This document shows positions 1 to 46,632 of a stretch of 46,632 nt of DNA, piece by piece. The notes under the pieces are model-generated. The model did not search any database. It saw only the letters and a program-made list of their open reading frames with translations, and was not told the origin of the DNA. The DNA comes from a virus, in IMG/VR virus record IMGVR_UViG_3300045141_000158, positions 1 to 46,632 of that record; one strand, 5' to 3'. A program made the position numbers and the translations under genes. Within the stretch, counting starts at the first letter, position 1. The number at the start of each line of letters is the position of its first letter.

Positions 1-127
1 CCCCCAGGGGGCATCTTCGCGCACGGGAGGTGCCCGTCATATGCCTCGAACGTCTCGAACTTCACATCACACCACGAGCACATGATCGGGTTCATGAACG
101 TCATGTCCTTCTCCCGCTCCGAGCCGA
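1..127. repeat. Terminal direct repeat, left copy (127 bp)
   Basis: This sequence is identical to 46506-46632. The 127-bp length equals a common maximal de Bruijn k-mer, and the repeat lies inside a coding sequence that becomes complete only when the ends are joined. The ends are therefore most likely an assembly overlap of a circular map and not a biological terminal repeat. Confidence 0.95.
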
Positions 128-314
128 TGCGCTTGATTACTTCCTCGCGCAACTCCCGGTACACGACCATCGCCTCCTCTTCGCTATCGAACTCCGTGTC
201 GTCCAGATACTGGGTTCCGTCCACGTCCAGGACGATGTGCCACTTCCGTGTGTCCGGCATGTACCTGACACCGCCCCGGAACCTGAACTTCATCTTCTGC
301 TCGTTGGAGCCCAT
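1..314 (-). CDS. Junction-spanning C2HC zinc-finger small protein (5' part)
   Basis: This gene begins at 314 and runs off the left end. On the circle it continues to a TGA at 46493-46495, giving 108 aa. The start codon shares one base with the stop of the upstream gene (TGATG), which indicates translational coupling. The N-terminal half is beta-rich and acidic. The C-terminal end has a CSWC pair followed about a dozen residues later by H-x4-C, a compact zinc-finger pattern. The family is not recognised; it is one of many metal-binding miniproteins in this early operon. A nucleic-acid or host-protein binding role is inference only. Confidence 0.8.
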   Translation of the reverse strand, partial: MGSNEQKMKFRFRGGVRYMPDTRKWHIVLDVDGTQYLDDTEFDSEEEAMVVYRELREEVIKRIGSEREKDMTFMNPIMCSWCDVKFETFEAYDGHLPCAKMPPG

Positions 315-493
315 CAATGAGTCTCCTCGTTCCCAAGCATGAAGCGAGCCTTTGCGGCCTTGAGCTTCTTCTGGATCAGATTCTCCCCAACCGTCTTCAT
401 GCCAGTTTCGTCTATGACGATGTAAGGACTCATGTCCTTGAGGATGTGGTCGATCTCCTCAATGGTGAGCTCGACTGTGATGGTCTGCTCCAC
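314..493 (-). CDS. Small hypothetical protein, 59 aa
   Basis: A GTG start at 493 lies one base after the upstream stop (495-497). I prefer it to a longer reading because a longer frame would cover the upstream gene. The product is mostly alpha-helical and charged: an acidic N-terminal half with repeated Glu/Ile and a Lys/Ala-rich C-terminal helix. It has no cysteine pairs and no membrane segment. It is part of the tightly packed minus-strand early operon. The family is not recognised. Confidence 0.65.
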   Translation of the reverse strand: MEQTITVELTIEEIDHILKDMSPYIVIDETGMKTVGENLIQKKLKAAKARFMLGNEETH

Positions 494-494
494 C

Positions 495-716
495 TCAGTC
501 GCACCCGCGCTCGGCCCTGTCCGCGCAGCTGTTGCACTGGTACCCGCGGGCAACGTCCTCGTCCGTGAGCACACGCCGCCGCTTGCACGTCGGGCAGCTC
601 TTGTTGCGCGGGTTCGACTTCGTGGCACGTCGAAGGGCCGAAGGCCCACCCGGGTCCGCGAACGTATCCACCATGTCGTCCCACTCCTCAGGCTCGTAAT
701 CTTCTCTTGGCATCAT
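495..716 (-). CDS. Zinc-ribbon small protein, 73 aa
   Basis: The N-terminal third is acidic. A basic segment follows, then a four-cysteine ribbon (CPTC, about 20 residues, CNSC) that should bind one zinc. AAGGAG lies just upstream of two adjacent ATG codons at 716 and 713; the second has the better spacing. A 5-bp stem with a GAA loop (635-647) is embedded in the coding region. Function unknown; zinc ribbons of this size often contact RNA polymerase or nucleic acid, which is inference here. Confidence 0.8.
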   Translation of the reverse strand: MMPREDYEPEEWDDMVDTFADPGGPSALRRATKSNPRNKSCPTCKRRRVLTDEDVARGYQCNSCADRAERGCD

Positions 717-737
717 TCTCTCCTTGTTGGGGCCTTT

Positions 738-766
738 GTGGCCCGTTCACATTTTGAAACAACCAC
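738..766. repeat. 29-bp dyad repeat, copy a
   Basis: GTGG-N4-TTCA-N5-TGAA-N4-CCAC with both outer and inner arms perfect. It lies in the 62-bp gap between two early genes. Confidence 0.75.
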
Positions 767-778
767 GTGGGCCTGATC

Positions 779-1039
779 CTAGTTCCGAAGACCCATGTAA
801 CTGCCGTACATTTCCACGAGAATCTTCTCGATCCTTGCCTTGACATGCGGGGCCATGTCCTCAACAAGGGTCATGTCCTCCAGGTCGATGAGCGCGTACG
901 GAATGGGGTTCCTACCCAAGTCCGCGGCCAGAAGGAATACTTCTGCCTCGGTCCCATGCGTCTCGCACCCGGGACTAAACCAGAGTGACGAGTACGGGAT
1001 AGCCGGGTCCGTGGGAACCGCGCCGTACACGAATTGCAT
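779..1039 (-). CDS. Hypothetical early protein, 86 aa
   Basis: GAGGAGG lies upstream of the ATG at 1039. The protein is soluble and mixed alpha/beta, with two cysteine or histidine-containing positions near residue 25 but no ribbon pattern. It ends 62 bp before the next gene, and that gap carries dyad copy a. No family recognised. Confidence 0.75.
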   Translation of the reverse strand: MQFVYGAVPTDPAIPYSSLWFSPGCETHGTEAEVFLLAADLGRNPIPYALIDLEDMTLVEDMAPHVKARIEKILVEMYGSYMGLRN

Positions 1040-1042
1040 CCC

Positions 1043-1684
1043 CTATACCTCCTCTGTCCTGTCGACCCGCGTCTGCTTGACCGAGCTGACGTTGTCCGCA
1101 AGCCAGTCCATCAACTCTACAATCACCTTGTCATGCTGCATGCCCATCTGAAACTGACCGGGCAGTAAGCCCGCGGGATCGGGCTGTGGCATGATCACGA
1201 GCTCATCGAACGGTGGTGGCTTGTCCGGGTTCGCCGCGCGCCACTTCCGAATGGCCCTCGGGACCGTGACTCCCTCGATGATCCAGGGGCCTTCCTCATT
1301 GAACCACTCCGCAACCGTCTCGCTCTGCTTGCTCCAGGGCAGCCCCACGAGCTCATCCGTTGCCCTGATCTCGGACCCCGTGTGGGCAGCCAACACGGTT
1401 GCGTACTCCGACTTGCCCGACTTGGGCCACCCGCAGATCACGGTGCGCCAAGTCAGGTGCTTGTACATCTTGTCCATGCATGGCCCGCACGTACCCGAGA
1501 CGAGCAACTCCCGGATATCCGCTGTGATCTCCGGGAACGCATCCTGGGCCAACTTCCCCCGCCGCCACGCCACGAACGCCTTCGGGTCAACGGGGATCTC
1601 GAATACTTTCAAGCACGTGCGGCATTGAATCCGCGCGAAGCTTTTGCCGTCCTTACCTGGAAGGAGTGTGATGTCATTGATCAT
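1043..1684 (-). CDS. Zinc-binding domain fused to P-loop kinase-like domain, 213 aa
   Basis: I chose the ATG at 1684, five bases past the upstream stop; a longer reading would overlap that gene entirely. The first 85 residues hold a CRTC pair, a segment with AWRRGKL, a Gln-Asp-Ala-Phe-Pro run, REL-VSG, and a CGPC pair. This arrangement resembles a short conserved phage protein that usually stands alone. The second half begins with a Walker A loop (GWPKSGKS) and continues as a small kinase-like P-loop domain with an Asp shortly after the second strand and a later IIEGV motif. It could be a nucleotide kinase or a zeta-toxin-like phosphotransferase. The substrate cannot be predicted, and no lid or nucleotide-monophosphate motif is clear. 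Confidence 0.75.
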   Translation of the reverse strand: MINDITLLPGKDGKSFARIQCRTCLKVFEIPVDPKAFVAWRRGKLAQDAFPEITADIRELLVSGTCGPCMDKMYKHLTWRTVICGWPKSGKSEYATVLAAHTGSEIRATDELVGLPWSKQSETVAEWFNEEGPWIIEGVTVPRAIRKWRAANPDKPPPFDELVIMPQPDPAGLLPGQFQMGMQHDKVIVELMDWLADNVSSVKQTRVDRTEEV

Positions 1685-1688
1685 GGGC

Positions 1689-1871
1689 CTACTTCCCTGC
1701 GTCTTCCACACCGGGCAGGAGCTCGACCACCTGCTCATCCGTGCAGTCCACACAGATGGTCATCGTGTCGAGGAGCTTGCCCTCCAGATCCGTGGCCGTG
1801 ACCTTAAGCTGCGCCGGCTGCTCGCTGCAGCTCTCACACATCTTGGGTCCCTTCGCGTCAACCTTGGGCAT
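1689..1871 (-). CDS. Zinc-ribbon miniprotein, 60 aa
   Basis: The ATG directly follows the upstream stop (TGAATG), with a GGAGG inside the end of the preceding gene serving as ribosome site. CESC and CVDC pairs about 27 residues apart flank a beta-rich segment, which is a rubredoxin or zinc-ribbon layout. The C-terminal tail is acidic. Role unknown; it fits the many similar miniproteins of this operon. Confidence 0.8.
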   Translation of the reverse strand: MPKVDAKGPKMCESCSEQPAQLKVTATDLEGKLLDTMTICVDCTDEQVVELLPGVEDAGK

Positions 1872-2183
1872 TCACGCCTCCATCTCGTTCGGTAATGTCG
1901 CGTCTGACAAGATCCACTCCCGGACTTGGTACCACTGATCTATGTGGCTCTCGTCTACGAATTCTGTTCCCTCGGGTACGTCCGCATACCCGTCCTTGTC
2001 TACCTCGTGAAAGTGGGTGATCCCGTAATAGATTCCTTCCTTCTCGTTCGTCCGCACGCCCTGCTCAACGAGGACCCAGATCGCCCCGCGGGCCAAGTTC
2101 TCACTTAACCACACAGAATTGATCTTGAAGCCCTCCCACTCGCAATGGGCCGTGATGATCCAGACACTCGTGGGCTGGGTCAC
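1872..2183 (-). CDS. Hypothetical early protein, 103 aa
   Basis: A GTG start at 2183 is chosen because it overlaps the upstream stop (GTGA) and has AGGAGG about ten bases ahead. An in-frame ATG farther upstream has no ribosome site and would lie in the preceding gene. The product is acidic and soluble, with many aromatic residues and several His/Glu/Asp positions in its second half. No recognised domain. Confidence 0.7.
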   Translation of the reverse strand: MTQPTSVWIITAHCEWEGFKINSVWLSENLARGAIWVLVEQGVRTNEKEGIYYGITHFHEVDKDGYADVPEGTEFVDESHIDQWYQVREWILSDATLPNEMEA

Positions 2184-2314
2184 TTGGGAGCTTCCTCCTG
2201 TTCCCATCTTTTGAGAGCGGCCTTCGCCAAGATCATGCATGTCTCGGCCGAGTAGGCTCCGCTCGCGATCTTCCGCAAAGCTTCCTGGACATACTCTTTT
2301 GTTTTGGCGTCCAT
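2180..2314 (-). CDS. Small helical protein, 44 aa
   Basis: This short gene reads ATG (2314) to TGA (2180) and fills the gap between two better-defined genes, with a 4-base overlap to the next. The peptide is a Lys/Ala/Glu-rich helix-turn-helix-sized unit. The AGGAGG of the downstream gene is in its last codons. Not recognised. Confidence 0.6.
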   Translation of the reverse strand: MDAKTKEYVQEALRKIASGAYSAETCMILAKAALKRWEQEEAPK

Positions 2315-2318
2315 GTGA

Positions 2319-2376
2319 TAGCTTATGCCTTCCCGAGCAGGGGGGTGGGGGGGATGGGGGCGCCCTCCGGGCGCTC
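2319..2376 (+). repeat. Composite G-tract/hairpin element, copy E4
   Basis: On the plus strand this reads TAGCTTAT, then a TTCCCGAGC stretch, then a long G-tract (2339-2360), then a hairpin GCGCCC-TCC-GGGCGC at 2360-2374. It matches in order the elements at 12581-12641, 33236-33300 and (minus) 33204-33148. Here it overlaps the 3' end of a minus-strand gene and encodes that gene's proline-rich tail. Confidence 0.55.
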
Positions 2377-2529
2377 GACATCCTCATCAATGTACCATTC
2401 ACCTTTGCCGATGTCGTAACAGATCGCACCTGTACGAAAGTAGACCCACACGAGGCCGGGCGGCAGGTCCTTCCCACCGGCCGACCTCGCACGGGTGACA
2501 TCGACAACGCCGATGTCAAACATACTCAC
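2323..2529 (-). CDS. Hypothetical early protein with element-encoded tail, 68 aa
   Basis: The GTG start at 2529 immediately follows the upstream TAA and has GGAGG eight bases ahead; an ATG two codons later is less well spaced. The body is beta-rich. The last 15 residues are proline-rich because the composite repeat element (2319-2376) runs antisense through the 3' end. This suggests the element was acquired at the gene end and extended or replaced the natural C-terminus. Function unknown. Confidence 0.65.
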   Translation of the reverse strand: MSMFDIGVVDVTRARSAGGKDLPPGLVWVYFRTGAICYDIGKGEWYIDEDVERPEGAPIPPTPLLGKA

Positions 2530-2685
2530 TTATGCTTCCTCCTTCTTCACACGGATATGCTGCGTGAACCGGCGCTTGCAGACATGACACTTCCATGCCT
2601 TCAACCACCGGCCGTCTTTGTCCTTGAGCCTGCGCCCGTCTGGTGGGCTGCAGTCCAGCGCCTGGCCGCAATGCCGACCAATCAC
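2530..2685 (-). CDS. Basic zinc-finger-like miniprotein, 51 aa
   Basis: The GTG start at 2685 overlaps the stop of the upstream gene (GTGA). The peptide is basic, with Cys residues near positions 6 and 12, then a WKCHVCKRRF segment and a downstream His. This is compatible with a small treble-clef or C2H2-like site. It ends with an AAGGAGG that serves the next gene. It was probably missed by length filters but fits the operon exactly. Confidence 0.65.
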   Translation of the reverse strand: MIGRHCGQALDCSPPDGRRLKDKDGRWLKAWKCHVCKRRFTQHIRVKKEEA

Positions 2686-2972
2686 CTGGCCTGCCCGATC
2701 TCGATCACGGGAGCGACCCGCGACTGGAACCTGCGGGCGGGCTTGAACTCCTTATGCTTCATCACCCTCTTCACGGTCTTCCGCTTGCTCCCGCACCCGG
2801 TGCACGCGAGCGCGATCCTCTGCCGGCCCCAACCGGTCCTGAGAACCACCATGTACTCGATGTTCGAGAAGATGGACAGCCCGCACCACGAGCACACCCC
2901 GATGAACCCGGGCATGTCGATCTTCAACCAGCGGATGACTGCATTCTTCAGCCAATTCTTGAACCCCAACAT
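2682..2972 (-). CDS. Zinc-ribbon protein, 96 aa
   Basis: The start at 2972 shares a base with the upstream stop (TGATG); an ATG five codons earlier would overlap further. A hydrophobic and basic N-terminus precedes CSWC, and CTGC follows about 29 residues later, so this is a four-cysteine ribbon. The C-terminal third is strongly basic, consistent with nucleic-acid contact. The family is not recognised. Confidence 0.75.
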   Translation of the reverse strand: MLGFKNWLKNAVIRWLKIDMPGFIGVCSWCGLSIFSNIEYMVVLRTGWGRQRIALACTGCGSKRKTVKRVMKHKEFKPARRFQSRVAPVIEIGQAR

Positions 2973-3208
2973 CAGTCCACCTTCCATCCCTGCGCGAGCA
3001 GCTCGTCGATGTTGACCTTGACGCCATCCTTGGCGATCTGGATGCCCGTGACGCTAAACACGTTGGCCCCGGGGACGAACATGACCTCGCCGTTGCTCGG
3101 GTCTCCGTAGATGATACCCACGTTCGGCTTCTGATCGTGCCTGATCATGGGCAGCTTGGGCCAGAACGGCCACCTGTCCGGGTTGAGAATCTTTTCCTTG
3201 TCCGTCAT
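2972..3208 (-). CDS. Hypothetical early protein, 78 aa
   Basis: The ATG at 3208 has AGGAG upstream and overlaps the previous stop (TGATG). It is a soluble beta-rich protein with a Gly/Asn/Val-rich central stretch and no cysteines. Longer readings through 3400 would run over the upstream small gene and are rejected. No family recognised. Confidence 0.75.
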   Translation of the reverse strand: MTDKEKILNPDRWPFWPKLPMIRHDQKPNVGIIYGDPSNGEVMFVPGANVFSVTGIQIAKDGVKVNIDELLAQGWKVD

Positions 3209-3375
3209 CACTTCTCCTGTGCGGCTCTGGCCGCGTTGTTGTTCCCACCATTCGCGAAACCCCCGAAGGGGCGCGGTTGACAGTGCCGAGCAAGCACCTC
3301 CGCTTTCCGTGCGGACACACGGCGGTCGATTTGTGCGTGGGTGGGGTTCACGCTTTTGTCGACCCTTCGGCGCAT
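3208..3375 (-). CDS. Small basic protein, 55 aa
   Basis: The ATG at 3375 sits two bases after the upstream TAG (3378-3380) and the stop overlaps the next ATG (TGATG), so it occupies exactly one slot in the gene chain. The N-terminal half is Arg/Lys-rich and predicted helical. The C-terminal half has an Asn/Gly run. A CCCC-GAA-GGGG hairpin (3261-3271) is inside it. Not recognised. Confidence 0.55.
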   Translation of the reverse strand: MRRRVDKSVNPTHAQIDRRVSARKAEVLARHCQPRPFGGFANGGNNNAARAAQEK

Positions 3376-3377
3376 CT

Positions 3378-3455
3378 CTACGGTCGCTCCAGCCACTCAA
3401 TAACAGCTGCGACCAAGATGATGATCCAGAATACGATTGCGATCACGTCCAGCAT
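3378..3455 (-). CDS. Tiny single-span membrane peptide, 25 aa
   Basis: ATG at 3455 overlapping the upstream TGA (TGATG), stop TAG at 3378-3380. Residues 4-18 are almost all Ile/Val/Leu/Phe/Ala, followed by a short charged end, which is a single transmembrane helix. Its perfect fit between two coupled genes makes translation likely. It could act on the membrane early in infection (exclusion or depolarisation), but this is inference. Confidence 0.6.
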   Translation of the reverse strand: MLDVIAIVFWIIILVAAVIEWLERP

Positions 3456-3742
3456 CAGCGCCCCGTTCCGTAGACCTTGTCCGGGTCCGTCATGCCCTGC
3501 CAATTGCAGGCCGGGCGATCCTTGTCCAGGCGGAACTGGGGCGCGCCGAACTGGGCGCATTGCCACCACCCCGCGATTGCCGAATTGTACCGCAGCGGCC
3601 CCTTGCAGAGCGGGCACTCGCGGCTGTCCACGATCTCCTGGGTCTTCGCGTAGCTCTCTTGCATGTGCGCTTCGTGACAGCGCCTGCACTCATGAGAGAA
3701 CCTGCTCTTGACCTTGCCGCAGTGGCAGCGTGACCGCTCCAC
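3455..3742 (-). CDS. Double zinc-finger protein, 95 aa
   Basis: The GTG start at 3742 lies one base after the upstream TAA. The first metal site is CHC plus a later C-x2-C (ECRRC), and the second is CPLC followed by two more cysteines about 20 and 37 residues on. The protein is basic around the first site. Binding to DNA, RNA or a host protein is likely but unspecified. Both neighbours are membrane peptides. Confidence 0.75.
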   Translation of the reverse strand: MERSRCHCGKVKSRFSHECRRCHEAHMQESYAKTQEIVDSRECPLCKGPLRYNSAIAGWWQCAQFGAPQFRLDKDRPACNWQGMTDPDKVYGTGR

Positions 3743-3743
3743 T

Positions 3744-3875
3744 TTACCCAAGCCTCTTGAGCATGTGAACCACGTGCTCGGATGCGTCGACATACTTGCT
3801 CTCGGGAACCGAGACCATCGCGACCGCGATTGCCATGAAGACCACTACTGCCAGCAGGTGAGCAAGAGCTTTCAT
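3744..3875 (-). CDS. Small membrane or secreted peptide, 43 aa
   Basis: ATG at 3875 follows the upstream TAA by one base. A Lys followed by about 18 hydrophobic residues (Ala/Val/Leu/Met) makes an N-terminal signal-anchor or signal peptide; the remaining 20 residues are charged. Second of the tiny membrane proteins in this operon. Confidence 0.65.
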   Translation of the reverse strand: MKALAHLLAVVVFMAIAVAMVSVPESKYVDASEHVVHMLKRLG

Positions 3876-3876
3876 G

Positions 3877-4092
3877 TTACTCACCCACCGGCTGACAGTC
3901 ACGAACCGAGTACGCGACAGCCGCGTCGCCATCGAGGATCGCCAGCTGCCCGAACGAGGACGAGACCACCCGTGTGAGTGTACCCCGTGCTATCTCGCGG
4001 GCGCCGCCCTGCTTCACGATCACGACCCTGACCTGCTTCCCGACGAGCGGGTGCGTGTACTGCTCCGGGTACGTTTCCTTATGCGTTTTCAT
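3877..4092 (-). CDS. Small beta-rich protein, 71 aa
   Basis: Two in-frame ATGs (4098 and 4092) follow a GGAG. The second has the normal 8-base spacing and is preferred. After a charged N-terminus, residues 17-65 are beta-rich (GKQVRVVIVKQGG and later short strands), resembling an SH3 or KOW-like barrel. A hairpin (4106-4121) lies directly upstream of the ribosome site, and a second (4127-4142) precedes it, as in the next two genes of this operon. Confidence 0.7.
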   Translation of the reverse strand: MKTHKETYPEQYTHPLVGKQVRVVIVKQGGAREIARGTLTRVVSSSFGQLAILDGDAAVAYSVRDCQPVGE

Positions 4093-4105
4093 CTGCATTC
4101 TCCTG

Positions 4106-4142
4106 CGGGCACCTGGGCCCGAGTTGGGTGCTGAATTGCACC
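4106..4142 (-). promoter_or_regulatory. Paired leader hairpins before SD, copy L3
   Basis: Read on the minus strand: GGTGC-AATTCA-GCACC (4142-4127), then CGGGC-loop-GCCCG (4121-4106), then CAGGAG and the start codon. The arrangement is the same as at 4395-4434, but the stem sequences differ. Confidence 0.6.
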
Positions 4143-4180
4143 TTGGACCTGGCCCATGTGGGCCAGATCGGGGCTGCAAT

Positions 4181-4381
4181 CTAGTCCACCACCGCCCGGA
4201 ACGTGACTTCGGCCACGAGCTGCTCGGCCATCCCAACCTTCGCGGGCATGAGCGTGTAGATCTGCAAGAGCCTCGGGAACCTGTGAACGTGGTAACCTTC
4301 CCGCTCGAACATCGCGGCGACCTCGTGAATATCCGCAATGCTGTCCGTGAGCCCCATCATCTCGATCAACGACTTTTCCAT
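4181..4381 (-). CDS. Small hypothetical protein, 66 aa
   Basis: ATG at 4381 with GGAG seven bases upstream, preceded by leader hairpins (4395-4434). The longer in-frame reading would translate the leader and is rejected. The protein is mixed alpha/beta and soluble, with an N-terminal helix and a central His-rich turn. Not recognised. Confidence 0.75.
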   Translation of the reverse strand: MEKSLIEMMGLTDSIADIHEVAAMFEREGYHVHRFPRLLQIYTLMPAKVGMAEQLVAEVTFRAVVD

Positions 4382-4394
4382 CTGCAAACTCCTG

Positions 4395-4434
4395 CGGGCG
4401 ACTGCGCCCGTGTTTGAGCCGCTTGATTGCGGCT
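4395..4434 (-). promoter_or_regulatory. Paired leader hairpins before SD, copy L2
   Basis: Minus strand: AGCCGC-AATCAA-GCGGCT (4434-4417), a short A-rich spacer, then CGGGCG-CAGT-CGCCCG (4410-4395), immediately followed by CAGGAG. It covaries with L1 and L3. Confidence 0.6.
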
Positions 4435-4452
4435 GTTTCTGACCGCGTGTCC

Positions 4453-4767
4453 TCACGCGTCGACCACGATCATCTTGACCGCGAACGGGAAAACCAGCTG
4501 CTTCTCATTCGGGTTCCCGTTTTGGCCCTGCATGACCGCGAGCCGGCGCTTGAAGTCCTCGTACCTGCAGTATGCATCCTGCATCTCCTTGACCATGTAC
4601 GCGATTGCCGCGTCCATCGCAGGATCGAATTCCGGCTCCGTGATCGGCGTGCTCGGGCGAACGTAAACGGGCTTGCATTCCCATTTCGCGCGGGCATGCA
4701 CTCGTGATGACGAACCCTTCGGCATCTTCGGGGGCGCGGGCGGCAGGATTTTCACTCGGATTTCCAT
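4453..4767 (-). CDS. First gene of the P1 early operon, 104 aa
   Basis: ATG at 4767, AGGAG upstream, and a leader hairpin TGAGCG-CAGC-CGCTCA at 4780-4795 next to the ribosome site. The promoter at 4863-4891 is the only strong one upstream, so this is the first gene of the operon running to the junction. The protein has a Pro/Lys-rich N-terminal third and a central helical region. No known domain. Being first from a strong early promoter suggests an immediate-early role. Confidence 0.75.
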   Translation of the reverse strand: MEIRVKILPPAPPKMPKGSSSRVHARAKWECKPVYVRPSTPITEPEFDPAMDAAIAYMVKEMQDAYCRYEDFKRRLAVMQGQNGNPNEKQLVFPFAVKMIVVDA

Positions 4768-4779
4768 TATACACTCCTG

Positions 4780-4795
4780 TGAGCGGCTGCGCTCA
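4780..4795 (-). promoter_or_regulatory. Leader hairpin before SD, copy L1
   Basis: TGAGCG-CAGC-CGCTCA (minus strand) abuts the AGGAG of the gene starting at 4767. It has the same position and the same CAG-type loop as L2, with a different but complementary stem. Confidence 0.6.
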
Positions 4796-4862
4796 TGTTT
4801 TTGCTCGACGGAAGCCCGGCACGCGAACGCGATTGCTGTGGGCGAAACTCGAGCACCAAAAA

Positions 4863-4891
4863 ACGATATCACAACGGATTCGACGTGTCAA
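4863..4891 (-). promoter_or_regulatory. Early promoter P1 (sigma70-like)
   Basis: Minus strand TTGACA (4891-4886), 17-bp spacer, TATCGT (4868-4863), with an A/T-rich segment just upstream. It is nearly identical to P2 (46402-46430), including the shared CGT after the -35 and TTTT after the -10. Confidence 0.85.
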
Positions 4892-4954
4892 GCATTATTT
4901 TTGATTAGTTTTGCGATTTGTACGGCTAGCTGAGAAGCTTACGTCGCCTTGAAC

Positions 4955-5212
4955 CTACCCTGGAACCTTCGGTTCCTTGGTGATCCCTGCGCAGCGCATA
5001 CACTTGAGCTGGGCGGGCATCTGCTCACCGATATGCTTACAGCATGGGCAAAGGAACAGATTCGGGTAATGGTTATGAAGCCACACAACCTTATCCTGCC
5101 AGTGATAGAGTGCGAAGTCTAACGGGATTGCGTCCTCATCTACACCCGCGCGAATGAGCGAGTCCATGAGCTTGTTATAATAATCCCAGTCTACGCGGCG
5201 GAGCTGGCTCAT
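4955..5212 (-). CDS. Zinc-ribbon paralog B, 85 aa
   Basis: ATG at 5212 overlaps the upstream stop by four bases (ATGA). The layout is RVDWDYY, a helix, HWQDKVVWLHNHYP, then CPCC and CMRC pairs. The same order and many of the same residues occur in the N-terminal 90 residues of the upstream gene, so the two are tandem paralogs. The last codons contain a GGAACC-loop-GGTTCC hairpin. Function unknown; a nucleic-acid-binding ribbon is plausible. Confidence 0.8.
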   Translation of the reverse strand: MSQLRRVDWDYYNKLMDSLIRAGVDEDAIPLDFALYHWQDKVVWLHNHYPNLFLCPCCKHIGEQMPAQLKCMRCAGITKEPKVPG

Positions 5213-5823
5213 GGCTTCTCCGTTGAATCGTCCGTGGATACGTCAGTTTTTGAAACGCCCACGGGGGATTCATGTTGGGATTCCCGCGGTGAGTCTACCT
5301 GTGAGTCTACTTGGGAACCTACGGTTCCTTGGCTCCCACTGGTTATGGATGGCGTTCGCCGCATGCGATTGAGTATATCATCGACACGTGATGGCTTCCC
5401 TTCTGGCTCGAATGGGCTGCGCTCACCTCGCTTACTAGCAAGTTGCTCCATCACATATCTACGTGCTGAGAGTGCAACCTCTTTTCCCTCAAACTCTTTC
5501 TCATCCTGTCCTTCATCATCGAGATAGATCATCTCGTCGCTGTGCTCGTAGACTGAGGAGCAGTTGAGGCAGAGCTTGCGGACTGGGTCCTTGTACTTCT
5601 CCCGGTCATACGGTAGATGACAGCGAACACAGTAGAAGAGCCAGTCATACCTATTCTCCAGGTAACGCCTCTGGTCCTGCCACTTCACACGTGGGAATAA
5701 CCTGGGCAGGCTGTTCTCACTGATCCCTATCTCAGCCAGTGCCTCAACCAGTCTATGATAATACTCCCATTTAACTCTCTTGTTTGCCCTGTACCCGACC
5801 CGTGCGAATGGATCAAACGCCAT
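5209..5823 (-). CDS. Zinc-ribbon paralog A with disordered tail, 204 aa
   Basis: Residues 15-90 parallel the downstream 85-aa protein: KWEYYHRL, KWQDQRRYLENRY, then CVRC and CLNC pairs. Residues 95-135 are acidic and helical. Residues 150-204 are a Ser/Gln/Asp-rich low-complexity tail with repeated SQVDS-type units. A dyad repeat (5234-5262) and a GGAACC hairpin (5314-5328) lie inside the tail-coding region. It is the first gene left of the divergent control region and is probably expressed very early. No catalytic motif seen. Confidence 0.8.
   Translation of the reverse strand: MAFDPFARVGYRANKRVKWEYYHRLVEALAEIGISENSLPRLFPRVKWQDQRRYLENRYDWLFYCVRCHLPYDREKYKDPVRKLCLNCSSVYEHSDEMIYLDDEGQDEKEFEGKEVALSARRYVMEQLASKRGERSPFEPEGKPSRVDDILNRMRRTPSITSGSQGTVGSQVDSQVDSPRESQHESPVGVSKTDVSTDDSTEKP
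5234..5262. repeat. 29-bp dyad repeat, copy b
   Basis: GTGG-N4-GTCA-N5-TGAA-N4-CCAC. This is the only copy fully inside a coding region (the low-complexity tail of the 204-aa protein). Confidence 0.65.
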
Positions 5824-5924
5824 ACTTCTGACTCCTTTGGTTGTGGTCTGGGCTCAACGACGTGAACAGAAGTAAAGATGCAGAATCCGTGCCACAGGCA
5901 GGCGGGATGTGAAAGACCCGCAAC

Positions 5925-6008
5925 GTTATTACTGTTATTACACCACGGCCCAGTACACGGGTCTATGCCGTCCGAGCGAAGCGAGGACAGCTGTAGCAGG
6001 GTAATAAC
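5925..6008. repeat. GTTATTAC repeats
   Basis: GTTATTAC occurs at 5925-5932 and 5934-5941 and in inverted form at 6001-6008, all upstream of the gene starting at 5823. These are possible operator or iteron half-sites. Confidence 0.45.
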
Positions 6009-6224
6009 TGTAGTGTAGATCACGAAGGGAGACATGCTCCGCAACCTGCGGTTGCTTGGAGGTGGCCCACGGGGCGGGAGTTAACTTTAGTTACGACTCC
6101 TTACTTTTGTCTTCATTCCACTTCGCTCTCCTTCGAGAAGTGGCTCTGTCATTGTTAATTGTTTCTTGAATATATTTTTTATAAATAACATATATTATTA
6201 CAAAGATAGGAGGAGCGCGAGAGA

Positions 6225-6253
6225 GCTTGAGCTTCACAACATGAAGTCTATAC
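6225..6253. repeat. 29-bp dyad repeat, copy l
   Basis: Inner arms TTCA-N5-TGAA are perfect; the outer arms are degenerate. It lies within the spacer of the candidate promoter at 6227-6254. Confidence 0.5.
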
Positions 6254-6254
6254 C
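6227..6254 (+). promoter_or_regulatory. Candidate plus-strand promoter
   Basis: TTGAGC, 16-bp spacer, TATACC. The spacer contains the TTCA-N5-TGAA core of dyad copy l, so a protein bound there would cover the promoter. Confidence 0.4.
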
Positions 6255-6359
6255 ACAAGGGAGAGCGAAGTAGAATGATGACTCAACTGATTACTAAAAA
6301 CTGAGGTAAAAGTACGGCCAACTTGACCGGTCATGTAGTGAATACTTCTTGGAAATATT

Positions 6360-6388
6360 GTTGGAGCTTCAATATCTGAAGCCCATGC
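6360..6388. repeat. 29-bp dyad repeat, copy j
   Basis: GTTG-N4-TTCA-N5-TGAA-GCCC-ATGC, in non-coding DNA of the control region. Confidence 0.65.
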
Positions 6389-6597
6389 TGAAGCATGCCT
6401 GATTGCGGCCTACGGCCTGGGTGTAGCCGCTTACCCACGCAGCCCAGAAGTCTGGCCACATTCCTGACCGCCCTGGTTAGGGGCGATTGTAGATCCATTC
6501 CTGACCGCCCCTGTATACGTGTGCGTAAGAGCTCGGGGGCTGGATAGACGCGCGCGAATCTAACAGGGTAGATGCTGAGCAAGCTCGCAAGCTTCTA

Positions 6598-6647
6598 AGC
6601 TTGACACCAAGCTTGACACCAAGCAGACAAGCAACAAAGCAGACAAG
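6598..6647. repeat. Tandem short repeats
   Basis: AAGCTTGACACC is repeated twice head to tail (6598-6621), followed by two copies of AGCAGACAAG (6623-6632 and 6638-6647). The iteron-like look fits an origin or a regulator-binding cluster. Confidence 0.55.
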
Positions 6648-6722
6648 ATAGGCAGCTAGCAAGCGAGTCAACATGCTTGTTCCTCGGCTAGTTCCCCGCA
6701 GCGGGCTGCCTGGGCCGTTCCC

Positions 6723-6751
6723 GTTCCCCCGTCAAACGCTGAAACGCATGC
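6723..6751. repeat. 29-bp dyad repeat, copy k
   Basis: GTTC-N4-GTCA-N5-TGAA-ACGC-ATGC; one mismatch in the inner left arm and weaker outer arms. Confidence 0.5.
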
Positions 6752-6817
6752 CTGAGCGCCAACAAGCGCGCCCGTGAAAGCCCGTAAGAGTGCGTAAACA
6801 CAGGCGAAAAATAGCGC

Positions 6818-6846
6818 TTTACATGAGCCGCACGCATGGCTATACC
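6818..6846 (+). promoter_or_regulatory. Promoter of the 79-aa regulator candidate
   Basis: TTTACA (6818-6823), 17-bp spacer, TATACC (6841-6846). It is about 60 bp upstream of the gene at 6910, the only plus-strand gene in the control region. Confidence 0.6.
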
Positions 6847-6909
6847 TCTTCACAGCGGCAATTGAGCCGCCCACAAACGCGGGCCACATGCCCGCCAGGA
6901 GTCAACGTC

Positions 6910-7149
6910 ATGGCAGGAATCACGGTACAGGTTCTCAAGCACGTTCTCGCGGAGAAGGCCGACACGCGCGGCCACACCTACATTCACTTCGGCGGCACGC
7001 TGAAGACTCGGCTCAAGACTCTCGCGGAGAAGGCCGGTTATACCCGCAAGCTGAACGAATTCGGCGTGGCCATCTTCGAGCAGGCGTTGACCCTCGCCGA
7101 AGCTGACTTCGAGCGCCAGCTTGCGGAGGCAAACGCGAAGCGCAAGTAA
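6910..7149 (+). CDS. Putative ribbon-helix-helix regulator, 79 aa
   Basis: ATG at 6910 with AGGAG eight bases ahead; an upstream in-frame ATG would read through the promoter. Residues 22-60 fit a strand (TYIHF), a helix (TLKTRLKTLAEKAG), a short turn and a second helix, the order of MetJ/Arc-type ribbon-helix-helix DNA-binding proteins. A charged C-terminal helix follows. The gene stands alone between the divergent arms, with its own promoter and a strong intrinsic terminator. I infer that it is a transcription regulator and a candidate ligand of the 29-bp dyads, three of which lie within 700 bp. No family match is certain. Confidence 0.6.
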   Translation: MAGITVQVLKHVLAEKADTRGHTYIHFGGTLKTRLKTLAEKAGYTRKLNEFGVAIFEQALTLAEADFERQLAEANAKRK

Positions 7150-7164
7150 TCGCGTGAAACAATC

Positions 7165-7194
7165 AAACCGGCGGGCCGTCCCGCCGGTTTTTTT
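7165..7194 (+). terminator. Rho-independent terminator
   Basis: Stem AAACCGGCGGG / CCCGCCGGTTT with a 4-base loop and a run of seven T, ending 16 bp or more after the 79-aa gene. It is the only textbook intrinsic terminator I see in the window. Confidence 0.95.
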
Positions 7195-7466
7195 GTTGCT
7201 TTAAAACCTAGAAAGAAAACGTGAATCCCATGTGGCTGCTTCAACACTCGACGGGGCAGCCAGCCAGCCAGCATTGAACTCACGTAACATGCTAGCAAAG
7301 TTTTACTTTTATCCATCGTGTTTTATACCGTGATAGTCAGTCGCGTTGAAAGCTAGCGTGATAGTGAGTGGCATAGTTTGTTGGCTTCCATGTTAGCTAG
7401 CTTGTTGGACTAATTGTTGGCTGGCCACATAGCAAGAAGGGCCACCCCCCATCTTGATTTTCAGTT

Positions 7467-7487
7467 GGGGGACCCGCAGGGTCCCCC
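7467..7487 (+). other. Strong hairpin with GCA triloop
   Basis: GGGGGACCC-GCA-GGGTCCCCC, a 9-bp perfect stem without a T-run. It belongs to the GNA-triloop hairpin family seen across the genome and may block read-through into the late operon. Confidence 0.6.
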
Positions 7488-7516
7488 CTTCTCAAACAAT
7501 GTAGCCATTTCATGTT

Positions 7517-7531
7517 TTGTAAACTTTACAA
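7517..7531. promoter_or_regulatory. 15-bp palindrome, possible operator
   Basis: TTGTAAA-C-TTTACAA is a perfect dyad in the AT-rich part of the leader ahead of the late genes. Confidence 0.4.
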
Positions 7532-7611
7532 TAACAGTAGAAAGTCACGAGGCTAGCCTTTCCATAGCTCTATACTAGCACAGCGTCCAGCGCGCAGCAA
7601 GCCCCGGCCCA

Positions 7612-7640
7612 GTGGACGTTTCACAATTTGAAACCGCCAC
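7612..7640. repeat. 29-bp dyad repeat, copy c
   Basis: GTGG-N4-TTCA-N5-TGAA-N4-CCAC with all four arms perfect, 110 bp ahead of the first late-arm gene. Confidence 0.75.
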
Positions 7641-7749
7641 ATGAGTTCCATGTGTTTCATTTGTTACGCTCACCTTGGCACGACTTCTGCATCCCTGTAG
7701 CCCAGGGACGCTTCGCGTCCATTTGACTCACAGAACAAGGAGAACGCGA

Positions 7750-8091
7750 ATGACAACCGAGAGCAAGACAAGCAGCGGGGACGCTGCAAGCTCGAAGGCT
7801 GCCAGCAAGGAAGCCCGCAAGCTGAGCGAGGACTTCAAGCCGAACGAGCCGTCGACCAACACAGGCGTCGACGAGAAGGGAGTTCCTGACGGAACCCTCG
7901 GCCCCCAGCAGCTCGAGCGCGCCGCGAACGAGGGCCTCCTTTCGCTCAGGCCCCAGCCCACTCGTGAACAGATCGAGGTCGTGCTGCGCAAGGTCAACGC
8001 CAAGAACGAGAAGGGCTTCCCCGCGATCAAGTGCAAGACCGCGAAGGAGGCGGCCGAGAAGGCCATCTCGCTTCTGAACGAGGACAAGTAA
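7750..8091 (+). CDS. First gene of the plus-strand arm, 113 aa
   Basis: ATG at 7750 with AAGGAG in place; the longer in-frame reading from 7675 covers a hairpin and has no ribosome site. The N-terminal 60 residues are Ser/Lys/Ala-rich and probably disordered. The C-terminal 50 residues form a helix-strand-helix with Lys/Glu. No domain recognised. Downstream is a 129-bp gap with three GC hairpins. Confidence 0.8.
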   Translation: MTTESKTSSGDAASSKAASKEARKLSEDFKPNEPSTNTGVDEKGVPDGTLGPQQLERAANEGLLSLRPQPTREQIEVVLRKVNAKNEKGFPAIKCKTAKEAAEKAISLLNEDK

Positions 8092-8157
8092 GGCCGGCGC
8101 CGGCTAGGTGGGGTCCCCCGCGATCCTCCGACCGCGCCCCGGTTAGCCGGCGTCCCC

Positions 8158-8199
8158 CCGCGCTTCGCGCGGCCAAGTCCCCAAGAGACCGAAGGTCTC
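8158..8199. other. Two adjacent mini-hairpins
   Basis: CCGCGC-TTC-GCGCGG (8158-8172; GAA loop on the other strand) and GAGACC-GAA-GGTCTC (8185-8199), just ahead of the gene at 8221. Confidence 0.6.
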
Positions 8200-8220
8200 A
8201 GGATAGACTAGGAGAAACAA

Positions 8221-8424
8221 ATGGCACTTCCAGTTCTTGACCCAGGCATCGCAGCGATGGCGGCCACGATGCCGTGCTTCGTCAGGCGCCGGATCATCCT
8301 CACGGGTGACTCGACCAAGCTCGCTGACTACGGCATGTTCCCGAAGGACGGGCAATTCATCGACACGCCCCCGCGGGTCGCGTCGAAGTGGACCACCGAC
8401 ATGGACATCCATTCTCCGACATGA
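8221..8424 (+). CDS. Hypothetical protein upstream of Tad2, 67 aa
   Basis: AGGAG-spaced ATG at 8221; the stop overlaps the next ATG (ATGA). Soluble, with Met/Pro-rich stretches and a central Arg/Ile strand. Coupled to the anti-Thoeris candidate, so it may share its timing; no family recognised. Confidence 0.7.
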   Translation: MALPVLDPGIAAMAATMPCFVRRRIILTGDSTKLADYGMFPKDGQFIDTPPRVASKWTTDMDIHSPT

Positions 8425-8648
8425 CCTTCTCGCTCGCACTCGCGGCACTGAAGGAAGGCCACGCGGTCGAACGCGCGGGCTGGAACGGGCGGGGCATGTT
8501 CATCAAGCTGCAGCGCCCCGATGCCCAGTCGAAGATGACCCTGCCGTATATCTACATGAAGACGGTCCAGGGCGATCTCGTCCCGTGGCTCGCGTCGCAA
8601 ACGGACATCCTCGCGGACGACTGGGTCAGCGTCGTCAAGGAGCACTGA
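8421..8648 (+). CDS. tad2: Tad2-like anti-Thoeris protein (DUF2829), 75 aa
   Basis: The protein begins MTFSLALAALKEG, continues with VERAGWNGRGMFI, then LPYIYMKTVQGDLVPWLASQ and TDILADDW. This is the recognisable DUF2829 layout at about the family's normal length. Characterised members (Tad2) are sponge proteins that bind the cyclic ADP-ribose signals made by Thoeris ThsB and so stop ThsA from killing the cell. I infer the same role here; the conserved W-N-G-K/R-G-M-F and W-L-A-S-Q-T-D segments are intact. Start at 8421 overlaps the upstream stop. Confidence 0.85.
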   Translation: MTFSLALAALKEGHAVERAGWNGRGMFIKLQRPDAQSKMTLPYIYMKTVQGDLVPWLASQTDILADDWVSVVKEH

Positions 8649-8803
8649 TGGCAACACCGAAGGGGAACCCGATCAAGGGCAGCGAGTGCGATCCCAAGGG
8701 CAAGACGGTTGGCCTGGGTGTGGGCGCGGGCCGAGCCCCCGTCGCGCCTGGTAAAGCGTTCCCGGGCGCTGCGCGCCCACGCGGGAAGAAAGTGAAGAGG
8801 TAG
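8648..8803 (+). CDS. Small basic Gly/Pro-rich protein, 51 aa
   Basis: Starts in a TGATG overlap with tad2. Lys/Gly/Pro-rich with a very basic C-terminus (GKKVKR). Probably disordered and nucleic-acid associated; family not recognised. Confidence 0.7.
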   Translation: MATPKGNPIKGSECDPKGKTVGLGVGAGRAPVAPGKAFPGAARPRGKKVKR

Positions 8804-8806
8804 GGC

Positions 8807-8956
8807 ATGCCCGCTGTCTCGAAGGCCCAACGTCGCCTGATGGGCGCGGACTTGGCGAGGGCCAAGTCGGGGAAGAAAACCAAGACTGGCATGAAGGAGA
8901 AGCAGCTCAAGGACTTCGCGTCCACGAAGGAGCGGGATCTCCCGAACGTCAAGTAG
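8807..8956 (+). CDS. DUF3008-like small protein, 49 aa
   Basis: The peptide starts MPAVSKAQRRLMG and ends with a KDFASTKERDLP segment, which is the conserved order of the DUF3008 family of about 50-60 residues found in phages and bacteria. Function of the family is unknown. The next ATG follows its stop directly. Confidence 0.75.
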   Translation: MPAVSKAQRRLMGADLARAKSGKKTKTGMKEKQLKDFASTKERDLPNVK

Positions 8957-9529
8957 ATGCCCGGCTCACCTGGCATGGGTTCGATCGCGTGGGACAGGTC
9001 ACGGCCCGGAGTCGTGTCCCTCTCCAACACGCGGCAGATGGCGGCCCCGCCGCCACCGCCCGTGCAGCAGGATGACGCGATCCGCATGTTCGCGGGGATG
9101 CAGACTACGGACTCGGAGCGCCAGCTGATTCAAGAGATGATGGCTTCGAAGTCTGGGGGTAGTTACGGGGACGCGACAGCTGCGGAGAACCGCCAGCACG
9201 TCGACGACGAGGCGAAGTACTACAATGCGCCCGAGCCCAGCAAGTCGGATCGCCGGGAGTGGAAGAAGCAGGTCAAGCAGTTTGACCAGTATCTACGCAA
9301 AGACGGGCAGCATAATGAGGACGGCTTCGCGTCCCTGCTCGAGTCGGGTGCCGTGTGGGCAGACCCGAACTCGGACACGTGGACCTCGAAGGTCCCACTC
9401 TCCCAGCGGCAGTTGAGGTCGATCGGGGAGGGATGGAATCAGTGGAAGCAGCAGGTGTTCGGGGGCGACCCGTACTACATGGACAGCTGGCAGAAGTCGC
9501 AGGATAAGTACCGGGATCTCTACCGGTAG
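8957..9529 (+). CDS. Hypothetical protein, 190 aa
   Basis: ATG at 8957 adjacent to the upstream TAG. The N-terminal 35 residues include a five-proline run, then a charged helical body with many Gln, Asp, Trp and Tyr. No catalytic pattern is visible. It lies before the membrane protein and terminase genes, so it could be a minor virion or packaging-associated protein. Confidence 0.75.
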   Translation: MPGSPGMGSIAWDRSRPGVVSLSNTRQMAAPPPPPVQQDDAIRMFAGMQTTDSERQLIQEMMASKSGGSYGDATAAENRQHVDDEAKYYNAPEPSKSDRREWKKQVKQFDQYLRKDGQHNEDGFASLLESGAVWADPNSDTWTSKVPLSQRQLRSIGEGWNQWKQQVFGGDPYYMDSWQKSQDKYRDLYR

Positions 9530-9544
9530 GGAAGGAGACACCAC

Positions 9545-9772
9545 ATGTCGATCATGGGGATCTTGGAGTGCTTGCTCACGTTGCTCCTCGTTGCACTCGG
9601 GATCGCAGCGGTGTTCTGGATCTTGAGCATCTGCATCAAGGCGATCGGGGGCACGGAGCCCCCCGCGAACTTGATGATGGTCATGTACGCGATCGGGGTT
9701 GTTGTGCTGTTGATCGTGGCGGTGTCGTGCATCCTAGGCGGTGGGCCGCATCTGATCCACTTCTCGAGCTGA
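9545..9772 (+). CDS. Two-helix small membrane protein, holin candidate, 75 aa
   Basis: GGAAGGAG-type ribosome site before ATG at 9545. Two long hydrophobic segments (about residues 5-33 and 43-66) flank a short polar turn with Pro. Length and topology suit a class II holin, and it resembles small phage membrane proteins annotated next to terminases. No recognisable endolysin is adjacent, so the holin call rests on topology alone. Confidence 0.6.
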   Translation: MSIMGILECLLTLLLVALGIAAVFWILSICIKAIGGTEPPANLMMVMYAIGVVVLLIVAVSCILGGGPHLIHFSS

Positions 9773-9773
9773 G

Positions 9774-9935
9774 ATGCTGCCCTGGTGCGCAAAGTGTAAC
9801 AGGCCCGTCGAGTCGGTCAAGCAGAGGATCGACTACTGGACGGGAAACCTCATGTACGTTGTGGAGTGCCACGGGCAGACTGCGGTTCAGTTCACCCCGT
9901 GCCCCCACGATGCCCAAGAGCTGATGGTCTTCTGA
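9774..9935 (+). CDS. Cys/His miniprotein, 53 aa
   Basis: CAKC near the N-terminus, a CHG in the middle and a CPH near the end make a plausible single zinc site. It begins one base after the upstream stop and ends one base before the small terminase candidate. Confidence 0.7.
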   Translation: MLPWCAKCNRPVESVKQRIDYWTGNLMYVVECHGQTAVQFTPCPHDAQELMVF

Positions 9936-9936
9936 A

Positions 9937-10572
9937 ATGGGCAGACACCAAGAATATCGAGACCTGGAGCCGATCGAGCGGCGTGCGTGCATGATGCGGG
10001 CCGCAGGCATGAGTGACGGGGTAATTGCCAGGTTCCTGGACATGGACTCGTGCCTCGTGGGGAACATCTTCAAGAGACCCCGTGTGGCGCGGTACCTGAT
10101 CGCGCTTGAGGGCACGTTCGTCAACGACATCAGCAAGAGCTCCAAGATCCTCGACACCGCGATCATGCACGCTGCGGATCGGGCCTTCGTGATCGAGCGG
10201 GATGTCATGGAGAGGCTGTACGAGAAGACGGACAGCATCCGGGCCCAGCTTGGGGCCGCTGCCACAGCCCAGGACATCTTGGACAGGGCGGGCAAGCGGG
10301 CACCCACGAAGATCCAAGCGGAGGTCGTTCACACAATCGACGCCGAGGCCCTCGACCTCGTGGCAGAGGTGTTGCGCGAGTCGAAGGCCATCGACGTAAC
10401 GAGGGAGAGTAGAGATCATGGGAGCACCACGGAAAGCGCCAGTGAGCCCGACGGCGTGGCAGGGGAAGAAGCCCCCGTCACAGGCACAGAAGAAGTTCAT
10501 CGGGATGGTCCGGGATCTGGGGACGAGAGCCCTCAAGAAGATCAAACCGGCCCAGTGAGGAGGACGGGATGA
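9937..10572 (+). CDS. terS: Putative small terminase subunit, 211 aa
   Basis: Residues 10-55 contain a helix-turn-helix-like unit (ERRACMMRAAGMSDGVIARF). A long helical middle (70-160) follows, and a low-complexity acidic tail (165-211). Position two genes ahead of the large terminase, size and domain order match small terminases, which recognise phage DNA and load the motor. The 46-aa nested gene at 10418-10558 lies inside the tail-coding region, so the tail is under dual constraint. Sequence identity to a known family is not asserted. Confidence 0.65.
   Translation: MGRHQEYRDLEPIERRACMMRAAGMSDGVIARFLDMDSCLVGNIFKRPRVARYLIALEGTFVNDISKSSKILDTAIMHAADRAFVIERDVMERLYEKTDSIRAQLGAAATAQDILDRAGKRAPTKIQAEVVHTIDAEALDLVAEVLRESKAIDVTRESRDHGSTTESASEPDGVAGEEAPVTGTEEVHRDGPGSGDESPQEDQTGPVRRTG
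10418..10558 (+). CDS. Possible nested basic protein inside terS, 46 aa
   Basis: A GGGAGAG ribosome site precedes ATG at 10418 in a different frame from the terminase gene. The product is strongly basic (many Lys, Arg and Pro) with a central SQAQKKFIGM segment, like other tiny basic proteins in this arm. The stop at 10556-10558 is followed by the GGAGG of the next gene. Either this or the acidic terminase tail may be the true product. Confidence 0.45.
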   Translation: MGAPRKAPVSPTAWQGKKPPSQAQKKFIGMVRDLGTRALKKIKPAQ

Positions 10573-10826
10573 AGTCGCTGAACAGAGTCAAGCCGATGGC
10601 CGAGATCTCGAGGCCAAAGGACGTGCCCCGCATTTCGCGGCAGCGGATCTATCGGGATCGAAGTGAGTGGAGGAAGAGCGCGATCCCGACAGCGGAGGCC
10701 AGCCAGCAACTCATCGACGACCAACTCGAGAACGCTCGGAACGTGCCGAGCCTCGAGAGCCAGAACTACCTCGATCTCGCGGATCTCATGGATCGCGCGG
10801 GGCGGATCGGGATCGATAGGACATGA
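10569..10826 (+). CDS. Hypothetical charged protein, 85 aa
   Basis: GGAGG before ATG at 10569, overlapping the terminase stop (ATGA). Basic N-terminal half, acidic Gln/Asn-rich C-terminal half; helical. Lies between the terminase subunits. Not recognised. Confidence 0.7.
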   Translation: MKSLNRVKPMAEISRPKDVPRISRQRIYRDRSEWRKSAIPTAEASQQLIDDQLENARNVPSLESQNYLDLADLMDRAGRIGIDRT

Positions 10827-10864
10827 CCCTGCGAGTAAGGGGTCGAATTCGGAAGGAGGTTCAC

Positions 10865-10969
10865 GTGAGCAAGCGGCCGGAGGACGAGAAGGAGCCCGAG
10901 GCGGACGAGGCAACCGAGGAGGAGCTCGAGGAGCTGGACGATTCGGACGACGAGGACCCCACCGACTGA
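10865..10969 (+). CDS. Very acidic miniprotein, 34 aa
   Basis: GGAGG five bases before a GTG at 10865; stop at 10967-10969. More than half of the residues are Asp or Glu. An 8-bp hairpin (10968-10986) starts in its stop codon. It could be a DNA mimic or a chaperone-like acidic peptide, but this is speculation. Confidence 0.55.
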   Translation: MSKRPEDEKEPEADEATEEELEELDDSDDEDPTD

Positions 10970-10975
10970 CGCCCC

Positions 10976-11004
10976 GTGGGGGCGTCAAGAATTGAAGCGC
11001 ATAG
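10976..11004. repeat. 29-bp dyad repeat, copy i
   Basis: GTGG-N4-GTCA-N5-TGAA-GCGC-ATAG, four bases ahead of the large terminase ATG; it overlaps a GACGCCCC-GTG-GGGGCGTC hairpin (10968-10986). Confidence 0.65.
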
Positions 11005-11007
11005 AAG

Positions 11008-12549
11008 ATGGTCGCCTTCGCATCTGACTTCGAGCACGCACGGTACGCCCAGGCTGAGGGCGACGCGAGTGATCGCACGGAGGACGTGCGTCTGGACTTG
11101 CGCAAGCAGGCCCAGAAGTCGACGTACGTGATGGCGAAGGCGATCGTGGGCTTCAAGGATCTGATCCCTGAGTTGCACGGGGACATGTGTCAATTCATCC
11201 AGGGACCAGCGCGGCGAAAGCTCGGGCTTGCCCCGCGCGATCATCTCAAGACCTCGGTCTGGACGATCGCGGACACCGTCCGTGTCATCGCTGCGGATTC
11301 GGATGAGCGGATCTTGATCGGGAACGAAACGGCCACGAATGCGTCCCACTTCCTGCGGCGGATTCAGGCAGTATGGGAGCGAAGTGGGATGTTCCGGTGG
11401 CTCTTCCCAGAGCTCCTGGTCGATGTCGGGAAGACCAAGTGGTCCGAAAGCGAAATGCTCGTCCCAAGGAAGCACGATTTCCCCGAGTCGACCGTCGAAG
11501 TCATGGGCGTCGGCGGGGCGGTCGTTTCCCGCCACTACAGCCGCATCAAGCTCGATGACCTCGTGGGCAAGGAGGCATCCGAGTCGGTAGACGTGATGCG
11601 GAAGACGATCGACTGGTACTTGTATTGCGAGAGTTTGCTCGAGAAGCCCATTGACCCGATTGACACGTATGGGACCCGGTGGACCCACAAGGACCTGTAC
11701 GCGTGGATTATGGAGCATGAGACGGGCATTAGCATCTTCCATCGGAAGGCGCTGCGGCCCGACGGGACGACGTTGTGGCCCGCTCGGTTCCCGGCCGAGG
11801 AGATGCTCCGCATCAAGCACAAGATCGGGAACTTCAAGTTCTCGTGCCAGTACCAGAATGAACCATTCGACCCCGAGTCAGTTACGTTCGATCCGAGTTG
11901 GCTTCGGTTCTACGAGCTTGAGGGGTGGGAGATCGAGGATGGTTTCGTAAAGCTTCGGATAGTGGGCCAGCCGCGGCCAATTCGGATCACTCCGATTCTG
12001 TTCGTAGATCCGGCGATTAGTGAGCGGGCCGGGAGTGCGCGCAGCGCGGTTGTGGCGGCAGGCCTCGACGAGTTCGAACGCATCTTGGTACTTGAGGTCT
12101 GGGCCGCACGATGCCAACCGTTGGAGATGATCGAGAAGATTTTCGAGATGAGCACGAGATGGGACCCGATGTGCGTCACCGTAGAGGGTGTCGCATACCA
12201 GCGCTGCTTGAAGGGCTTCATCGAGGCCGAGTGCATGCGCCGCAACAAGTGGCTCAATGTTCGCGAAGTAAGACCTGGCTCAAGAGAAGGAAAGGAGTCC
12301 CGCATCCGGGGACTGCAACCGTACGCTGAAAGGGGACGACTTTGGGTTCGAAGATCAACCTGCGGGTTAATGATTGAAGAATTCGAGTCGTTTCCTTTGA
12401 GCGATACGGTCGATACCCTCGACGCGTTGTCGTACTTGCCCCAAGTTGCGGTCCTGCCCGACGCAGCGATCGACGACAAGATGGGACAGGAAGATCCTGA
12501 CGAGCCCATGTTTCGATTCGAGGGCATTTCGTCGAGGACGGGCTACTGA
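11008..12549 (+). CDS. terL: Large terminase subunit (packaging ATPase-nuclease), 513 aa
   Basis: Residues 74-83 (LAPRDHLKTS) form the terminase-type Walker A, 179-186 (RIKLDDLV) the Walker B with paired Asp, and YGTRW near 221 the coupling motif. The nuclease half begins with FVDPA (Asp334) and has further acidic positions including VDTLDALSY near residue 480. The length is normal. It pumps DNA into the prohead through the portal and cuts it at the end. The start has only weak ribosome-site character, but the dyad repeat ends four bases upstream, as at 24621. Confidence 0.95.
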   Translation: MVAFASDFEHARYAQAEGDASDRTEDVRLDLRKQAQKSTYVMAKAIVGFKDLIPELHGDMCQFIQGPARRKLGLAPRDHLKTSVWTIADTVRVIAADSDERILIGNETATNASHFLRRIQAVWERSGMFRWLFPELLVDVGKTKWSESEMLVPRKHDFPESTVEVMGVGGAVVSRHYSRIKLDDLVGKEASESVDVMRKTIDWYLYCESLLEKPIDPIDTYGTRWTHKDLYAWIMEHETGISIFHRKALRPDGTTLWPARFPAEEMLRIKHKIGNFKFSCQYQNEPFDPESVTFDPSWLRFYELEGWEIEDGFVKLRIVGQPRPIRITPILFVDPAISERAGSARSAVVAAGLDEFERILVLEVWAARCQPLEMIEKIFEMSTRWDPMCVTVEGVAYQRCLKGFIEAECMRRNKWLNVREVRPGSREGKESRIRGLQPYAERGRLWVRRSTCGLMIEEFESFPLSDTVDTLDALSYLPQVAVLPDAAIDDKMGQEDPDEPMFRFEGISSRTGY

Positions 12550-12580
12550 AGATGGGCACTGGACTGCGTTCGCGATTGAT

Positions 12581-12641
12581 CTGGGTAGCTTATTCCCTAC
12601 CTAGCCGGGTGGGGGGTGGGGGGCACGCCCCCCGGGCGTGC
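12581..12641 (+). repeat. Composite G-tract/hairpin element, copy E1
   Basis: CTGGGTAGCTTATTCCCTAC head, AGCC, G-tract (12607-12623) and GCACGCCC-CCC-GGGCGTGC hairpin (12623-12641) in the 115-bp gap after the large terminase. A likely factor-assisted terminator or mobile mini-element. Confidence 0.65.
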
Positions 12642-12664
12642 AACACCAGCTACATGAGGGCCTA

Positions 12665-13033
12665 ATGCCGAACACTTCTCGCTTCTATCTTGCTGCTGAT
12701 GACGGAAATGGGGTACGTGATCTTCTCGACATCGTCATGGTGTCGCAGATGAACGTAGTCCATACGGCCATGAGGCTCAAGGAGCTCATCTGGAGCGACT
12801 CAATCGAGTGGCCGGACACCCTACCTGACGCCCCAGTGAGCGTTTTGATGGTTCTTCCTCGAGTCGATGGCGCGTTTCTGCTCAAACGTGAGGCAGACGC
12901 GGGTGCTTTCTTCTCTATGGACCTTTTCGAGGTCGATCCCAAGCGTCTGATCATGCTGCCGAAGCCTACCACGTCTCAAAACTTCCAAATGATGGCGAGT
13001 CTCGACGCAATCGTCGACATGTACTTCATCTGA
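12665..13033 (+). CDS. Hypothetical protein, 122 aa
   Basis: ATG at 12665 with GAGGG upstream; a GTG-type extension into the G-tract element is rejected. Acidic alpha/beta protein with a Met-rich C-terminal third. Coupled to the next gene by TGATG. It lies between terminase and portal and may be a minor head protein; not recognised. Confidence 0.8.
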   Translation: MPNTSRFYLAADDGNGVRDLLDIVMVSQMNVVHTAMRLKELIWSDSIEWPDTLPDAPVSVLMVLPRVDGAFLLKREADAGAFFSMDLFEVDPKRLIMLPKPTTSQNFQMMASLDAIVDMYFI

Positions 13034-13203
13034 TGGACAAGAAGACAGTCCACCGGCGCCTTTGTGACGGTATGAGTCCCGAAGAGCGCCTCGAAACCCT
13101 CCGCCGAGCTGGAGTCAAGGGTGATCTGCTCGACGTGATGCGTAGAAACACCCGAATGACGCCCGAGCAAGCAATCTTCGCGAGCAAAAAGGAGAAGAAA
13201 TGA
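13033..13203 (+). CDS. Small basic helical protein, 56 aa
   Basis: Starts in TGATG, ends overlapping the next ATG (ATGA). Contains MSPEERLETLRRAG and MTPEQAIFA helices and a Lys-rich end. Not recognised. Confidence 0.7.
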   Translation: MDKKTVHRRLCDGMSPEERLETLRRAGVKGDLLDVMRRNTRMTPEQAIFASKKEKK

Positions 13204-13598
13204 GCCAGTCGAGTGCAGCGCCGGCGGGGGCAGTTCCTGAGGCGGGTTTGGGCTTGGGGCAGGGCGCTGGTGCTCCTGCTGGGGGAGGTGATGGCGGAAT
13301 CGCGGCCTTGCTCAGCGGTGGTGGAGGCGGAGGTCTCGCGACTGCCATGAAAGGCATCCAGAACATCCTCGGCCACACGCCTGAGGAGCGCGAAACGAAC
13401 GCGAAAGCGCTGGCTGCCTCCGTAAAGGACATCAATGGGCTCGTGAGCTCGATGAGCGAGTCGACTCTCATGCAGCGCATGATGGAAGCCCAGGGTCACG
13501 GCCTCGGCTTCATGGAAGGCTCGCCCGGCGCGCCCGTCTCTCCGATCGAGCGCACTCCGCTCGGTGGTCCTGTCATGTCGCAGCTCGGATTCCGCTAG
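13200..13598 (+). CDS. Gly/Ala-rich hypothetical protein, 132 aa
   Basis: Residues 8-45 are a Gly/Ala/Pro low-complexity region, including a run of six glycines. Residues 50-100 are helical, and the end is Met/Pro-rich. It precedes the portal gene. It could be a head-completion or scaffold-associated protein, but no motif supports this. Confidence 0.75.
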   Translation: MSQSSAAPAGAVPEAGLGLGQGAGAPAGGGDGGIAALLSGGGGGGLATAMKGIQNILGHTPEERETNAKALAASVKDINGLVSSMSESTLMQRMMEAQGHGLGFMEGSPGAPVSPIERTPLGGPVMSQLGFR

Positions 13599-13614
13599 AG
13601 AGGAGGTGATAGAC

Positions 13615-13743
13615 ATGAGCCGTGCTCAGAAGAACGTCCGCCGCGGTGAAAGCGGTGGGAAGAAGAAGAGTTCTGCAGTGAAGCCGCCGACCGGGAAGCG
13701 CAAGGGTGGCGCGAACGACGAAGAGAAGGGCGAGAAGTACTGA
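13615..13743 (+). CDS. Lys/Gly-rich miniprotein, 42 aa
   Basis: GAGGAGG upstream of ATG at 13615; the stop overlaps the portal ATG (TGATG). Highly basic and probably disordered. One of three such tiny basic proteins in the head module. Confidence 0.7.
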   Translation: MSRAQKNVRRGESGGKKKSSAVKPPTGKRKGGANDEEKGEKY

Positions 13744-15653
13744 TGCCACAGTACAGCGGCGTAATCCCAGGTGCCCCAGTTGCTCTGACCCCCCGTGACA
13801 AGCAATGGCTGCCCAGCTACCTGAACTCAGAGCTGGAAGAAGCCCTGCAGACTCACGAAGTCAAGCTCCAGTGGATCGACGAGTCGAATCGTCTCTACAT
13901 GGGCGACCCAGTCAACGTGCGCAAGACGTTCCCCTGGGACGGTGCCGCGAATCTCGTCATTCCACTGGTGGGGATCACGGTCGACTCGATCGTGGCTCGT
14001 GTGATGAATACCATCTTCGCTGTCCAGCCTTTCTGGAGCGCAGAGGCGTTGATCAAGGACCTCGAGCCGGTCGTGAACCCCCTCCAGGACTTCATGGAGT
14101 GGTCCCGTGTCAATGAAACCGGGATGTACACCCAGACTCGCTCATGGATCGTGGAAGTCATCAAGCACGGCTGGGGGTATCTCAAGGTCTACTGGGAGTC
14201 CTTCACGCAGCGCACTTTCGTCGTCTCCAACGGTGTTGCCCGGCCTAAGGACGTCATCGTTCGTCGCCCACGAGTTCAGCATGTGCTCTTGGCAGACATC
14301 ATCTGTCAGTCGGGCATCGAGGACGAGCTGTACCAGGCAGAATGGCTTGCGCATCGTGTTCGCCTCACGGATGGCCAGCTTCGGTGGCGTGAGCACGATA
14401 AGGTCTACCAAGACGTCGACAAGATTCTCCAAACCAAGGAGCAGCCGACTCCGATGGAGGAGAAGGTCCTCGAAAACGAGTTCGAGGCACAGGTCAGTGC
14501 GCCGAAAGACAAGCTCAATACCATGTACGAGATCTATGCGGATCTCCCACTTGGTGGCAGCAAGTTGCCCGTCCCGGTGATGATCACGTATCACCATCCT
14601 ACGAAGACCATCGCCCGTTGTGTCTACAACCCAGACATCACAGGCGATAGGCCATTCAAGAAGGGGAAGTTCATCGACCGAGAGGGTAAGCGCGATGGCG
14701 TTGGGATTTCTCGCCAGCTTTCGCTCCTGCAGGAGGAGATTTCGACGCTTCACAACCAGCAGGTCGACAACGCGACCCTGGCGAACACCCGCTTCTTCAT
14801 TGGACGTCGCGGTGTTATCCGTAACGGGACTCGCGTCTGGCCTGGCCGATTCCTCACGGTTCCGGACCCGGGTCGAGACATCGTTTCCCTGCCGATGGCT
14901 GACATCTATCCTTCAATGCGTGCATTGGAGACTAGTTGTCTCGCGTATGCGGAGAGAAGGTCGGGCGTGGCGGATTACCAACTCGGCCGCGAGTCGAACG
15001 TCATGGGCAATCGCGCGACGGCGACGGGCACGCTCGCGCTCATCCAAGAAGGCAACCGACGATTCGACTTGAACGTCCGCGACGTCCGCGACTGCCTCGG
15101 TGGCGTAGGCAAGAAGCTCTTGCTCTTGAACTGCCAATTCCGGCCCAAGGGCATGGCGTACTTCGTCAAGGGCTCAGATGGTGAGCTCATCGAGAAGGTT
15201 CTGGATCTTCCCGAAGAGTTCGTCGCTGACGGCATCGGCATGGAGCTCACGGCAAGCACCGCCACGATCAACCGCGAGATCGAGAAACAGGGCCTGCTCT
15301 CGATGATGGGCACCCTGACGCAGTACTACCAGCAAGTGTTGCAGATGACGTCGGTAGCCACGAACCCCGATACGCCGCCCCCAGTCCAAAAGATGGTCGC
15401 GGAAATGGCCGACGGGGCTCGCTACCTGATGAAGATGATCGTACAGACGTTCGAAATCCGGGCCGTCGACACGCTGTTGCCGCCGAGCCTGGCAGACCAA
15501 CTGGAGGCTGACAGTGCCGCCAATCCCCAGCAACCGGGAGGACCTGCAGGAGGCCCTCAACAAAATCCGAACGGACCCGGAGTGGGTGCTCCTGTGGGAG
15601 CACCTCCTGGAGGCCCGCCAGGGATGCCTCCTCCGAATGGCGGGATGCAGTGA
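13743..15653 (+). CDS. Portal protein, 636 aa
   Basis: Residues 45-100 (tryptophan- and asparagine-rich with FPWDGAANLVIP, then VDSIVARVMNTIF) match the N-terminal wing of large phage portals. The long helical region 430-560 fits the stem and clip, and residues 590-636 are Pro/Gly/Gln-rich. The dodecameric portal forms the DNA gate at one capsid vertex, docks the terminase and later the connector. It is followed by scaffold and capsid genes in the usual order. The low-complexity tail is also the 5' half of the gene at 15514 in another frame. Confidence 0.85.
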   Translation: MPQYSGVIPGAPVALTPRDKQWLPSYLNSELEEALQTHEVKLQWIDESNRLYMGDPVNVRKTFPWDGAANLVIPLVGITVDSIVARVMNTIFAVQPFWSAEALIKDLEPVVNPLQDFMEWSRVNETGMYTQTRSWIVEVIKHGWGYLKVYWESFTQRTFVVSNGVARPKDVIVRRPRVQHVLLADIICQSGIEDELYQAEWLAHRVRLTDGQLRWREHDKVYQDVDKILQTKEQPTPMEEKVLENEFEAQVSAPKDKLNTMYEIYADLPLGGSKLPVPVMITYHHPTKTIARCVYNPDITGDRPFKKGKFIDREGKRDGVGISRQLSLLQEEISTLHNQQVDNATLANTRFFIGRRGVIRNGTRVWPGRFLTVPDPGRDIVSLPMADIYPSMRALETSCLAYAERRSGVADYQLGRESNVMGNRATATGTLALIQEGNRRFDLNVRDVRDCLGGVGKKLLLLNCQFRPKGMAYFVKGSDGELIEKVLDLPEEFVADGIGMELTASTATINREIEKQGLLSMMGTLTQYYQQVLQMTSVATNPDTPPPVQKMVAEMADGARYLMKMIVQTFEIRAVDTLLPPSLADQLEADSAANPQQPGGPAGGPQQNPNGPGVGAPVGAPPGGPPGMPPPNGGMQ

Positions 15654-15825
15654 TTGGGGGCAGTTTCTTGAGATCCGAGGCGAATTCAACGCGCTGAACG
15701 TGTTCATCGAGTTCGGCGACAAACTGCTGGATAACCTCGAAGAGGCCCGGCAAAAGGAAGATGAAGATGCAAGTAGGCGACGAGGAAGAGAAGGCGGATA
15801 CCACGGAAGAAACGGAGGAGAGTGA
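15514..15825 (+). CDS. Overlapping-frame head-module protein, 103 aa
   Basis: A GTG at 15514 with GGAGG eight bases ahead opens a frame overlapping the last 140 bp of the portal gene and the first ~60 bp of the scaffold gene. Residues 8-77 look like a genuine helical protein (REDLQEALNKIRTDPEW, a Trp-rich centre, LDNLEEARQKEDED), whereas the portal is low complexity in the shared part. The C-terminus is Arg/Gly-rich. Not recognised; position suggests a head-assembly role. Confidence 0.65.
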   Translation: MPPIPSNREDLQEALNKIRTDPEWVLLWEHLLEARQGCLLRMAGCSDWGQFLEIRGEFNALNVFIEFGDKLLDNLEEARQKEDEDASRRRGREGGYHGRNGGE

Positions 15826-16492
15826 GAAGGAAGCACCGTCCAAGGATCGTCTCACTCGACTCGAACAGGAAAATCAGGAGCTTCGTGGGACTACGGAACG
15901 TAGCCTCCAGGAAGCTGCCGCGGCCCGTGGTCAAGTCCAGCTGATTCTCGACCAGATCCAGAGAGCAGCAGCAACCGGCGATGCTGGGGCCAAAGAGGCC
16001 CAAGATCGTGTCAAGAACATGCGGGACAAGTTCGACGAAGATCCCGTCGCCGCCATGAACGAGCTGGTGACGATGCGGATCGGCCCTGTCCTGCAGGAGT
16101 ACTTCGGACGGAGTGCCGAGGCCGAGCGCGAAGTCGCTCGTGCCAAGCACGGCAAGCAGTTCGACAAGTACGAGAAGGAAGTGGACGACTTCATGCGCGA
16201 CATGCCGCTCGATGTCAAGGCGAAGCCTGGCAGCTACACGGCAGCGCTGAAGTACGTTCGTTCGCAGCACCTCGACGACGAAATCGAGGAGGCGAAGAAA
16301 GAGGAACGCGAGCGTGGCTCCCGCCCCGAGGGCGCAAGCTCGGCCGAACCCGACAAGGATCGGCCGAAGGCGATGACCCGCGAGGAGAAGGAAGTCATGA
16401 AGGCGTTCGACATGAGCGACGACGACTGGGATCGCTGGTCGACCCCGGGCGGCGTTCGCGCGAAGTCAACGAAGAAGGGAAAGGCGGCCTAA
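15767..16492 (+). CDS. Putative scaffolding protein, 241 aa
   Basis: ATGs at 15761 and 15767 are in frame; the second has normal spacing to AAAGGA and is chosen. The protein is extremely charged (Glu/Lys/Asp), helical with coiled-coil character around residues 25-75, and ends with a basic patch (VRAKSTKKGKAA) after a small acidic helix. Order after portal and before capsid, composition and length fit an internal scaffold that binds coat protein by its basic C-terminus and leaves on maturation. No protease is seen. Confidence 0.75.
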   Translation: MQVGDEEEKADTTEETEESEKEAPSKDRLTRLEQENQELRGTTERSLQEAAAARGQVQLILDQIQRAAATGDAGAKEAQDRVKNMRDKFDEDPVAAMNELVTMRIGPVLQEYFGRSAEAEREVARAKHGKQFDKYEKEVDDFMRDMPLDVKAKPGSYTAALKYVRSQHLDDEIEEAKKEERERGSRPEGASSAEPDKDRPKAMTREEKEVMKAFDMSDDDWDRWSTPGGVRAKSTKKGKAA

Positions 16493-16493
16493 A

Positions 16494-16949
16494 ATGGGGA
16501 TCGAGTTCTTGAAGGACGAGATCGACAAGAAGATCGCCGGTGGTGTGTTCGACCCCCTCAAGGTCGAGAACAAGGACCCGAACTTCCACTACCGGTGGCT
16601 TCGCAAGGAAAAGCTGAACATGACCCGCAAGACGGATTTCCTCGGCTACGAGGTCGTCAAGGCGGGTGGACCCGAGAAGTCGTTCGCCAGTGACAACACG
16701 CCCCTGAAAGGTGGCGACACCGTCGAGCGGAACATCGAGGTCGGGGACCTGGTACTCGCGCGGATTCCGAAGGAACTGCACGAAGCGTACCGGAAACGCA
16801 ACAAGGCGAAGATCGACGCCCTCGCAACGGGCGTGAGCTCCAGCTTCAAGAATGCCGTCGGGAACACCGCGTACGAGGAACACCGGGATGTCGCCGGGTA
16901 CTCGGGGTCGGTGTCCCGCGACGACGTGGAGCTGGACGAGAAGGGGTAA
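16494..16949 (+). CDS. Hypothetical capsid-module protein, 151 aa
   Basis: Begins two bases after the scaffold stop. Soluble, basic, mixed alpha/beta, with an N-terminal FLKDEIDKKIAGG helix and an extended GDTVERNIEVGDLVL strand region. Between scaffold and capsid; a minor capsid or head-vertex role is plausible but unproven. Confidence 0.75.
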   Translation: MGIEFLKDEIDKKIAGGVFDPLKVENKDPNFHYRWLRKEKLNMTRKTDFLGYEVVKAGGPEKSFASDNTPLKGGDTVERNIEVGDLVLARIPKELHEAYRKRNKAKIDALATGVSSSFKNAVGNTAYEEHRDVAGYSGSVSRDDVELDEKG

Positions 16950-16953
16950 ACCT

Positions 16954-17388
16954 ATGCGACAGCTCGAGCAGCAGATGACGATCTCGGGCAACTCGCCGCA
17001 CACTCTGACGTTTCCGGAGAGTGCGGCGCAGGCGTTCGAGGCGGGAGCACCAGTCGTGCTGGCAGCGGCGGGGACCGTTCAGGAAGCCGCAACGCCAGCA
17101 GCGTCCGTAGTCGGCGTGGCAGCCATGCCCGCGACGGGCGTGGCAAATTCGAAGGTGACCGTGTGGATCGCGAACGACGACACACTCTTCGGAGTCGTGA
17201 TGGCGGGCGCAATCCAGGCGGACGTCTCCAAGCTCGTGACGGTCAAGAAGACCGGCGCGCTGTGGGCGGCAGATCGCACGACCGCGGGGACCTTCCTGGT
17301 CATGGAGATCGGGACCCTCCCGAACGGGCAGTCCTACGCCCGCGGGAAGTTCCTCGAGAGTGCAACGCAGATGGGCAAGGCTGCGTAG
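16954..17388 (+). CDS. Putative capsid decoration protein, 144 aa
   Basis: ATG at 16954 with AAGGGG upstream; longer readings overlap the preceding gene. The protein is Ala/Val/Gly/Thr-rich and beta-rich with no charged clusters, like the small decoration or head-stabilisation proteins commonly encoded just ahead of a major capsid gene. Function inferred from position and composition only. Confidence 0.6.
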   Translation: MRQLEQQMTISGNSPHTLTFPESAAQAFEAGAPVVLAAAGTVQEAATPAASVVGVAAMPATGVANSKVTVWIANDDTLFGVVMAGAIQADVSKLVTVKKTGALWAADRTTAGTFLVMEIGTLPNGQSYARGKFLESATQMGKAA

Positions 17389-17402
17389 GAGGATAGGGGC
17401 AA

Positions 17403-18311
17403 ATGGTCAACGTAACAGGTGCCTTTTCGTACCTGCTGGCCCCGGGCCTCCGCAAGGTGTTCTTCCAGACGATGGACGAGCGCCCGCCCGAGTACAGCAA
17501 GATCGCCAACAGCGAGACCTCCAAGCGTGCCTACGAGGAAGACCTCGAAGTGGGCGGCCTGGGGTCCATGCCCGTCAAGCCCGAAGGCCGTGGGATCGCG
17601 TACCAGGACTTCCGGCAGGGCGGCAAGAAGCGGTACACCCACCTCACGTACGGGCTCGGCTTCCGCGTCACCCTGGAGATGATGGAAGACGATCTCTACA
17701 ACGTGATGAAGAAGAACACGAAGGAGCTCGCCAAGGCTGCCCGGAATGCCCGCGAGGTCGCGTTCTTCAACATGCTCAACAACGCGTTCACCGTCGAGTA
17801 CGGCTTCCCCAAGTTCGGCGTGAACGAGCCCCTGATCGCGGCGACCCACACGAAGCTGGGCGGCGGGACCGGGAGCAACCGGGCATCGACGGACGCCGAT
17901 CTGTCGCCGACGAGCCTGGAGGCCGCAATCATCTCCTTCGAGTCCCTCACGGACGAGATGGACATCCCGGTCGTCGTCAAGGCCAAGACCCTGCTCTGCG
18001 GGCCTCAGCTGAAGATGACCGCACGGGAGATCCTCGGTTCGGAGTTCCGTCCGTACACTTCGAACAACGAGATCAACGCCATCCGCGAAGAGGGGCTCGA
18101 CTACATGGTCGGCCACTACATCGTGGACCCCGACAGCTGGTTCCTGCTGGCCGGGAAGGGCGACCACGACCTGAACTTCTTCGAGCGCATGGCTCAGCGC
18201 TTCCAGAACGGTGACGACTTCGACACCGGCGACGCGAAGTTCAAGGCGTTCCAGCGCTTCTCGGTGGGTGCCGGCGAGTGGAGGGGCGTCTACGGGTCAC
18301 AAGGGGCCTAG
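17403..18311 (+). CDS. Major capsid protein, 302 aa
   Basis: N-terminal region FFQTMDERPPEYSKI followed by a GlyGly-rich loop with a Tyr-Gln-Asp-Phe segment resembles Mu gpT-type HK97-fold capsid proteins. Residues 75-120 form the long spine-like helix (LEMMEDDLYNVMKKNTKELA). Length about 300 aa, high abundance-type codon use and location after scaffold support the assignment. No cleavable delta domain is obvious, in line with a separate scaffold. Confidence 0.85.
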   Translation: MVNVTGAFSYLLAPGLRKVFFQTMDERPPEYSKIANSETSKRAYEEDLEVGGLGSMPVKPEGRGIAYQDFRQGGKKRYTHLTYGLGFRVTLEMMEDDLYNVMKKNTKELAKAARNAREVAFFNMLNNAFTVEYGFPKFGVNEPLIAATHTKLGGGTGSNRASTDADLSPTSLEAAIISFESLTDEMDIPVVVKAKTLLCGPQLKMTAREILGSEFRPYTSNNEINAIREEGLDYMVGHYIVDPDSWFLLAGKGDHDLNFFERMAQRFQNGDDFDTGDAKFKAFQRFSVGAGEWRGVYGSQGA

Positions 18312-18314
18312 CAA

Positions 18315-18343
18315 CGGGCGGCTTCAATTTTTGAAGCCCCCAC
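18315..18343. repeat. 29-bp dyad repeat, copy d
   Basis: Core GGCTTCAATTTTTGAAGCC is a perfect 19-bp hairpin/dyad; the right outer arm is CCAC. Located in the gap after the major capsid gene. Confidence 0.7.
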
Positions 18344-18355
18344 AGGGAGGCCAAC

Positions 18356-19390
18356 ATGATCCAAAACACTACCCTCTACCCAAGGGATGTGAGCACATAC
18401 GGCACTGAACGAGTGCGTAGCCTCGTAGCGCTGATAAGCCTCCCGAACACCCAGGGGGTCTTGTGCTTGCAGGCACCAGACGGGAACGAGTTCTACATCT
18501 TCCAGGACGGAATCACGCCCTCGTTTGGGGGCGTGACTCAGGTCATGGCCGGGTCGATTGCTGGTGGCGGTTGCAACATCGGGACCGCGGTCACGCCAAC
18601 GAGACCCACCACCAGCTTTCGTGACGGGATGACGGTGCTTGGGACCCGAAGGGCCTCAAGCTCGTTGGCCATCGCAGCGAATCCGTATGCAGGCGCAGCG
18701 GGCCTGAGCGGATGTCTTGGTATGATGACCGGGTATGGGGCCGCTGCGGCGTACCTGTATCTTCACAAGACGGCTGCCAACACATGGCAGCTGATGATCG
18801 GCACGGAAGCCCAGTTCTTGGCAGACGCCGGCGGGATCGCCATCGGCACACCCGTCGTGGGCTCCGGGTCAATCGCACCTGGTCAGATCACCATGCCCTT
18901 CGAGAAGCACGAGGGGCGGGTGGTCGTCGGAGGTAGCTACAGTCGCGGCAACAATCGGTTGCCGTCGGTCATGTTCATCGAGTCTGCCGGCCAAGGCGCA
19001 GGGCTCGCGTTCGAGTACGGCACAGATGACGATACGGGTCCAGTCTCAAGTCCAGCAGTAGTGATGTACTTCCCGTATCCGATCGCTGCGCCAGTGTTCG
19101 CGACACCCGACGCCTGGGCCGCGTGGAATGCAATCCTGTCAGTGACGACAGCAGCTCTGCCCGGTGGAACGAATGGGGTGCCCTACGCCCCAGTCCAGCT
19201 TACCGCGCAGGGTGGATCGGCCGCGTACACATGGTCGATCACGGCTGGTGCCCTGCCAGCCGGGATGGTGCTGTCACCGACGGGTGTGATCTCAGGGACC
19301 CCGTCTGCAGCAGGGACTGCGAACTTCACAGTCCAAGTCGCAGCGGGGGTGCCAACGGGTACCAAGGCCCTGAGCATCGTGGTGGCATAG
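18356..19390 (+). CDS. Virion surface protein with Ig-like C-terminal domain, 344 aa
   Basis: GGAGG before ATG at 18356. Residues 1-255 are Gly/Ala-rich beta structure without a recognised fold. Residues 265-344 fit an immunoglobulin-like He-PIG module (LPGGTNG-V-Y, a YTWSITAGALPAGM strand pair, GVISGTPSAAGTANFTV). Such domains on phage particles usually bind glycans or polymers weakly and aid adsorption. It is the first gene of the fibre region. Confidence 0.75.
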   Translation: MIQNTTLYPRDVSTYGTERVRSLVALISLPNTQGVLCLQAPDGNEFYIFQDGITPSFGGVTQVMAGSIAGGGCNIGTAVTPTRPTTSFRDGMTVLGTRRASSSLAIAANPYAGAAGLSGCLGMMTGYGAAAAYLYLHKTAANTWQLMIGTEAQFLADAGGIAIGTPVVGSGSIAPGQITMPFEKHEGRVVVGGSYSRGNNRLPSVMFIESAGQGAGLAFEYGTDDDTGPVSSPAVVMYFPYPIAAPVFATPDAWAAWNAILSVTTAALPGGTNGVPYAPVQLTAQGGSAAYTWSITAGALPAGMVLSPTGVISGTPSAAGTANFTVQVAAGVPTGTKALSIVVA

Positions 19391-19575
19391 TGGATCAGCG
19401 GTACCGCATCGAGATCGAGCACAATGGTGAAGAGTGGGAGGTGCGGTTTCCGCAGTTGAGGGGCTGCATCGGGCGTGCTCCAGACATCATGGACGCGCTC
19501 GATGCAGCCCGGTGGGCACAGGAGGACTATCTAGGCCGGTTCGCAGACGCAGAGCGCTGGGGTGAGACAACGTGA
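19390..19575 (+). CDS. HicB-like small protein, 61 aa
   Basis: The GTG start shares one base with the upstream stop (TAGTG). YRIEIEHNGEEWEVRFPQL, GCIGRAPD and an Ala-rich helix follow the HicB partial-RNase-H fold used by antitoxins. No HicA-like toxin is adjacent, so this may be a stand-alone adaptor among fibre genes. Confidence 0.6.
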   Translation: MDQRYRIEIEHNGEEWEVRFPQLRGCIGRAPDIMDALDAARWAQEDYLGRFADAERWGETT

Positions 19576-19913
19576 AGCTCGTAAGCCTTTCTCGTTTGAA
19601 GCAGAAAGATGAGGTCGTTGACTGGGCACGTCAACACGTTGAGGAGCTACAGCGGGTATTTCTTGGTGTGGACCACGCGATCGCGGCAGGTGGTGGCAGC
19701 GGTGGAAGTGGTGGTACGGGAGAGTCTTACCGTCACGTCCAGTCAAGTGCTGCCACGACCTGGGTGATCACTCACGGTCTTTCTTTTCGCCCCAATATCA
19801 CAGCTGTCGATTCATCCGGCCGACAGATAATCCCAGGAGCCGTGGACTACACGAGCGCGACAGTTACTCTAACATTCTCCGCCGCCGTTGGCGGAGAGGC
19901 TTATTTGAGCTAG
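19572..19913 (+). CDS. Short fibre or fibre-linker protein, 113 aa
   Basis: GTG at 19572 (GTGA overlap). An N-terminal helix (about 1-38) is followed by a Gly/Ser linker and a 55-residue beta domain with YRHVQSSAATTWVITHGL and a GEAYLS end. The same terminal beta module recurs at the end of the next fibre (NLNTRDVHVQVYNGATPY), a common attachment domain in phage fibres. Confidence 0.65.
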   Translation: MKLVSLSRLKQKDEVVDWARQHVEELQRVFLGVDHAIAAGGGSGGSGGTGESYRHVQSSAATTWVITHGLSFRPNITAVDSSGRQIIPGAVDYTSATVTLTFSAAVGGEAYLS

Positions 19914-19923
19914 AGGGTAATAC

Positions 19924-21045
19924 ATGCCTACCGTCTACGGCCCACTCGACATAGTCAAGAACGAGATCCGCAATGCGGTCATGCAGAACCTTGGCTCGGC
20001 GCCCTCGTCGCCGGTCAAGGGGCTCATGTACTTCAACTCGGCCGACAACACGTTCTACTGGTACGACGGGACCCAGTGGGTTGCGGCCAAGGGTGGAGCC
20101 GGCGCAGTCGCCTCCGACACAGTCACAACGCAGGCTTTCGGTGATGTGGCCGTCCCTGGTGTAAGTACCCTCTACACCCGTGGCGACCACAAGCACGGAT
20201 TCCCAGCCCACGACGCGGCGGCCCACTCGACGATCCCTCTTTCTGCTCTCGCGGCAGCAGCAGCCAATATCAACATGGGTGGTTTCAAGATCACCAACAT
20301 GTTGACTGGGACAACGGGGACTGACGCAGTTACGAAGCAGTACGTCGACTCCCTGATTCAGGGTCTTGCGTGGAAGGACAACTGTAGGATCGCATCGACG
20401 GCTAACGTCACGAAGTCTGGGTTGGCTGCTATTGACGGTGTCACGCCGATCGCCAATGATCGCATCTTGCTCAAGAATCAAACGGCCCCTGCTGAGAACG
20501 GCATTTGGGTAGCAGCGGTGGGGGCATGGACCCGTCCTGTCGACGCCGACTTCGGGCCTGAGATGGTCAACGCAGCGGTGTTCATCGCTGAGGGCACAAC
20601 CCTCGCTGACACCGCGTGGGTCTGCACGACCAACGACCCCATCACCATCGACACGACGGCACTCGCATTCGTTCAGTTTGGTGCTGGTGCGGTCTACGTA
20701 GGTGGCGCAGGTCTCCTGCTCACAGGCAACACGTTCGACGTGGGTGCCGGTACAGGTATCATAGTAGCAGCCGATACCGTCGCCGTCGATACCACGGTGA
20801 TCGCTACCAAAGCGTATGCCGATGGTGCTTACCCGAAGAAGTACTCGGCAGCTCTTACAGGCACCGTGAGCCCTGAGACCGTCACGCACAACCTCAACAC
20901 CCGTGACGTCCACGTTCAGGTCTACAACGGTGCAACTCCCTACACGGCTGTCATCGTCGATTGGGATGCGGCAACGGTCAACACCATCACAGTTCGTTTC
21001 AACCCAGTGCTCGGTGCTGGCTACCGAGTGGTAGTGTTCGGATAG
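19924..21045 (+). CDS. Tail fibre protein, 373 aa
   Basis: Features of fibres are visible: a YFNSADNTFYWYDGTQWV strand repeat near the N-terminus, a GDHKHGFPAHD segment, a GFKITNMLTGTTGTDAVTKQ phage-fibre repeat around residue 120, and a beta-rich C-terminal binding domain. Likely a trimeric receptor-binding fibre. The next ATG directly follows its stop. Confidence 0.85.
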   Translation: MPTVYGPLDIVKNEIRNAVMQNLGSAPSSPVKGLMYFNSADNTFYWYDGTQWVAAKGGAGAVASDTVTTQAFGDVAVPGVSTLYTRGDHKHGFPAHDAAAHSTIPLSALAAAAANINMGGFKITNMLTGTTGTDAVTKQYVDSLIQGLAWKDNCRIASTANVTKSGLAAIDGVTPIANDRILLKNQTAPAENGIWVAAVGAWTRPVDADFGPEMVNAAVFIAEGTTLADTAWVCTTNDPITIDTTALAFVQFGAGAVYVGGAGLLLTGNTFDVGAGTGIIVAADTVAVDTTVIATKAYADGAYPKKYSAALTGTVSPETVTHNLNTRDVHVQVYNGATPYTAVIVDWDAATVNTITVRFNPVLGAGYRVVVFG

Positions 21046-22155
21046 ATGAGAAGCTACGGCATCACAAACGCAGCTCCCTACGCCGCGGCTCCGGCCGTCG
21101 GAGCTGCTGGCGATCTATACTTCAACACAGCGACGAAGCTCTTGTACGTCTCTGACGGTACCTCTTGGCTCATAGCTGACCTGTGGACCATATCTGGTAC
21201 CGCGCTAACACCAGTAGATACAACTAAGATCATCTACATCCCAGGGCCGATCACTGGTGATCTGTCGGCTATCGGCATTGGCAGTAGGACTGTCAAGGCC
21301 CGGTTTATCAAGTCTGTCACCAACGACTACTTCCGCATCTCCATCAACGCTTTGCTCAACAGTACTCCCGCGTGGGTACAAGATGACGTAACCAAGCCGT
21401 CGTGGGTGTTGAATCTGTTCTCAGACCCAAGCGCGCTAGATATGTTCACGATTGGTAGGACTGCTCCCGGTGGAGCATTCCCACCGGATCTGTTGCAGTT
21501 GCTCAACAATGGTGAGTTGTACGTTCTAGGTGCGCCTGCCGTATCAGGTCTCAAGATTGGCACCGGGACAATGAAGTCACGGCTAAGCGAACAGGGCGCC
21601 GGTGATTACCAGTGGCGTTGCAACATCTCACCGAACAACATCGTTGACGACGCTACAAAGCCTGCACTAGCTCTTCGTGTTGGTCCTACCTACGACGCGT
21701 TGTCATTCTTCCGTGCTGCGGCTGGTTCTGGTGCGGCGTTCTCTGAAGTGTTTCAAGCTAGCGGAGCTGGCAATCTCACGATCACAGGTGCCACGGCAAC
21801 GAAGGCTTCCGGCACGACATGGGCAAACCCATCTGATCGCCGCTTGAAGGATGAAATCGAAGACTATATCTCGGGCTTGAACGAAATCACACGGCTCCAG
21901 CCTAGGACTTTCATCTATAACGGGAAGGGTGGTTCAGCGAAGGGTCAGCGGGGATTTGGCTTCATAGCAGACGAAATTGCCTCCGTGATGCCTGAGACGG
22001 TTGGTATCCGTTCTGTGAAGCTGGAACCTGATGATGAGGAAGAAACAGAGATCCAGACACTCGATCAATCGAACCTCATTCTCGCACTCGTTAACGCAGT
22101 TAAAGAGTTAACTGCCCGTGTTGTAGCACTTGAGGCCCAACTTGCTAAGAGCTAG
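21046..22155 (+). CDS. Tail spike/fibre with S74 intramolecular chaperone, 369 aa
   Basis: N-terminal 40 residues repeat the [17 protein letters not shown] fibre motif. The C-terminal 107 residues are a Peptidase S74 chaperone domain: [10 protein letters not shown] (catalytic Ser263 with Asp264), [13 protein letters not shown], then a coiled coil (LNAVKEL-type heptads). In this family the domain trimerises the fibre and then removes itself by autocleavage before Ser. Confidence 0.9.
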
Positions 22156-22645
22156 TTTACTGCTCGTTTTGCTGCTGGTAACTCCCGCGTTTCCATGCGC
22201 GTGCCCCAAGTGTGAGTTCAGTCCGCTTGGCCCACGAGTGACATGGTGCCTTAAGAAGATGCGGTGTGTTCAAGGACCGCAAGGAGAACCCGGTGTACAA
22301 GGCCCGATGGGTGTACCTGGCTCTCCTGGCGATCCTGGTGTCCCTGGTGTACCTGGACCTACGGGTCCACAAGGTAATCCAGGACTTGCTTCAACAATAG
22401 AACAGAGATCAGCGTTTAGCTCTGGCTTGAATAATGGGTTCACGTTTGAGGTCTCGGCAACGTGTACAAATGGGTCAGTGTTGGGGGGTGGGTATGTCAT
22501 CACCGCAACGCGGCCAGAGGACTCAGAGAAGTTGATCCCGTCGAGGAACTACCCATCTGACGACAAGACTTGGACAGTGGTGCTCGTGGCAAACGCCTCG
22601 ACACAGGGGTTCGCACTCACTGTCTACGCGACGTGTGGGGGATAG
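22142..22645 (+). CDS. Collagen-like protein with signal peptide, 167 aa
   Basis: TTG at 22142 with GAGG six bases ahead is preferred; a TTG four codons earlier is possible. A basic start is followed by a 12-residue Leu/Val core and a Pro-Ala-Phe-Pro turn, a Sec-type signal or anchor. A Cys-rich stretch (PCACPKC, later two more Cys) precedes about 12 Gly-X-Y triplets ([16 protein letters not shown] and on). The last 80 residues are a beta domain with two Cys. Collagen-like fibres are known in phages; the leader sequence is unusual for a virion protein. Confidence 0.75.
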
Positions 22646-22650
22646 GACAC

Positions 22651-22995
22651 ATGGACGATAGATCAAGGGGCGAGACAGGAAGTAACTATCCTGGCCCGCA
22701 CTTCCCCCGGTACGGGGAGCAGTGGGGTGAGTGCTTCATCTGTGGAGCGGACTACCCCGTCTCGAAGCTCGTACGTCACTACAAGAACCGCCGGTTGGTC
22801 TGTAGCGGGTGCGACGACGAGAAGACCCACTCGGACAACATGCAGGACATCGTCGCTCCCCGTGAAGATACCCGATCGAGCGAGCAGCCGGTGTCGTGTC
22901 AAGGTGAAGGTACAAGAGACGACGAGTGGTACACTGGCCTCTGGTACGAACTCGAGTGGTACGGCGCGGTCGATCCGTGCGAGAGGAAGCCATGA
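22651..22995 (+). CDS. Zinc-finger protein in the fibre region, 114 aa
   Basis: ATG at 22651 after GGGGGAT. ECFICGADYP, a conserved His in a KLVRHYKN helix, and CSGCDDEKTH make a C2-H-C2 site of the treble-clef or HNH-like class, but no HNH catalytic triad is evident. The C-terminal half is acidic with Trp and Tyr. Coupled to the next fibre gene (ATGA). Confidence 0.7.
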   Translation: MDDRSRGETGSNYPGPHFPRYGEQWGECFICGADYPVSKLVRHYKNRRLVCSGCDDEKTHSDNMQDIVAPREDTRSSEQPVSCQGEGTRDDEWYTGLWYELEWYGAVDPCERKP

Positions 22996-23975
22996 TTCAG
23001 AGAGCTGACAAGCGTGGTGGCGTCAAGAACTTCGAGGACTCGTACAGCAAGGGGTTCAAGAATGTCATCCCCACGGAGCTCGATGCAGACCTAAACCTCC
23101 TGTTCGACGCATGGAACAACCCGAGCGCACCTGTTGGGGCTGCGGGTGGGGACCTGGATGGTACTTATCCTAACCCGACGATTGCGTCATTAGCAATCAC
23201 AAGAGACAAGATCTTCCCCAAGGCCGTCGGCTCAGCGGAGATCGACAAGCACGTGGTCTTCGGTGGGGCCTCGGGGCTGGCCCATATCGCGGCGAACTCG
23301 ATAGTTGGCGGCGATATACAGGCAAATACGATCGACGCAAGTCACTTGAAGCCAGCCATCGTGGGAACGGCACACCTGGTAGATGGTGCCGTAACCGGTC
23401 CGAAGATCCTCGATGGCAACGTCACTGACGCGAAGATCGTCAGCCTCGCGTGGGCGAAGATTACTGGGGCACCAGCGTCGATAGCCTACATACTCGCGGA
23501 AGCGAATACCCAACTCGACACTGTTATCACCGGTCCCGTCAACGTCCCAGTTGCGGGCCTGATGGGTAGCAATGCCATGCAGATTGGCAAGGGCTACCGC
23601 TACATGGGCATGGGCCTGATAACTCGTGTTACAGCCCTTGCGGTGACTCCCTTCGTAAGTGTCGGGGGCGTGGTTGTGTGCACTAGCCCCATTGTGGCCT
23701 CTGGAACGGGAAACTTCTACTGGGCGGTAGACGTCACCGTTTTCGTAGTCGATGCCACCAACGTGTGGATCAACGCGACGAATAAGGTAACTGCCGTAGG
23801 GGCACCTGCACCACCGACTGCACAGACGGTAGTAGAGAGTGTGTTCCAGGGATCTGCGTCTGGTGTCAATCTCGGGTTGGTAAACGGGATACAGCCGGCA
23901 TTTACCATCGGTGCCCACACGCAGAACAACGGGAATATTGTCACTCGTCAACGCTCCGTGGTCTACGCCGCGTAG
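22992..23975 (+). CDS. Tail fibre protein, 327 aa
   Basis: ATG at 22992 with AGAGGAAG. Residues 50-75 contain the GGDLDGTYPNPTIA fibre motif. Residues 75-170 have repeated GSAEID/GDIQAN/GTAHL/GPKIL units of a beta-helix or solenoid shaft, and the C-terminal 150 residues are a beta-rich head. Probable receptor-binding or shaft subunit. Confidence 0.8.
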   Translation: MIQRADKRGGVKNFEDSYSKGFKNVIPTELDADLNLLFDAWNNPSAPVGAAGGDLDGTYPNPTIASLAITRDKIFPKAVGSAEIDKHVVFGGASGLAHIAANSIVGGDIQANTIDASHLKPAIVGTAHLVDGAVTGPKILDGNVTDAKIVSLAWAKITGAPASIAYILAEANTQLDTVITGPVNVPVAGLMGSNAMQIGKGYRYMGMGLITRVTALAVTPFVSVGGVVVCTSPIVASGTGNFYWAVDVTVFVVDATNVWINATNKVTAVGAPAPPTAQTVVESVFQGSASGVNLGLVNGIQPAFTIGAHTQNNGNIVTRQRSVVYAA

Positions 23976-23984
23976 GGGGACACG

Positions 23985-24593
23985 ATGAATCCACAGACCT
24001 ACGATGAGGTCAAGTCCGAAGTCATTGCTCGAATGGGCAATCGACAGGACCTTGACGAACGCGCTGATCAGTGGATCATGGATGCTTTCACGGAGCTTAC
24101 ACAGGCTCCGAAGGCGAGCTTCCGTGAGCTGGATGCCCTGTACGATTGCGTGGCACTCCAAGGGAAGGCCATTCTGGAGGTCCCCGCGGACTATTGGTTC
24201 ATCCTGTCCCTGCGGGACATGACACGCAAGCTCGATCAGGTCCACTGGCAGGTGCTCGACAAGACGTATCGGACGATCGGGCTGCCGACACGGTTCGCGC
24301 GGTACCAGGACCATCTGGAGCTCGATCCGATTCCGAACGCGGACACGAAGCTCATCATGCGGTATCGTCGCCGGCTGCCCAAGTTGGTAAAGGGCATGAC
24401 GATCCCGCTGGAGCGCGAGTGGCACGAACTTCTGATCACGCTCTCGGTCGCCAAGGGCCTCTCGGCTCTGCAGCGATTCGAGGAGTCGCTAGCGTTCAAA
24501 GGTAACGTGGACACCGAGATCGCGAACCGGGAGGACAACGAGTTGCTGGAGGACGACGGGTACGAGACGACAATCGGCGTGCGCTTCAAGTAG
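23985..24593 (+). CDS. Head-tail connector (adaptor), 202 aa
   Basis: Starts ten bases after the fibre stop. Helical, with the order TYDEVKSEVIARMG, a hydrophobic loop with VPADYWFILSL, and GVRFK at the end, resembling podoviral gp4/tail-tubular-A adaptor proteins in size and position before the tail-hub gene. It would form a ring below the portal. Confidence 0.65.
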   Translation: MNPQTYDEVKSEVIARMGNRQDLDERADQWIMDAFTELTQAPKASFRELDALYDCVALQGKAILEVPADYWFILSLRDMTRKLDQVHWQVLDKTYRTIGLPTRFARYQDHLELDPIPNADTKLIMRYRRRLPKLVKGMTIPLEREWHELLITLSVAKGLSALQRFEESLAFKGNVDTEIANREDNELLEDDGYETTIGVRFK

Positions 24594-24618
24594 CCGCTTC
24601 AAAAACTGAAAGCCATAG
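24590..24618. repeat. 29-bp dyad repeat, copy e
   Basis: GTAG-N4-TTCA-N5-TGAA-AGCC-ATAG. It begins in the connector stop region and ends two bases before the tail-hub ATG. Confidence 0.65.
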
Positions 24619-24620
24619 AG

Positions 24621-26252
24621 ATGGGACAGCAAGCACGCACTCACGGTCTGGCAGCAAGCAAGGGACTCTACGTGTCCTCGATGCCAGACATGTTGCCTAT
24701 GGAGTACACTCCCTGGTGCCAGAACGTCAGGTTCCGGTTCGGGGAGGTCCTGCGCGCTCCTGGGCGATCGGTCGTTCTGGACTCTCACCCCACGAAGTCG
24801 ATCATGGACTTCGCGATCCACACAGACAGCACTGGCTTGAAGACCGTCGTGGCGCTGAGCGCGGACCCACTCTTCCTGAACAGCAACGAGGCCCAAGCGA
24901 TCGACACCGTTAATACCACCTACAGCCGGGTAGGGACCCCTGTAGCACTGACTCCCTCGTCCTCTGACGTGCGGTTCTCATGGACCCAGGGCGAGGAGCG
25001 ATTGTTCGTTGTTCGGGACTCCCATGTAACAGCACTACAGACTGCCAGCGGAGTCGTCGTCAGTGCCGAGCTGTTTGGGCCGAGCACCCCCCGCTGTCTC
25101 TTCCTCGAGTACTTCAGCAATCGCCTGTTCGCGCTGAACACGTCCGATGCATCAAACAGACTCGCTTGGACCAAGCTCGGGGACTACACCGACTGGGCAC
25201 CAGTAGCCCCCGACCACGGTGGGTTCCTGGATCTCTACGATGGGTCTGTGACAGCGATCACGGGTGGGAAGTGCTTGAACAGTCGGCTGGTCGTCTACCG
25301 TGAGGATTCCATCACGGACATCATTTCGACTGGCGACCAGAACGTGCCGTTCCTTCCCGAGGTTCGTGTCAATGGAGTTGGGTGCCTGTTCCCCTGGACC
25401 CTACAGAGCATGGGCCAGGCCCACATCTTCCTTGGCAACGACTACATGGTCTACATGTGGGACGGCACAAACCTGGCGCCCATCGGGCAGCCAGTCCACT
25501 CGTACATCCGCCGACTCGTGGATCGCACACGGGACCCCTGGTACAACATCCCGTTTGGGGCTCTGTTCAAGGGCTTCAAGGAATATTACCTGGTCCTGCA
25601 GTCGGAGTCCATGAACTATCGCGAGGTCCTGGTCTACGACTGGATGCGAGGAACGTGGGCCCGTGATTACTTCATGGTCGATGTCGATCGCCCATTCGGT
25701 GGCATGTGGGAAGTCTCCGAGGTCGGGGCCGCCGGGACTCCGGGCTACGCTTCCGACAACTACCCCCTGCACTACCCCCTACTGGTAGCCTCGAAGGACA
25801 AGGACATCTTCACCATCGACGAGCGCATCTTGGGGGATCGGTTGTGGGACCCTATCAACGGTGGGATGGACCTGTGGTGGGACACGATCGACATCTACTA
25901 CACCGAAGAGGGACTCGGAAATGGGACGGTCCACCGAGTCATCACCTCACAGAAGTTCCCACTGAACACCCCAACGGACCCAGCGTACTACATCGAGGTG
26001 ATCACCGATCGAGGCGCGAACGTCGAAGCCTCGGTAAAGGTGATTCCGTCGACAGAGCACGTGGGGTTCGAGTTCTCCGACTTCAACGTCACCAGCAACG
26101 TCCGCCGGTACAGGTTCCACTACAAGCCCGAAGACGGTGCCGCCCGACCAACGTGGCGAGCCTGGAGTGATGTCTATGTTCCCAGCGGCGACTTTTTCCC
26201 CACCAAGCGAAGCCCCGTCAACAATGTCGTACCACCCATTGGTACTGACTAA
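24621..26252 (+). CDS. Tail hub/nozzle protein (tail tubular B-like), 543 aa
   Basis: Conserved early segment KGLYVSSMPDMLPMEYTPW and a long beta-propeller-like body with repeated Trp/Tyr/Gly strands. This type of protein (T7 gp12-like or P22 gp10-like) follows the adaptor gene in podoviruses and builds the short tail tube. No standard ribosome site precedes the ATG; dyad copy e is there instead, as at the large terminase. Confidence 0.65.
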   Translation: MGQQARTHGLAASKGLYVSSMPDMLPMEYTPWCQNVRFRFGEVLRAPGRSVVLDSHPTKSIMDFAIHTDSTGLKTVVALSADPLFLNSNEAQAIDTVNTTYSRVGTPVALTPSSSDVRFSWTQGEERLFVVRDSHVTALQTASGVVVSAELFGPSTPRCLFLEYFSNRLFALNTSDASNRLAWTKLGDYTDWAPVAPDHGGFLDLYDGSVTAITGGKCLNSRLVVYREDSITDIISTGDQNVPFLPEVRVNGVGCLFPWTLQSMGQAHIFLGNDYMVYMWDGTNLAPIGQPVHSYIRRLVDRTRDPWYNIPFGALFKGFKEYYLVLQSESMNYREVLVYDWMRGTWARDYFMVDVDRPFGGMWEVSEVGAAGTPGYASDNYPLHYPLLVASKDKDIFTIDERILGDRLWDPINGGMDLWWDTIDIYYTEEGLGNGTVHRVITSQKFPLNTPTDPAYYIEVITDRGANVEASVKVIPSTEHVGFEFSDFNVTSNVRRYRFHYKPEDGAARPTWRAWSDVYVPSGDFFPTKRSPVNNVVPPIGTD

Positions 26253-26931
26253 GGGGAAACTCGAGTACCTATGGGACCGGCTGCGCCAGTACCCCCAGAT
26301 CTTCGACGACGTGATCCCGCGGACGTTCGAAGCCTTCAAGGAGGGGATGCTCTCGACTACGAGCCAATTCTACGAGTTCACGATCGGCGACGAGATCATT
26401 GGCCTTGCGGCTGCGACCCAAGTGCGTCCGAGGCTGGATGCCCTCTTTCACGTCGTCATGTTCGACCGGCGCCTCCGTGGCCGGGAAGGCGTGATGCGTG
26501 AGGCCCTCCAGGACTTCGCGAGGAAGGCCAAGCTCCGTCGCCTCACAGTCGTACTGCCCGAGGACAACAAGACGGGAATCAAACTAGCACTACGCTGCGG
26601 GTTCCGACTCGAAGGCGTAATGAGGAAGGCGCACCTACGCGATGGAGAATACCGCGACTACCACATCTACGGACAGCTCCTCGAAGAGCTGTTTGATCTC
26701 GACCGCGACCGACCGGGCGATGCAGACGCTCGGCCAGATGGGGCACATCTTCGCGAACCTGTACGGCCAGAGCGTGATGAGGTTCAACACGGAGATCTTC
26801 CTGGCGAAGATGATGTACTATCGGAAGGTGAACTTGGGGATCGTCTTGGTGGCGTACGAGAAGATGGGGGAGCAGCGGGAGATGGAGCTGAAGGGGGCGA
26901 TAGCGGGGATCATCAACGAGAGCCCGTTTGA
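26224..26931 (+). CDS. GNAT-family acetyltransferase-like protein 1, 235 aa
   Basis: Residues 40-165 fit the GNAT fold: a strand with IIGLAAATQ, a central FHVVMFDRRLRGREGVMREAL (acetyl-CoA loop with R-G-R-x-G), RRLTVVLPEDNKTGIKLALR and CGFRLEG. A GNAT-like fold is also known for the T7 internal virion protein gp13 found at this map position. The frame runs on for 70 Gly/Asp/Arg-rich residues over the second acetyltransferase gene. It may be a genuine overlap or reflect a lost stop. The start overlaps the hub gene by 29 bp, and no ribosome site is clear. Confidence 0.7.
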   Translation: MSYHPLVLTKGKLEYLWDRLRQYPQIFDDVIPRTFEAFKEGMLSTTSQFYEFTIGDEIIGLAAATQVRPRLDALFHVVMFDRRLRGREGVMREALQDFARKAKLRRLTVVLPEDNKTGIKLALRCGFRLEGVMRKAHLRDGEYRDYHIYGQLLEELFDLDRDRPGDADARPDGAHLREPVRPERDEVQHGDLPGEDDVLSEGELGDRLGGVREDGGAAGDGAEGGDSGDHQREPV

Positions 26932-27154
26932 CGGGGAACGCATCGCGTCCGAGCTGTTCTGGTACGTGTGGCCTGGCGCGCCGAGAGGCACAGGGACTCA
27001 GCTGCTGGAGGCGTTCGAGCAATGGGCAAAGTCACAGCGCTGTACCCGCGTAACCATGGCACACATGGTCCACAACGAGGCCGAGCGCCTGGGCACGTTC
27101 TATCAAAAGAAGGGCTACCAGGCGTTCGAGACGCACTACGTGAAAGAACTATGA
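26720..27154 (+). CDS. GNAT-family acetyltransferase-like protein 2, 144 aa
   Basis: ATG at 26720 is chosen; earlier in-frame codons lie in the well-conserved part of the first GNAT gene. WPGAPRGTGTQLLEAF is the acetyl-CoA loop (R-G-x-G), followed by RVTMAHMV and a YQKKGYQAFE end motif. Only about half of the fold is canonical, similar to virion-associated GNAT relatives. Overlaps gene 1 by 212 bp and the oxygenase by 4 bp. Confidence 0.75.
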   Translation: MQTLGQMGHIFANLYGQSVMRFNTEIFLAKMMYYRKVNLGIVLVAYEKMGEQREMELKGAIAGIINESPFDGERIASELFWYVWPGAPRGTGTQLLEAFEQWAKSQRCTRVTMAHMVHNEAERLGTFYQKKGYQAFETHYVKEL

Positions 27155-27720
27155 CCCCGTACATCAACGCAATCGACGGGTTCTTTCCCGACTTCGAGTT
27201 CGACTTGATTCGGTCGTACGCGATGGGCCTCGAGTACAAGCCCGTCGTTGCCCCGTTCGATGGCCAGACGTACCAAAACATCGGTCTCCCAGTTCCACCC
27301 GCTGTCGAGGAGCGGCTGGCCATCAACCTGACGTGGATCATGGGCTACAAGGTATCCCCATCCTTCGTCGCGTTCCGGCTCAGTCCCGAGGGCTCAAACC
27401 CACCACAGTGGGCACACAGCGATGCCCAGGTATCGAAGTTTGCCCTATTCGTGTACCTGAACGATGGCCCTGGCGGCACAGTCGCCCTGCGCCACAAAGA
27501 GCTCGGCTTCAGTGTTCACCCGAAGAACGAAGAGGAGCTCGATGCCTGGCGGGCGGACTACGACGACATGAGCAAGTGGGACATACGTGCTTGCATCGAC
27601 ACGAAGGCTAACCGAGCCATCCTGATGCGATCCGAGATCATCCACGCGGCGCTACCGAAGCATGGCTTCGGCAAGGACGTAACCGACGGGCGTCTGATCC
27701 TGCTGACGTTCTTCGACTAA
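27151..27720 (+). CDS. 2-oxoglutarate/Fe(II)-dependent oxygenase-like protein, 189 aa
   Basis: Iron ligands H89-x-D91 (WAHSDA) and H165 (IIHAALP), plus Arg181 (GRLILLTFF) for the oxoglutarate carboxylate, in the right order and spacing of the double-stranded beta-helix family. It is encoded in the late tail module and not with DNA-metabolism genes, so protein hydroxylation or virion modification is likelier than base oxidation; the substrate is unknown. Confidence 0.8.
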   Translation: MTPYINAIDGFFPDFEFDLIRSYAMGLEYKPVVAPFDGQTYQNIGLPVPPAVEERLAINLTWIMGYKVSPSFVAFRLSPEGSNPPQWAHSDAQVSKFALFVYLNDGPGGTVALRHKELGFSVHPKNEEELDAWRADYDDMSKWDIRACIDTKANRAILMRSEIIHAALPKHGFGKDVTDGRLILLTFFD

Positions 27721-27733
27721 GGAGGACAGTACC

Positions 27734-28354
27734 ATGGCCGTAGTGACAGCAGCGGTGATCGGTGCCGCGGCGACGGTGGGCACAACAGCCTACGCAATGA
27801 GCCAGCAGCCCAGTGGTGGTGGCGCCTCGAATCCCACGTACCGACCGGGTCCATCGGACCCAATCGACAGGTCGATGCGGAGCTACTTCGCACGCTCGAC
27901 GCTGGCGAACGCAGAGAACCAGTACCCGGCGTACAACGACTACCTCGCGAGCGGTGGCGACCCCGCGAAGGCGCGGTTCGACCTGCAGATGCCTGGCATG
28001 ACACCTGGCGAAGCCACCGGGCTCGGGTTCATCGGCAAGCGGGGCGAGACGATCCCGGGGCTGGACCAGGCGGCTGTCACGAGCGGTGACATCAAGAACC
28101 TCTCGCCGGAACAGATCCTGTATCTGGCGAAGGAGAAGCGGCGGCGGGCCGCTGCGATGGGCACCGAGTCCCCGTGGGCTTCCAAGGTCGTGAGGACCAG
28201 CAACCAGCTCGGGCGGGTCGAGGACAAGCTCGCAGGCGTGGCTGCCATCACAGACCCCAGCCGGGTCCAGGCGCAGCGGGCAGAGAACCTCACCGCGCGG
28301 CGGGATCGCCTGAACGCGCGGCAGAACAAGTACCTGTACCCCGACAACCAGTAG
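27734..28354 (+). CDS. Putative internal virion/ejection protein, 206 aa
   Basis: GGAGG before ATG at 27734. A hydrophobic Ala/Val/Gly helix at residues 3-22 is followed by a disordered Ser/Gly/Pro stretch and helical Arg/Lys/Gln-rich C-terminal 80 residues. Located where T7-like phages encode gp14, the small ejected pore protein. Role inferred from position and the N-terminal membrane-active helix. Confidence 0.6.
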   Translation: MAVVTAAVIGAAATVGTTAYAMSQQPSGGGASNPTYRPGPSDPIDRSMRSYFARSTLANAENQYPAYNDYLASGGDPAKARFDLQMPGMTPGEATGLGFIGKRGETIPGLDQAAVTSGDIKNLSPEQILYLAKEKRRRAAAMGTESPWASKVVRTSNQLGRVEDKLAGVAAITDPSRVQAQRAENLTARRDRLNARQNKYLYPDNQ

Positions 28355-28364
28355 GAGCTGTACG

Positions 28365-29237
28365 ATGGCGACTGCGAGTAAGCTGCTAAAGCGCGCAGGA
28401 AGGCTCGAGACCCGAGCAGACCGCTTCGAGTCCCCGGAGTCGAGGGCACTCTCGACGGGCAAGCTCAAGTGGAACGCCGGCATGGGCGAACGTGCGGATC
28501 GCCTCAACACCCGCGCGGGTACCCTGCGGGATCGTGCCGCGGCCCTACAAGCGGCCATGCAGCCGCCACCGGCAGCGTCGGGTGGGGCGCCGGGCGGAGC
28601 ACCGGGAGTCTCTACAGCAGGGGCTCCAGTGGGGCCAACGAGCACACCCGGGTGGGACGGGGGCGCAGGTGCCCCGTGGGCTGGCCAGATGGGCGATGCC
28701 ATGAGTGGCCCCCTGCAGCACGCGATGCCGGGTACCGAGGCAACGATCGCACCCTACTACGTCGGCGGGGGCAAGACCGCGGACGACTACGCGAACTGGA
28801 ACAAGGCCGAGTACGGCCAAATCGAGGACCGCACGACCAATCGGTTCGCGGACATGTTCAGCAAGTATGTCGACGTCGCGAACCGCGAGGCGAATCGACA
28901 AGCGGGCCAGATCGGGGCTACGCTGGGCTCCCGGGGTGCGCTCTACTCGAGCGCAAACCTGGGCCAGCAGGCAGACCTCCGCCAGCGGACTTCGCAGGAC
29001 ATTGCGAAGACGGCCAGTGACTACCAGACGCAGCTGGAAGACCAGCGGCAGCGGGCCTGGACTGGCGTGATGACCAACCAAGCGGGCCTCGCTTCGGCCG
29101 AGATGGGAGCACGCGAAGCGGCCATGGGCCGGTCGTGGCAGGACTTCATCCGGCGCTCCGACGTTCCGCCCATCTACAACCAGGGCGCTCAGTGGGCAGC
29201 CAGCCGTCCGGGCCAAGGCGTCTCGGTCAAGTACTAG
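28365..29237 (+). CDS. Putative internal virion protein, 290 aa
   Basis: N-terminal 65 residues are Arg/Leu-rich coiled-coil. A Pro/Ala/Gly linker follows (65-105), then a helical body rich in Gln, Ala and Arg with ANREANRQAGQIGATLGSRG, typical of phage virion proteins that line the ejection channel. Middle member of a four-gene block. Confidence 0.6.
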   Translation: MATASKLLKRAGRLETRADRFESPESRALSTGKLKWNAGMGERADRLNTRAGTLRDRAAALQAAMQPPPAASGGAPGGAPGVSTAGAPVGPTSTPGWDGGAGAPWAGQMGDAMSGPLQHAMPGTEATIAPYYVGGGKTADDYANWNKAEYGQIEDRTTNRFADMFSKYVDVANREANRQAGQIGATLGSRGALYSSANLGQQADLRQRTSQDIAKTASDYQTQLEDQRQRAWTGVMTNQAGLASAEMGAREAAMGRSWQDFIRRSDVPPIYNQGAQWAASRPGQGVSVKY

Positions 29238-29249
29238 GAGGAACCACCG

Positions 29250-30944
29250 ATGGGCTTCGTCGAACTAAGCGATCCGACCAAGCGACTCCAGCAGCAGATG
29301 ATGGTCTACGAGATGATGCGCAAAGGCGGCGTCTCTCGTGGCGACACGGAGACCGACAAGTTCTTCAAGGAGCTGGAAGACCAACGGCGCTGGAAGACCG
29401 AGGAAGGTCGGAAGGAACGGGTCGCTGGGCAGCAGATTACTGCGAGCCAAGAAGAGTCCACCCGTGGCCAGAAGAAGCTGGACGTCGAGACGGACCTCGG
29501 TTACCGGAAGGACGTGCGGGACGAGTCCGAGACCGCGGCACAGAACGCCCTACGTGGGAAGCAAGGCGTCGCTGCACTGGCGGCGGCCGGGGCTTCCCGC
29601 GCAAGCGCCACAGCGTCGTATGCCCACGCGGGTCTCCTTGGAGAGCAAACGGCTGGGGCCCGCCTGGACAACACCAAGAAGCAAAACGATGCCCTCCTGG
29701 ATCGCGCGACGAGGGGCCACAACTTCGCGATGGAGGCGGCACATCGCGGGGAGGCCATCGACCCCATCTGGACGAACCAGCTCGAAGAGTACGAACGGCG
29801 ACTCTCAGGTGACCAGCACCTGACGCTGCCTCGCAACGAAGACGGCTCCTGGAAGTACGACAAGGACAAGATCACCACCTCGATGTACGACGAGAAGGGC
29901 ATGCCCCGGGCCGCGTACGCAAAGACCCTCGACGATATCGCGAAGAAGTCTTCTCCGTTCGGGCAGATGATCGACGACTTCAATGAGGTCAAGGCGAACG
30001 GTGGAGATGAGGAAACTCTGAAGGCATACCGGAGCAAGATCTGGGAGGAGGTCGCGCCGACCGTAGGCAAGGTCGAAGGCGCAATGATCAAGCCGTTCGT
30101 CGATCACAACGACATCGACGGAGCCATGGATCTCCTAGGTCGGCTCCGTGAGAAGGGTGCCCCGAAGATCACCGTCCCGAATGCGACCGAGCGTGTCAAG
30201 ATGGACGAAACCATCAACCTGATCCGAGACACTGACAGGATCAAGGAGAACTTCGTCAAGTTGAAGCAAGAGGGCAAGATGCCCGTTGGCTTCTTCCGGC
30301 AGCCCTGGAACACCATCCGCGCACGAGTCGGGAGTGACGACCAAGAAATCACCACCTTCCTCAAGCAGTTGGATCAATTCCGCGCCAAGTACGTGTACGC
30401 CATGACCGGCAAGCAGATGGGTGAGAAGGAGCGCGCCGACCTGTCCAGCCAGATCTTTAACAAGACGGACAGCCCCCAGACCTTCTGGGCATCCCTGCCA
30501 CAATTCCGCAACCAGATGGTCGAGAAGGCTGCGGTCACGAATGGCATCGCCAAGGCATACGGGATGGAGCCCATGCAGGGAGTCCCGATCATCGACCCAG
30601 GTGACGTCATCGCGAAGGGCGGCAAGCTCCCCGACTTCATCACCGAGTCTGGGTACGTCGAAGCCAGCGACGTCGAGAACCACATCAAGGGCATCCGGGT
30701 CCTCGCGGACAAGACTGCGAAGGGCAAGGCGAAGGTCGGTGGCGTCGAGGAACGGCGTGACTGGACCCCGAACGAGAAGGCCCCTGAGATGAAGCTGAAG
30801 GGCCAGCGGGGTCCCCTCAAGCCCGAACCCGAGGCTGCCAAGACTCCCGAAGAGGAGCCAGACATCACGAAGTGGTCAGACGCTGACCTCGCGGCCTACG
30901 CCGCACGGGCCGAAGAGGAGCTCAAACAGAAGGGGATGCAGTGA
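29250..30944 (+). CDS. Large helical internal virion protein, 564 aa
   Basis: Almost entirely predicted helical, with Glu/Lys/Gln coiled coils at the N-terminus (30-110) and C-terminus (540-564). Ala/Gly-rich helix at 120-150. No enzymatic motif, including no lysozyme or transglycosylase pattern that I can see. GGAGG-type site; the stop overlaps the next start (TGATG). Resembles gp15-type ejection proteins in size and place. Confidence 0.6.
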   Translation: MGFVELSDPTKRLQQQMMVYEMMRKGGVSRGDTETDKFFKELEDQRRWKTEEGRKERVAGQQITASQEESTRGQKKLDVETDLGYRKDVRDESETAAQNALRGKQGVAALAAAGASRASATASYAHAGLLGEQTAGARLDNTKKQNDALLDRATRGHNFAMEAAHRGEAIDPIWTNQLEEYERRLSGDQHLTLPRNEDGSWKYDKDKITTSMYDEKGMPRAAYAKTLDDIAKKSSPFGQMIDDFNEVKANGGDEETLKAYRSKIWEEVAPTVGKVEGAMIKPFVDHNDIDGAMDLLGRLREKGAPKITVPNATERVKMDETINLIRDTDRIKENFVKLKQEGKMPVGFFRQPWNTIRARVGSDDQEITTFLKQLDQFRAKYVYAMTGKQMGEKERADLSSQIFNKTDSPQTFWASLPQFRNQMVEKAAVTNGIAKAYGMEPMQGVPIIDPGDVIAKGGKLPDFITESGYVEASDVENHIKGIRVLADKTAKGKAKVGGVEERRDWTPNEKAPEMKLKGQRGPLKPEPEAAKTPEEEPDITKWSDADLAAYAARAEEELKQKGMQ

Positions 30945-33040
30945 TGCCAGAGGGGATGACAGACGAGCAGCGGAAGACGACTCTCGACAAGCTGGAAGCC
31001 GTCAAGGCCGAGCTGAGGCGTCGGAACATTTCTGGCTCAAGCGGGGCCTTCACGGACTCGAGCCCCGACAGCGCAGAGCTTCCCCCACCGCTCCCGCCAG
31101 ACAAGAGCACGGTGCAAGAGATAGCCGAGTTCGCGGTACCCTCTGCGGCCAGCATGGCTGGAGCTGCCGGCGGGGCTCGCCTGGTTGCCCCACTCGCTGA
31201 GGCCGCTGGCCCCGCTGCGCCCCTGGTACTTGGGGCCGGTGCGGTCGCTGGCGCGACGGGCCTCGGTGCGCTCGGCCAGGGCACCATGGACGTCGCACGG
31301 ACCGCGATGGGTCTCCCTGGCAAGCCCGACAGCGTCGACGAGGCCCTTAGCAACATGTGGAGTCGGGGCGTCGAAGAGGGCAAAGGCGAGCTCCTGGGTC
31401 GGACCGTCATCGGGCCTGCCATGTCTCGGATACTTCCGTACAGGAAGGCGCTGACACCCCAGAGCGAAGCGATGATGACAGATCACGCTCGCCGCATCAG
31501 GGCCGCGTACGAGGAGATCGGTGGGGCTCCCCTCGTCGAAGACACCCGTGCCCGGTGGAACCCGGCGCGCTGGATGAGCCCCGCCGAGACAGAGCTCGAT
31601 GACCATGCCGTGGTCCAGCGACTGACCGCGGCCGGTTACGATCCCAAGGTCGCGCGCAAGGTGGCTCTCACGGGGGGCCTTGCCCCGTCTGAGGTCGAGA
31701 ACTCCACGTTCTCCAAGCTGTGGGGTTATATCTCGTCCAGCAAGGTGGAGCCCCACACAGTCCTCGACCTCAAGTACAACGTCTCCCGCTCCAAGCTCGC
31801 ACAGGTGGCAGGGCTCGAGGACATTGGTGCCAAGTTCGCCGACATGCTCCCACCAGAGAAGGTGGGGGATGCTGTCGAGATGGCGGTCCACGGTCGCTTC
31901 AACGAGCTCAACATGGCGCGGACTACGGGCATGAACGGGGTCGCGAGCAAGCTGCCAGATGGATTCACGGTTGACGTCTCGGCTGCCAAGCGCTTCCGGA
32001 CCCCGACGGGATCGTACCACCCGAAGGGTGCACCCCTGAATCCTGACGACATCCGGCCCATGACCCTGATCCAGGGCCTGGACAACAAGTCCAGCTTCAC
32101 GGACGTCCAGAACGTACGCACCTCGCTTGGCTCGATGATGCACGACGAGCGGCTTTCGGACACCCAAAAGGATGCAGCCAAGCGGGCTGCCAAGTACCTG
32201 GACCGAGCGACCAAGAAGTCGCTGCCACCCGAGCTCCACGACGCGTTCGATCTCTGGTCCCATGCCGACGACGAGATGAATCGGGAAGCGTTCAACAGCC
32301 ACTTCATCAAGGGCTTGCTCTCGAACAAAGGTGGCCTGCGGGCATATGCAGAGAACAAGCTCATCAAGCCCGGCGACGTCGGCCAGTTCCGCAAACTCGA
32401 GCGGGCGCTCTCGGGGACCGCTGATGGGGACAAGCTCATTGCCAGCGTGAAGGGTGCGATCAACGAGCGAGTCCTGAACGGGGCGTCGAGCGCCGACGGG
32501 GTCATCAACCCAAGCCGCCTGGTCATTAACCTGGCAACGGAGAGCAAAGGCTACGGGAAGCACTTCCTCAATGCGGTGATGGGCCCCGACTACGTCCAGC
32601 ACTACCAGCAGTACGCAGAGGTCATGAATCAAGTCAACCACGCTGCCCAGCGTGCAAGCAGCCGCATGGCTCCCGTGAAGGCTCTCGGTGGTGCAGCCCT
32701 CGTGGCCGGGGGCATCTACGATGCGACACAGGGGACGCTGGGCCAACAAGACGTCCTCACGCTCGCGGCCGCCATGTACGCGCCCCGGGCAGTCTCCGCA
32801 ATCCTCACGAGCCGTCAGGCCACGAAGTGGCTCCTCAAGGCAGCCAACCACGTAGCCACGGGCAAGAACCCGATGACTGCCAGTCGCCTCGCCGGTCGTG
32901 CCCTCGAGTATGTGGGCGTGACGCCCGAGGCCGCGCTAGAAGGTCTTGGTATCCTACCGAACGAGCGGCAGGACAAGATGAACCAGGAGATTGGGGCCCT
33001 TCGTTCGGACCCGACCCGCATGGCTCCCGGTGCTCTCTAG
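30944..33040 (+). CDS. Largest internal virion protein, 698 aa
   Basis: ATG at 30944 (TGATG with the upstream stop). Residues 48-115 form a long Ala/Gly/Val-rich hydrophobic region able to insert into membranes. The middle is charged and helical. Residues 560-620 hold a second Ala/Gly hydrophobic patch. It is the last gene of the late arm, as is the ejection protein gp16 in T7-like phages. No catalytic domain is recognised. A long antisense open frame here is a GC-content artefact. Confidence 0.6.
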   Translation: MPEGMTDEQRKTTLDKLEAVKAELRRRNISGSSGAFTDSSPDSAELPPPLPPDKSTVQEIAEFAVPSAASMAGAAGGARLVAPLAEAAGPAAPLVLGAGAVAGATGLGALGQGTMDVARTAMGLPGKPDSVDEALSNMWSRGVEEGKGELLGRTVIGPAMSRILPYRKALTPQSEAMMTDHARRIRAAYEEIGGAPLVEDTRARWNPARWMSPAETELDDHAVVQRLTAAGYDPKVARKVALTGGLAPSEVENSTFSKLWGYISSSKVEPHTVLDLKYNVSRSKLAQVAGLEDIGAKFADMLPPEKVGDAVEMAVHGRFNELNMARTTGMNGVASKLPDGFTVDVSAAKRFRTPTGSYHPKGAPLNPDDIRPMTLIQGLDNKSSFTDVQNVRTSLGSMMHDERLSDTQKDAAKRAAKYLDRATKKSLPPELHDAFDLWSHADDEMNREAFNSHFIKGLLSNKGGLRAYAENKLIKPGDVGQFRKLERALSGTADGDKLIASVKGAINERVLNGASSADGVINPSRLVINLATESKGYGKHFLNAVMGPDYVQHYQQYAEVMNQVNHAAQRASSRMAPVKALGGAALVAGGIYDATQGTLGQQDVLTLAAAMYAPRAVSAILTSRQATKWLLKAANHVATGKNPMTASRLAGRALEYVGVTPEAALEGLGILPNERQDKMNQEIGALRSDPTRMAPGAL

Positions 33041-33043
33041 CCG

Positions 33044-33072
33044 TTGGCGCTTCAATAATTGAAGCCCGTAGA
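33044..33072. repeat. 29-bp dyad repeat, copy f
   Basis: GTTG-N4-TTCA-N5-TGAA-GCCC-GTAG, directly followed by an ATG, as in copies e and i. Confidence 0.65.
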
Positions 33073-33123
33073 TGGCACGCTGCCCCAACCCCGCTCACGT
33101 GCCTTGGCAGGACACCTTTTGAA
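33073..33123 (+). CDS. Possible 16-aa micro-peptide
   Basis: ATG immediately follows dyad copy f, in the same geometry as the large terminase and tail-hub starts. It encodes 16 residues with one Cys and one His before TGA. There is no independent evidence of translation; it is listed because of the shared start context. Confidence 0.25.
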
Positions 33124-33147
33124 TACCTGCCGCCCACCTGCGTAGTA

Positions 33148-33204
33148 GAGCGCCCTTCGGGCGCCCACCCCTCCCCTCCCCGTGCTCGGCAGGGAATAGC
33201 CCAG
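33148..33204 (-). repeat. Composite G-tract/hairpin element, copy E3
   Basis: Minus strand: CTGGGCTATTCCCTGCC head, GAGC, four G-runs of 3-4 (GGGGAGGGGAGGGGTGGG), then GCGCCC-GAA-GGGCGC. This is the clearest G-quadruplex-type tract of the four copies. Confidence 0.65.
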
Positions 33205-33235
33205 ACAGCCAAAGGATCTTTTCGTCCTGCGCTGC

Positions 33236-33300
33236 CTGGGTTGTTATTCCCTACCGAGCCTCCCCGGAGGGGGGAGGGGGGGTCCGCCCAAGGGGCGGAC
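33236..33300 (+). repeat. Composite G-tract/hairpin element, copy E2
   Basis: CTGGGTTGTTATTCCCTACC head, GAGCC, G-tract (33257-33272) and GTCCGCCC/GGGCGGAC hairpin ending at the early-arm stop codon. Confidence 0.65.
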
Positions 33301-33303
33301 TAG

Positions 33304-33597
33304 CTACAGGTACTTCACCTCCTCGAACGCTGGGGCGAACGTCATGGCATGTCGGCGCATCTCCTGTCGCCATGTCACCTGGGCAAAGGCGCTGTCGTCT
33401 TCAGAGATGCCGATAGGCAAGCCCCACTCTGCTGCCTTCTCAGCTACATCGCTGTCGAGGTCCCAGCACACCTTCCACATGGCCAACGGCGCCATGCTCG
33501 AGATCTCCCTCCCGAGATCGTAGACAGCCGTCCTCAACTCTAGCCCACAGATCGGGCACCCGAGTTTATCTTCGTCATTGCACCATGAGCAGTTCAT
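33304..33597 (-). CDS. Zinc-ribbon protein, last gene of the early arm, 97 aa
   Basis: CSWC at residues 3-6 and CPIC about eight residues on form an N-terminal knuckle. The rest is acidic and helical with several Trp and Met. Start overlaps the upstream stop (ATGA). Confidence 0.75.
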   Translation of the reverse strand: MNCSWCNDEDKLGCPICGLELRTAVYDLGREISSMAPLAMWKVCWDLDSDVAEKAAEWGLPIGISEDDSAFAQVTWRQEMRRHAMTFAPAFEEVKYL

Positions 33598-33761
33598 CTG
33601 GCACGTGCCTCATCCCGCTCGACGATCAGCTTCAAGATCACAGCGATGAGGAAGTCCTCTGTGCTGAGCACCATTGCCTCCTCGGTGTCAGCCTTCGCAG
33701 CCCCGATCGCGGCATCGAATAGTGTCCGCGCTTCCATTGATTGTTCTTCAGTTGGGTTCAT
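33594..33761 (-). CDS. Small acidic helical protein, 55 aa
   Basis: ATG at 33761 inside the last codons of the ATPase gene, with GGAGGG upstream. Glu/Ala-rich helix followed by a Leu/Ile/Val-rich helix and ERDEARAR end. Possibly a small partner of the upstream ATPase; not recognised. Confidence 0.65.
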   Translation of the reverse strand: MNPTEEQSMEARTLFDAAIGAAKADTEEAMVLSTEDFLIAVILKLIVERDEARAR

Positions 33762-34920
33762 CTGGTCCCTCCGAATTCTTCCCGTCTTCGCTCCCAAGCC
33801 AGATGTAGATATTCGGTGCGCTCTCGTCTCTCTTCACATAGCACCCCTCGATCAACGTCTCCATGATGCCCCGGAATACGTCAGCCCTGATCGGATACAG
33901 CAGCCGCAACAACTCGCTGTGAGCAATCCGCTTCCGTCTCTGGAGCGTTGTGATTGCCCTCGAGAGGAACGGCGTATTCTGGTCCCCCCCAATCTCGGCA
34001 AAGGCCCCCGGTGCCGTTGTCTCGATTGTATTCACGCTCATCAGCGCGGCCTCTAGGTCATCGGGATCAATGATCATCCGTCTCTGACTGCTCGCGATGA
34101 CCATGCTGAACCTGAGTAGATGGTCGTGCTTCCTCCCGAAGAAGCCTTCCATTCTCTTGTCCGCAGGCGGCTGCATCCCGTTGTACCACTTGATGAACCA
34201 AGCCCGGGCGTCCGCGTTCAGCTTGAACTCCCCCTCCATCTGCCCAATGTCCATGAGGAATAGACGCAGATACTCCCGTAGGGAGATCTCATCCTCGCTC
34301 AACTCGGGCATTGCGTTCCGTCTGTCGGTGTCTGCCTTGTAGACGAAGATGACTCGGCTAGCGAATCCCTCTTCGAGAGCACTAGGGGGGATTCCCTTGC
34401 TGACTCCATCGGGCGTAGTAGCTGCGATGATTGCGAGAAACACATCACGAAGCGTATTCTCGCCTTTGTTCTTGGTCTTGTACGTCCACTCGTTGGGGCA
34501 GTCATAGAGGTCTGTCAGCAAGTGAATCAAGGGCTCGCTATACTGCTGCTTGCTCAGGAACACCGAGAGCTCGCTGCTGTGTACGAGCACGTTAATCGAC
34601 GCCCCGGTTCCCGACACCGGCTCGATCTCCTGAATGAATCTCTCAGGCGTTGTCTTTCCCTTGATGACCTTGAGCGTCGGGACGCTCTTCACAAGTTCGA
34701 CGCCGATGTTGATCGCCGTACTCTTACGGCACCGGGCACTGCCCGCTACCAGGATCGTGAAGAAGTTTGGGTACAGCTTGTAGTACCCCCGATTCATGTA
34801 GCACTTGCGCCCGAGGGCAGCACCCACCAGCGTCATCGCCGTAAACAGGTGGAACTCTGCGGGGCTCTCTTGCTTCCGCGTGTACTCCATGTACATGTCG
34901 AGGAAGTTGTCACCCTCCAT
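33748..34920 (-). CDS. DUF3987-like replication ATPase/helicase, 390 aa
   Basis: N-terminal block (EFHLFTAMTLVGAALGRKCY) and the following FFTILVAGSARCRKSTAI resemble the DUF3987 primase-helicase group common in phages. The P-loop reads G-S-A-R-C-R-K-S-T: the usual Gly before Lys is Arg. Downstream are HSSELSVFL (Walker-B-like position), LTDLYDCP, and a Thr/Pro sensor-like segment. The C-terminus is a winged-helix-like domain. A replication helicase or loader role is likely; no primase zinc finger is visible. Confidence 0.65.
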   Translation of the reverse strand: MEGDNFLDMYMEYTRKQESPAEFHLFTAMTLVGAALGRKCYMNRGYYKLYPNFFTILVAGSARCRKSTAINIGVELVKSVPTLKVIKGKTTPERFIQEIEPVSGTGASINVLVHSSELSVFLSKQQYSEPLIHLLTDLYDCPNEWTYKTKNKGENTLRDVFLAIIAATTPDGVSKGIPPSALEEGFASRVIFVYKADTDRRNAMPELSEDEISLREYLRLFLMDIGQMEGEFKLNADARAWFIKWYNGMQPPADKRMEGFFGRKHDHLLRFSMVIASSQRRMIIDPDDLEAALMSVNTIETTAPGAFAEIGGDQNTPFLSRAITTLQRRKRIAHSELLRLLYPIRADVFRGIMETLIEGCYVKRDESAPNIYIWLGSEDGKNSEGPDEPN

Positions 34921-35128
34921 GGTTGAACCTCAACATCTTTGCCTTCGCAAGCTTTAAGACGATCTCCCGTATACCCTCGTCCTGCTGGTACGGCGTGTGC
35001 CCCACGACTTCCCCACGCTCGTTGTACGCGACCCAGACACCAGTGCAATGTCCGAGTCTCTTGGTCACTTTCTTGATCGAGTCCCCTGGGACCCACACCA
35101 GGTAATCACCCTTGCTGAGCAGCTGCAT
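34910..35128 (-). CDS. Hypothetical protein between polymerase and ATPase, 72 aa
   Basis: AGGAGG before ATG at 35128, overlapping the polymerase stop by 23 bp. N-terminal 40 residues are an SH3-like beta segment with DYLVWVPG and GVWVAYNERGEVVG, then a basic helix. Replication-associated by context only. Confidence 0.7.
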   Translation of the reverse strand: MQLLSKGDYLVWVPGDSIKKVTKRLGHCTGVWVAYNERGEVVGHTPYQQDEGIREIVLKLAKAKMLRFNHGG

Positions 35129-37418
35129 AGGACCTCCTGTGCTGCTCGACGATAGCCTCGTCTAGCTCCTCCATCTCCTGCCAGTTGTCGCCACTCTTGA
35201 GCTCTACCCCGAGTGTAATCATGCCACCCCAGGTCTCAACCTCGGTCGTCATGACCCGCTCGAGGATCACGGCATTCTCATAGACCTGGTCCTCAGGAAC
35301 CTCCAGCACGATACTATCATGTACCTGGGCAAGTGGTGCAATGCCCATATTGTGCAAAGTCCTAAGGCCCTTGTTCGTCACGCCGACGATCGACGCCTGC
35401 GGCCGTTGGGCATATGCCTTCCTGAACAGATCGTCGTCCATCCGATCGAGGAACAAACGGCGACGCCCGAAGGCGTCATGAACGCACCGTCCCGCCCGTA
35501 CGATATCCCGAATCTTGGGATGCCAGAAAGCCCGAAGCTCGGGGGCCATCTCGTGATAGCTTTCGATCAGGAACTCAGCCTTACGCTTCGCTCCATATAC
35601 GCCCCGGATCACGAGGTCCTCGATATTAACCCCCGCGAGTCTGAGCTGCATGATAAGACGCTTCCATTGCATCCCATAGTTAGTCGCATGGGTCACAGTC
35701 TTGAACGTCTTATACATCAGCTCATCGCTCTTGAGGACAGGCTTCCCCATCACCCGTGTCCCAAACTCGCAGTACGGATTAAGACCGGGTGTAGTATAGA
35801 GCTTTTGTAAAGTCTTGCTGAGGCTGTCGAACGCGACGAACTGTGCCTCTGCTCTCTTGAGATCACCTTGTAGTAGTTTACGGCCGGCTGCCGCTACAAA
35901 CATCCGCCGGGCGCGCATCGGGATGTTCTGAAGTTGGGGACCCTTGCCCTTCCCCCTGCTACTCAAGCGGCCCGATTTTGTACCGTGGATTAGATAGTCA
36001 GCCCGGTACCGTCCATCGTCGTCTGGCACGACAGACAGAAACCCGCTGAGCATTGTCCGTCTTTCCCGGACGTCGATCACCTTCGTGAACACGTCTGCGT
36101 GGTCTGGGTACTTGTACGCGAGGCCCCGCAGTGTGTCTTCGTCTGTGCTCGCCTGCCCCGTCTTCGTGACCTTCAGTTTGGGCAGGTGCAGAATCTCGTG
36201 CAGCAGTTTGCGAAGATCAGGTGGGCTCTTCACGTTGATGTCAAAGCCCACCATCTGCTCAAGCTGAAGCTGTAGGTACTCCCGCTCGAGATCATACCTC
36301 CGTCTCGTCTTCTCCAATCCCTCCTTGTCGATCACGAACCCTGATGACTGCATTGCCATGATAGGCCTGATGAGGCCCATGACATGCTCATTATAGTAGT
36401 CCAACTGCCCTACCTGGATGAGCTCCTTCAGCAGTCCCTCGTAGCTTACATACGTGAGACATGCATCCTTACAGTTATACTCCCAGAGGTTTGTGCTGCT
36501 CTCATGCTTGTAGTACGGGTCGGGAGTATAGATGCTGGTAATGAACCCTAGGTCATGCGCAAACTCTGGGTACAACAGGTGATGCGCCAGCATCGTATCG
36601 AAGTGAATCCTGGGGAACCGGAACCCGTACCGTTCTAGTCGAGTGAGGTCGAACTGGATGTTCTGTCCGATGATTCCTCTGGATAGGAAGACACGGTAAA
36701 GGAGACGCCAGACGTAGGCAAGTTCGCTAGGCGAGAGACGACCTCCTCTAAAGGGTATGCAGATTGCTCGGGTCGCACTGTCGCTGATACCGACACATGT
36801 AGGGTAATCGAACCCGATAGTTTCGATATCGACCGAAATAGGGTCGCCCAGACTGTGGAGATAGTCAACAGTTGTCTGAAGGTCGGCGTTGATGGTAAAG
36901 TCTCTCTGTACTCTCCTGATATCCGGATACAAGCACTCACGCCGTGCCCTCCTCAGATCCCGTTCGATGATGTACGTTGACGGCCAATCTCGGAGTGCGT
37001 GTGCAGGGTGCAAAGTAGCGAGGACTTTACGACCGGGCACGAGAGTACAAGGTACAACCGATCCTCGCCAGGCTTCGATGCTGTCAAGACCCGTAAGCGC
37101 CTTGAGGGCCTGTGCACCACATGCGACAAAGAGGTTGGCAGTCGTAGCCGCAAGTTCCCCCCGCAGAACGGGCAATGCTTCAGTGATCTCTCCAGGCGTT
37201 GGAACCGACGCGTAGTCGCTGAAGTCTTTCCTGACATTGGTTACATAGACCTCCTGCCTTGACAGGCCGAGGAGGCGCCACAGCAATTCACCGGAACTCC
37301 CAGTGAATGGCATCTTTGTGAACACCTCATCAGAACCAGGACGCGCGCCTACCACAGCGAGCTGGCAAGCGCGCGTTCCTGATGCTGGGACCGTAGCCCC
37401 ATGAATAGATGAGGGCAT
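35106..37418 (-). CDS. DNA polymerase A with N-terminal UDG-like and 3'-5' exonuclease domains, 770 aa
   Basis: Residues 20-165 resemble a family-4 uracil-DNA glycosylase: GARPGSDE, FTGSSGELL, TNVRK and LHPAHAL, though the iron-sulfur cysteines are mostly missing. Residues 190-320 carry exonuclease motifs I (D197, E199), II (N253, D257) and III (Y314, D318), so proofreading should be active. The polymerase domain has SGRLSS, motif A at D519 (GDLKRAEAQ), motif B with THATNYG around 576-582 and motif C VHDS (H700, D701). SPO1 polymerase is a known precedent for a UDG-like N-terminus. Replicates phage DNA; coupled to the upstream methyltransferase (TAATG). Confidence 0.9.
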   Translation of the reverse strand: MPSSIHGATVPASGTRACQLAVVGARPGSDEVFTKMPFTGSSGELLWRLLGLSRQEVYVTNVRKDFSDYASVPTPGEITEALPVLRGELAATTANLFVACGAQALKALTGLDSIEAWRGSVVPCTLVPGRKVLATLHPAHALRDWPSTYIIERDLRRARRECLYPDIRRVQRDFTINADLQTTVDYLHSLGDPISVDIETIGFDYPTCVGISDSATRAICIPFRGGRLSPSELAYVWRLLYRVFLSRGIIGQNIQFDLTRLERYGFRFPRIHFDTMLAHHLLYPEFAHDLGFITSIYTPDPYYKHESSTNLWEYNCKDACLTYVSYEGLLKELIQVGQLDYYNEHVMGLIRPIMAMQSSGFVIDKEGLEKTRRRYDLEREYLQLQLEQMVGFDINVKSPPDLRKLLHEILHLPKLKVTKTGQASTDEDTLRGLAYKYPDHADVFTKVIDVRERRTMLSGFLSVVPDDDGRYRADYLIHGTKSGRLSSRGKGKGPQLQNIPMRARRMFVAAAGRKLLQGDLKRAEAQFVAFDSLSKTLQKLYTTPGLNPYCEFGTRVMGKPVLKSDELMYKTFKTVTHATNYGMQWKRLIMQLRLAGVNIEDLVIRGVYGAKRKAEFLIESYHEMAPELRAFWHPKIRDIVRAGRCVHDAFGRRRLFLDRMDDDLFRKAYAQRPQASIVGVTNKGLRTLHNMGIAPLAQVHDSIVLEVPEDQVYENAVILERVMTTEVETWGGMITLGVELKSGDNWQEMEELDEAIVEQHRRSYAAAQQG

Positions 37419-38827
37419 TACCCCTCGCTCGCCGCTGGCGTTTCCTCCGTGGTCTCGGACTGCGCGGCGATGTCTCGTGCCACCCGGTCGATCCCCGAGC
37501 GCCAGAAGTCCACATGCTTCTCGATGCCGATGAACCGCATGCCGAGCTGCGCGGCCCCGACGAGGGTACTTCCACTGCCAGCGAACGGGTCCAGTACCAG
37601 TTCCCCTTTGACGGCAGATGCCTCGATCAGATGCCGCATCAACGCAACCGGCTTCTCGACGCTGTGGATCTTCTTGCTGACTGTGTCGTACTTCAGGGTG
37701 TTGAATGGCTGAGGCTTCACGAGTGACCGGCCCCTATTGATCCAGAAGCAGGGCTCGTAGCTGTAGACCCACGCGCGATTCGGGTCCCCAATGCCGGTCG
37801 TCTGCTTGACCCAGATGATCGGGGTTTCCTCGCACGTACCGAAATGCTTCTTGAGCATCAGGTAGATGGGCTCGTACCTGGTCATGTGGAAGAACACATA
37901 GGCATGGCCGTCCGGCTTGAGCACTCTCGCGGCATGACTGAACGTCTCGTCCAGCATGTCCATGATCTCTTTCGGGTTGTCCGGGTACGCAGCGCCCTGG
38001 CTCTCCGCGAACTTGCTGCTGCTCATCGGTGCCCCCTCGCGGAACAAGCCGATGCCATACGGGGGGTCTGTGACGATCAGATCGACGGCGGCCTCGGGCA
38101 GGTTCCGCAGGACATCCCGGCTGTCCGCATGATAGAAGATCCCCAGGCCTTTCCACGTGGCCTTCCGGATCGGCTGCCGCTGGATGCCTTCGACGACCTG
38201 ATGCTCCTCGCCGTCATCGACCTGGGCCTCGGCGTTGACGTCCTCGACCTGCTTACGCTTCGCGAGCTCACCCCGAAGCTGTGTCTCCTTCAGCCTCCGG
38301 AACCGCTTGAACGCGGCACTCTTCGTCTTCTCCTCGAGCAACTCGGGGAACTCCCGCAGCCCGGCCGCAAGGGCCAGGTCCATGCTGATGCTCCCCGTGG
38401 CCCGGTCGAGCTCCCTTGCTGCGTCCTCAATTCCGTACCCAGTCCCCTCGGCGGTCCGCGAACCCTTCTGCCCGTACCTCGCCTGCTTGGCGTTGTACAG
38501 TCGGTAGAGGCCGATCACCTCTTCCTGCCACTCCAGGTCCTTGCGCCGGATGTTCTCTTCCAGCTCGATCTCCTGCCGTACCACGGGGTCGAGCTCGTCG
38601 AGCCTACGAAACGGGATGGCTTCCCAGCCCAGGTGCTTCGCGGCCAGGATACGCCGGTGGCCTGCGATCAGGTTATTCTCGCCGTCGATGACGACGGGAT
38701 TCAGAAGGCCGAAGCGGGACAAGGAGCCAGCAAGCTCCTCGATGTTCCCGAACATCTTCCGCATGCGGCCTTCGATCTTGATCTCTGTGACCTTGATCGT
38801 GTCTGTTGTCGACGCTGGCAGACTCAT
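37418..38827 (-). CDS. ParB-domain/DNA methyltransferase fusion, 469 aa
   Basis: Residues 10-115 are a ParB/Srx-type domain (NPVVIDGENNLIAGHRR; GHRR at 56-59). Residues 225-450 are a DNA N4-cytosine/N6-adenine methyltransferase of the order DPPY (254-257) then FAGSGST (415-421), both intact. Such fusions occur in phages and mobile elements; the methyltransferase may protect phage DNA from restriction and the ParB-like part may steer it to sites. GGAGG before ATG at 38827. The recognition sequence is unknown. Confidence 0.9.
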   Translation of the reverse strand: MSLPASTTDTIKVTEIKIEGRMRKMFGNIEELAGSLSRFGLLNPVVIDGENNLIAGHRRILAAKHLGWEAIPFRRLDELDPVVRQEIELEENIRRKDLEWQEEVIGLYRLYNAKQARYGQKGSRTAEGTGYGIEDAARELDRATGSISMDLALAAGLREFPELLEEKTKSAAFKRFRRLKETQLRGELAKRKQVEDVNAEAQVDDGEEHQVVEGIQRQPIRKATWKGLGIFYHADSRDVLRNLPEAAVDLIVTDPPYGIGLFREGAPMSSSKFAESQGAAYPDNPKEIMDMLDETFSHAARVLKPDGHAYVFFHMTRYEPIYLMLKKHFGTCEETPIIWVKQTTGIGDPNRAWVYSYEPCFWINRGRSLVKPQPFNTLKYDTVSKKIHSVEKPVALMRHLIEASAVKGELVLDPFAGSGSTLVGAAQLGMRFIGIEKHVDFWRSGIDRVARDIAAQSETTEETPAASEG

Positions 38828-39026
38828 TTATCCTCCAGAGGTAAGACCCGGTGATGCCTGATCACGTGAGTGCATGTCAGCCAACCGAATTCCCCCACAC
38901 TTAACCCCATTGATAAGTGCAGAGGCAGACATCACCGGGCCTCGTTCATGAAGGGGCTGGCAGCCCATGACCCGTCTCCTTGGCCCCTATGACCAAAGCA
39001 ACAGACCACCAGCCCCCTCTAGTTGA
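38828..39026. other. Structured intergenic region upstream of the ParB-methyltransferase gene
   Basis: About 200 bp with a 10-bp inverted repeat (CCCGGTGATG at 38847-38856 and its complement at 38930-38939), an inner CACTT/AAGTG pair, and a GGGCT/AGCCC hairpin near 38956. It is the largest gap in this arm. It may hold a promoter, a leader RNA or the site bound by the ParB-like domain. Confidence 0.45.
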
Positions 39027-39437
39027 TTACTTCGCCTCTGCGTACGGCGGGTTGACCTCGGCGCGGATCGCCGTGCTGTCGTTCTGATCCGGCGAGTGCT
39101 TCACCGTGACGAAGACCTCCTTGCCGGGGAAGTCCTGGATGCTGAACCCGGAGGCCGTGAACGGGATGTGGGCCTTCTTCATGAACCGCTTCATGTTCCA
39201 CAGCGCGTTCGGGTGGTAGCTGAGCGTGAGGAACAGCAGCCGGTTCTTGAACTTGTCCCCGGCCTCCAGCGGGTTGAGCCGCACGTCGAGGTACGGGTAC
39301 TCGCTGCCCTCCTTGTGCTTCTTCACGCAGCTCTTGATCCGGCACAGTTGGAGCCCCGCAGGTATGGGGTCTCCGCCGTCGTCGACGTCCTCCATGTTGA
39401 TGTTGATGAAGTCCGCCGCATCTTCCAACTCGGCCAT
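39027..39437 (-). CDS. DUF669-like ssDNA-binding candidate, 136 aa
   Basis: ATG at 39437 with AAGGAG upstream; a longer reading overlaps another gene. Acidic N-terminus, then a beta-rich domain (PIPAGLQLCRIKSC, YPYLDVRLNP, NRLLFLTLSYHP), a helix with WNMKRFMKKAHIP and a final PGKEVFVTVKH strand, the order seen in DUF669-type proteins that accompany phage RecA-like ATPases. It lies three genes from a Sak4-like ATPase and a Cas4-like nuclease, which supports a recombination/replication role. Confidence 0.6.
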   Translation of the reverse strand: MAELEDAADFININMEDVDDGGDPIPAGLQLCRIKSCVKKHKEGSEYPYLDVRLNPLEAGDKFKNRLLFLTLSYHPNALWNMKRFMKKAHIPFTASGFSIQDFPGKEVFVTVKHSPDQNDSTAIRAEVNPPYAEAK

Positions 39438-39457
39438 TTCGGCACTCCTTTGCCCGC

Positions 39458-39724
39458 CTACCGGCGAGCGGTTAGGTCCCCCGGAGGGGACATGAAAATC
39501 TTCAAGGCATGGAGAGTGTTCGAGATCATCTGGCGACAGTGGCACGTCTGTCCGTGCATGTCGATGTGATGTTGGTCCAGTTCCTCCAACGCCTTTACCA
39601 TTGCGACGCAGATTTCCAGCAGCCTCGTGTCGACTGGCATCTTGTAGGTCGGGCTCCACGGGTGACAGGAGCAATGGCAGCTCGCCTGTGTGCACCGGCT
39701 TGTGCAGATACACTTAGCGCGCAT
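39458..39724 (-). CDS. Cysteine-rich small protein, 88 aa
   Basis: ATG at 39724, three bases past the upstream stop. The first 25 residues contain six Cys in CxC and CxCxC clusters with a His, and a second THC-like CHC cluster lies near residue 61. The middle is a helix with repeated Glu/Leu. Probable multi-metal binder; unrecognised. Placed between the ssDNA-binding candidate and the Sak4-like gene. Confidence 0.6.
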   Translation of the reverse strand: MRAKCICTSRCTQASCHCSCHPWSPTYKMPVDTRLLEICVAMVKALEELDQHHIDMHGQTCHCRQMISNTLHALKIFMSPPGDLTARR

Positions 39725-39725
39725 A

Positions 39726-40505
39726 CTACTTCGGGAAGACTTCCGGGCCGGCCACCAGCACAGGATCACACTTCCTGCTCGTGCGGGCTGTAGCCCCGTT
39801 ACCCGAAACGGTCTGGAGGTTGTACTTCCCGGCGCGATCCCGCCCCGTGAGATAGTAAGCCTCAGTGAAGAACCGGGCCATGTTGTCGCCCATCTGCCCT
39901 GCGACGCTAGGCCGGATTGTGTCAGTCTTCGTGTCCTCATCCGTCCGCCTCTTCTCGTGGCACAGGACGATGCGGTCGCATGGGAGCGTGAGGAACCCGT
40001 TGAGGTATTCCATCAGTCCCGCGAGGTAGATGCCCCACAGCCGCTCGGTCATGAACGTGACCTTGTGGGTGTACATCAGCAACCGCTGCCAGTGGTCCGC
40101 GACGCTCGTCAGTGTGTCGAGGACCACACAGTCGTAGTCCAGCCCTTCGGGCCGCCGTGCCTGTTGGAGCAACTCGTTCGTGACTCCAACAATCCGCTCG
40201 TAGCCCTGCGGCTTCTTCGCGGGCAGCGTCCCAGTCCCCACGTTCTTAGGATCGGGGCTGAACGGGATCTCGATCTTCTCGGGATTCCCGAGGGGCTCAT
40301 TCGGATTCCACACCCGAATGTACGCACGGTTGGGAAGCTCGACCATCTCGTGCAGCTTCTGATCTGCATCGAGCCACAGCTTCCGCTTGCTTGGATGGTT
40401 GGCCGCGAGCGTAGTCTTACCTACACCTGGGCCGCCGTAGAACAGGTAAGACCGTGAGCCGCTGCCTTCCAAAGCAGCGGTGACGATCTCGAGCTCTTTA
40501 CTCAC
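39726..40505 (-). CDS. Sak4-like RecA-fold ATPase (AAA_24), 259 aa
   Basis: GTG start at 40505 with GGGAGG. Walker A GGPGVGKTT (24-32), Walker B VVLDTLTS (Asp130) and a sensor-like LCHEKRR segment give the compact RecA-like core typical of Sak4 single-strand annealing proteins. Together with the neighbouring nuclease and ssDNA-binding candidate it forms a likely recombination set for replication-linked strand annealing. Confidence 0.8.
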   Translation of the reverse strand: MSKELEIVTAALEGSGSRSYLFYGGPGVGKTTLAANHPSKRKLWLDADQKLHEMVELPNRAYIRVWNPNEPLGNPEKIEIPFSPDPKNVGTGTLPAKKPQGYERIVGVTNELLQQARRPEGLDYDCVVLDTLTSVADHWQRLLMYTHKVTFMTERLWGIYLAGLMEYLNGFLTLPCDRIVLCHEKRRTDEDTKTDTIRPSVAGQMGDNMARFFTEAYYLTGRDRAGKYNLQTVSGNGATARTSRKCDPVLVAGPEVFPK

Positions 40506-40553
40506 GTTGCCTCCCTTAAATCGCTCTACTCAATGAGAGCGATGGTTGGCCTG

Positions 40554-41486
40554 TCAGTCCGCGCGGGGCTCCCACGGTTGTACGAGATACGCGGACTCCA
40601 TCAGAGTCAGACGCGTGTTCTCCCCGGCGATGCACAGGGCGTAGTATTCACAGACACGGTTGTAGGCGCCGCACGCGAATGGGCTGTTCTTGGGCCACAC
40701 CCTGCCCACTTGCATGCGCCTGATTGCATCGACGGCCAAGCACACCTCTTCCTCCCACTCGTCGAACTCGCTCGGAGTCCTGTACGTGTAGAGGCGGGCG
40801 TAGCTCGTGTCGTCGATCTTCGTGGTCACACGGATGGCGTTGACGAGCGCAGACGTGATCTCCCGCCCAATCAACTTGCTGCCACCCTTCATGTACCCGG
40901 TGAATTGTCCGCTGAGCTTGAACCCCGCATCGAATACCATCCCGAATCGGGTGGTGGTCTTGTGATCGAGCGTCATGGGCACGCCCTCTTGGTCGATGAT
41001 CAGGTCGATGCGGCCGATGTACTTGAACTTACCGGTCGAGGCATCGAAGACCAACTCGAAAGGTCGCTCCACTTCGAGCACACGGAACGGTTCCCGTCGC
41101 CACTTCGTGAGGTAGCCCACAAGCAATTCGAGGCCCCGGTCGACTGTCCTGATCTCCTTGGGGTCCTCGAGGTCGTCCGTGTAGTGGACGAGGAACGTCG
41201 CTGCGATCCTGGTGATCGGGTTCCCTTTGCAGCGGAAGCAACCGTCCTGGCAAAGGGGACACTTCACCTTATCGAACGCGGTCCCCCTATAGAGGGTGTC
41301 GAGGGCCTTGTGCATCGCGCCCCCGAACATGAGAGCATTGTCACGCTTGCCCTCATTTGGAACCAGGTGCCTCTCGTACCTGTAGTAATACTTCCGAGGA
41401 CACAACTTGAGCGTGTCAAGTTTTGAGCTGTCGACCCAGAAATCCGACCGCTTGTCGTCCGGCACCGCCGGCACTGTTTCCCCCAT
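40554..41486 (-). CDS. Cas4/RecB-like PD-(D/E)XK nuclease with Fe-S cluster, 310 aa
   Basis: C29 plus C272, C279 and C285 frame the domain as in Cas4/AddB iron-sulfur nucleases. Catalytic residues are H59, D161 (GRIDLII) and D174-x-K176 (LDHKTT). A zinc-knuckle CPLC-x3-C-x2-C at 76-86 is an insertion not usual for the family. Likely single-strand or end-processing exonuclease working with the Sak4-like protein. Start overlaps the upstream gene by 71 bp; GGAAGG precedes it. Confidence 0.85.
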   Translation of the reverse strand: MGETVPAVPDDKRSDFWVDSSKLDTLKLCPRKYYYRYERHLVPNEGKRDNALMFGGAMHKALDTLYRGTAFDKVKCPLCQDGCFRCKGNPITRIAATFLVHYTDDLEDPKEIRTVDRGLELLVGYLTKWRREPFRVLEVERPFELVFDASTGKFKYIGRIDLIIDQEGVPMTLDHKTTTRFGMVFDAGFKLSGQFTGYMKGGSKLIGREITSALVNAIRVTTKIDDTSYARLYTYRTPSEFDEWEEEVCLAVDAIRRMQVGRVWPKNSPFACGAYNRVCEYYALCIAGENTRLTLMESAYLVQPWEPRAD

Positions 41487-41766
41487 TGCTCGATCCTTCC
41501 TCCGTGCTGCTCATGGCATCGCGGATCTGGTCGATGTTGTCGTTGAAGTCCTCCACGCACTCGGCGCAGATGTTCCCGAGCTTGGTCTGGAGTACGATCG
41601 GGGCAGGCTTGTTGCACGCGTCACAGACCTCGGTCTCCTTGGAGCTGAGGTTGACGTACAACTGCGACGCAAGCCACTGCAAGTCAAAGCTGGGCAACTC
41701 GACGTGGCCTCTCCAGTCGAGCCCCTCGATGATGCGGAAGATATTCTTTTCCGTGATCTTGATCAT
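41416..41766 (-). CDS. Zinc-finger protein with disordered tail, 116 aa
   Basis: N-terminal helix, then CDAC and CAEC pairs 20 residues apart, an acidic helix and a Gly/Ser/Asn-rich tail. The tail is dual-coding with the nuclease N-terminus. Not recognised. Confidence 0.75.
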   Translation of the reverse strand: MIKITEKNIFRIIEGLDWRGHVELPSFDLQWLASQLYVNLSSKETEVCDACNKPAPIVLQTKLGNICAECVEDFNDNIDQIRDAMSSTEEGSSNGGNSAGGAGRQAVGFLGRQLKT

Positions 41767-41772
41767 ACCACC

Positions 41773-42036
41773 TCACTCCCCGAAAAGGTCGTCCCTCCAG
41801 TTACGCTTCGACGGGTCCTTCGGCGGCTTCTTCTCGTCCAGGCGCTTCGGACCCTTAGGCTTGCTGCTCGGGACCCTAACTGCTTGAAGCTCGCTGATGG
41901 CCTGGATGAGCTCGTCTTCGGACATGTTGTCGATGGTCTTGCCCATTAGGAGCCTCTCAAACTTCTTGTAGTAGTTAATCTCAGCCGTCGTTGTTCCATA
42001 CGGCCGTGGCCCGTTTGCGGTTGTCCACAGAATCAT
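41773..42036 (-). CDS. Basic hypothetical protein, 87 aa
   Basis: Start uncertain: ATG at 42036 keeps a protein-like N-terminus (WTTANGPRPYG, INYYKKFERLL) but has no ribosome site; ATG at 41946 has GAGAGG and gives 57 aa. The C-terminal half is Lys/Pro-rich, ending in an acidic WRDDLFGE. An inverted repeat (AGGGTCC/GGACCCT, about 42050-42082) lies upstream. Confidence 0.6.
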   Translation of the reverse strand: MILWTTANGPRPYGTTTAEINYYKKFERLLMGKTIDNMSEDELIQAISELQAVRVPSSKPKGPKRLDEKKPPKDPSKRNWRDDLFGE

Positions 42037-42135
42037 GGCATGGGAGCGCCAGGGTCCTATCCCCACACACTTGGGACCCTGACTCATCCGGCGAGAATCG
42101 GCGCATGGCTACGCCAGTGGGGACCGGAGAGCCGC

Positions 42136-42423
42136 TCAGAGGCCCAGGCTCTCGAGGTACGCGGCGCGCTTCCGCTCCTTGGGCTGCTCGTCGTCCTTCT
42201 GGAGCTTCGCGCGCTCGACGCCCTGGAGGTACACGACGTGGGCGTTGATGAACCGACGGAACACGGCCTTCGCCCCGAGCAACGCGATGGCGTCCTCGAT
42301 CGAAGCCGGCAGCTCGGCGTCGAAGTCCTGCTCGGTCTTGTCGTCACCCTTGCCGGTCGACACCTTGAGGGTGATCATCTTGACCTTCGCGTTCTGCTTG
42401 TCCGGAACTTCCAAAGTGGGCAT
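42136..42423 (-). CDS. Hypothetical protein opening the recombination block, 95 aa
   Basis: AAGGAG before ATG at 42423. Beta-rich N-terminus (VKMITLKVSTG), a helix with ELPASIEDAIALLG and a charged C-terminus. Dyad copy g lies 43 bp upstream. Unrecognised; small proteins like this often precede ssDNA-binding genes in phages. Confidence 0.7.
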   Translation of the reverse strand: MPTLEVPDKQNAKVKMITLKVSTGKGDDKTEQDFDAELPASIEDAIALLGAKAVFRRFINAHVVYLQGVERAKLQKDDEQPKERKRAAYLESLGL

Positions 42424-42465
42424 TACTGTTCTCCTTCCCTTTTCGGGGTTAAGTTGGGCAGGTTT

Positions 42466-42494
42466 CTATGGGCTTCAATTTTTGAAACCGAGCG
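42466..42494. repeat. 29-bp dyad repeat, copy g
   Basis: Read on the minus strand it ends TGAA-GCCC-ATAG and points at the gene starting at 42423, the same orientation relative to the gene as copies e and i. Confidence 0.6.
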
Positions 42495-42549
42495 ACCCGC
42501 CGGTAGGGTCTATACTGCAAGCGTCATGCCAAGGGCATTTTGCCCCACC

Positions 42550-42789
42550 TCAACGAGCTAGCCCCCTCACCGCGGTAACCTGGGCACGCAAAGCAGCCTT
42601 GAGCCTGGTCACGTCCCGGTACACAACTGCTAGCCCGCTCAACGATGGGTCGAACATTAACTCGGGGGTAAGCTGGACCTCGCTCCACGCAAAAGGGCGC
42701 CGGGCATGATGTGTAACCATGCCGGCGCCCGTTATTGTGGTACCGTTAAGAACGCGAACCTGTAGCTGCGCAACCAGCTCCCGCCTCAC
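42550..42789 (-). CDS. Hypothetical protein, possibly the 3' part of a frameshifted gene, 79 aa
   Basis: GTG at 42789 is the first standard start in this frame, but the frame stays open and protein-like upstream to 43047 (YDVAQRELWNLAQVICGL and similar). A second frame starts at ATG 42980 with GGGGAG and stops at 42867. Joining the two by a -1 shift near 42880 would give one continuous helical protein. Function unknown. Confidence 0.45.
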   Translation of the reverse strand: MRRELVAQLQVRVLNGTTITGAGMVTHHARRPFAWSEVQLTPELMFDPSLSGLAVVYRDVTRLKAALRAQVTAVRGLAR

Positions 42790-43051
42790 GCCGTCCAGTT
42801 CACCCTGGACGCACGGATACGCCAGCCCACAGATGACTTGGGCTAGGTTCCAGAGCTCGCGCTGTGCTACATCATACAGCCGCCGGTACTCAGGTGAGAC
42901 ATGGCGGCTTGGAGTGTGATAATATTGTCGCGAAAGGCTTCTGAACTCCGCGACTGCGATTGCCAGTGTTCGGTCGTCATGCGTTGTCCGCTCTCCCCAG
43001 GACCTACCCCAACAACACGCTCTGACACAAACACCACACGTACACGTTCAC

Positions 43052-43080
43052 GTTGTTGCTTCAAAAACTGAAACGCCTAC
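43052..43080. repeat. 29-bp dyad repeat, copy h
   Basis: GTTG-N4-TTCA-N5-TGAA-ACGC-CTAC in the gap after the gene ending at 43087. Confidence 0.65.
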
Positions 43081-43086
43081 ACGAGC

Positions 43087-43431
43087 CTAAGTCATCTCCG
43101 TCTCGCGTATGCGCCTGAGGATCTCTAGGTGACCCTGGTACGCTTCCTCTTCAGTAACGTACCTCACCTGATGCGTGATAGTCCCGTCCTCAGGACTCGG
43201 GAATCCTACCACCTTCCGGCTCCCGTCGTCCCTGACGAGGAACCGCATTGTCTCGAATATACAAGGCGGCCCCCCGAACAGGGACTCAATGGACGGGATG
43301 CCTAACCAGATCGTAGACAGAAAGCTATTCCCCATGATCATGTCATGGCGAATGATCCTGTAGCTAGGATCCTCGGACAGCTCGGCCCATTCCCACAGTG
43401 TGATTGGCTTGCCTTTTCGGTCGAGATACAA
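43087..43431 (-). CDS. Hypothetical protein, 114 aa
   Basis: TTG start at 43431 with a strong AGAGGAGG eight bases ahead. Mixed alpha/beta with many Trp, Glu and Arg; begins with a LYDRKGKPITLWEWAE-like segment reminiscent of small phage proteins about substrate display but not assignable. Overlaps the upstream gene by 68 bp. Confidence 0.75.
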   Translation of the reverse strand: MYLDRKGKPITLWEWAELSEDPSYRIIRHDMIMGNSFLSTIWLGIPSIESLFGGPPCIFETMRFLVRDDGSRKVVGFPSPEDGTITHQVRYVTEEEAYQGHLEILRRIRETEMT

Positions 43432-43756
43432 CAGACCGACCTCCTCTCACAAATGCTTCGTGGGCTCCGCGCCTACCAAAGAACTTGACCACCTCCTTTG
43501 TCTCAAGTGTGAACTCGAGAGAACCTTTGCAATCTTCATCGTCGTACAGCCAGTAGAACATGTACCGGGACACATTCACGAGGTCCACGGTCCGTGTCCG
43601 CCAGCCGGGCTTGGTGAACGTCACGGTCCCGAACGCTACTTCCCAGGTCCAGATGTTGTTCGCGGGATCAACGAAGATCCCTTTCGATTTGTCAACACAT
43701 TCGACCTGTCCGTACCGCTCGAGCTGTTCGCTCACTGAGTTTGCTTCTTCTTCCAT
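43364..43756 (-). CDS. Hypothetical protein, 130 aa
   Basis: ATG at 43756; AAGGGA lies 11 bases upstream. Acidic N-terminus, a beta-rich centre with WTWEVAFGTVTFTKPGW, an acidic turn, and a basic C-terminal tail that is shared in another frame with the next gene. Not recognised. Confidence 0.7.
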   Translation of the reverse strand: MEEEANSVSEQLERYGQVECVDKSKGIFVDPANNIWTWEVAFGTVTFTKPGWRTRTVDLVNVSRYMFYWLYDDEDCKGSLEFTLETKEVVKFFGRRGAHEAFVRGGRSVVSRPKRQANHTVGMGRAVRGS

Positions 43757-43779
43757 TTCGTCACAATTCCCTTTCGGGT

Positions 43780-44295
43780 CTACCTGACCCTCCAACCTTT
43801 CTGGCTCGCGATCCAGTCCGTGATGACCAGATTACCGCGATCGCCCTCCTTCACGATATCGCTATCCTGTACAAGGACCTGGGAGCGGGGCAACCACGCT
43901 GGCACTGGGTTCCCTGGGAACATGACCTGCAGCGCCTTGGGCGTGTCACCCACACAGTGAACATTCTTGATGAGGAAATACCCGGGCTTATACTTCTCCA
44001 GCACCGGCCCGGTATTCGCTCCCTTCGCTCCCTCCCCCTTCGCTTTGTCCCTGAAGTCATTGGACCAGTGGGTCTTATCCCGACCCTCTTGGTGGAAACC
44101 TTCCTGCCTCCTCCCGCCCGTCTGCTCCTGCTTGGGCGCGCTCCAGTTTCCGTTCTCGATACACTTCTCCAGGTTCTCGTAGGTCTCCTTCAAGACCAGC
44201 ATGGCATTGTGGGTCCCACCCATGTCCGGGTGGTACTTCTTGGCAAGGGTCCTAAACCCTGCCTTCACAAGCTCGCTAGCCACCTTCTTGTTCAT
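43780..44295 (-). CDS. J-domain (DnaJ-like) protein, 171 aa
   Basis: Residues 5-45 are a minimal J-domain: LVKAGFRTLAKKYHPDMGG with the HPD tripeptide at 22-24, then a KETYENLEKC helix. J-domains stimulate host DnaK/Hsp70 ATPase; here it would recruit the chaperone to phage complexes. The middle is a charged linker; residues 95-171 are a beta-rich domain of unknown fold with WLPRSQVLV and VITDWI. Start overlaps the upstream gene. Confidence 0.8.
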   Translation of the reverse strand: MNKKVASELVKAGFRTLAKKYHPDMGGTHNAMLVLKETYENLEKCIENGNWSAPKQEQTGGRRQEGFHQEGRDKTHWSNDFRDKAKGEGAKGANTGPVLEKYKPGYFLIKNVHCVGDTPKALQVMFPGNPVPAWLPRSQVLVQDSDIVKEGDRGNLVITDWIASQKGWRVR

Positions 44296-44527
44296 CGCAG
44301 ATGTCCTGGAGGTCTGCCAACATTGCCTCGAAGCATTGGCGCCTCTCTTCTTCCGACAGCTGGATTATCTCGGCGTCCTCCTCATCATCATAGACCTTGA
44401 ACTGGAAGACGACCTTGTCCTCCACGATCTCGCCCTCGTCATCAAAATGATGCTCTTGAATGAGTTGGTCGATCACGCGAATGGTACAGGGCCGTCCCCG
44501 CAGCATTATTGCCACGTCGAATGACAT
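44276..44527 (-). CDS. Acidic hypothetical protein, 83 aa
   Basis: ATG at 44527 without a close ribosome site (a GGAG is 19 bases away). Glu/Asp-rich with alternating strands (VVFQFKVYDDEED) and a C-terminal helix. Not recognised. Confidence 0.7.
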   Translation of the reverse strand: MSFDVAIMLRGRPCTIRVIDQLIQEHHFDDEGEIVEDKVVFQFKVYDDEEDAEIIQLSEEERRQCFEAMLADLQDICDEQEGG

Positions 44528-44541
44528 CCAGCAGTTGATGG

Positions 44542-44760
44542 CTATCTCCTGGTCGTTGCCGGCCGCCCGGGATCGCGGCCAACCTGATCATACGCGACGC
44601 GGCCATTGTCGATGCGGATCGAGAACCCACACTTCTCCCCAGTGCACGCCCATGCCTTCCACAGCACGGCCGCGGCACCGCCCCTCGGATCACCACCGTA
44701 GTCAGACAGTGGGACCATCGGGTTCTCCTTGCACTTCGTGCACACCGGGAACGTCAACAT
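44542..44760 (-). CDS. Zinc-ribbon protein, 72 aa
   Basis: GGAGGAAG before ATG at 44760. CTKC near the start and CTGEKC about 34 residues later form the metal site; a Gly-rich loop lies between. Overlaps no neighbour. Nucleic-acid-binding role inferred. Confidence 0.75.
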   Translation of the reverse strand: MLTFPVCTKCKENPMVPLSDYGGDPRGGAAAVLWKAWACTGEKCGFSIRIDNGRVAYDQVGRDPGRPATTRR

Positions 44761-44773
44761 CCTCGTCTTCCTC

Positions 44774-44986
44774 CTACCTCTGTTCGCTGAGTTTGATTAC
44801 GAAACGACGCGGGTGGCTGTCCCGCGACGGCTTGACGAGCAACACAAGCTCCCACTTGCCAACCTCCTCAACCCCACACTCGGCCATCTCCGGCAGGAGC
44901 TTGCAGACCTCGTTCTTGAAATAGTCCAGGATCGCTGCCATGATCCTGAACCGGAGCGGGTCGTGTTCGTTCTTCAAAGGCATCAT
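44774..44986 (-). CDS. Hypothetical protein, 70 aa
   Basis: Two ATGs at 44986 and 44983; the first overlaps the upstream stop (ATGA). Helical N-terminus (RFRIMAAILDYFKNEVCKLL), a beta C-terminus with WELVLLVKPSRD. Not recognised. Confidence 0.7.
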   Translation of the reverse strand: MMPLKNEHDPLRFRIMAAILDYFKNEVCKLLPEMAECGVEEVGKWELVLLVKPSRDSHPRRFVIKLSEQR

Positions 44987-45222
44987 TCTCCAAAGAGATC
45001 CTTGAGGTCAGCTTTGAACCTCTGCGCCACCACAGGATCTTGCTTGCGATCTGGCTTCCCCTTCATCTCGTCTTTCACGATGATGTCCAGGGCTGCGCAG
45101 ATCAATTGATAAACCCACGTGTACATCTCTTCGCGCTCCAGCTCCACGACTGGCAGCAAACGAATCAGCTCGACCGCCTTGAACAGGTGGTGCGAGACTG
45201 GTGTCAACTCTGTGGCGGGCAT
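44983..45222 (-). CDS. Hypothetical helical protein, 79 aa
   Basis: ATG at 45222, within the last codons of the upstream gene; AAGTAAGG ahead. Helical with Leu/Val/Glu and a Lys/Asp-rich end (DLKDLFGE, similar to the DDLFGE end of the gene at 41773). Not recognised. Confidence 0.7.
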   Translation of the reverse strand: MPATELTPVSHHLFKAVELIRLLPVVELEREEMYTWVYQLICAALDIIVKDEMKGKPDRKQDPVVAQRFKADLKDLFGE

Positions 45223-45485
45223 GGCCTTACTTCGATGTGATACGCGGTCAACGGGCGATTCCACTTCCCGTCGGGCCGCTTGGGCTTGCTGTGCGGAACC
45301 CTCTTCCACGTGGAGAACACACTGGTGAGATCCTTGAACCGCATCGCCTCGCCGATCTCGGTGGTCCAGACCACGTGCCCCATGCCATCGTGGGCCTCGG
45401 GGTCATACTCCTTCAAGTACAAGCCCTTGTCCACGATGTCATCGGTCGCGTGGCCCATGTTCACCATCACATATTCGACCGCCAT
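45204..45485 (-). CDS. Hypothetical protein, 93 aa
   Basis: ATG at 45485 just after the upstream stop. Met/His-rich acidic N-terminal half with HVVWTTEIGEAMRF, and a basic Pro/Lys segment (HSKPKRPDGKWNRP). Not recognised. Confidence 0.75.
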   Translation of the reverse strand: MAVEYVMVNMGHATDDIVDKGLYLKEYDPEAHDGMGHVVWTTEIGEAMRFKDLTSVFSTWKRVPHSKPKRPDGKWNRPLTAYHIEVRPCPPQS

Positions 45486-45486
45486 C

Positions 45487-45588
45487 TTAAGACTCGAAGA
45501 TGACGAGGGCCAGGCCCAGGAGAAGGACTCCCAAGCAGATGGTGTTCAAGAGCCCGATGGTGTCGATGATCGCCTGTAATGCTTCCAT
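45487..45588 (-). CDS. Small single-span membrane peptide, 33 aa
   Basis: ATG at 45588 directly follows the upstream TAG (TAGATG); stop TAA at 45487-45489. After an acidic amphipathic start, residues 11-31 are nearly all Leu/Ile/Val/Gly/Ala. Another tiny membrane protein of the early arm; the fit between neighbours argues that it is real. Confidence 0.6.
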   Translation of the reverse strand: MEALQAIIDTIGLLNTICLGVLLLGLALVIFES

Positions 45589-46050
45589 CTATGCGGCCGC
45601 CTTCCCGTTCGACTTCGGGGTCGCGAGCTCGAGCTTCCTGCTCGGACCGTTGCCAACACTCTTGAGCTTCCCGTCCTCGATGAGCTTGAGGCAGATCCTG
45701 TGGCCCGTGCTCGGCGACGACAGCTTGAGCGCCTTCGTGATCATGGCCGCGTTGAACGGCTTGCCGATCCTGCTTGCGTACCCCAGGACCTGGGCCGCGA
45801 GCATCTCGTAGTCGACCTTGCCGACCCGCCTCGTGGCCTTCTTGTGCTTCGCAACCTTCGGTTGCTTGACTTCCCGCGCCTTTTTCATGAGCTTGAGGAA
45901 ACCCTTGGGGATCACGATTGCTTTCCCGCTCAGGACATCCTTGTCATGCACGCTACAGAGATCAAGCTCGACGACGAACTTTCTTGTCACGAGGGCGTAC
46001 TTTACCCTTGCGTGAGCCAGGTCGCACACGAGAACGCTTTTCTGTGCCAC
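45589..46050 (-). CDS. DNA-binding regulator candidate with winged-helix end, 153 aa
   Basis: GTG start at 46050. The N-terminal 40 residues (LVCDLAHARVKYALV, ELDLCSVHDKDVL) show a C/H...DLC-x2-H pattern resembling an actinobacterial/phage zinc-binding module. A Lys-rich linker follows, then residues 78-140 look like a winged helix (AAQVLGYASRIGKPFNAAMI, LKLIEDGKLKSVGNG). Second gene from promoter P2; likely an early transcription regulator. Confidence 0.65.
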   Translation of the reverse strand: MAQKSVLVCDLAHARVKYALVTRKFVVELDLCSVHDKDVLSGKAIVIPKGFLKLMKKAREVKQPKVAKHKKATRRVGKVDYEMLAAQVLGYASRIGKPFNAAMITKALKLSSPSTGHRICLKLIEDGKLKSVGNGPSRKLELATPKSNGKAAA

Positions 46051-46318
46051 GTTTCACCTCACTAATCCCATCCAGAATTGCCGCACGCGCGTCGGCATGT
46101 GAATAATCCTTGATGAAGGTCGCGTAATCTTCATCCTTCTTGTAGGACCGGGAGAACTGCTTTCCAGTTCGCTTCTCCCAGATGTCCTTCCTGGTCGTGT
46201 CACACCTCAGGCACTCCAGCCTGACCTCCCTGCGCCCATCCTCGAGGACGAACACCGGGGTCAGAACCTGCCAGGCGTGATGGGCCAGGGCCCTACACAG
46301 AACTGACTGGCGCCGCAT
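45962..46318 (-). CDS. First gene of the P2 early operon, Cys/His protein, 118 aa
   Basis: AAGGAGAG before ATG at 46318. The pattern CRALAHHAW, LECLRCDTTRKDIW, then a SRSYKKDEDY segment resembles a phage protein family I associate with actinobacterial phages (C-x4-H-x-W, C-x2-C). The C-terminal 30 residues are Arg/Lys-rich and overlap the next gene by 89 bp. Immediate-early expression is expected. Confidence 0.75.
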   Translation of the reverse strand: MRRQSVLCRALAHHAWQVLTPVFVLEDGRREVRLECLRCDTTRKDIWEKRTGKQFSRSYKKDEDYATFIKDYSHADARAAILDGISEVKRGTEKRSRVRPGSRKGKVRPRDKKVRRRA

Positions 46319-46359
46319 GCACTCTCTCCTTCACGTCCACACTCCTTTGCGGGTTCACG

Positions 46360-46379
46360 GCGTGGCGGGATTGCCACGC
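46360..46379 (-). promoter_or_regulatory. Leader hairpin downstream of P2
   Basis: Minus strand GCGTGGC-AATCCC-GCCACGC, a 7-bp stem whose AATNNN loop matches the first hairpins of leaders L2 and L3. Confidence 0.55.
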
Positions 46380-46401
46380 GAGTCCTAACGCGAACAGGAA
46401 A

Positions 46402-46430
46402 ACGATAGCACGATTCAAGCCACGTGTCAA
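46402..46430 (-). promoter_or_regulatory. Early promoter P2 (sigma70-like)
   Basis: Minus strand TTGACA (46430-46425), 17-bp spacer, TATCGT (46407-46402), A-rich upstream tract. Near-twin of P1; drives the operon that runs from 46318 towards 33304. Confidence 0.85.
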
Positions 46431-46457
46431 GTATTTTTTACTCAAGCGATTCATCAG

Positions 46458-46485
46458 TCTGCCTAATCCGTGAAGATTAGGCAGA
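46458..46485 (-). terminator. Hairpin between the two early operons
   Basis: An 11-bp perfect stem (TCTGCCTAATC with its complement, 6-base loop) lies just after the junction gene and just before P2. No T-run follows, so it may act as a factor-dependent or insulating terminator. Confidence 0.55.
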
Positions 46486-46492
46486 GTGCTGC

Positions 46493-46632
46493 TCACTCGA
46501 TATTACCCCCAGGGGGCATCTTCGCGCACGGGAGGTGCCCGTCATATGCCTCGAACGTCTCGAACTTCACATCACACCACGAGCACATGATCGGGTTCAT
46601 GAACGTCATGTCCTTCTCCCGCTCCGAGCCGA
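46493..46632 (-). CDS. Junction-spanning zinc-finger small protein (3' part)
   Basis: C-terminal part of the gene that starts at 314; stop TGA at 46493-46495. The zinc-finger end (CSWC ... H-x4-C) lies in the duplicated segment, so it appears at both window ends. Confidence 0.8.
   Translation of the reverse strand, partial: GSEREKDMTFMNPIMCSWCDVKFETFEAYDGHLPCAKMPPGGNIE
46506..46632. repeat. Terminal direct repeat, right copy (127 bp)
   Basis: Exact second copy of 1-127. Joining the copies gives a 46505-bp circle and restores the zinc-finger gene whose 3' end is at 46493. Confidence 0.95.

Follow-up and report, generated by a model that had tools for sequence, protein, structure and literature searches.

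Tad2 of Bacillus phage SPO1 (gp34.65; PDB 8sme, 8smf, 8smg, 8wje) acts as a sponge for 1''-3' gcADPR against type I Thoeris, and ModTad2 of a Myroides odoratus prophage (PDB 8v3e, 9eib) as a sponge for His-ADPR against type II Thoeris. The ligands of SPO1 Tad2 and MoTad2 have been reported as gcADPR and His-ADPR, respectively (PMC13299392), and the purified SPO1 protein did not bind 3'3'-cGAMP (PMC11722364). Further solved members, HgmTad2/AcrIIA7 (PDB 8kbi-8kbm, 9kzr) and SptTad2 (8wjd), bind cADPR-type signals and/or cyclic dinucleotides. As summarised in a review, beta4, alpha3 and three loops (beta1-beta2, beta3-beta4 and beta4-alpha3) make up the gcADPR pocket, subunits pair into the dimers of the tetramer through alpha2 and beta2, and the cyclic-dinucleotide site is made by a long stretch inserted between beta2 and beta5 (PMC12043709). 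Phages commonly carry Tad2-like genes. All structures solved so far belong to long forms, while environmental viruses contain compact forms in large numbers. Since the solved members are all long, neither their oligomer nor their ligand is simply transferable to a compact form such as the one described here.

Family assignment and predicted fold

The window analysed in this study, by which we refer to the whole stretch of 46,632 bases (IMG/VR record IMGVR_UViG_3300045141_000158, positions 1 to 46,632), contains an open reading frame with an ATG start whose product of 75 residues reads MTFSLALAALKEGHAVERAGWNGRGMFIKLQRPDAQSKMTLPYIYMKTVQGDLVPWLASQTDILADDWVSVVKEH. The gene and the relevant regions of its product are:

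8421..8648, plus strand: Tad2-like gene (PF11195, formerly DUF2829), compact insert-less form, 75 residues, with Pfam, PDB sequence and AlphaFold/Foldseek matches
8478..8498, plus strand: codons 20-26 (G-W-N-G-R-G-M) in the beta1-beta2 loop region, which contributes to the ligand pocket of solved Tad2 proteins
8517..8549, plus strand: compact linker PDAQSKMTLPY, codons 33-43, at the site of the extra 13-15 residues and helix alpha2 of long forms
8583..8624, plus strand: beta4/alpha3 block, codons 55-68, PWLASQTDILADDW, with conserved P55, W56, S59, D62, D67 and W68

Both motif blocks that an earlier sequence-only reading had recognised in this DUF2829 protein, WNG-x-GMF (here WNGRGMF) and WLASQTD, are present, and the Pfam model PF11195, whose curated cut-off is 25 bits, matches with 93.8 bits (E 9.3e-27) over 70 residues and profile positions 1-72 of 73. 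PHROGs 872 and 1048, both without assigned function, match at about 1e-22, and relatives were found in 310 annotated phage records (tblastn, E<=1e-5), where they are usually labelled as hypothetical protein and sometimes as anti-CRISPR protein. NCBIfam and PADLOC returned no match to the protein, and a second Tad2 copy was not found elsewhere in the 46,632 bases of the window. Some DUF2829 proteins carry toxin-antitoxin annotations; a reading along these lines was dropped, as NCBIfam gave no match of this kind.

In a search of PDB sequences, all matches with E <0.7 are Tad2 or AcrIIA7 chains, with ModTad2 at E 1e-12 and AcrIIA7 (8kbi) as best single-sequence match at E 2.3e-16. This homology, the presence of the same Pfam domain in AcrIIA7 (PMC6739104) and the anti-CRISPR annotation of some homologues could be taken to indicate an inhibitor of type II-A Cas9. 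We regard such a role as highly improbable, since the same protein has been solved in complex with 1',2'-cADPR and cGG (8kbj, 8kbk), which is better explained by a sponge, since its homologues are found with many CRISPR subtypes and only one of them in a genome with II-A self-targeting (PMC6739104), and since the long insert of AcrIIA7 is absent from the window protein, where the spacing of two conserved tryptophans is 35 instead of 66.

An AlphaFold monomer model, built from 66 sequences comprising the window protein and viral contigs, has a mean pLDDT of 92.3 and contains a helix (3-11), strands at 16-18, 27-31, 43-47 and 53-55, a second helix (60-64) and a strand at 68-70, in line with the helix, beta1-beta2, beta3-beta4, short helix and last strand of the Tad2 fold. 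In a comparison of this model with the PDB by Foldseek, ranks 1-24 are exclusively occupied by Tad2 structures (query-normalised TM 0.80-0.88), including SPO1 Tad2 with 1''-3' gcADPR (E 7.9e-8, TM 0.85), HgmTad2 with 1',2'-cADPR (E 1.5e-7), ModTad2 with hisADPR (E 1.9e-7) and SptTad2 with cGG (E 4.2e-6), and the first match thereafter is a phage neck protein at E 0.18. The profiles of short and long forms align over 82 columns (E 2.7e-37). Judged by sequence (Pfam, PDB chains) and predicted fold (AlphaFold/Foldseek), which agree, the product of 8421-8648 is a member of the Tad2-like family, and the identity proposed from the letters alone has thus held up, also in the structural comparison with characterised Tad2 proteins.

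Conserved core and compact linker

Across 66 compact relatives, R18, W21, G23, M39, Y43, T48, P55, W56, D62, D67 and W68 are invariant and N22 shows a conservation of 0.98. When these are compared with long forms, represented by 80 loci found with ModTad2 as query plus the SPO1, Hgm and Spt sequences, a core of R18, G20, W21, N22, G23, W56, S59, D62, D67 and W68 is common to the compact proteins and all four solved types. Within this core, W21, N22 and G23 of the beta1-beta2 loop are the same in SPO1, Mod, Hgm and Spt Tad2, and W56, S59, D62, D67 and W68 of the beta4/alpha3 block are found in every solved member. The shared residues are located in or beside the elements reported for the gcADPR pocket, an assignment based on the review (PMC12043709) and on residue conservation. 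A loss of ligand-pocket residues, which the sequence-only reading had named as evidence against its proposal, was as far as checkable not seen, with ten residues in common with SPO1 Tad2, ModTad2 and HgmTad2. The gene is under purifying selection, with pairwise dN/dS values of 0.07-0.40 among compact genes, which are rough as several dS values are near saturation, and with two synonymous and no nonsynonymous changes between the window and its sister contig.

The solved members are distinguished from the window protein by the connection between beta2 and beta3. The spacing between W21 and W56 is 35 in 65 of the 66 relatives, compared to 48 in SPO1 Tad2 and ModTad2, 60 in SptTad2, 66 in HgmTad2 and mostly 48-53 in the long-form scan, and the window protein thus lacks a beta2-beta3 insert of 13-15 residues. 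In its model, codons 33-43 form a linker without regular secondary structure, whereas a control model of ModTad2, built alike, shows a strand, a helix at 44-50 and a strand in the insert region. Helix alpha2, which contributes the dimer interface of the solved tetramers, is absent by sequence and model, and a tetramer of the SPO1/ModTad2 type can therefore not be assumed for the compact protein. Equally absent is the long insertion of the HgmTad2 and SptTad2 kind (spacing 35 versus 60-66), for which reason a cyclic-dinucleotide site as in HgmTad2 is not expected. S37, K38, M39, Y43 and P55 are near-invariant and specific to the compact class. In a tree the compact forms cluster and the four solved types are found on the opposite side of a weak dividing branch (70/84, 89 columns). 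Eighty compact relatives, nearly all with the same spacing, were kept from one scan of environmental viruses, although the abundance of either class is biased by the query, as the compact and long sets were each recruited by similarity to a single one. With the PF11195 model itself spanning 73 positions, compact members are well known to databases, but none of them has a solved structure.

The comparison with individual systems reflects this combination of a shared core and a shortened connection. The window protein resembles SPO1 Tad2 both in Pfam family and in predicted fold (Foldseek E 7.9e-8), and the two proteins share the blocks WNG and SQTD..DW, the residues R, W, N, G, W, S, Q, T, D, D and W being kept, but SPO1 Tad2 comprises 89 residues with a beta2-beta3 connection that is 13 residues longer (48 versus 35), and its activity has been shown whereas that of the window protein is predicted. 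Family and fold are also shared with ModTad2, whose segment RPYLALKT aligns with LPYIYMKT of the window protein; ModTad2 differs by its length of 88 residues, by helix alpha2 in the insert of the control model and by V and S in place of Q60 and T61. HgmTad2/AcrIIA7 and SptTad2 share family, fold and an identical WLASQTD block, but contain the long insert (spacing 66 and 60) that makes the cyclic-dinucleotide site and that is absent in the window protein. A Tad2-like domain of putative function has been reported for another lytic podovirus, Sinorhizobium phage AP-20-A, whose P015 is, unlike the window protein, a long form of 97 residues that is closest to ModTad2 (PMC13299392).

Given that alpha2 is missing and the conserved segment SKMTLPYIYM stands in its place, the compact form could still sequester a nucleotide signal but differ from long forms in both oligomer and ligand, and the defence that it counters would then not be one of the Thoeris types against which long forms have been tested. 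Consistent with this idea, the compact proteins constitute a discrete length class (spacing 35 in 65 of 66, versus mostly 48-53), carry the class-specific residues S37, K38, M39, Y43 and P55, differ in linker secondary structure between the window and ModTad2 models and are set apart in the tree. We nevertheless consider it rather unlikely, as compact and long forms have identical residues in the ADPR-binding elements and as the predicted fold closely matches the gcADPR- and His-ADPR-bound forms. That the compact, alpha2-less proteins would form a separate functional class, with a different assembly and a signal not yet demonstrated as the ligand of any tested Tad2, appears unlikely.

On the ModTad2 side, the protein at L168:2614-2817 and L169:4001-4204 has a W-W spacing of 36, its insert having apparently been lost in a second, independent event. 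In L046, L050 and L052:5770-6216, the compact Tad2-like domain is part of an open reading frame reaching about 75 residues further upstream, which may be a fusion with an N-terminal domain.

Gene row in the window and in related phages

The surroundings of the gene, with genes named by their start in the window, contain:

7165..7190, both strands: perfect hairpin of 11 pairs that separates the two gene arms and resembles a terminator on either strand
7675..8091, plus arm, near its start: conserved ORF g7675
8221..8424, plus strand: upstream ORF g8221, 67 residues, group core gene, 87% identical in the cousins L086/L173 and recognisable in most cousins
8648..8803, plus strand: downstream small basic ORF g8648, 51 residues, with homologues in L183, L175, L191 and L192, none adjoining a Tad2
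8807..8956, plus strand: DUF3008 (PF11450) small protein, group core gene, Pfam E 1.5e-6, present in cousins without Tad2
11008..12549, plus arm: terminase large subunit
13743..15653, plus arm: portal

Packaging and structural genes, among them those for the major head protein and head decoration, occupy the plus arm (about 7.7 to 34 kb), and the minus arm at 35-41 kb encodes a DNA polymerase, a ParB-methyltransferase fusion, a Sak4-like protein and an exonuclease. The Tad2 gene is found at the head of the packaging and structural arm, upstream of the terminase. Its placement by the sequence-only reading at the start of the plus arm among small genes is accurate as to the head of the arm; the arm itself begins before 8221, with the ORF at 7675-8091. 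On either side the gene is joined to its neighbours by overlapping codons, its start sharing an ATGA (8421-8424) with the stop of the upstream ORF and its stop overlapping the downstream start by a single base in TGATG (8646-8650). A sigma-70 promoter scan showed nothing near the gene. Its GC content is 0.64 with a GC3 of 0.89, compared to 0.88 for the DUF3008 gene and 0.89 for g9545; as these values are not clearly apart, a foreign composition was dropped as an argument. Among annotated phages, no near relative at the DNA level was found for the first 25 kb of the window, and a genome scan for the host yielded 10 genome contigs with relatives, mostly MAG contigs of scattered taxa, and no assignment.

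The window belongs to a phage group in which 23 loci share the terminase at 69-100% identity, with the gene order g7675, g8221, a slot, DUF3008, g9774, g9937, g10569 and TerL. Only one further contig of these loci, the sister L171/L002 with 97-98% identical DNA, also carries Tad2. The gene is missing in the nine other loci that contain both g8221 and DUF3008 (L086, L173, L176, L183-L188), and it was not found in twelve cousin contigs examined over their full length, which is 47-49 kb in five cases. The ATGA junction of g8221 is immediately followed, in both L086 and L173, by a 51-residue basic ORF and then by DUF3008, and in the window Tad2 is located exactly between g8221 and an ORF of this kind. 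The insertion comprises a single gene, Tad2, placed at a start/stop junction of an otherwise conserved row. A gain in the lineage of the window is its simplest reading, and the empty site in sister phages provides a clean comparison pair.

In light of this distribution, we consider a role in the late programme of the phage itself (packaging, virion or lysis), for which the Tad2 fold would not serve signal sequestration, as quite improbable. It is suggested by the location upstream of the terminase and the overlap with core genes, and by a relative in Mycobacterium phage Curiosium that is likewise found few genes upstream of the terminase. The absence of Tad2 from all nine other members with both flanking anchors and from the five 47-49 kb cousin contigs instead implies that it is not needed for this programme, and in other phages the compact gene adjoins genes for ribonucleotide reductase, terminase, portal, PhoH, GroES or helicase. 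The lack of a constant partner fits a stand-alone mobile gene.

The sequence-only reading had further interpreted the row at 8221-8956 as an anti-defence island whose neighbours share the role of Tad2. A run of several small genes without assigned function and the varying content of the slot among cousins might point in this direction; the idea has nevertheless become very doubtful, as g8221, g8648-like and DUF3008 genes are common to cousins without Tad2, as the slot of most cousins holds a holin-like membrane protein and an endolysin-like protein, and as none of the neighbours has a PADLOC match. In Pfam, PHROGs, PADLOC and NCBIfam, the neighbours gave no match to a defence or anti-defence family, and g8221 and g8648 no family match at all. 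Tad2 is the sole putative anti-defence gene identified in a row whose other members are group core genes. The holin-like and endolysin-like slot genes appear to be lysis-type, as inferred from their sequences, with the endolysin-like protein of L183 matching Glyco_hydro_19 weakly, at E 1.5e-4 and narrowly below the Pfam cut-off; in the window and in L173 both kinds are absent from the slot. A membrane ORF of 75 residues at 9545-9772 is a holin candidate in the window phage. Collagen-repeat proteins are encoded in or near the cousin slot at L184:3944-4681 (Pfam Collagen E 4e-9) and L190:267-899, and slot proteins of about 400 residues with signal-peptide-like starts at L187:4943-6145, with weak DUF7450 repeats, and L178:414-1703.

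Putative ligand and function

On the basis of its sequence and model, we favour, with moderate confidence, an interpretation of the 75-residue protein as a sponge for an ADPR-type Thoeris signal. The protein, once made during infection, would most likely assemble into an oligomer, which would bind an ADP-ribose-type alarm molecule from a host TIR protein, either a gcADPR isomer or His-ADPR, with contacts to the ligand provided by the WNG loop and the PWLASQTD block. As a consequence of this sequestration the Thoeris effector would stay off. That the protein binds a ligand, which one it binds, that it forms an oligomer and that it counteracts Thoeris are here proposed by analogy to the characterised proteins. 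An accessory insertion of a single gene, without constant partner elsewhere, agrees with what one would expect if an anti-defence gene acts on its own. Against a sponge count the absence of alpha2, due to which the intersubunit pocket may form differently, the placement of the solved members across a weakly supported branch of the tree and the location of the gene among packaging and structural genes rather than visibly among early ones. Cyclic dinucleotides, which HgmTad2 and SptTad2 capture, are probably not sequestered by the window protein, as it lacks the site-forming insert. The choice between the ADPR-type signals cannot be made by homology, since SPO1 Tad2 and ModTad2 take different ligands. 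If active, the compact form would come close to a minimal signal sponge and thereby reveal the parts that Tad2 cannot do without, and if it binds another signal, it would point to a defence that has not yet been matched to Tad2.

Elsewhere in the window, the minus-strand gene at 37418-38827 in the replication arm encodes a ParB-like domain fused to a DNA methyltransferase, which could shield the phage DNA from restriction. A Peptidase S74 endosialidase-chaperone domain, which is typical of tail spikes and fibres, is encoded at 21046-22155.
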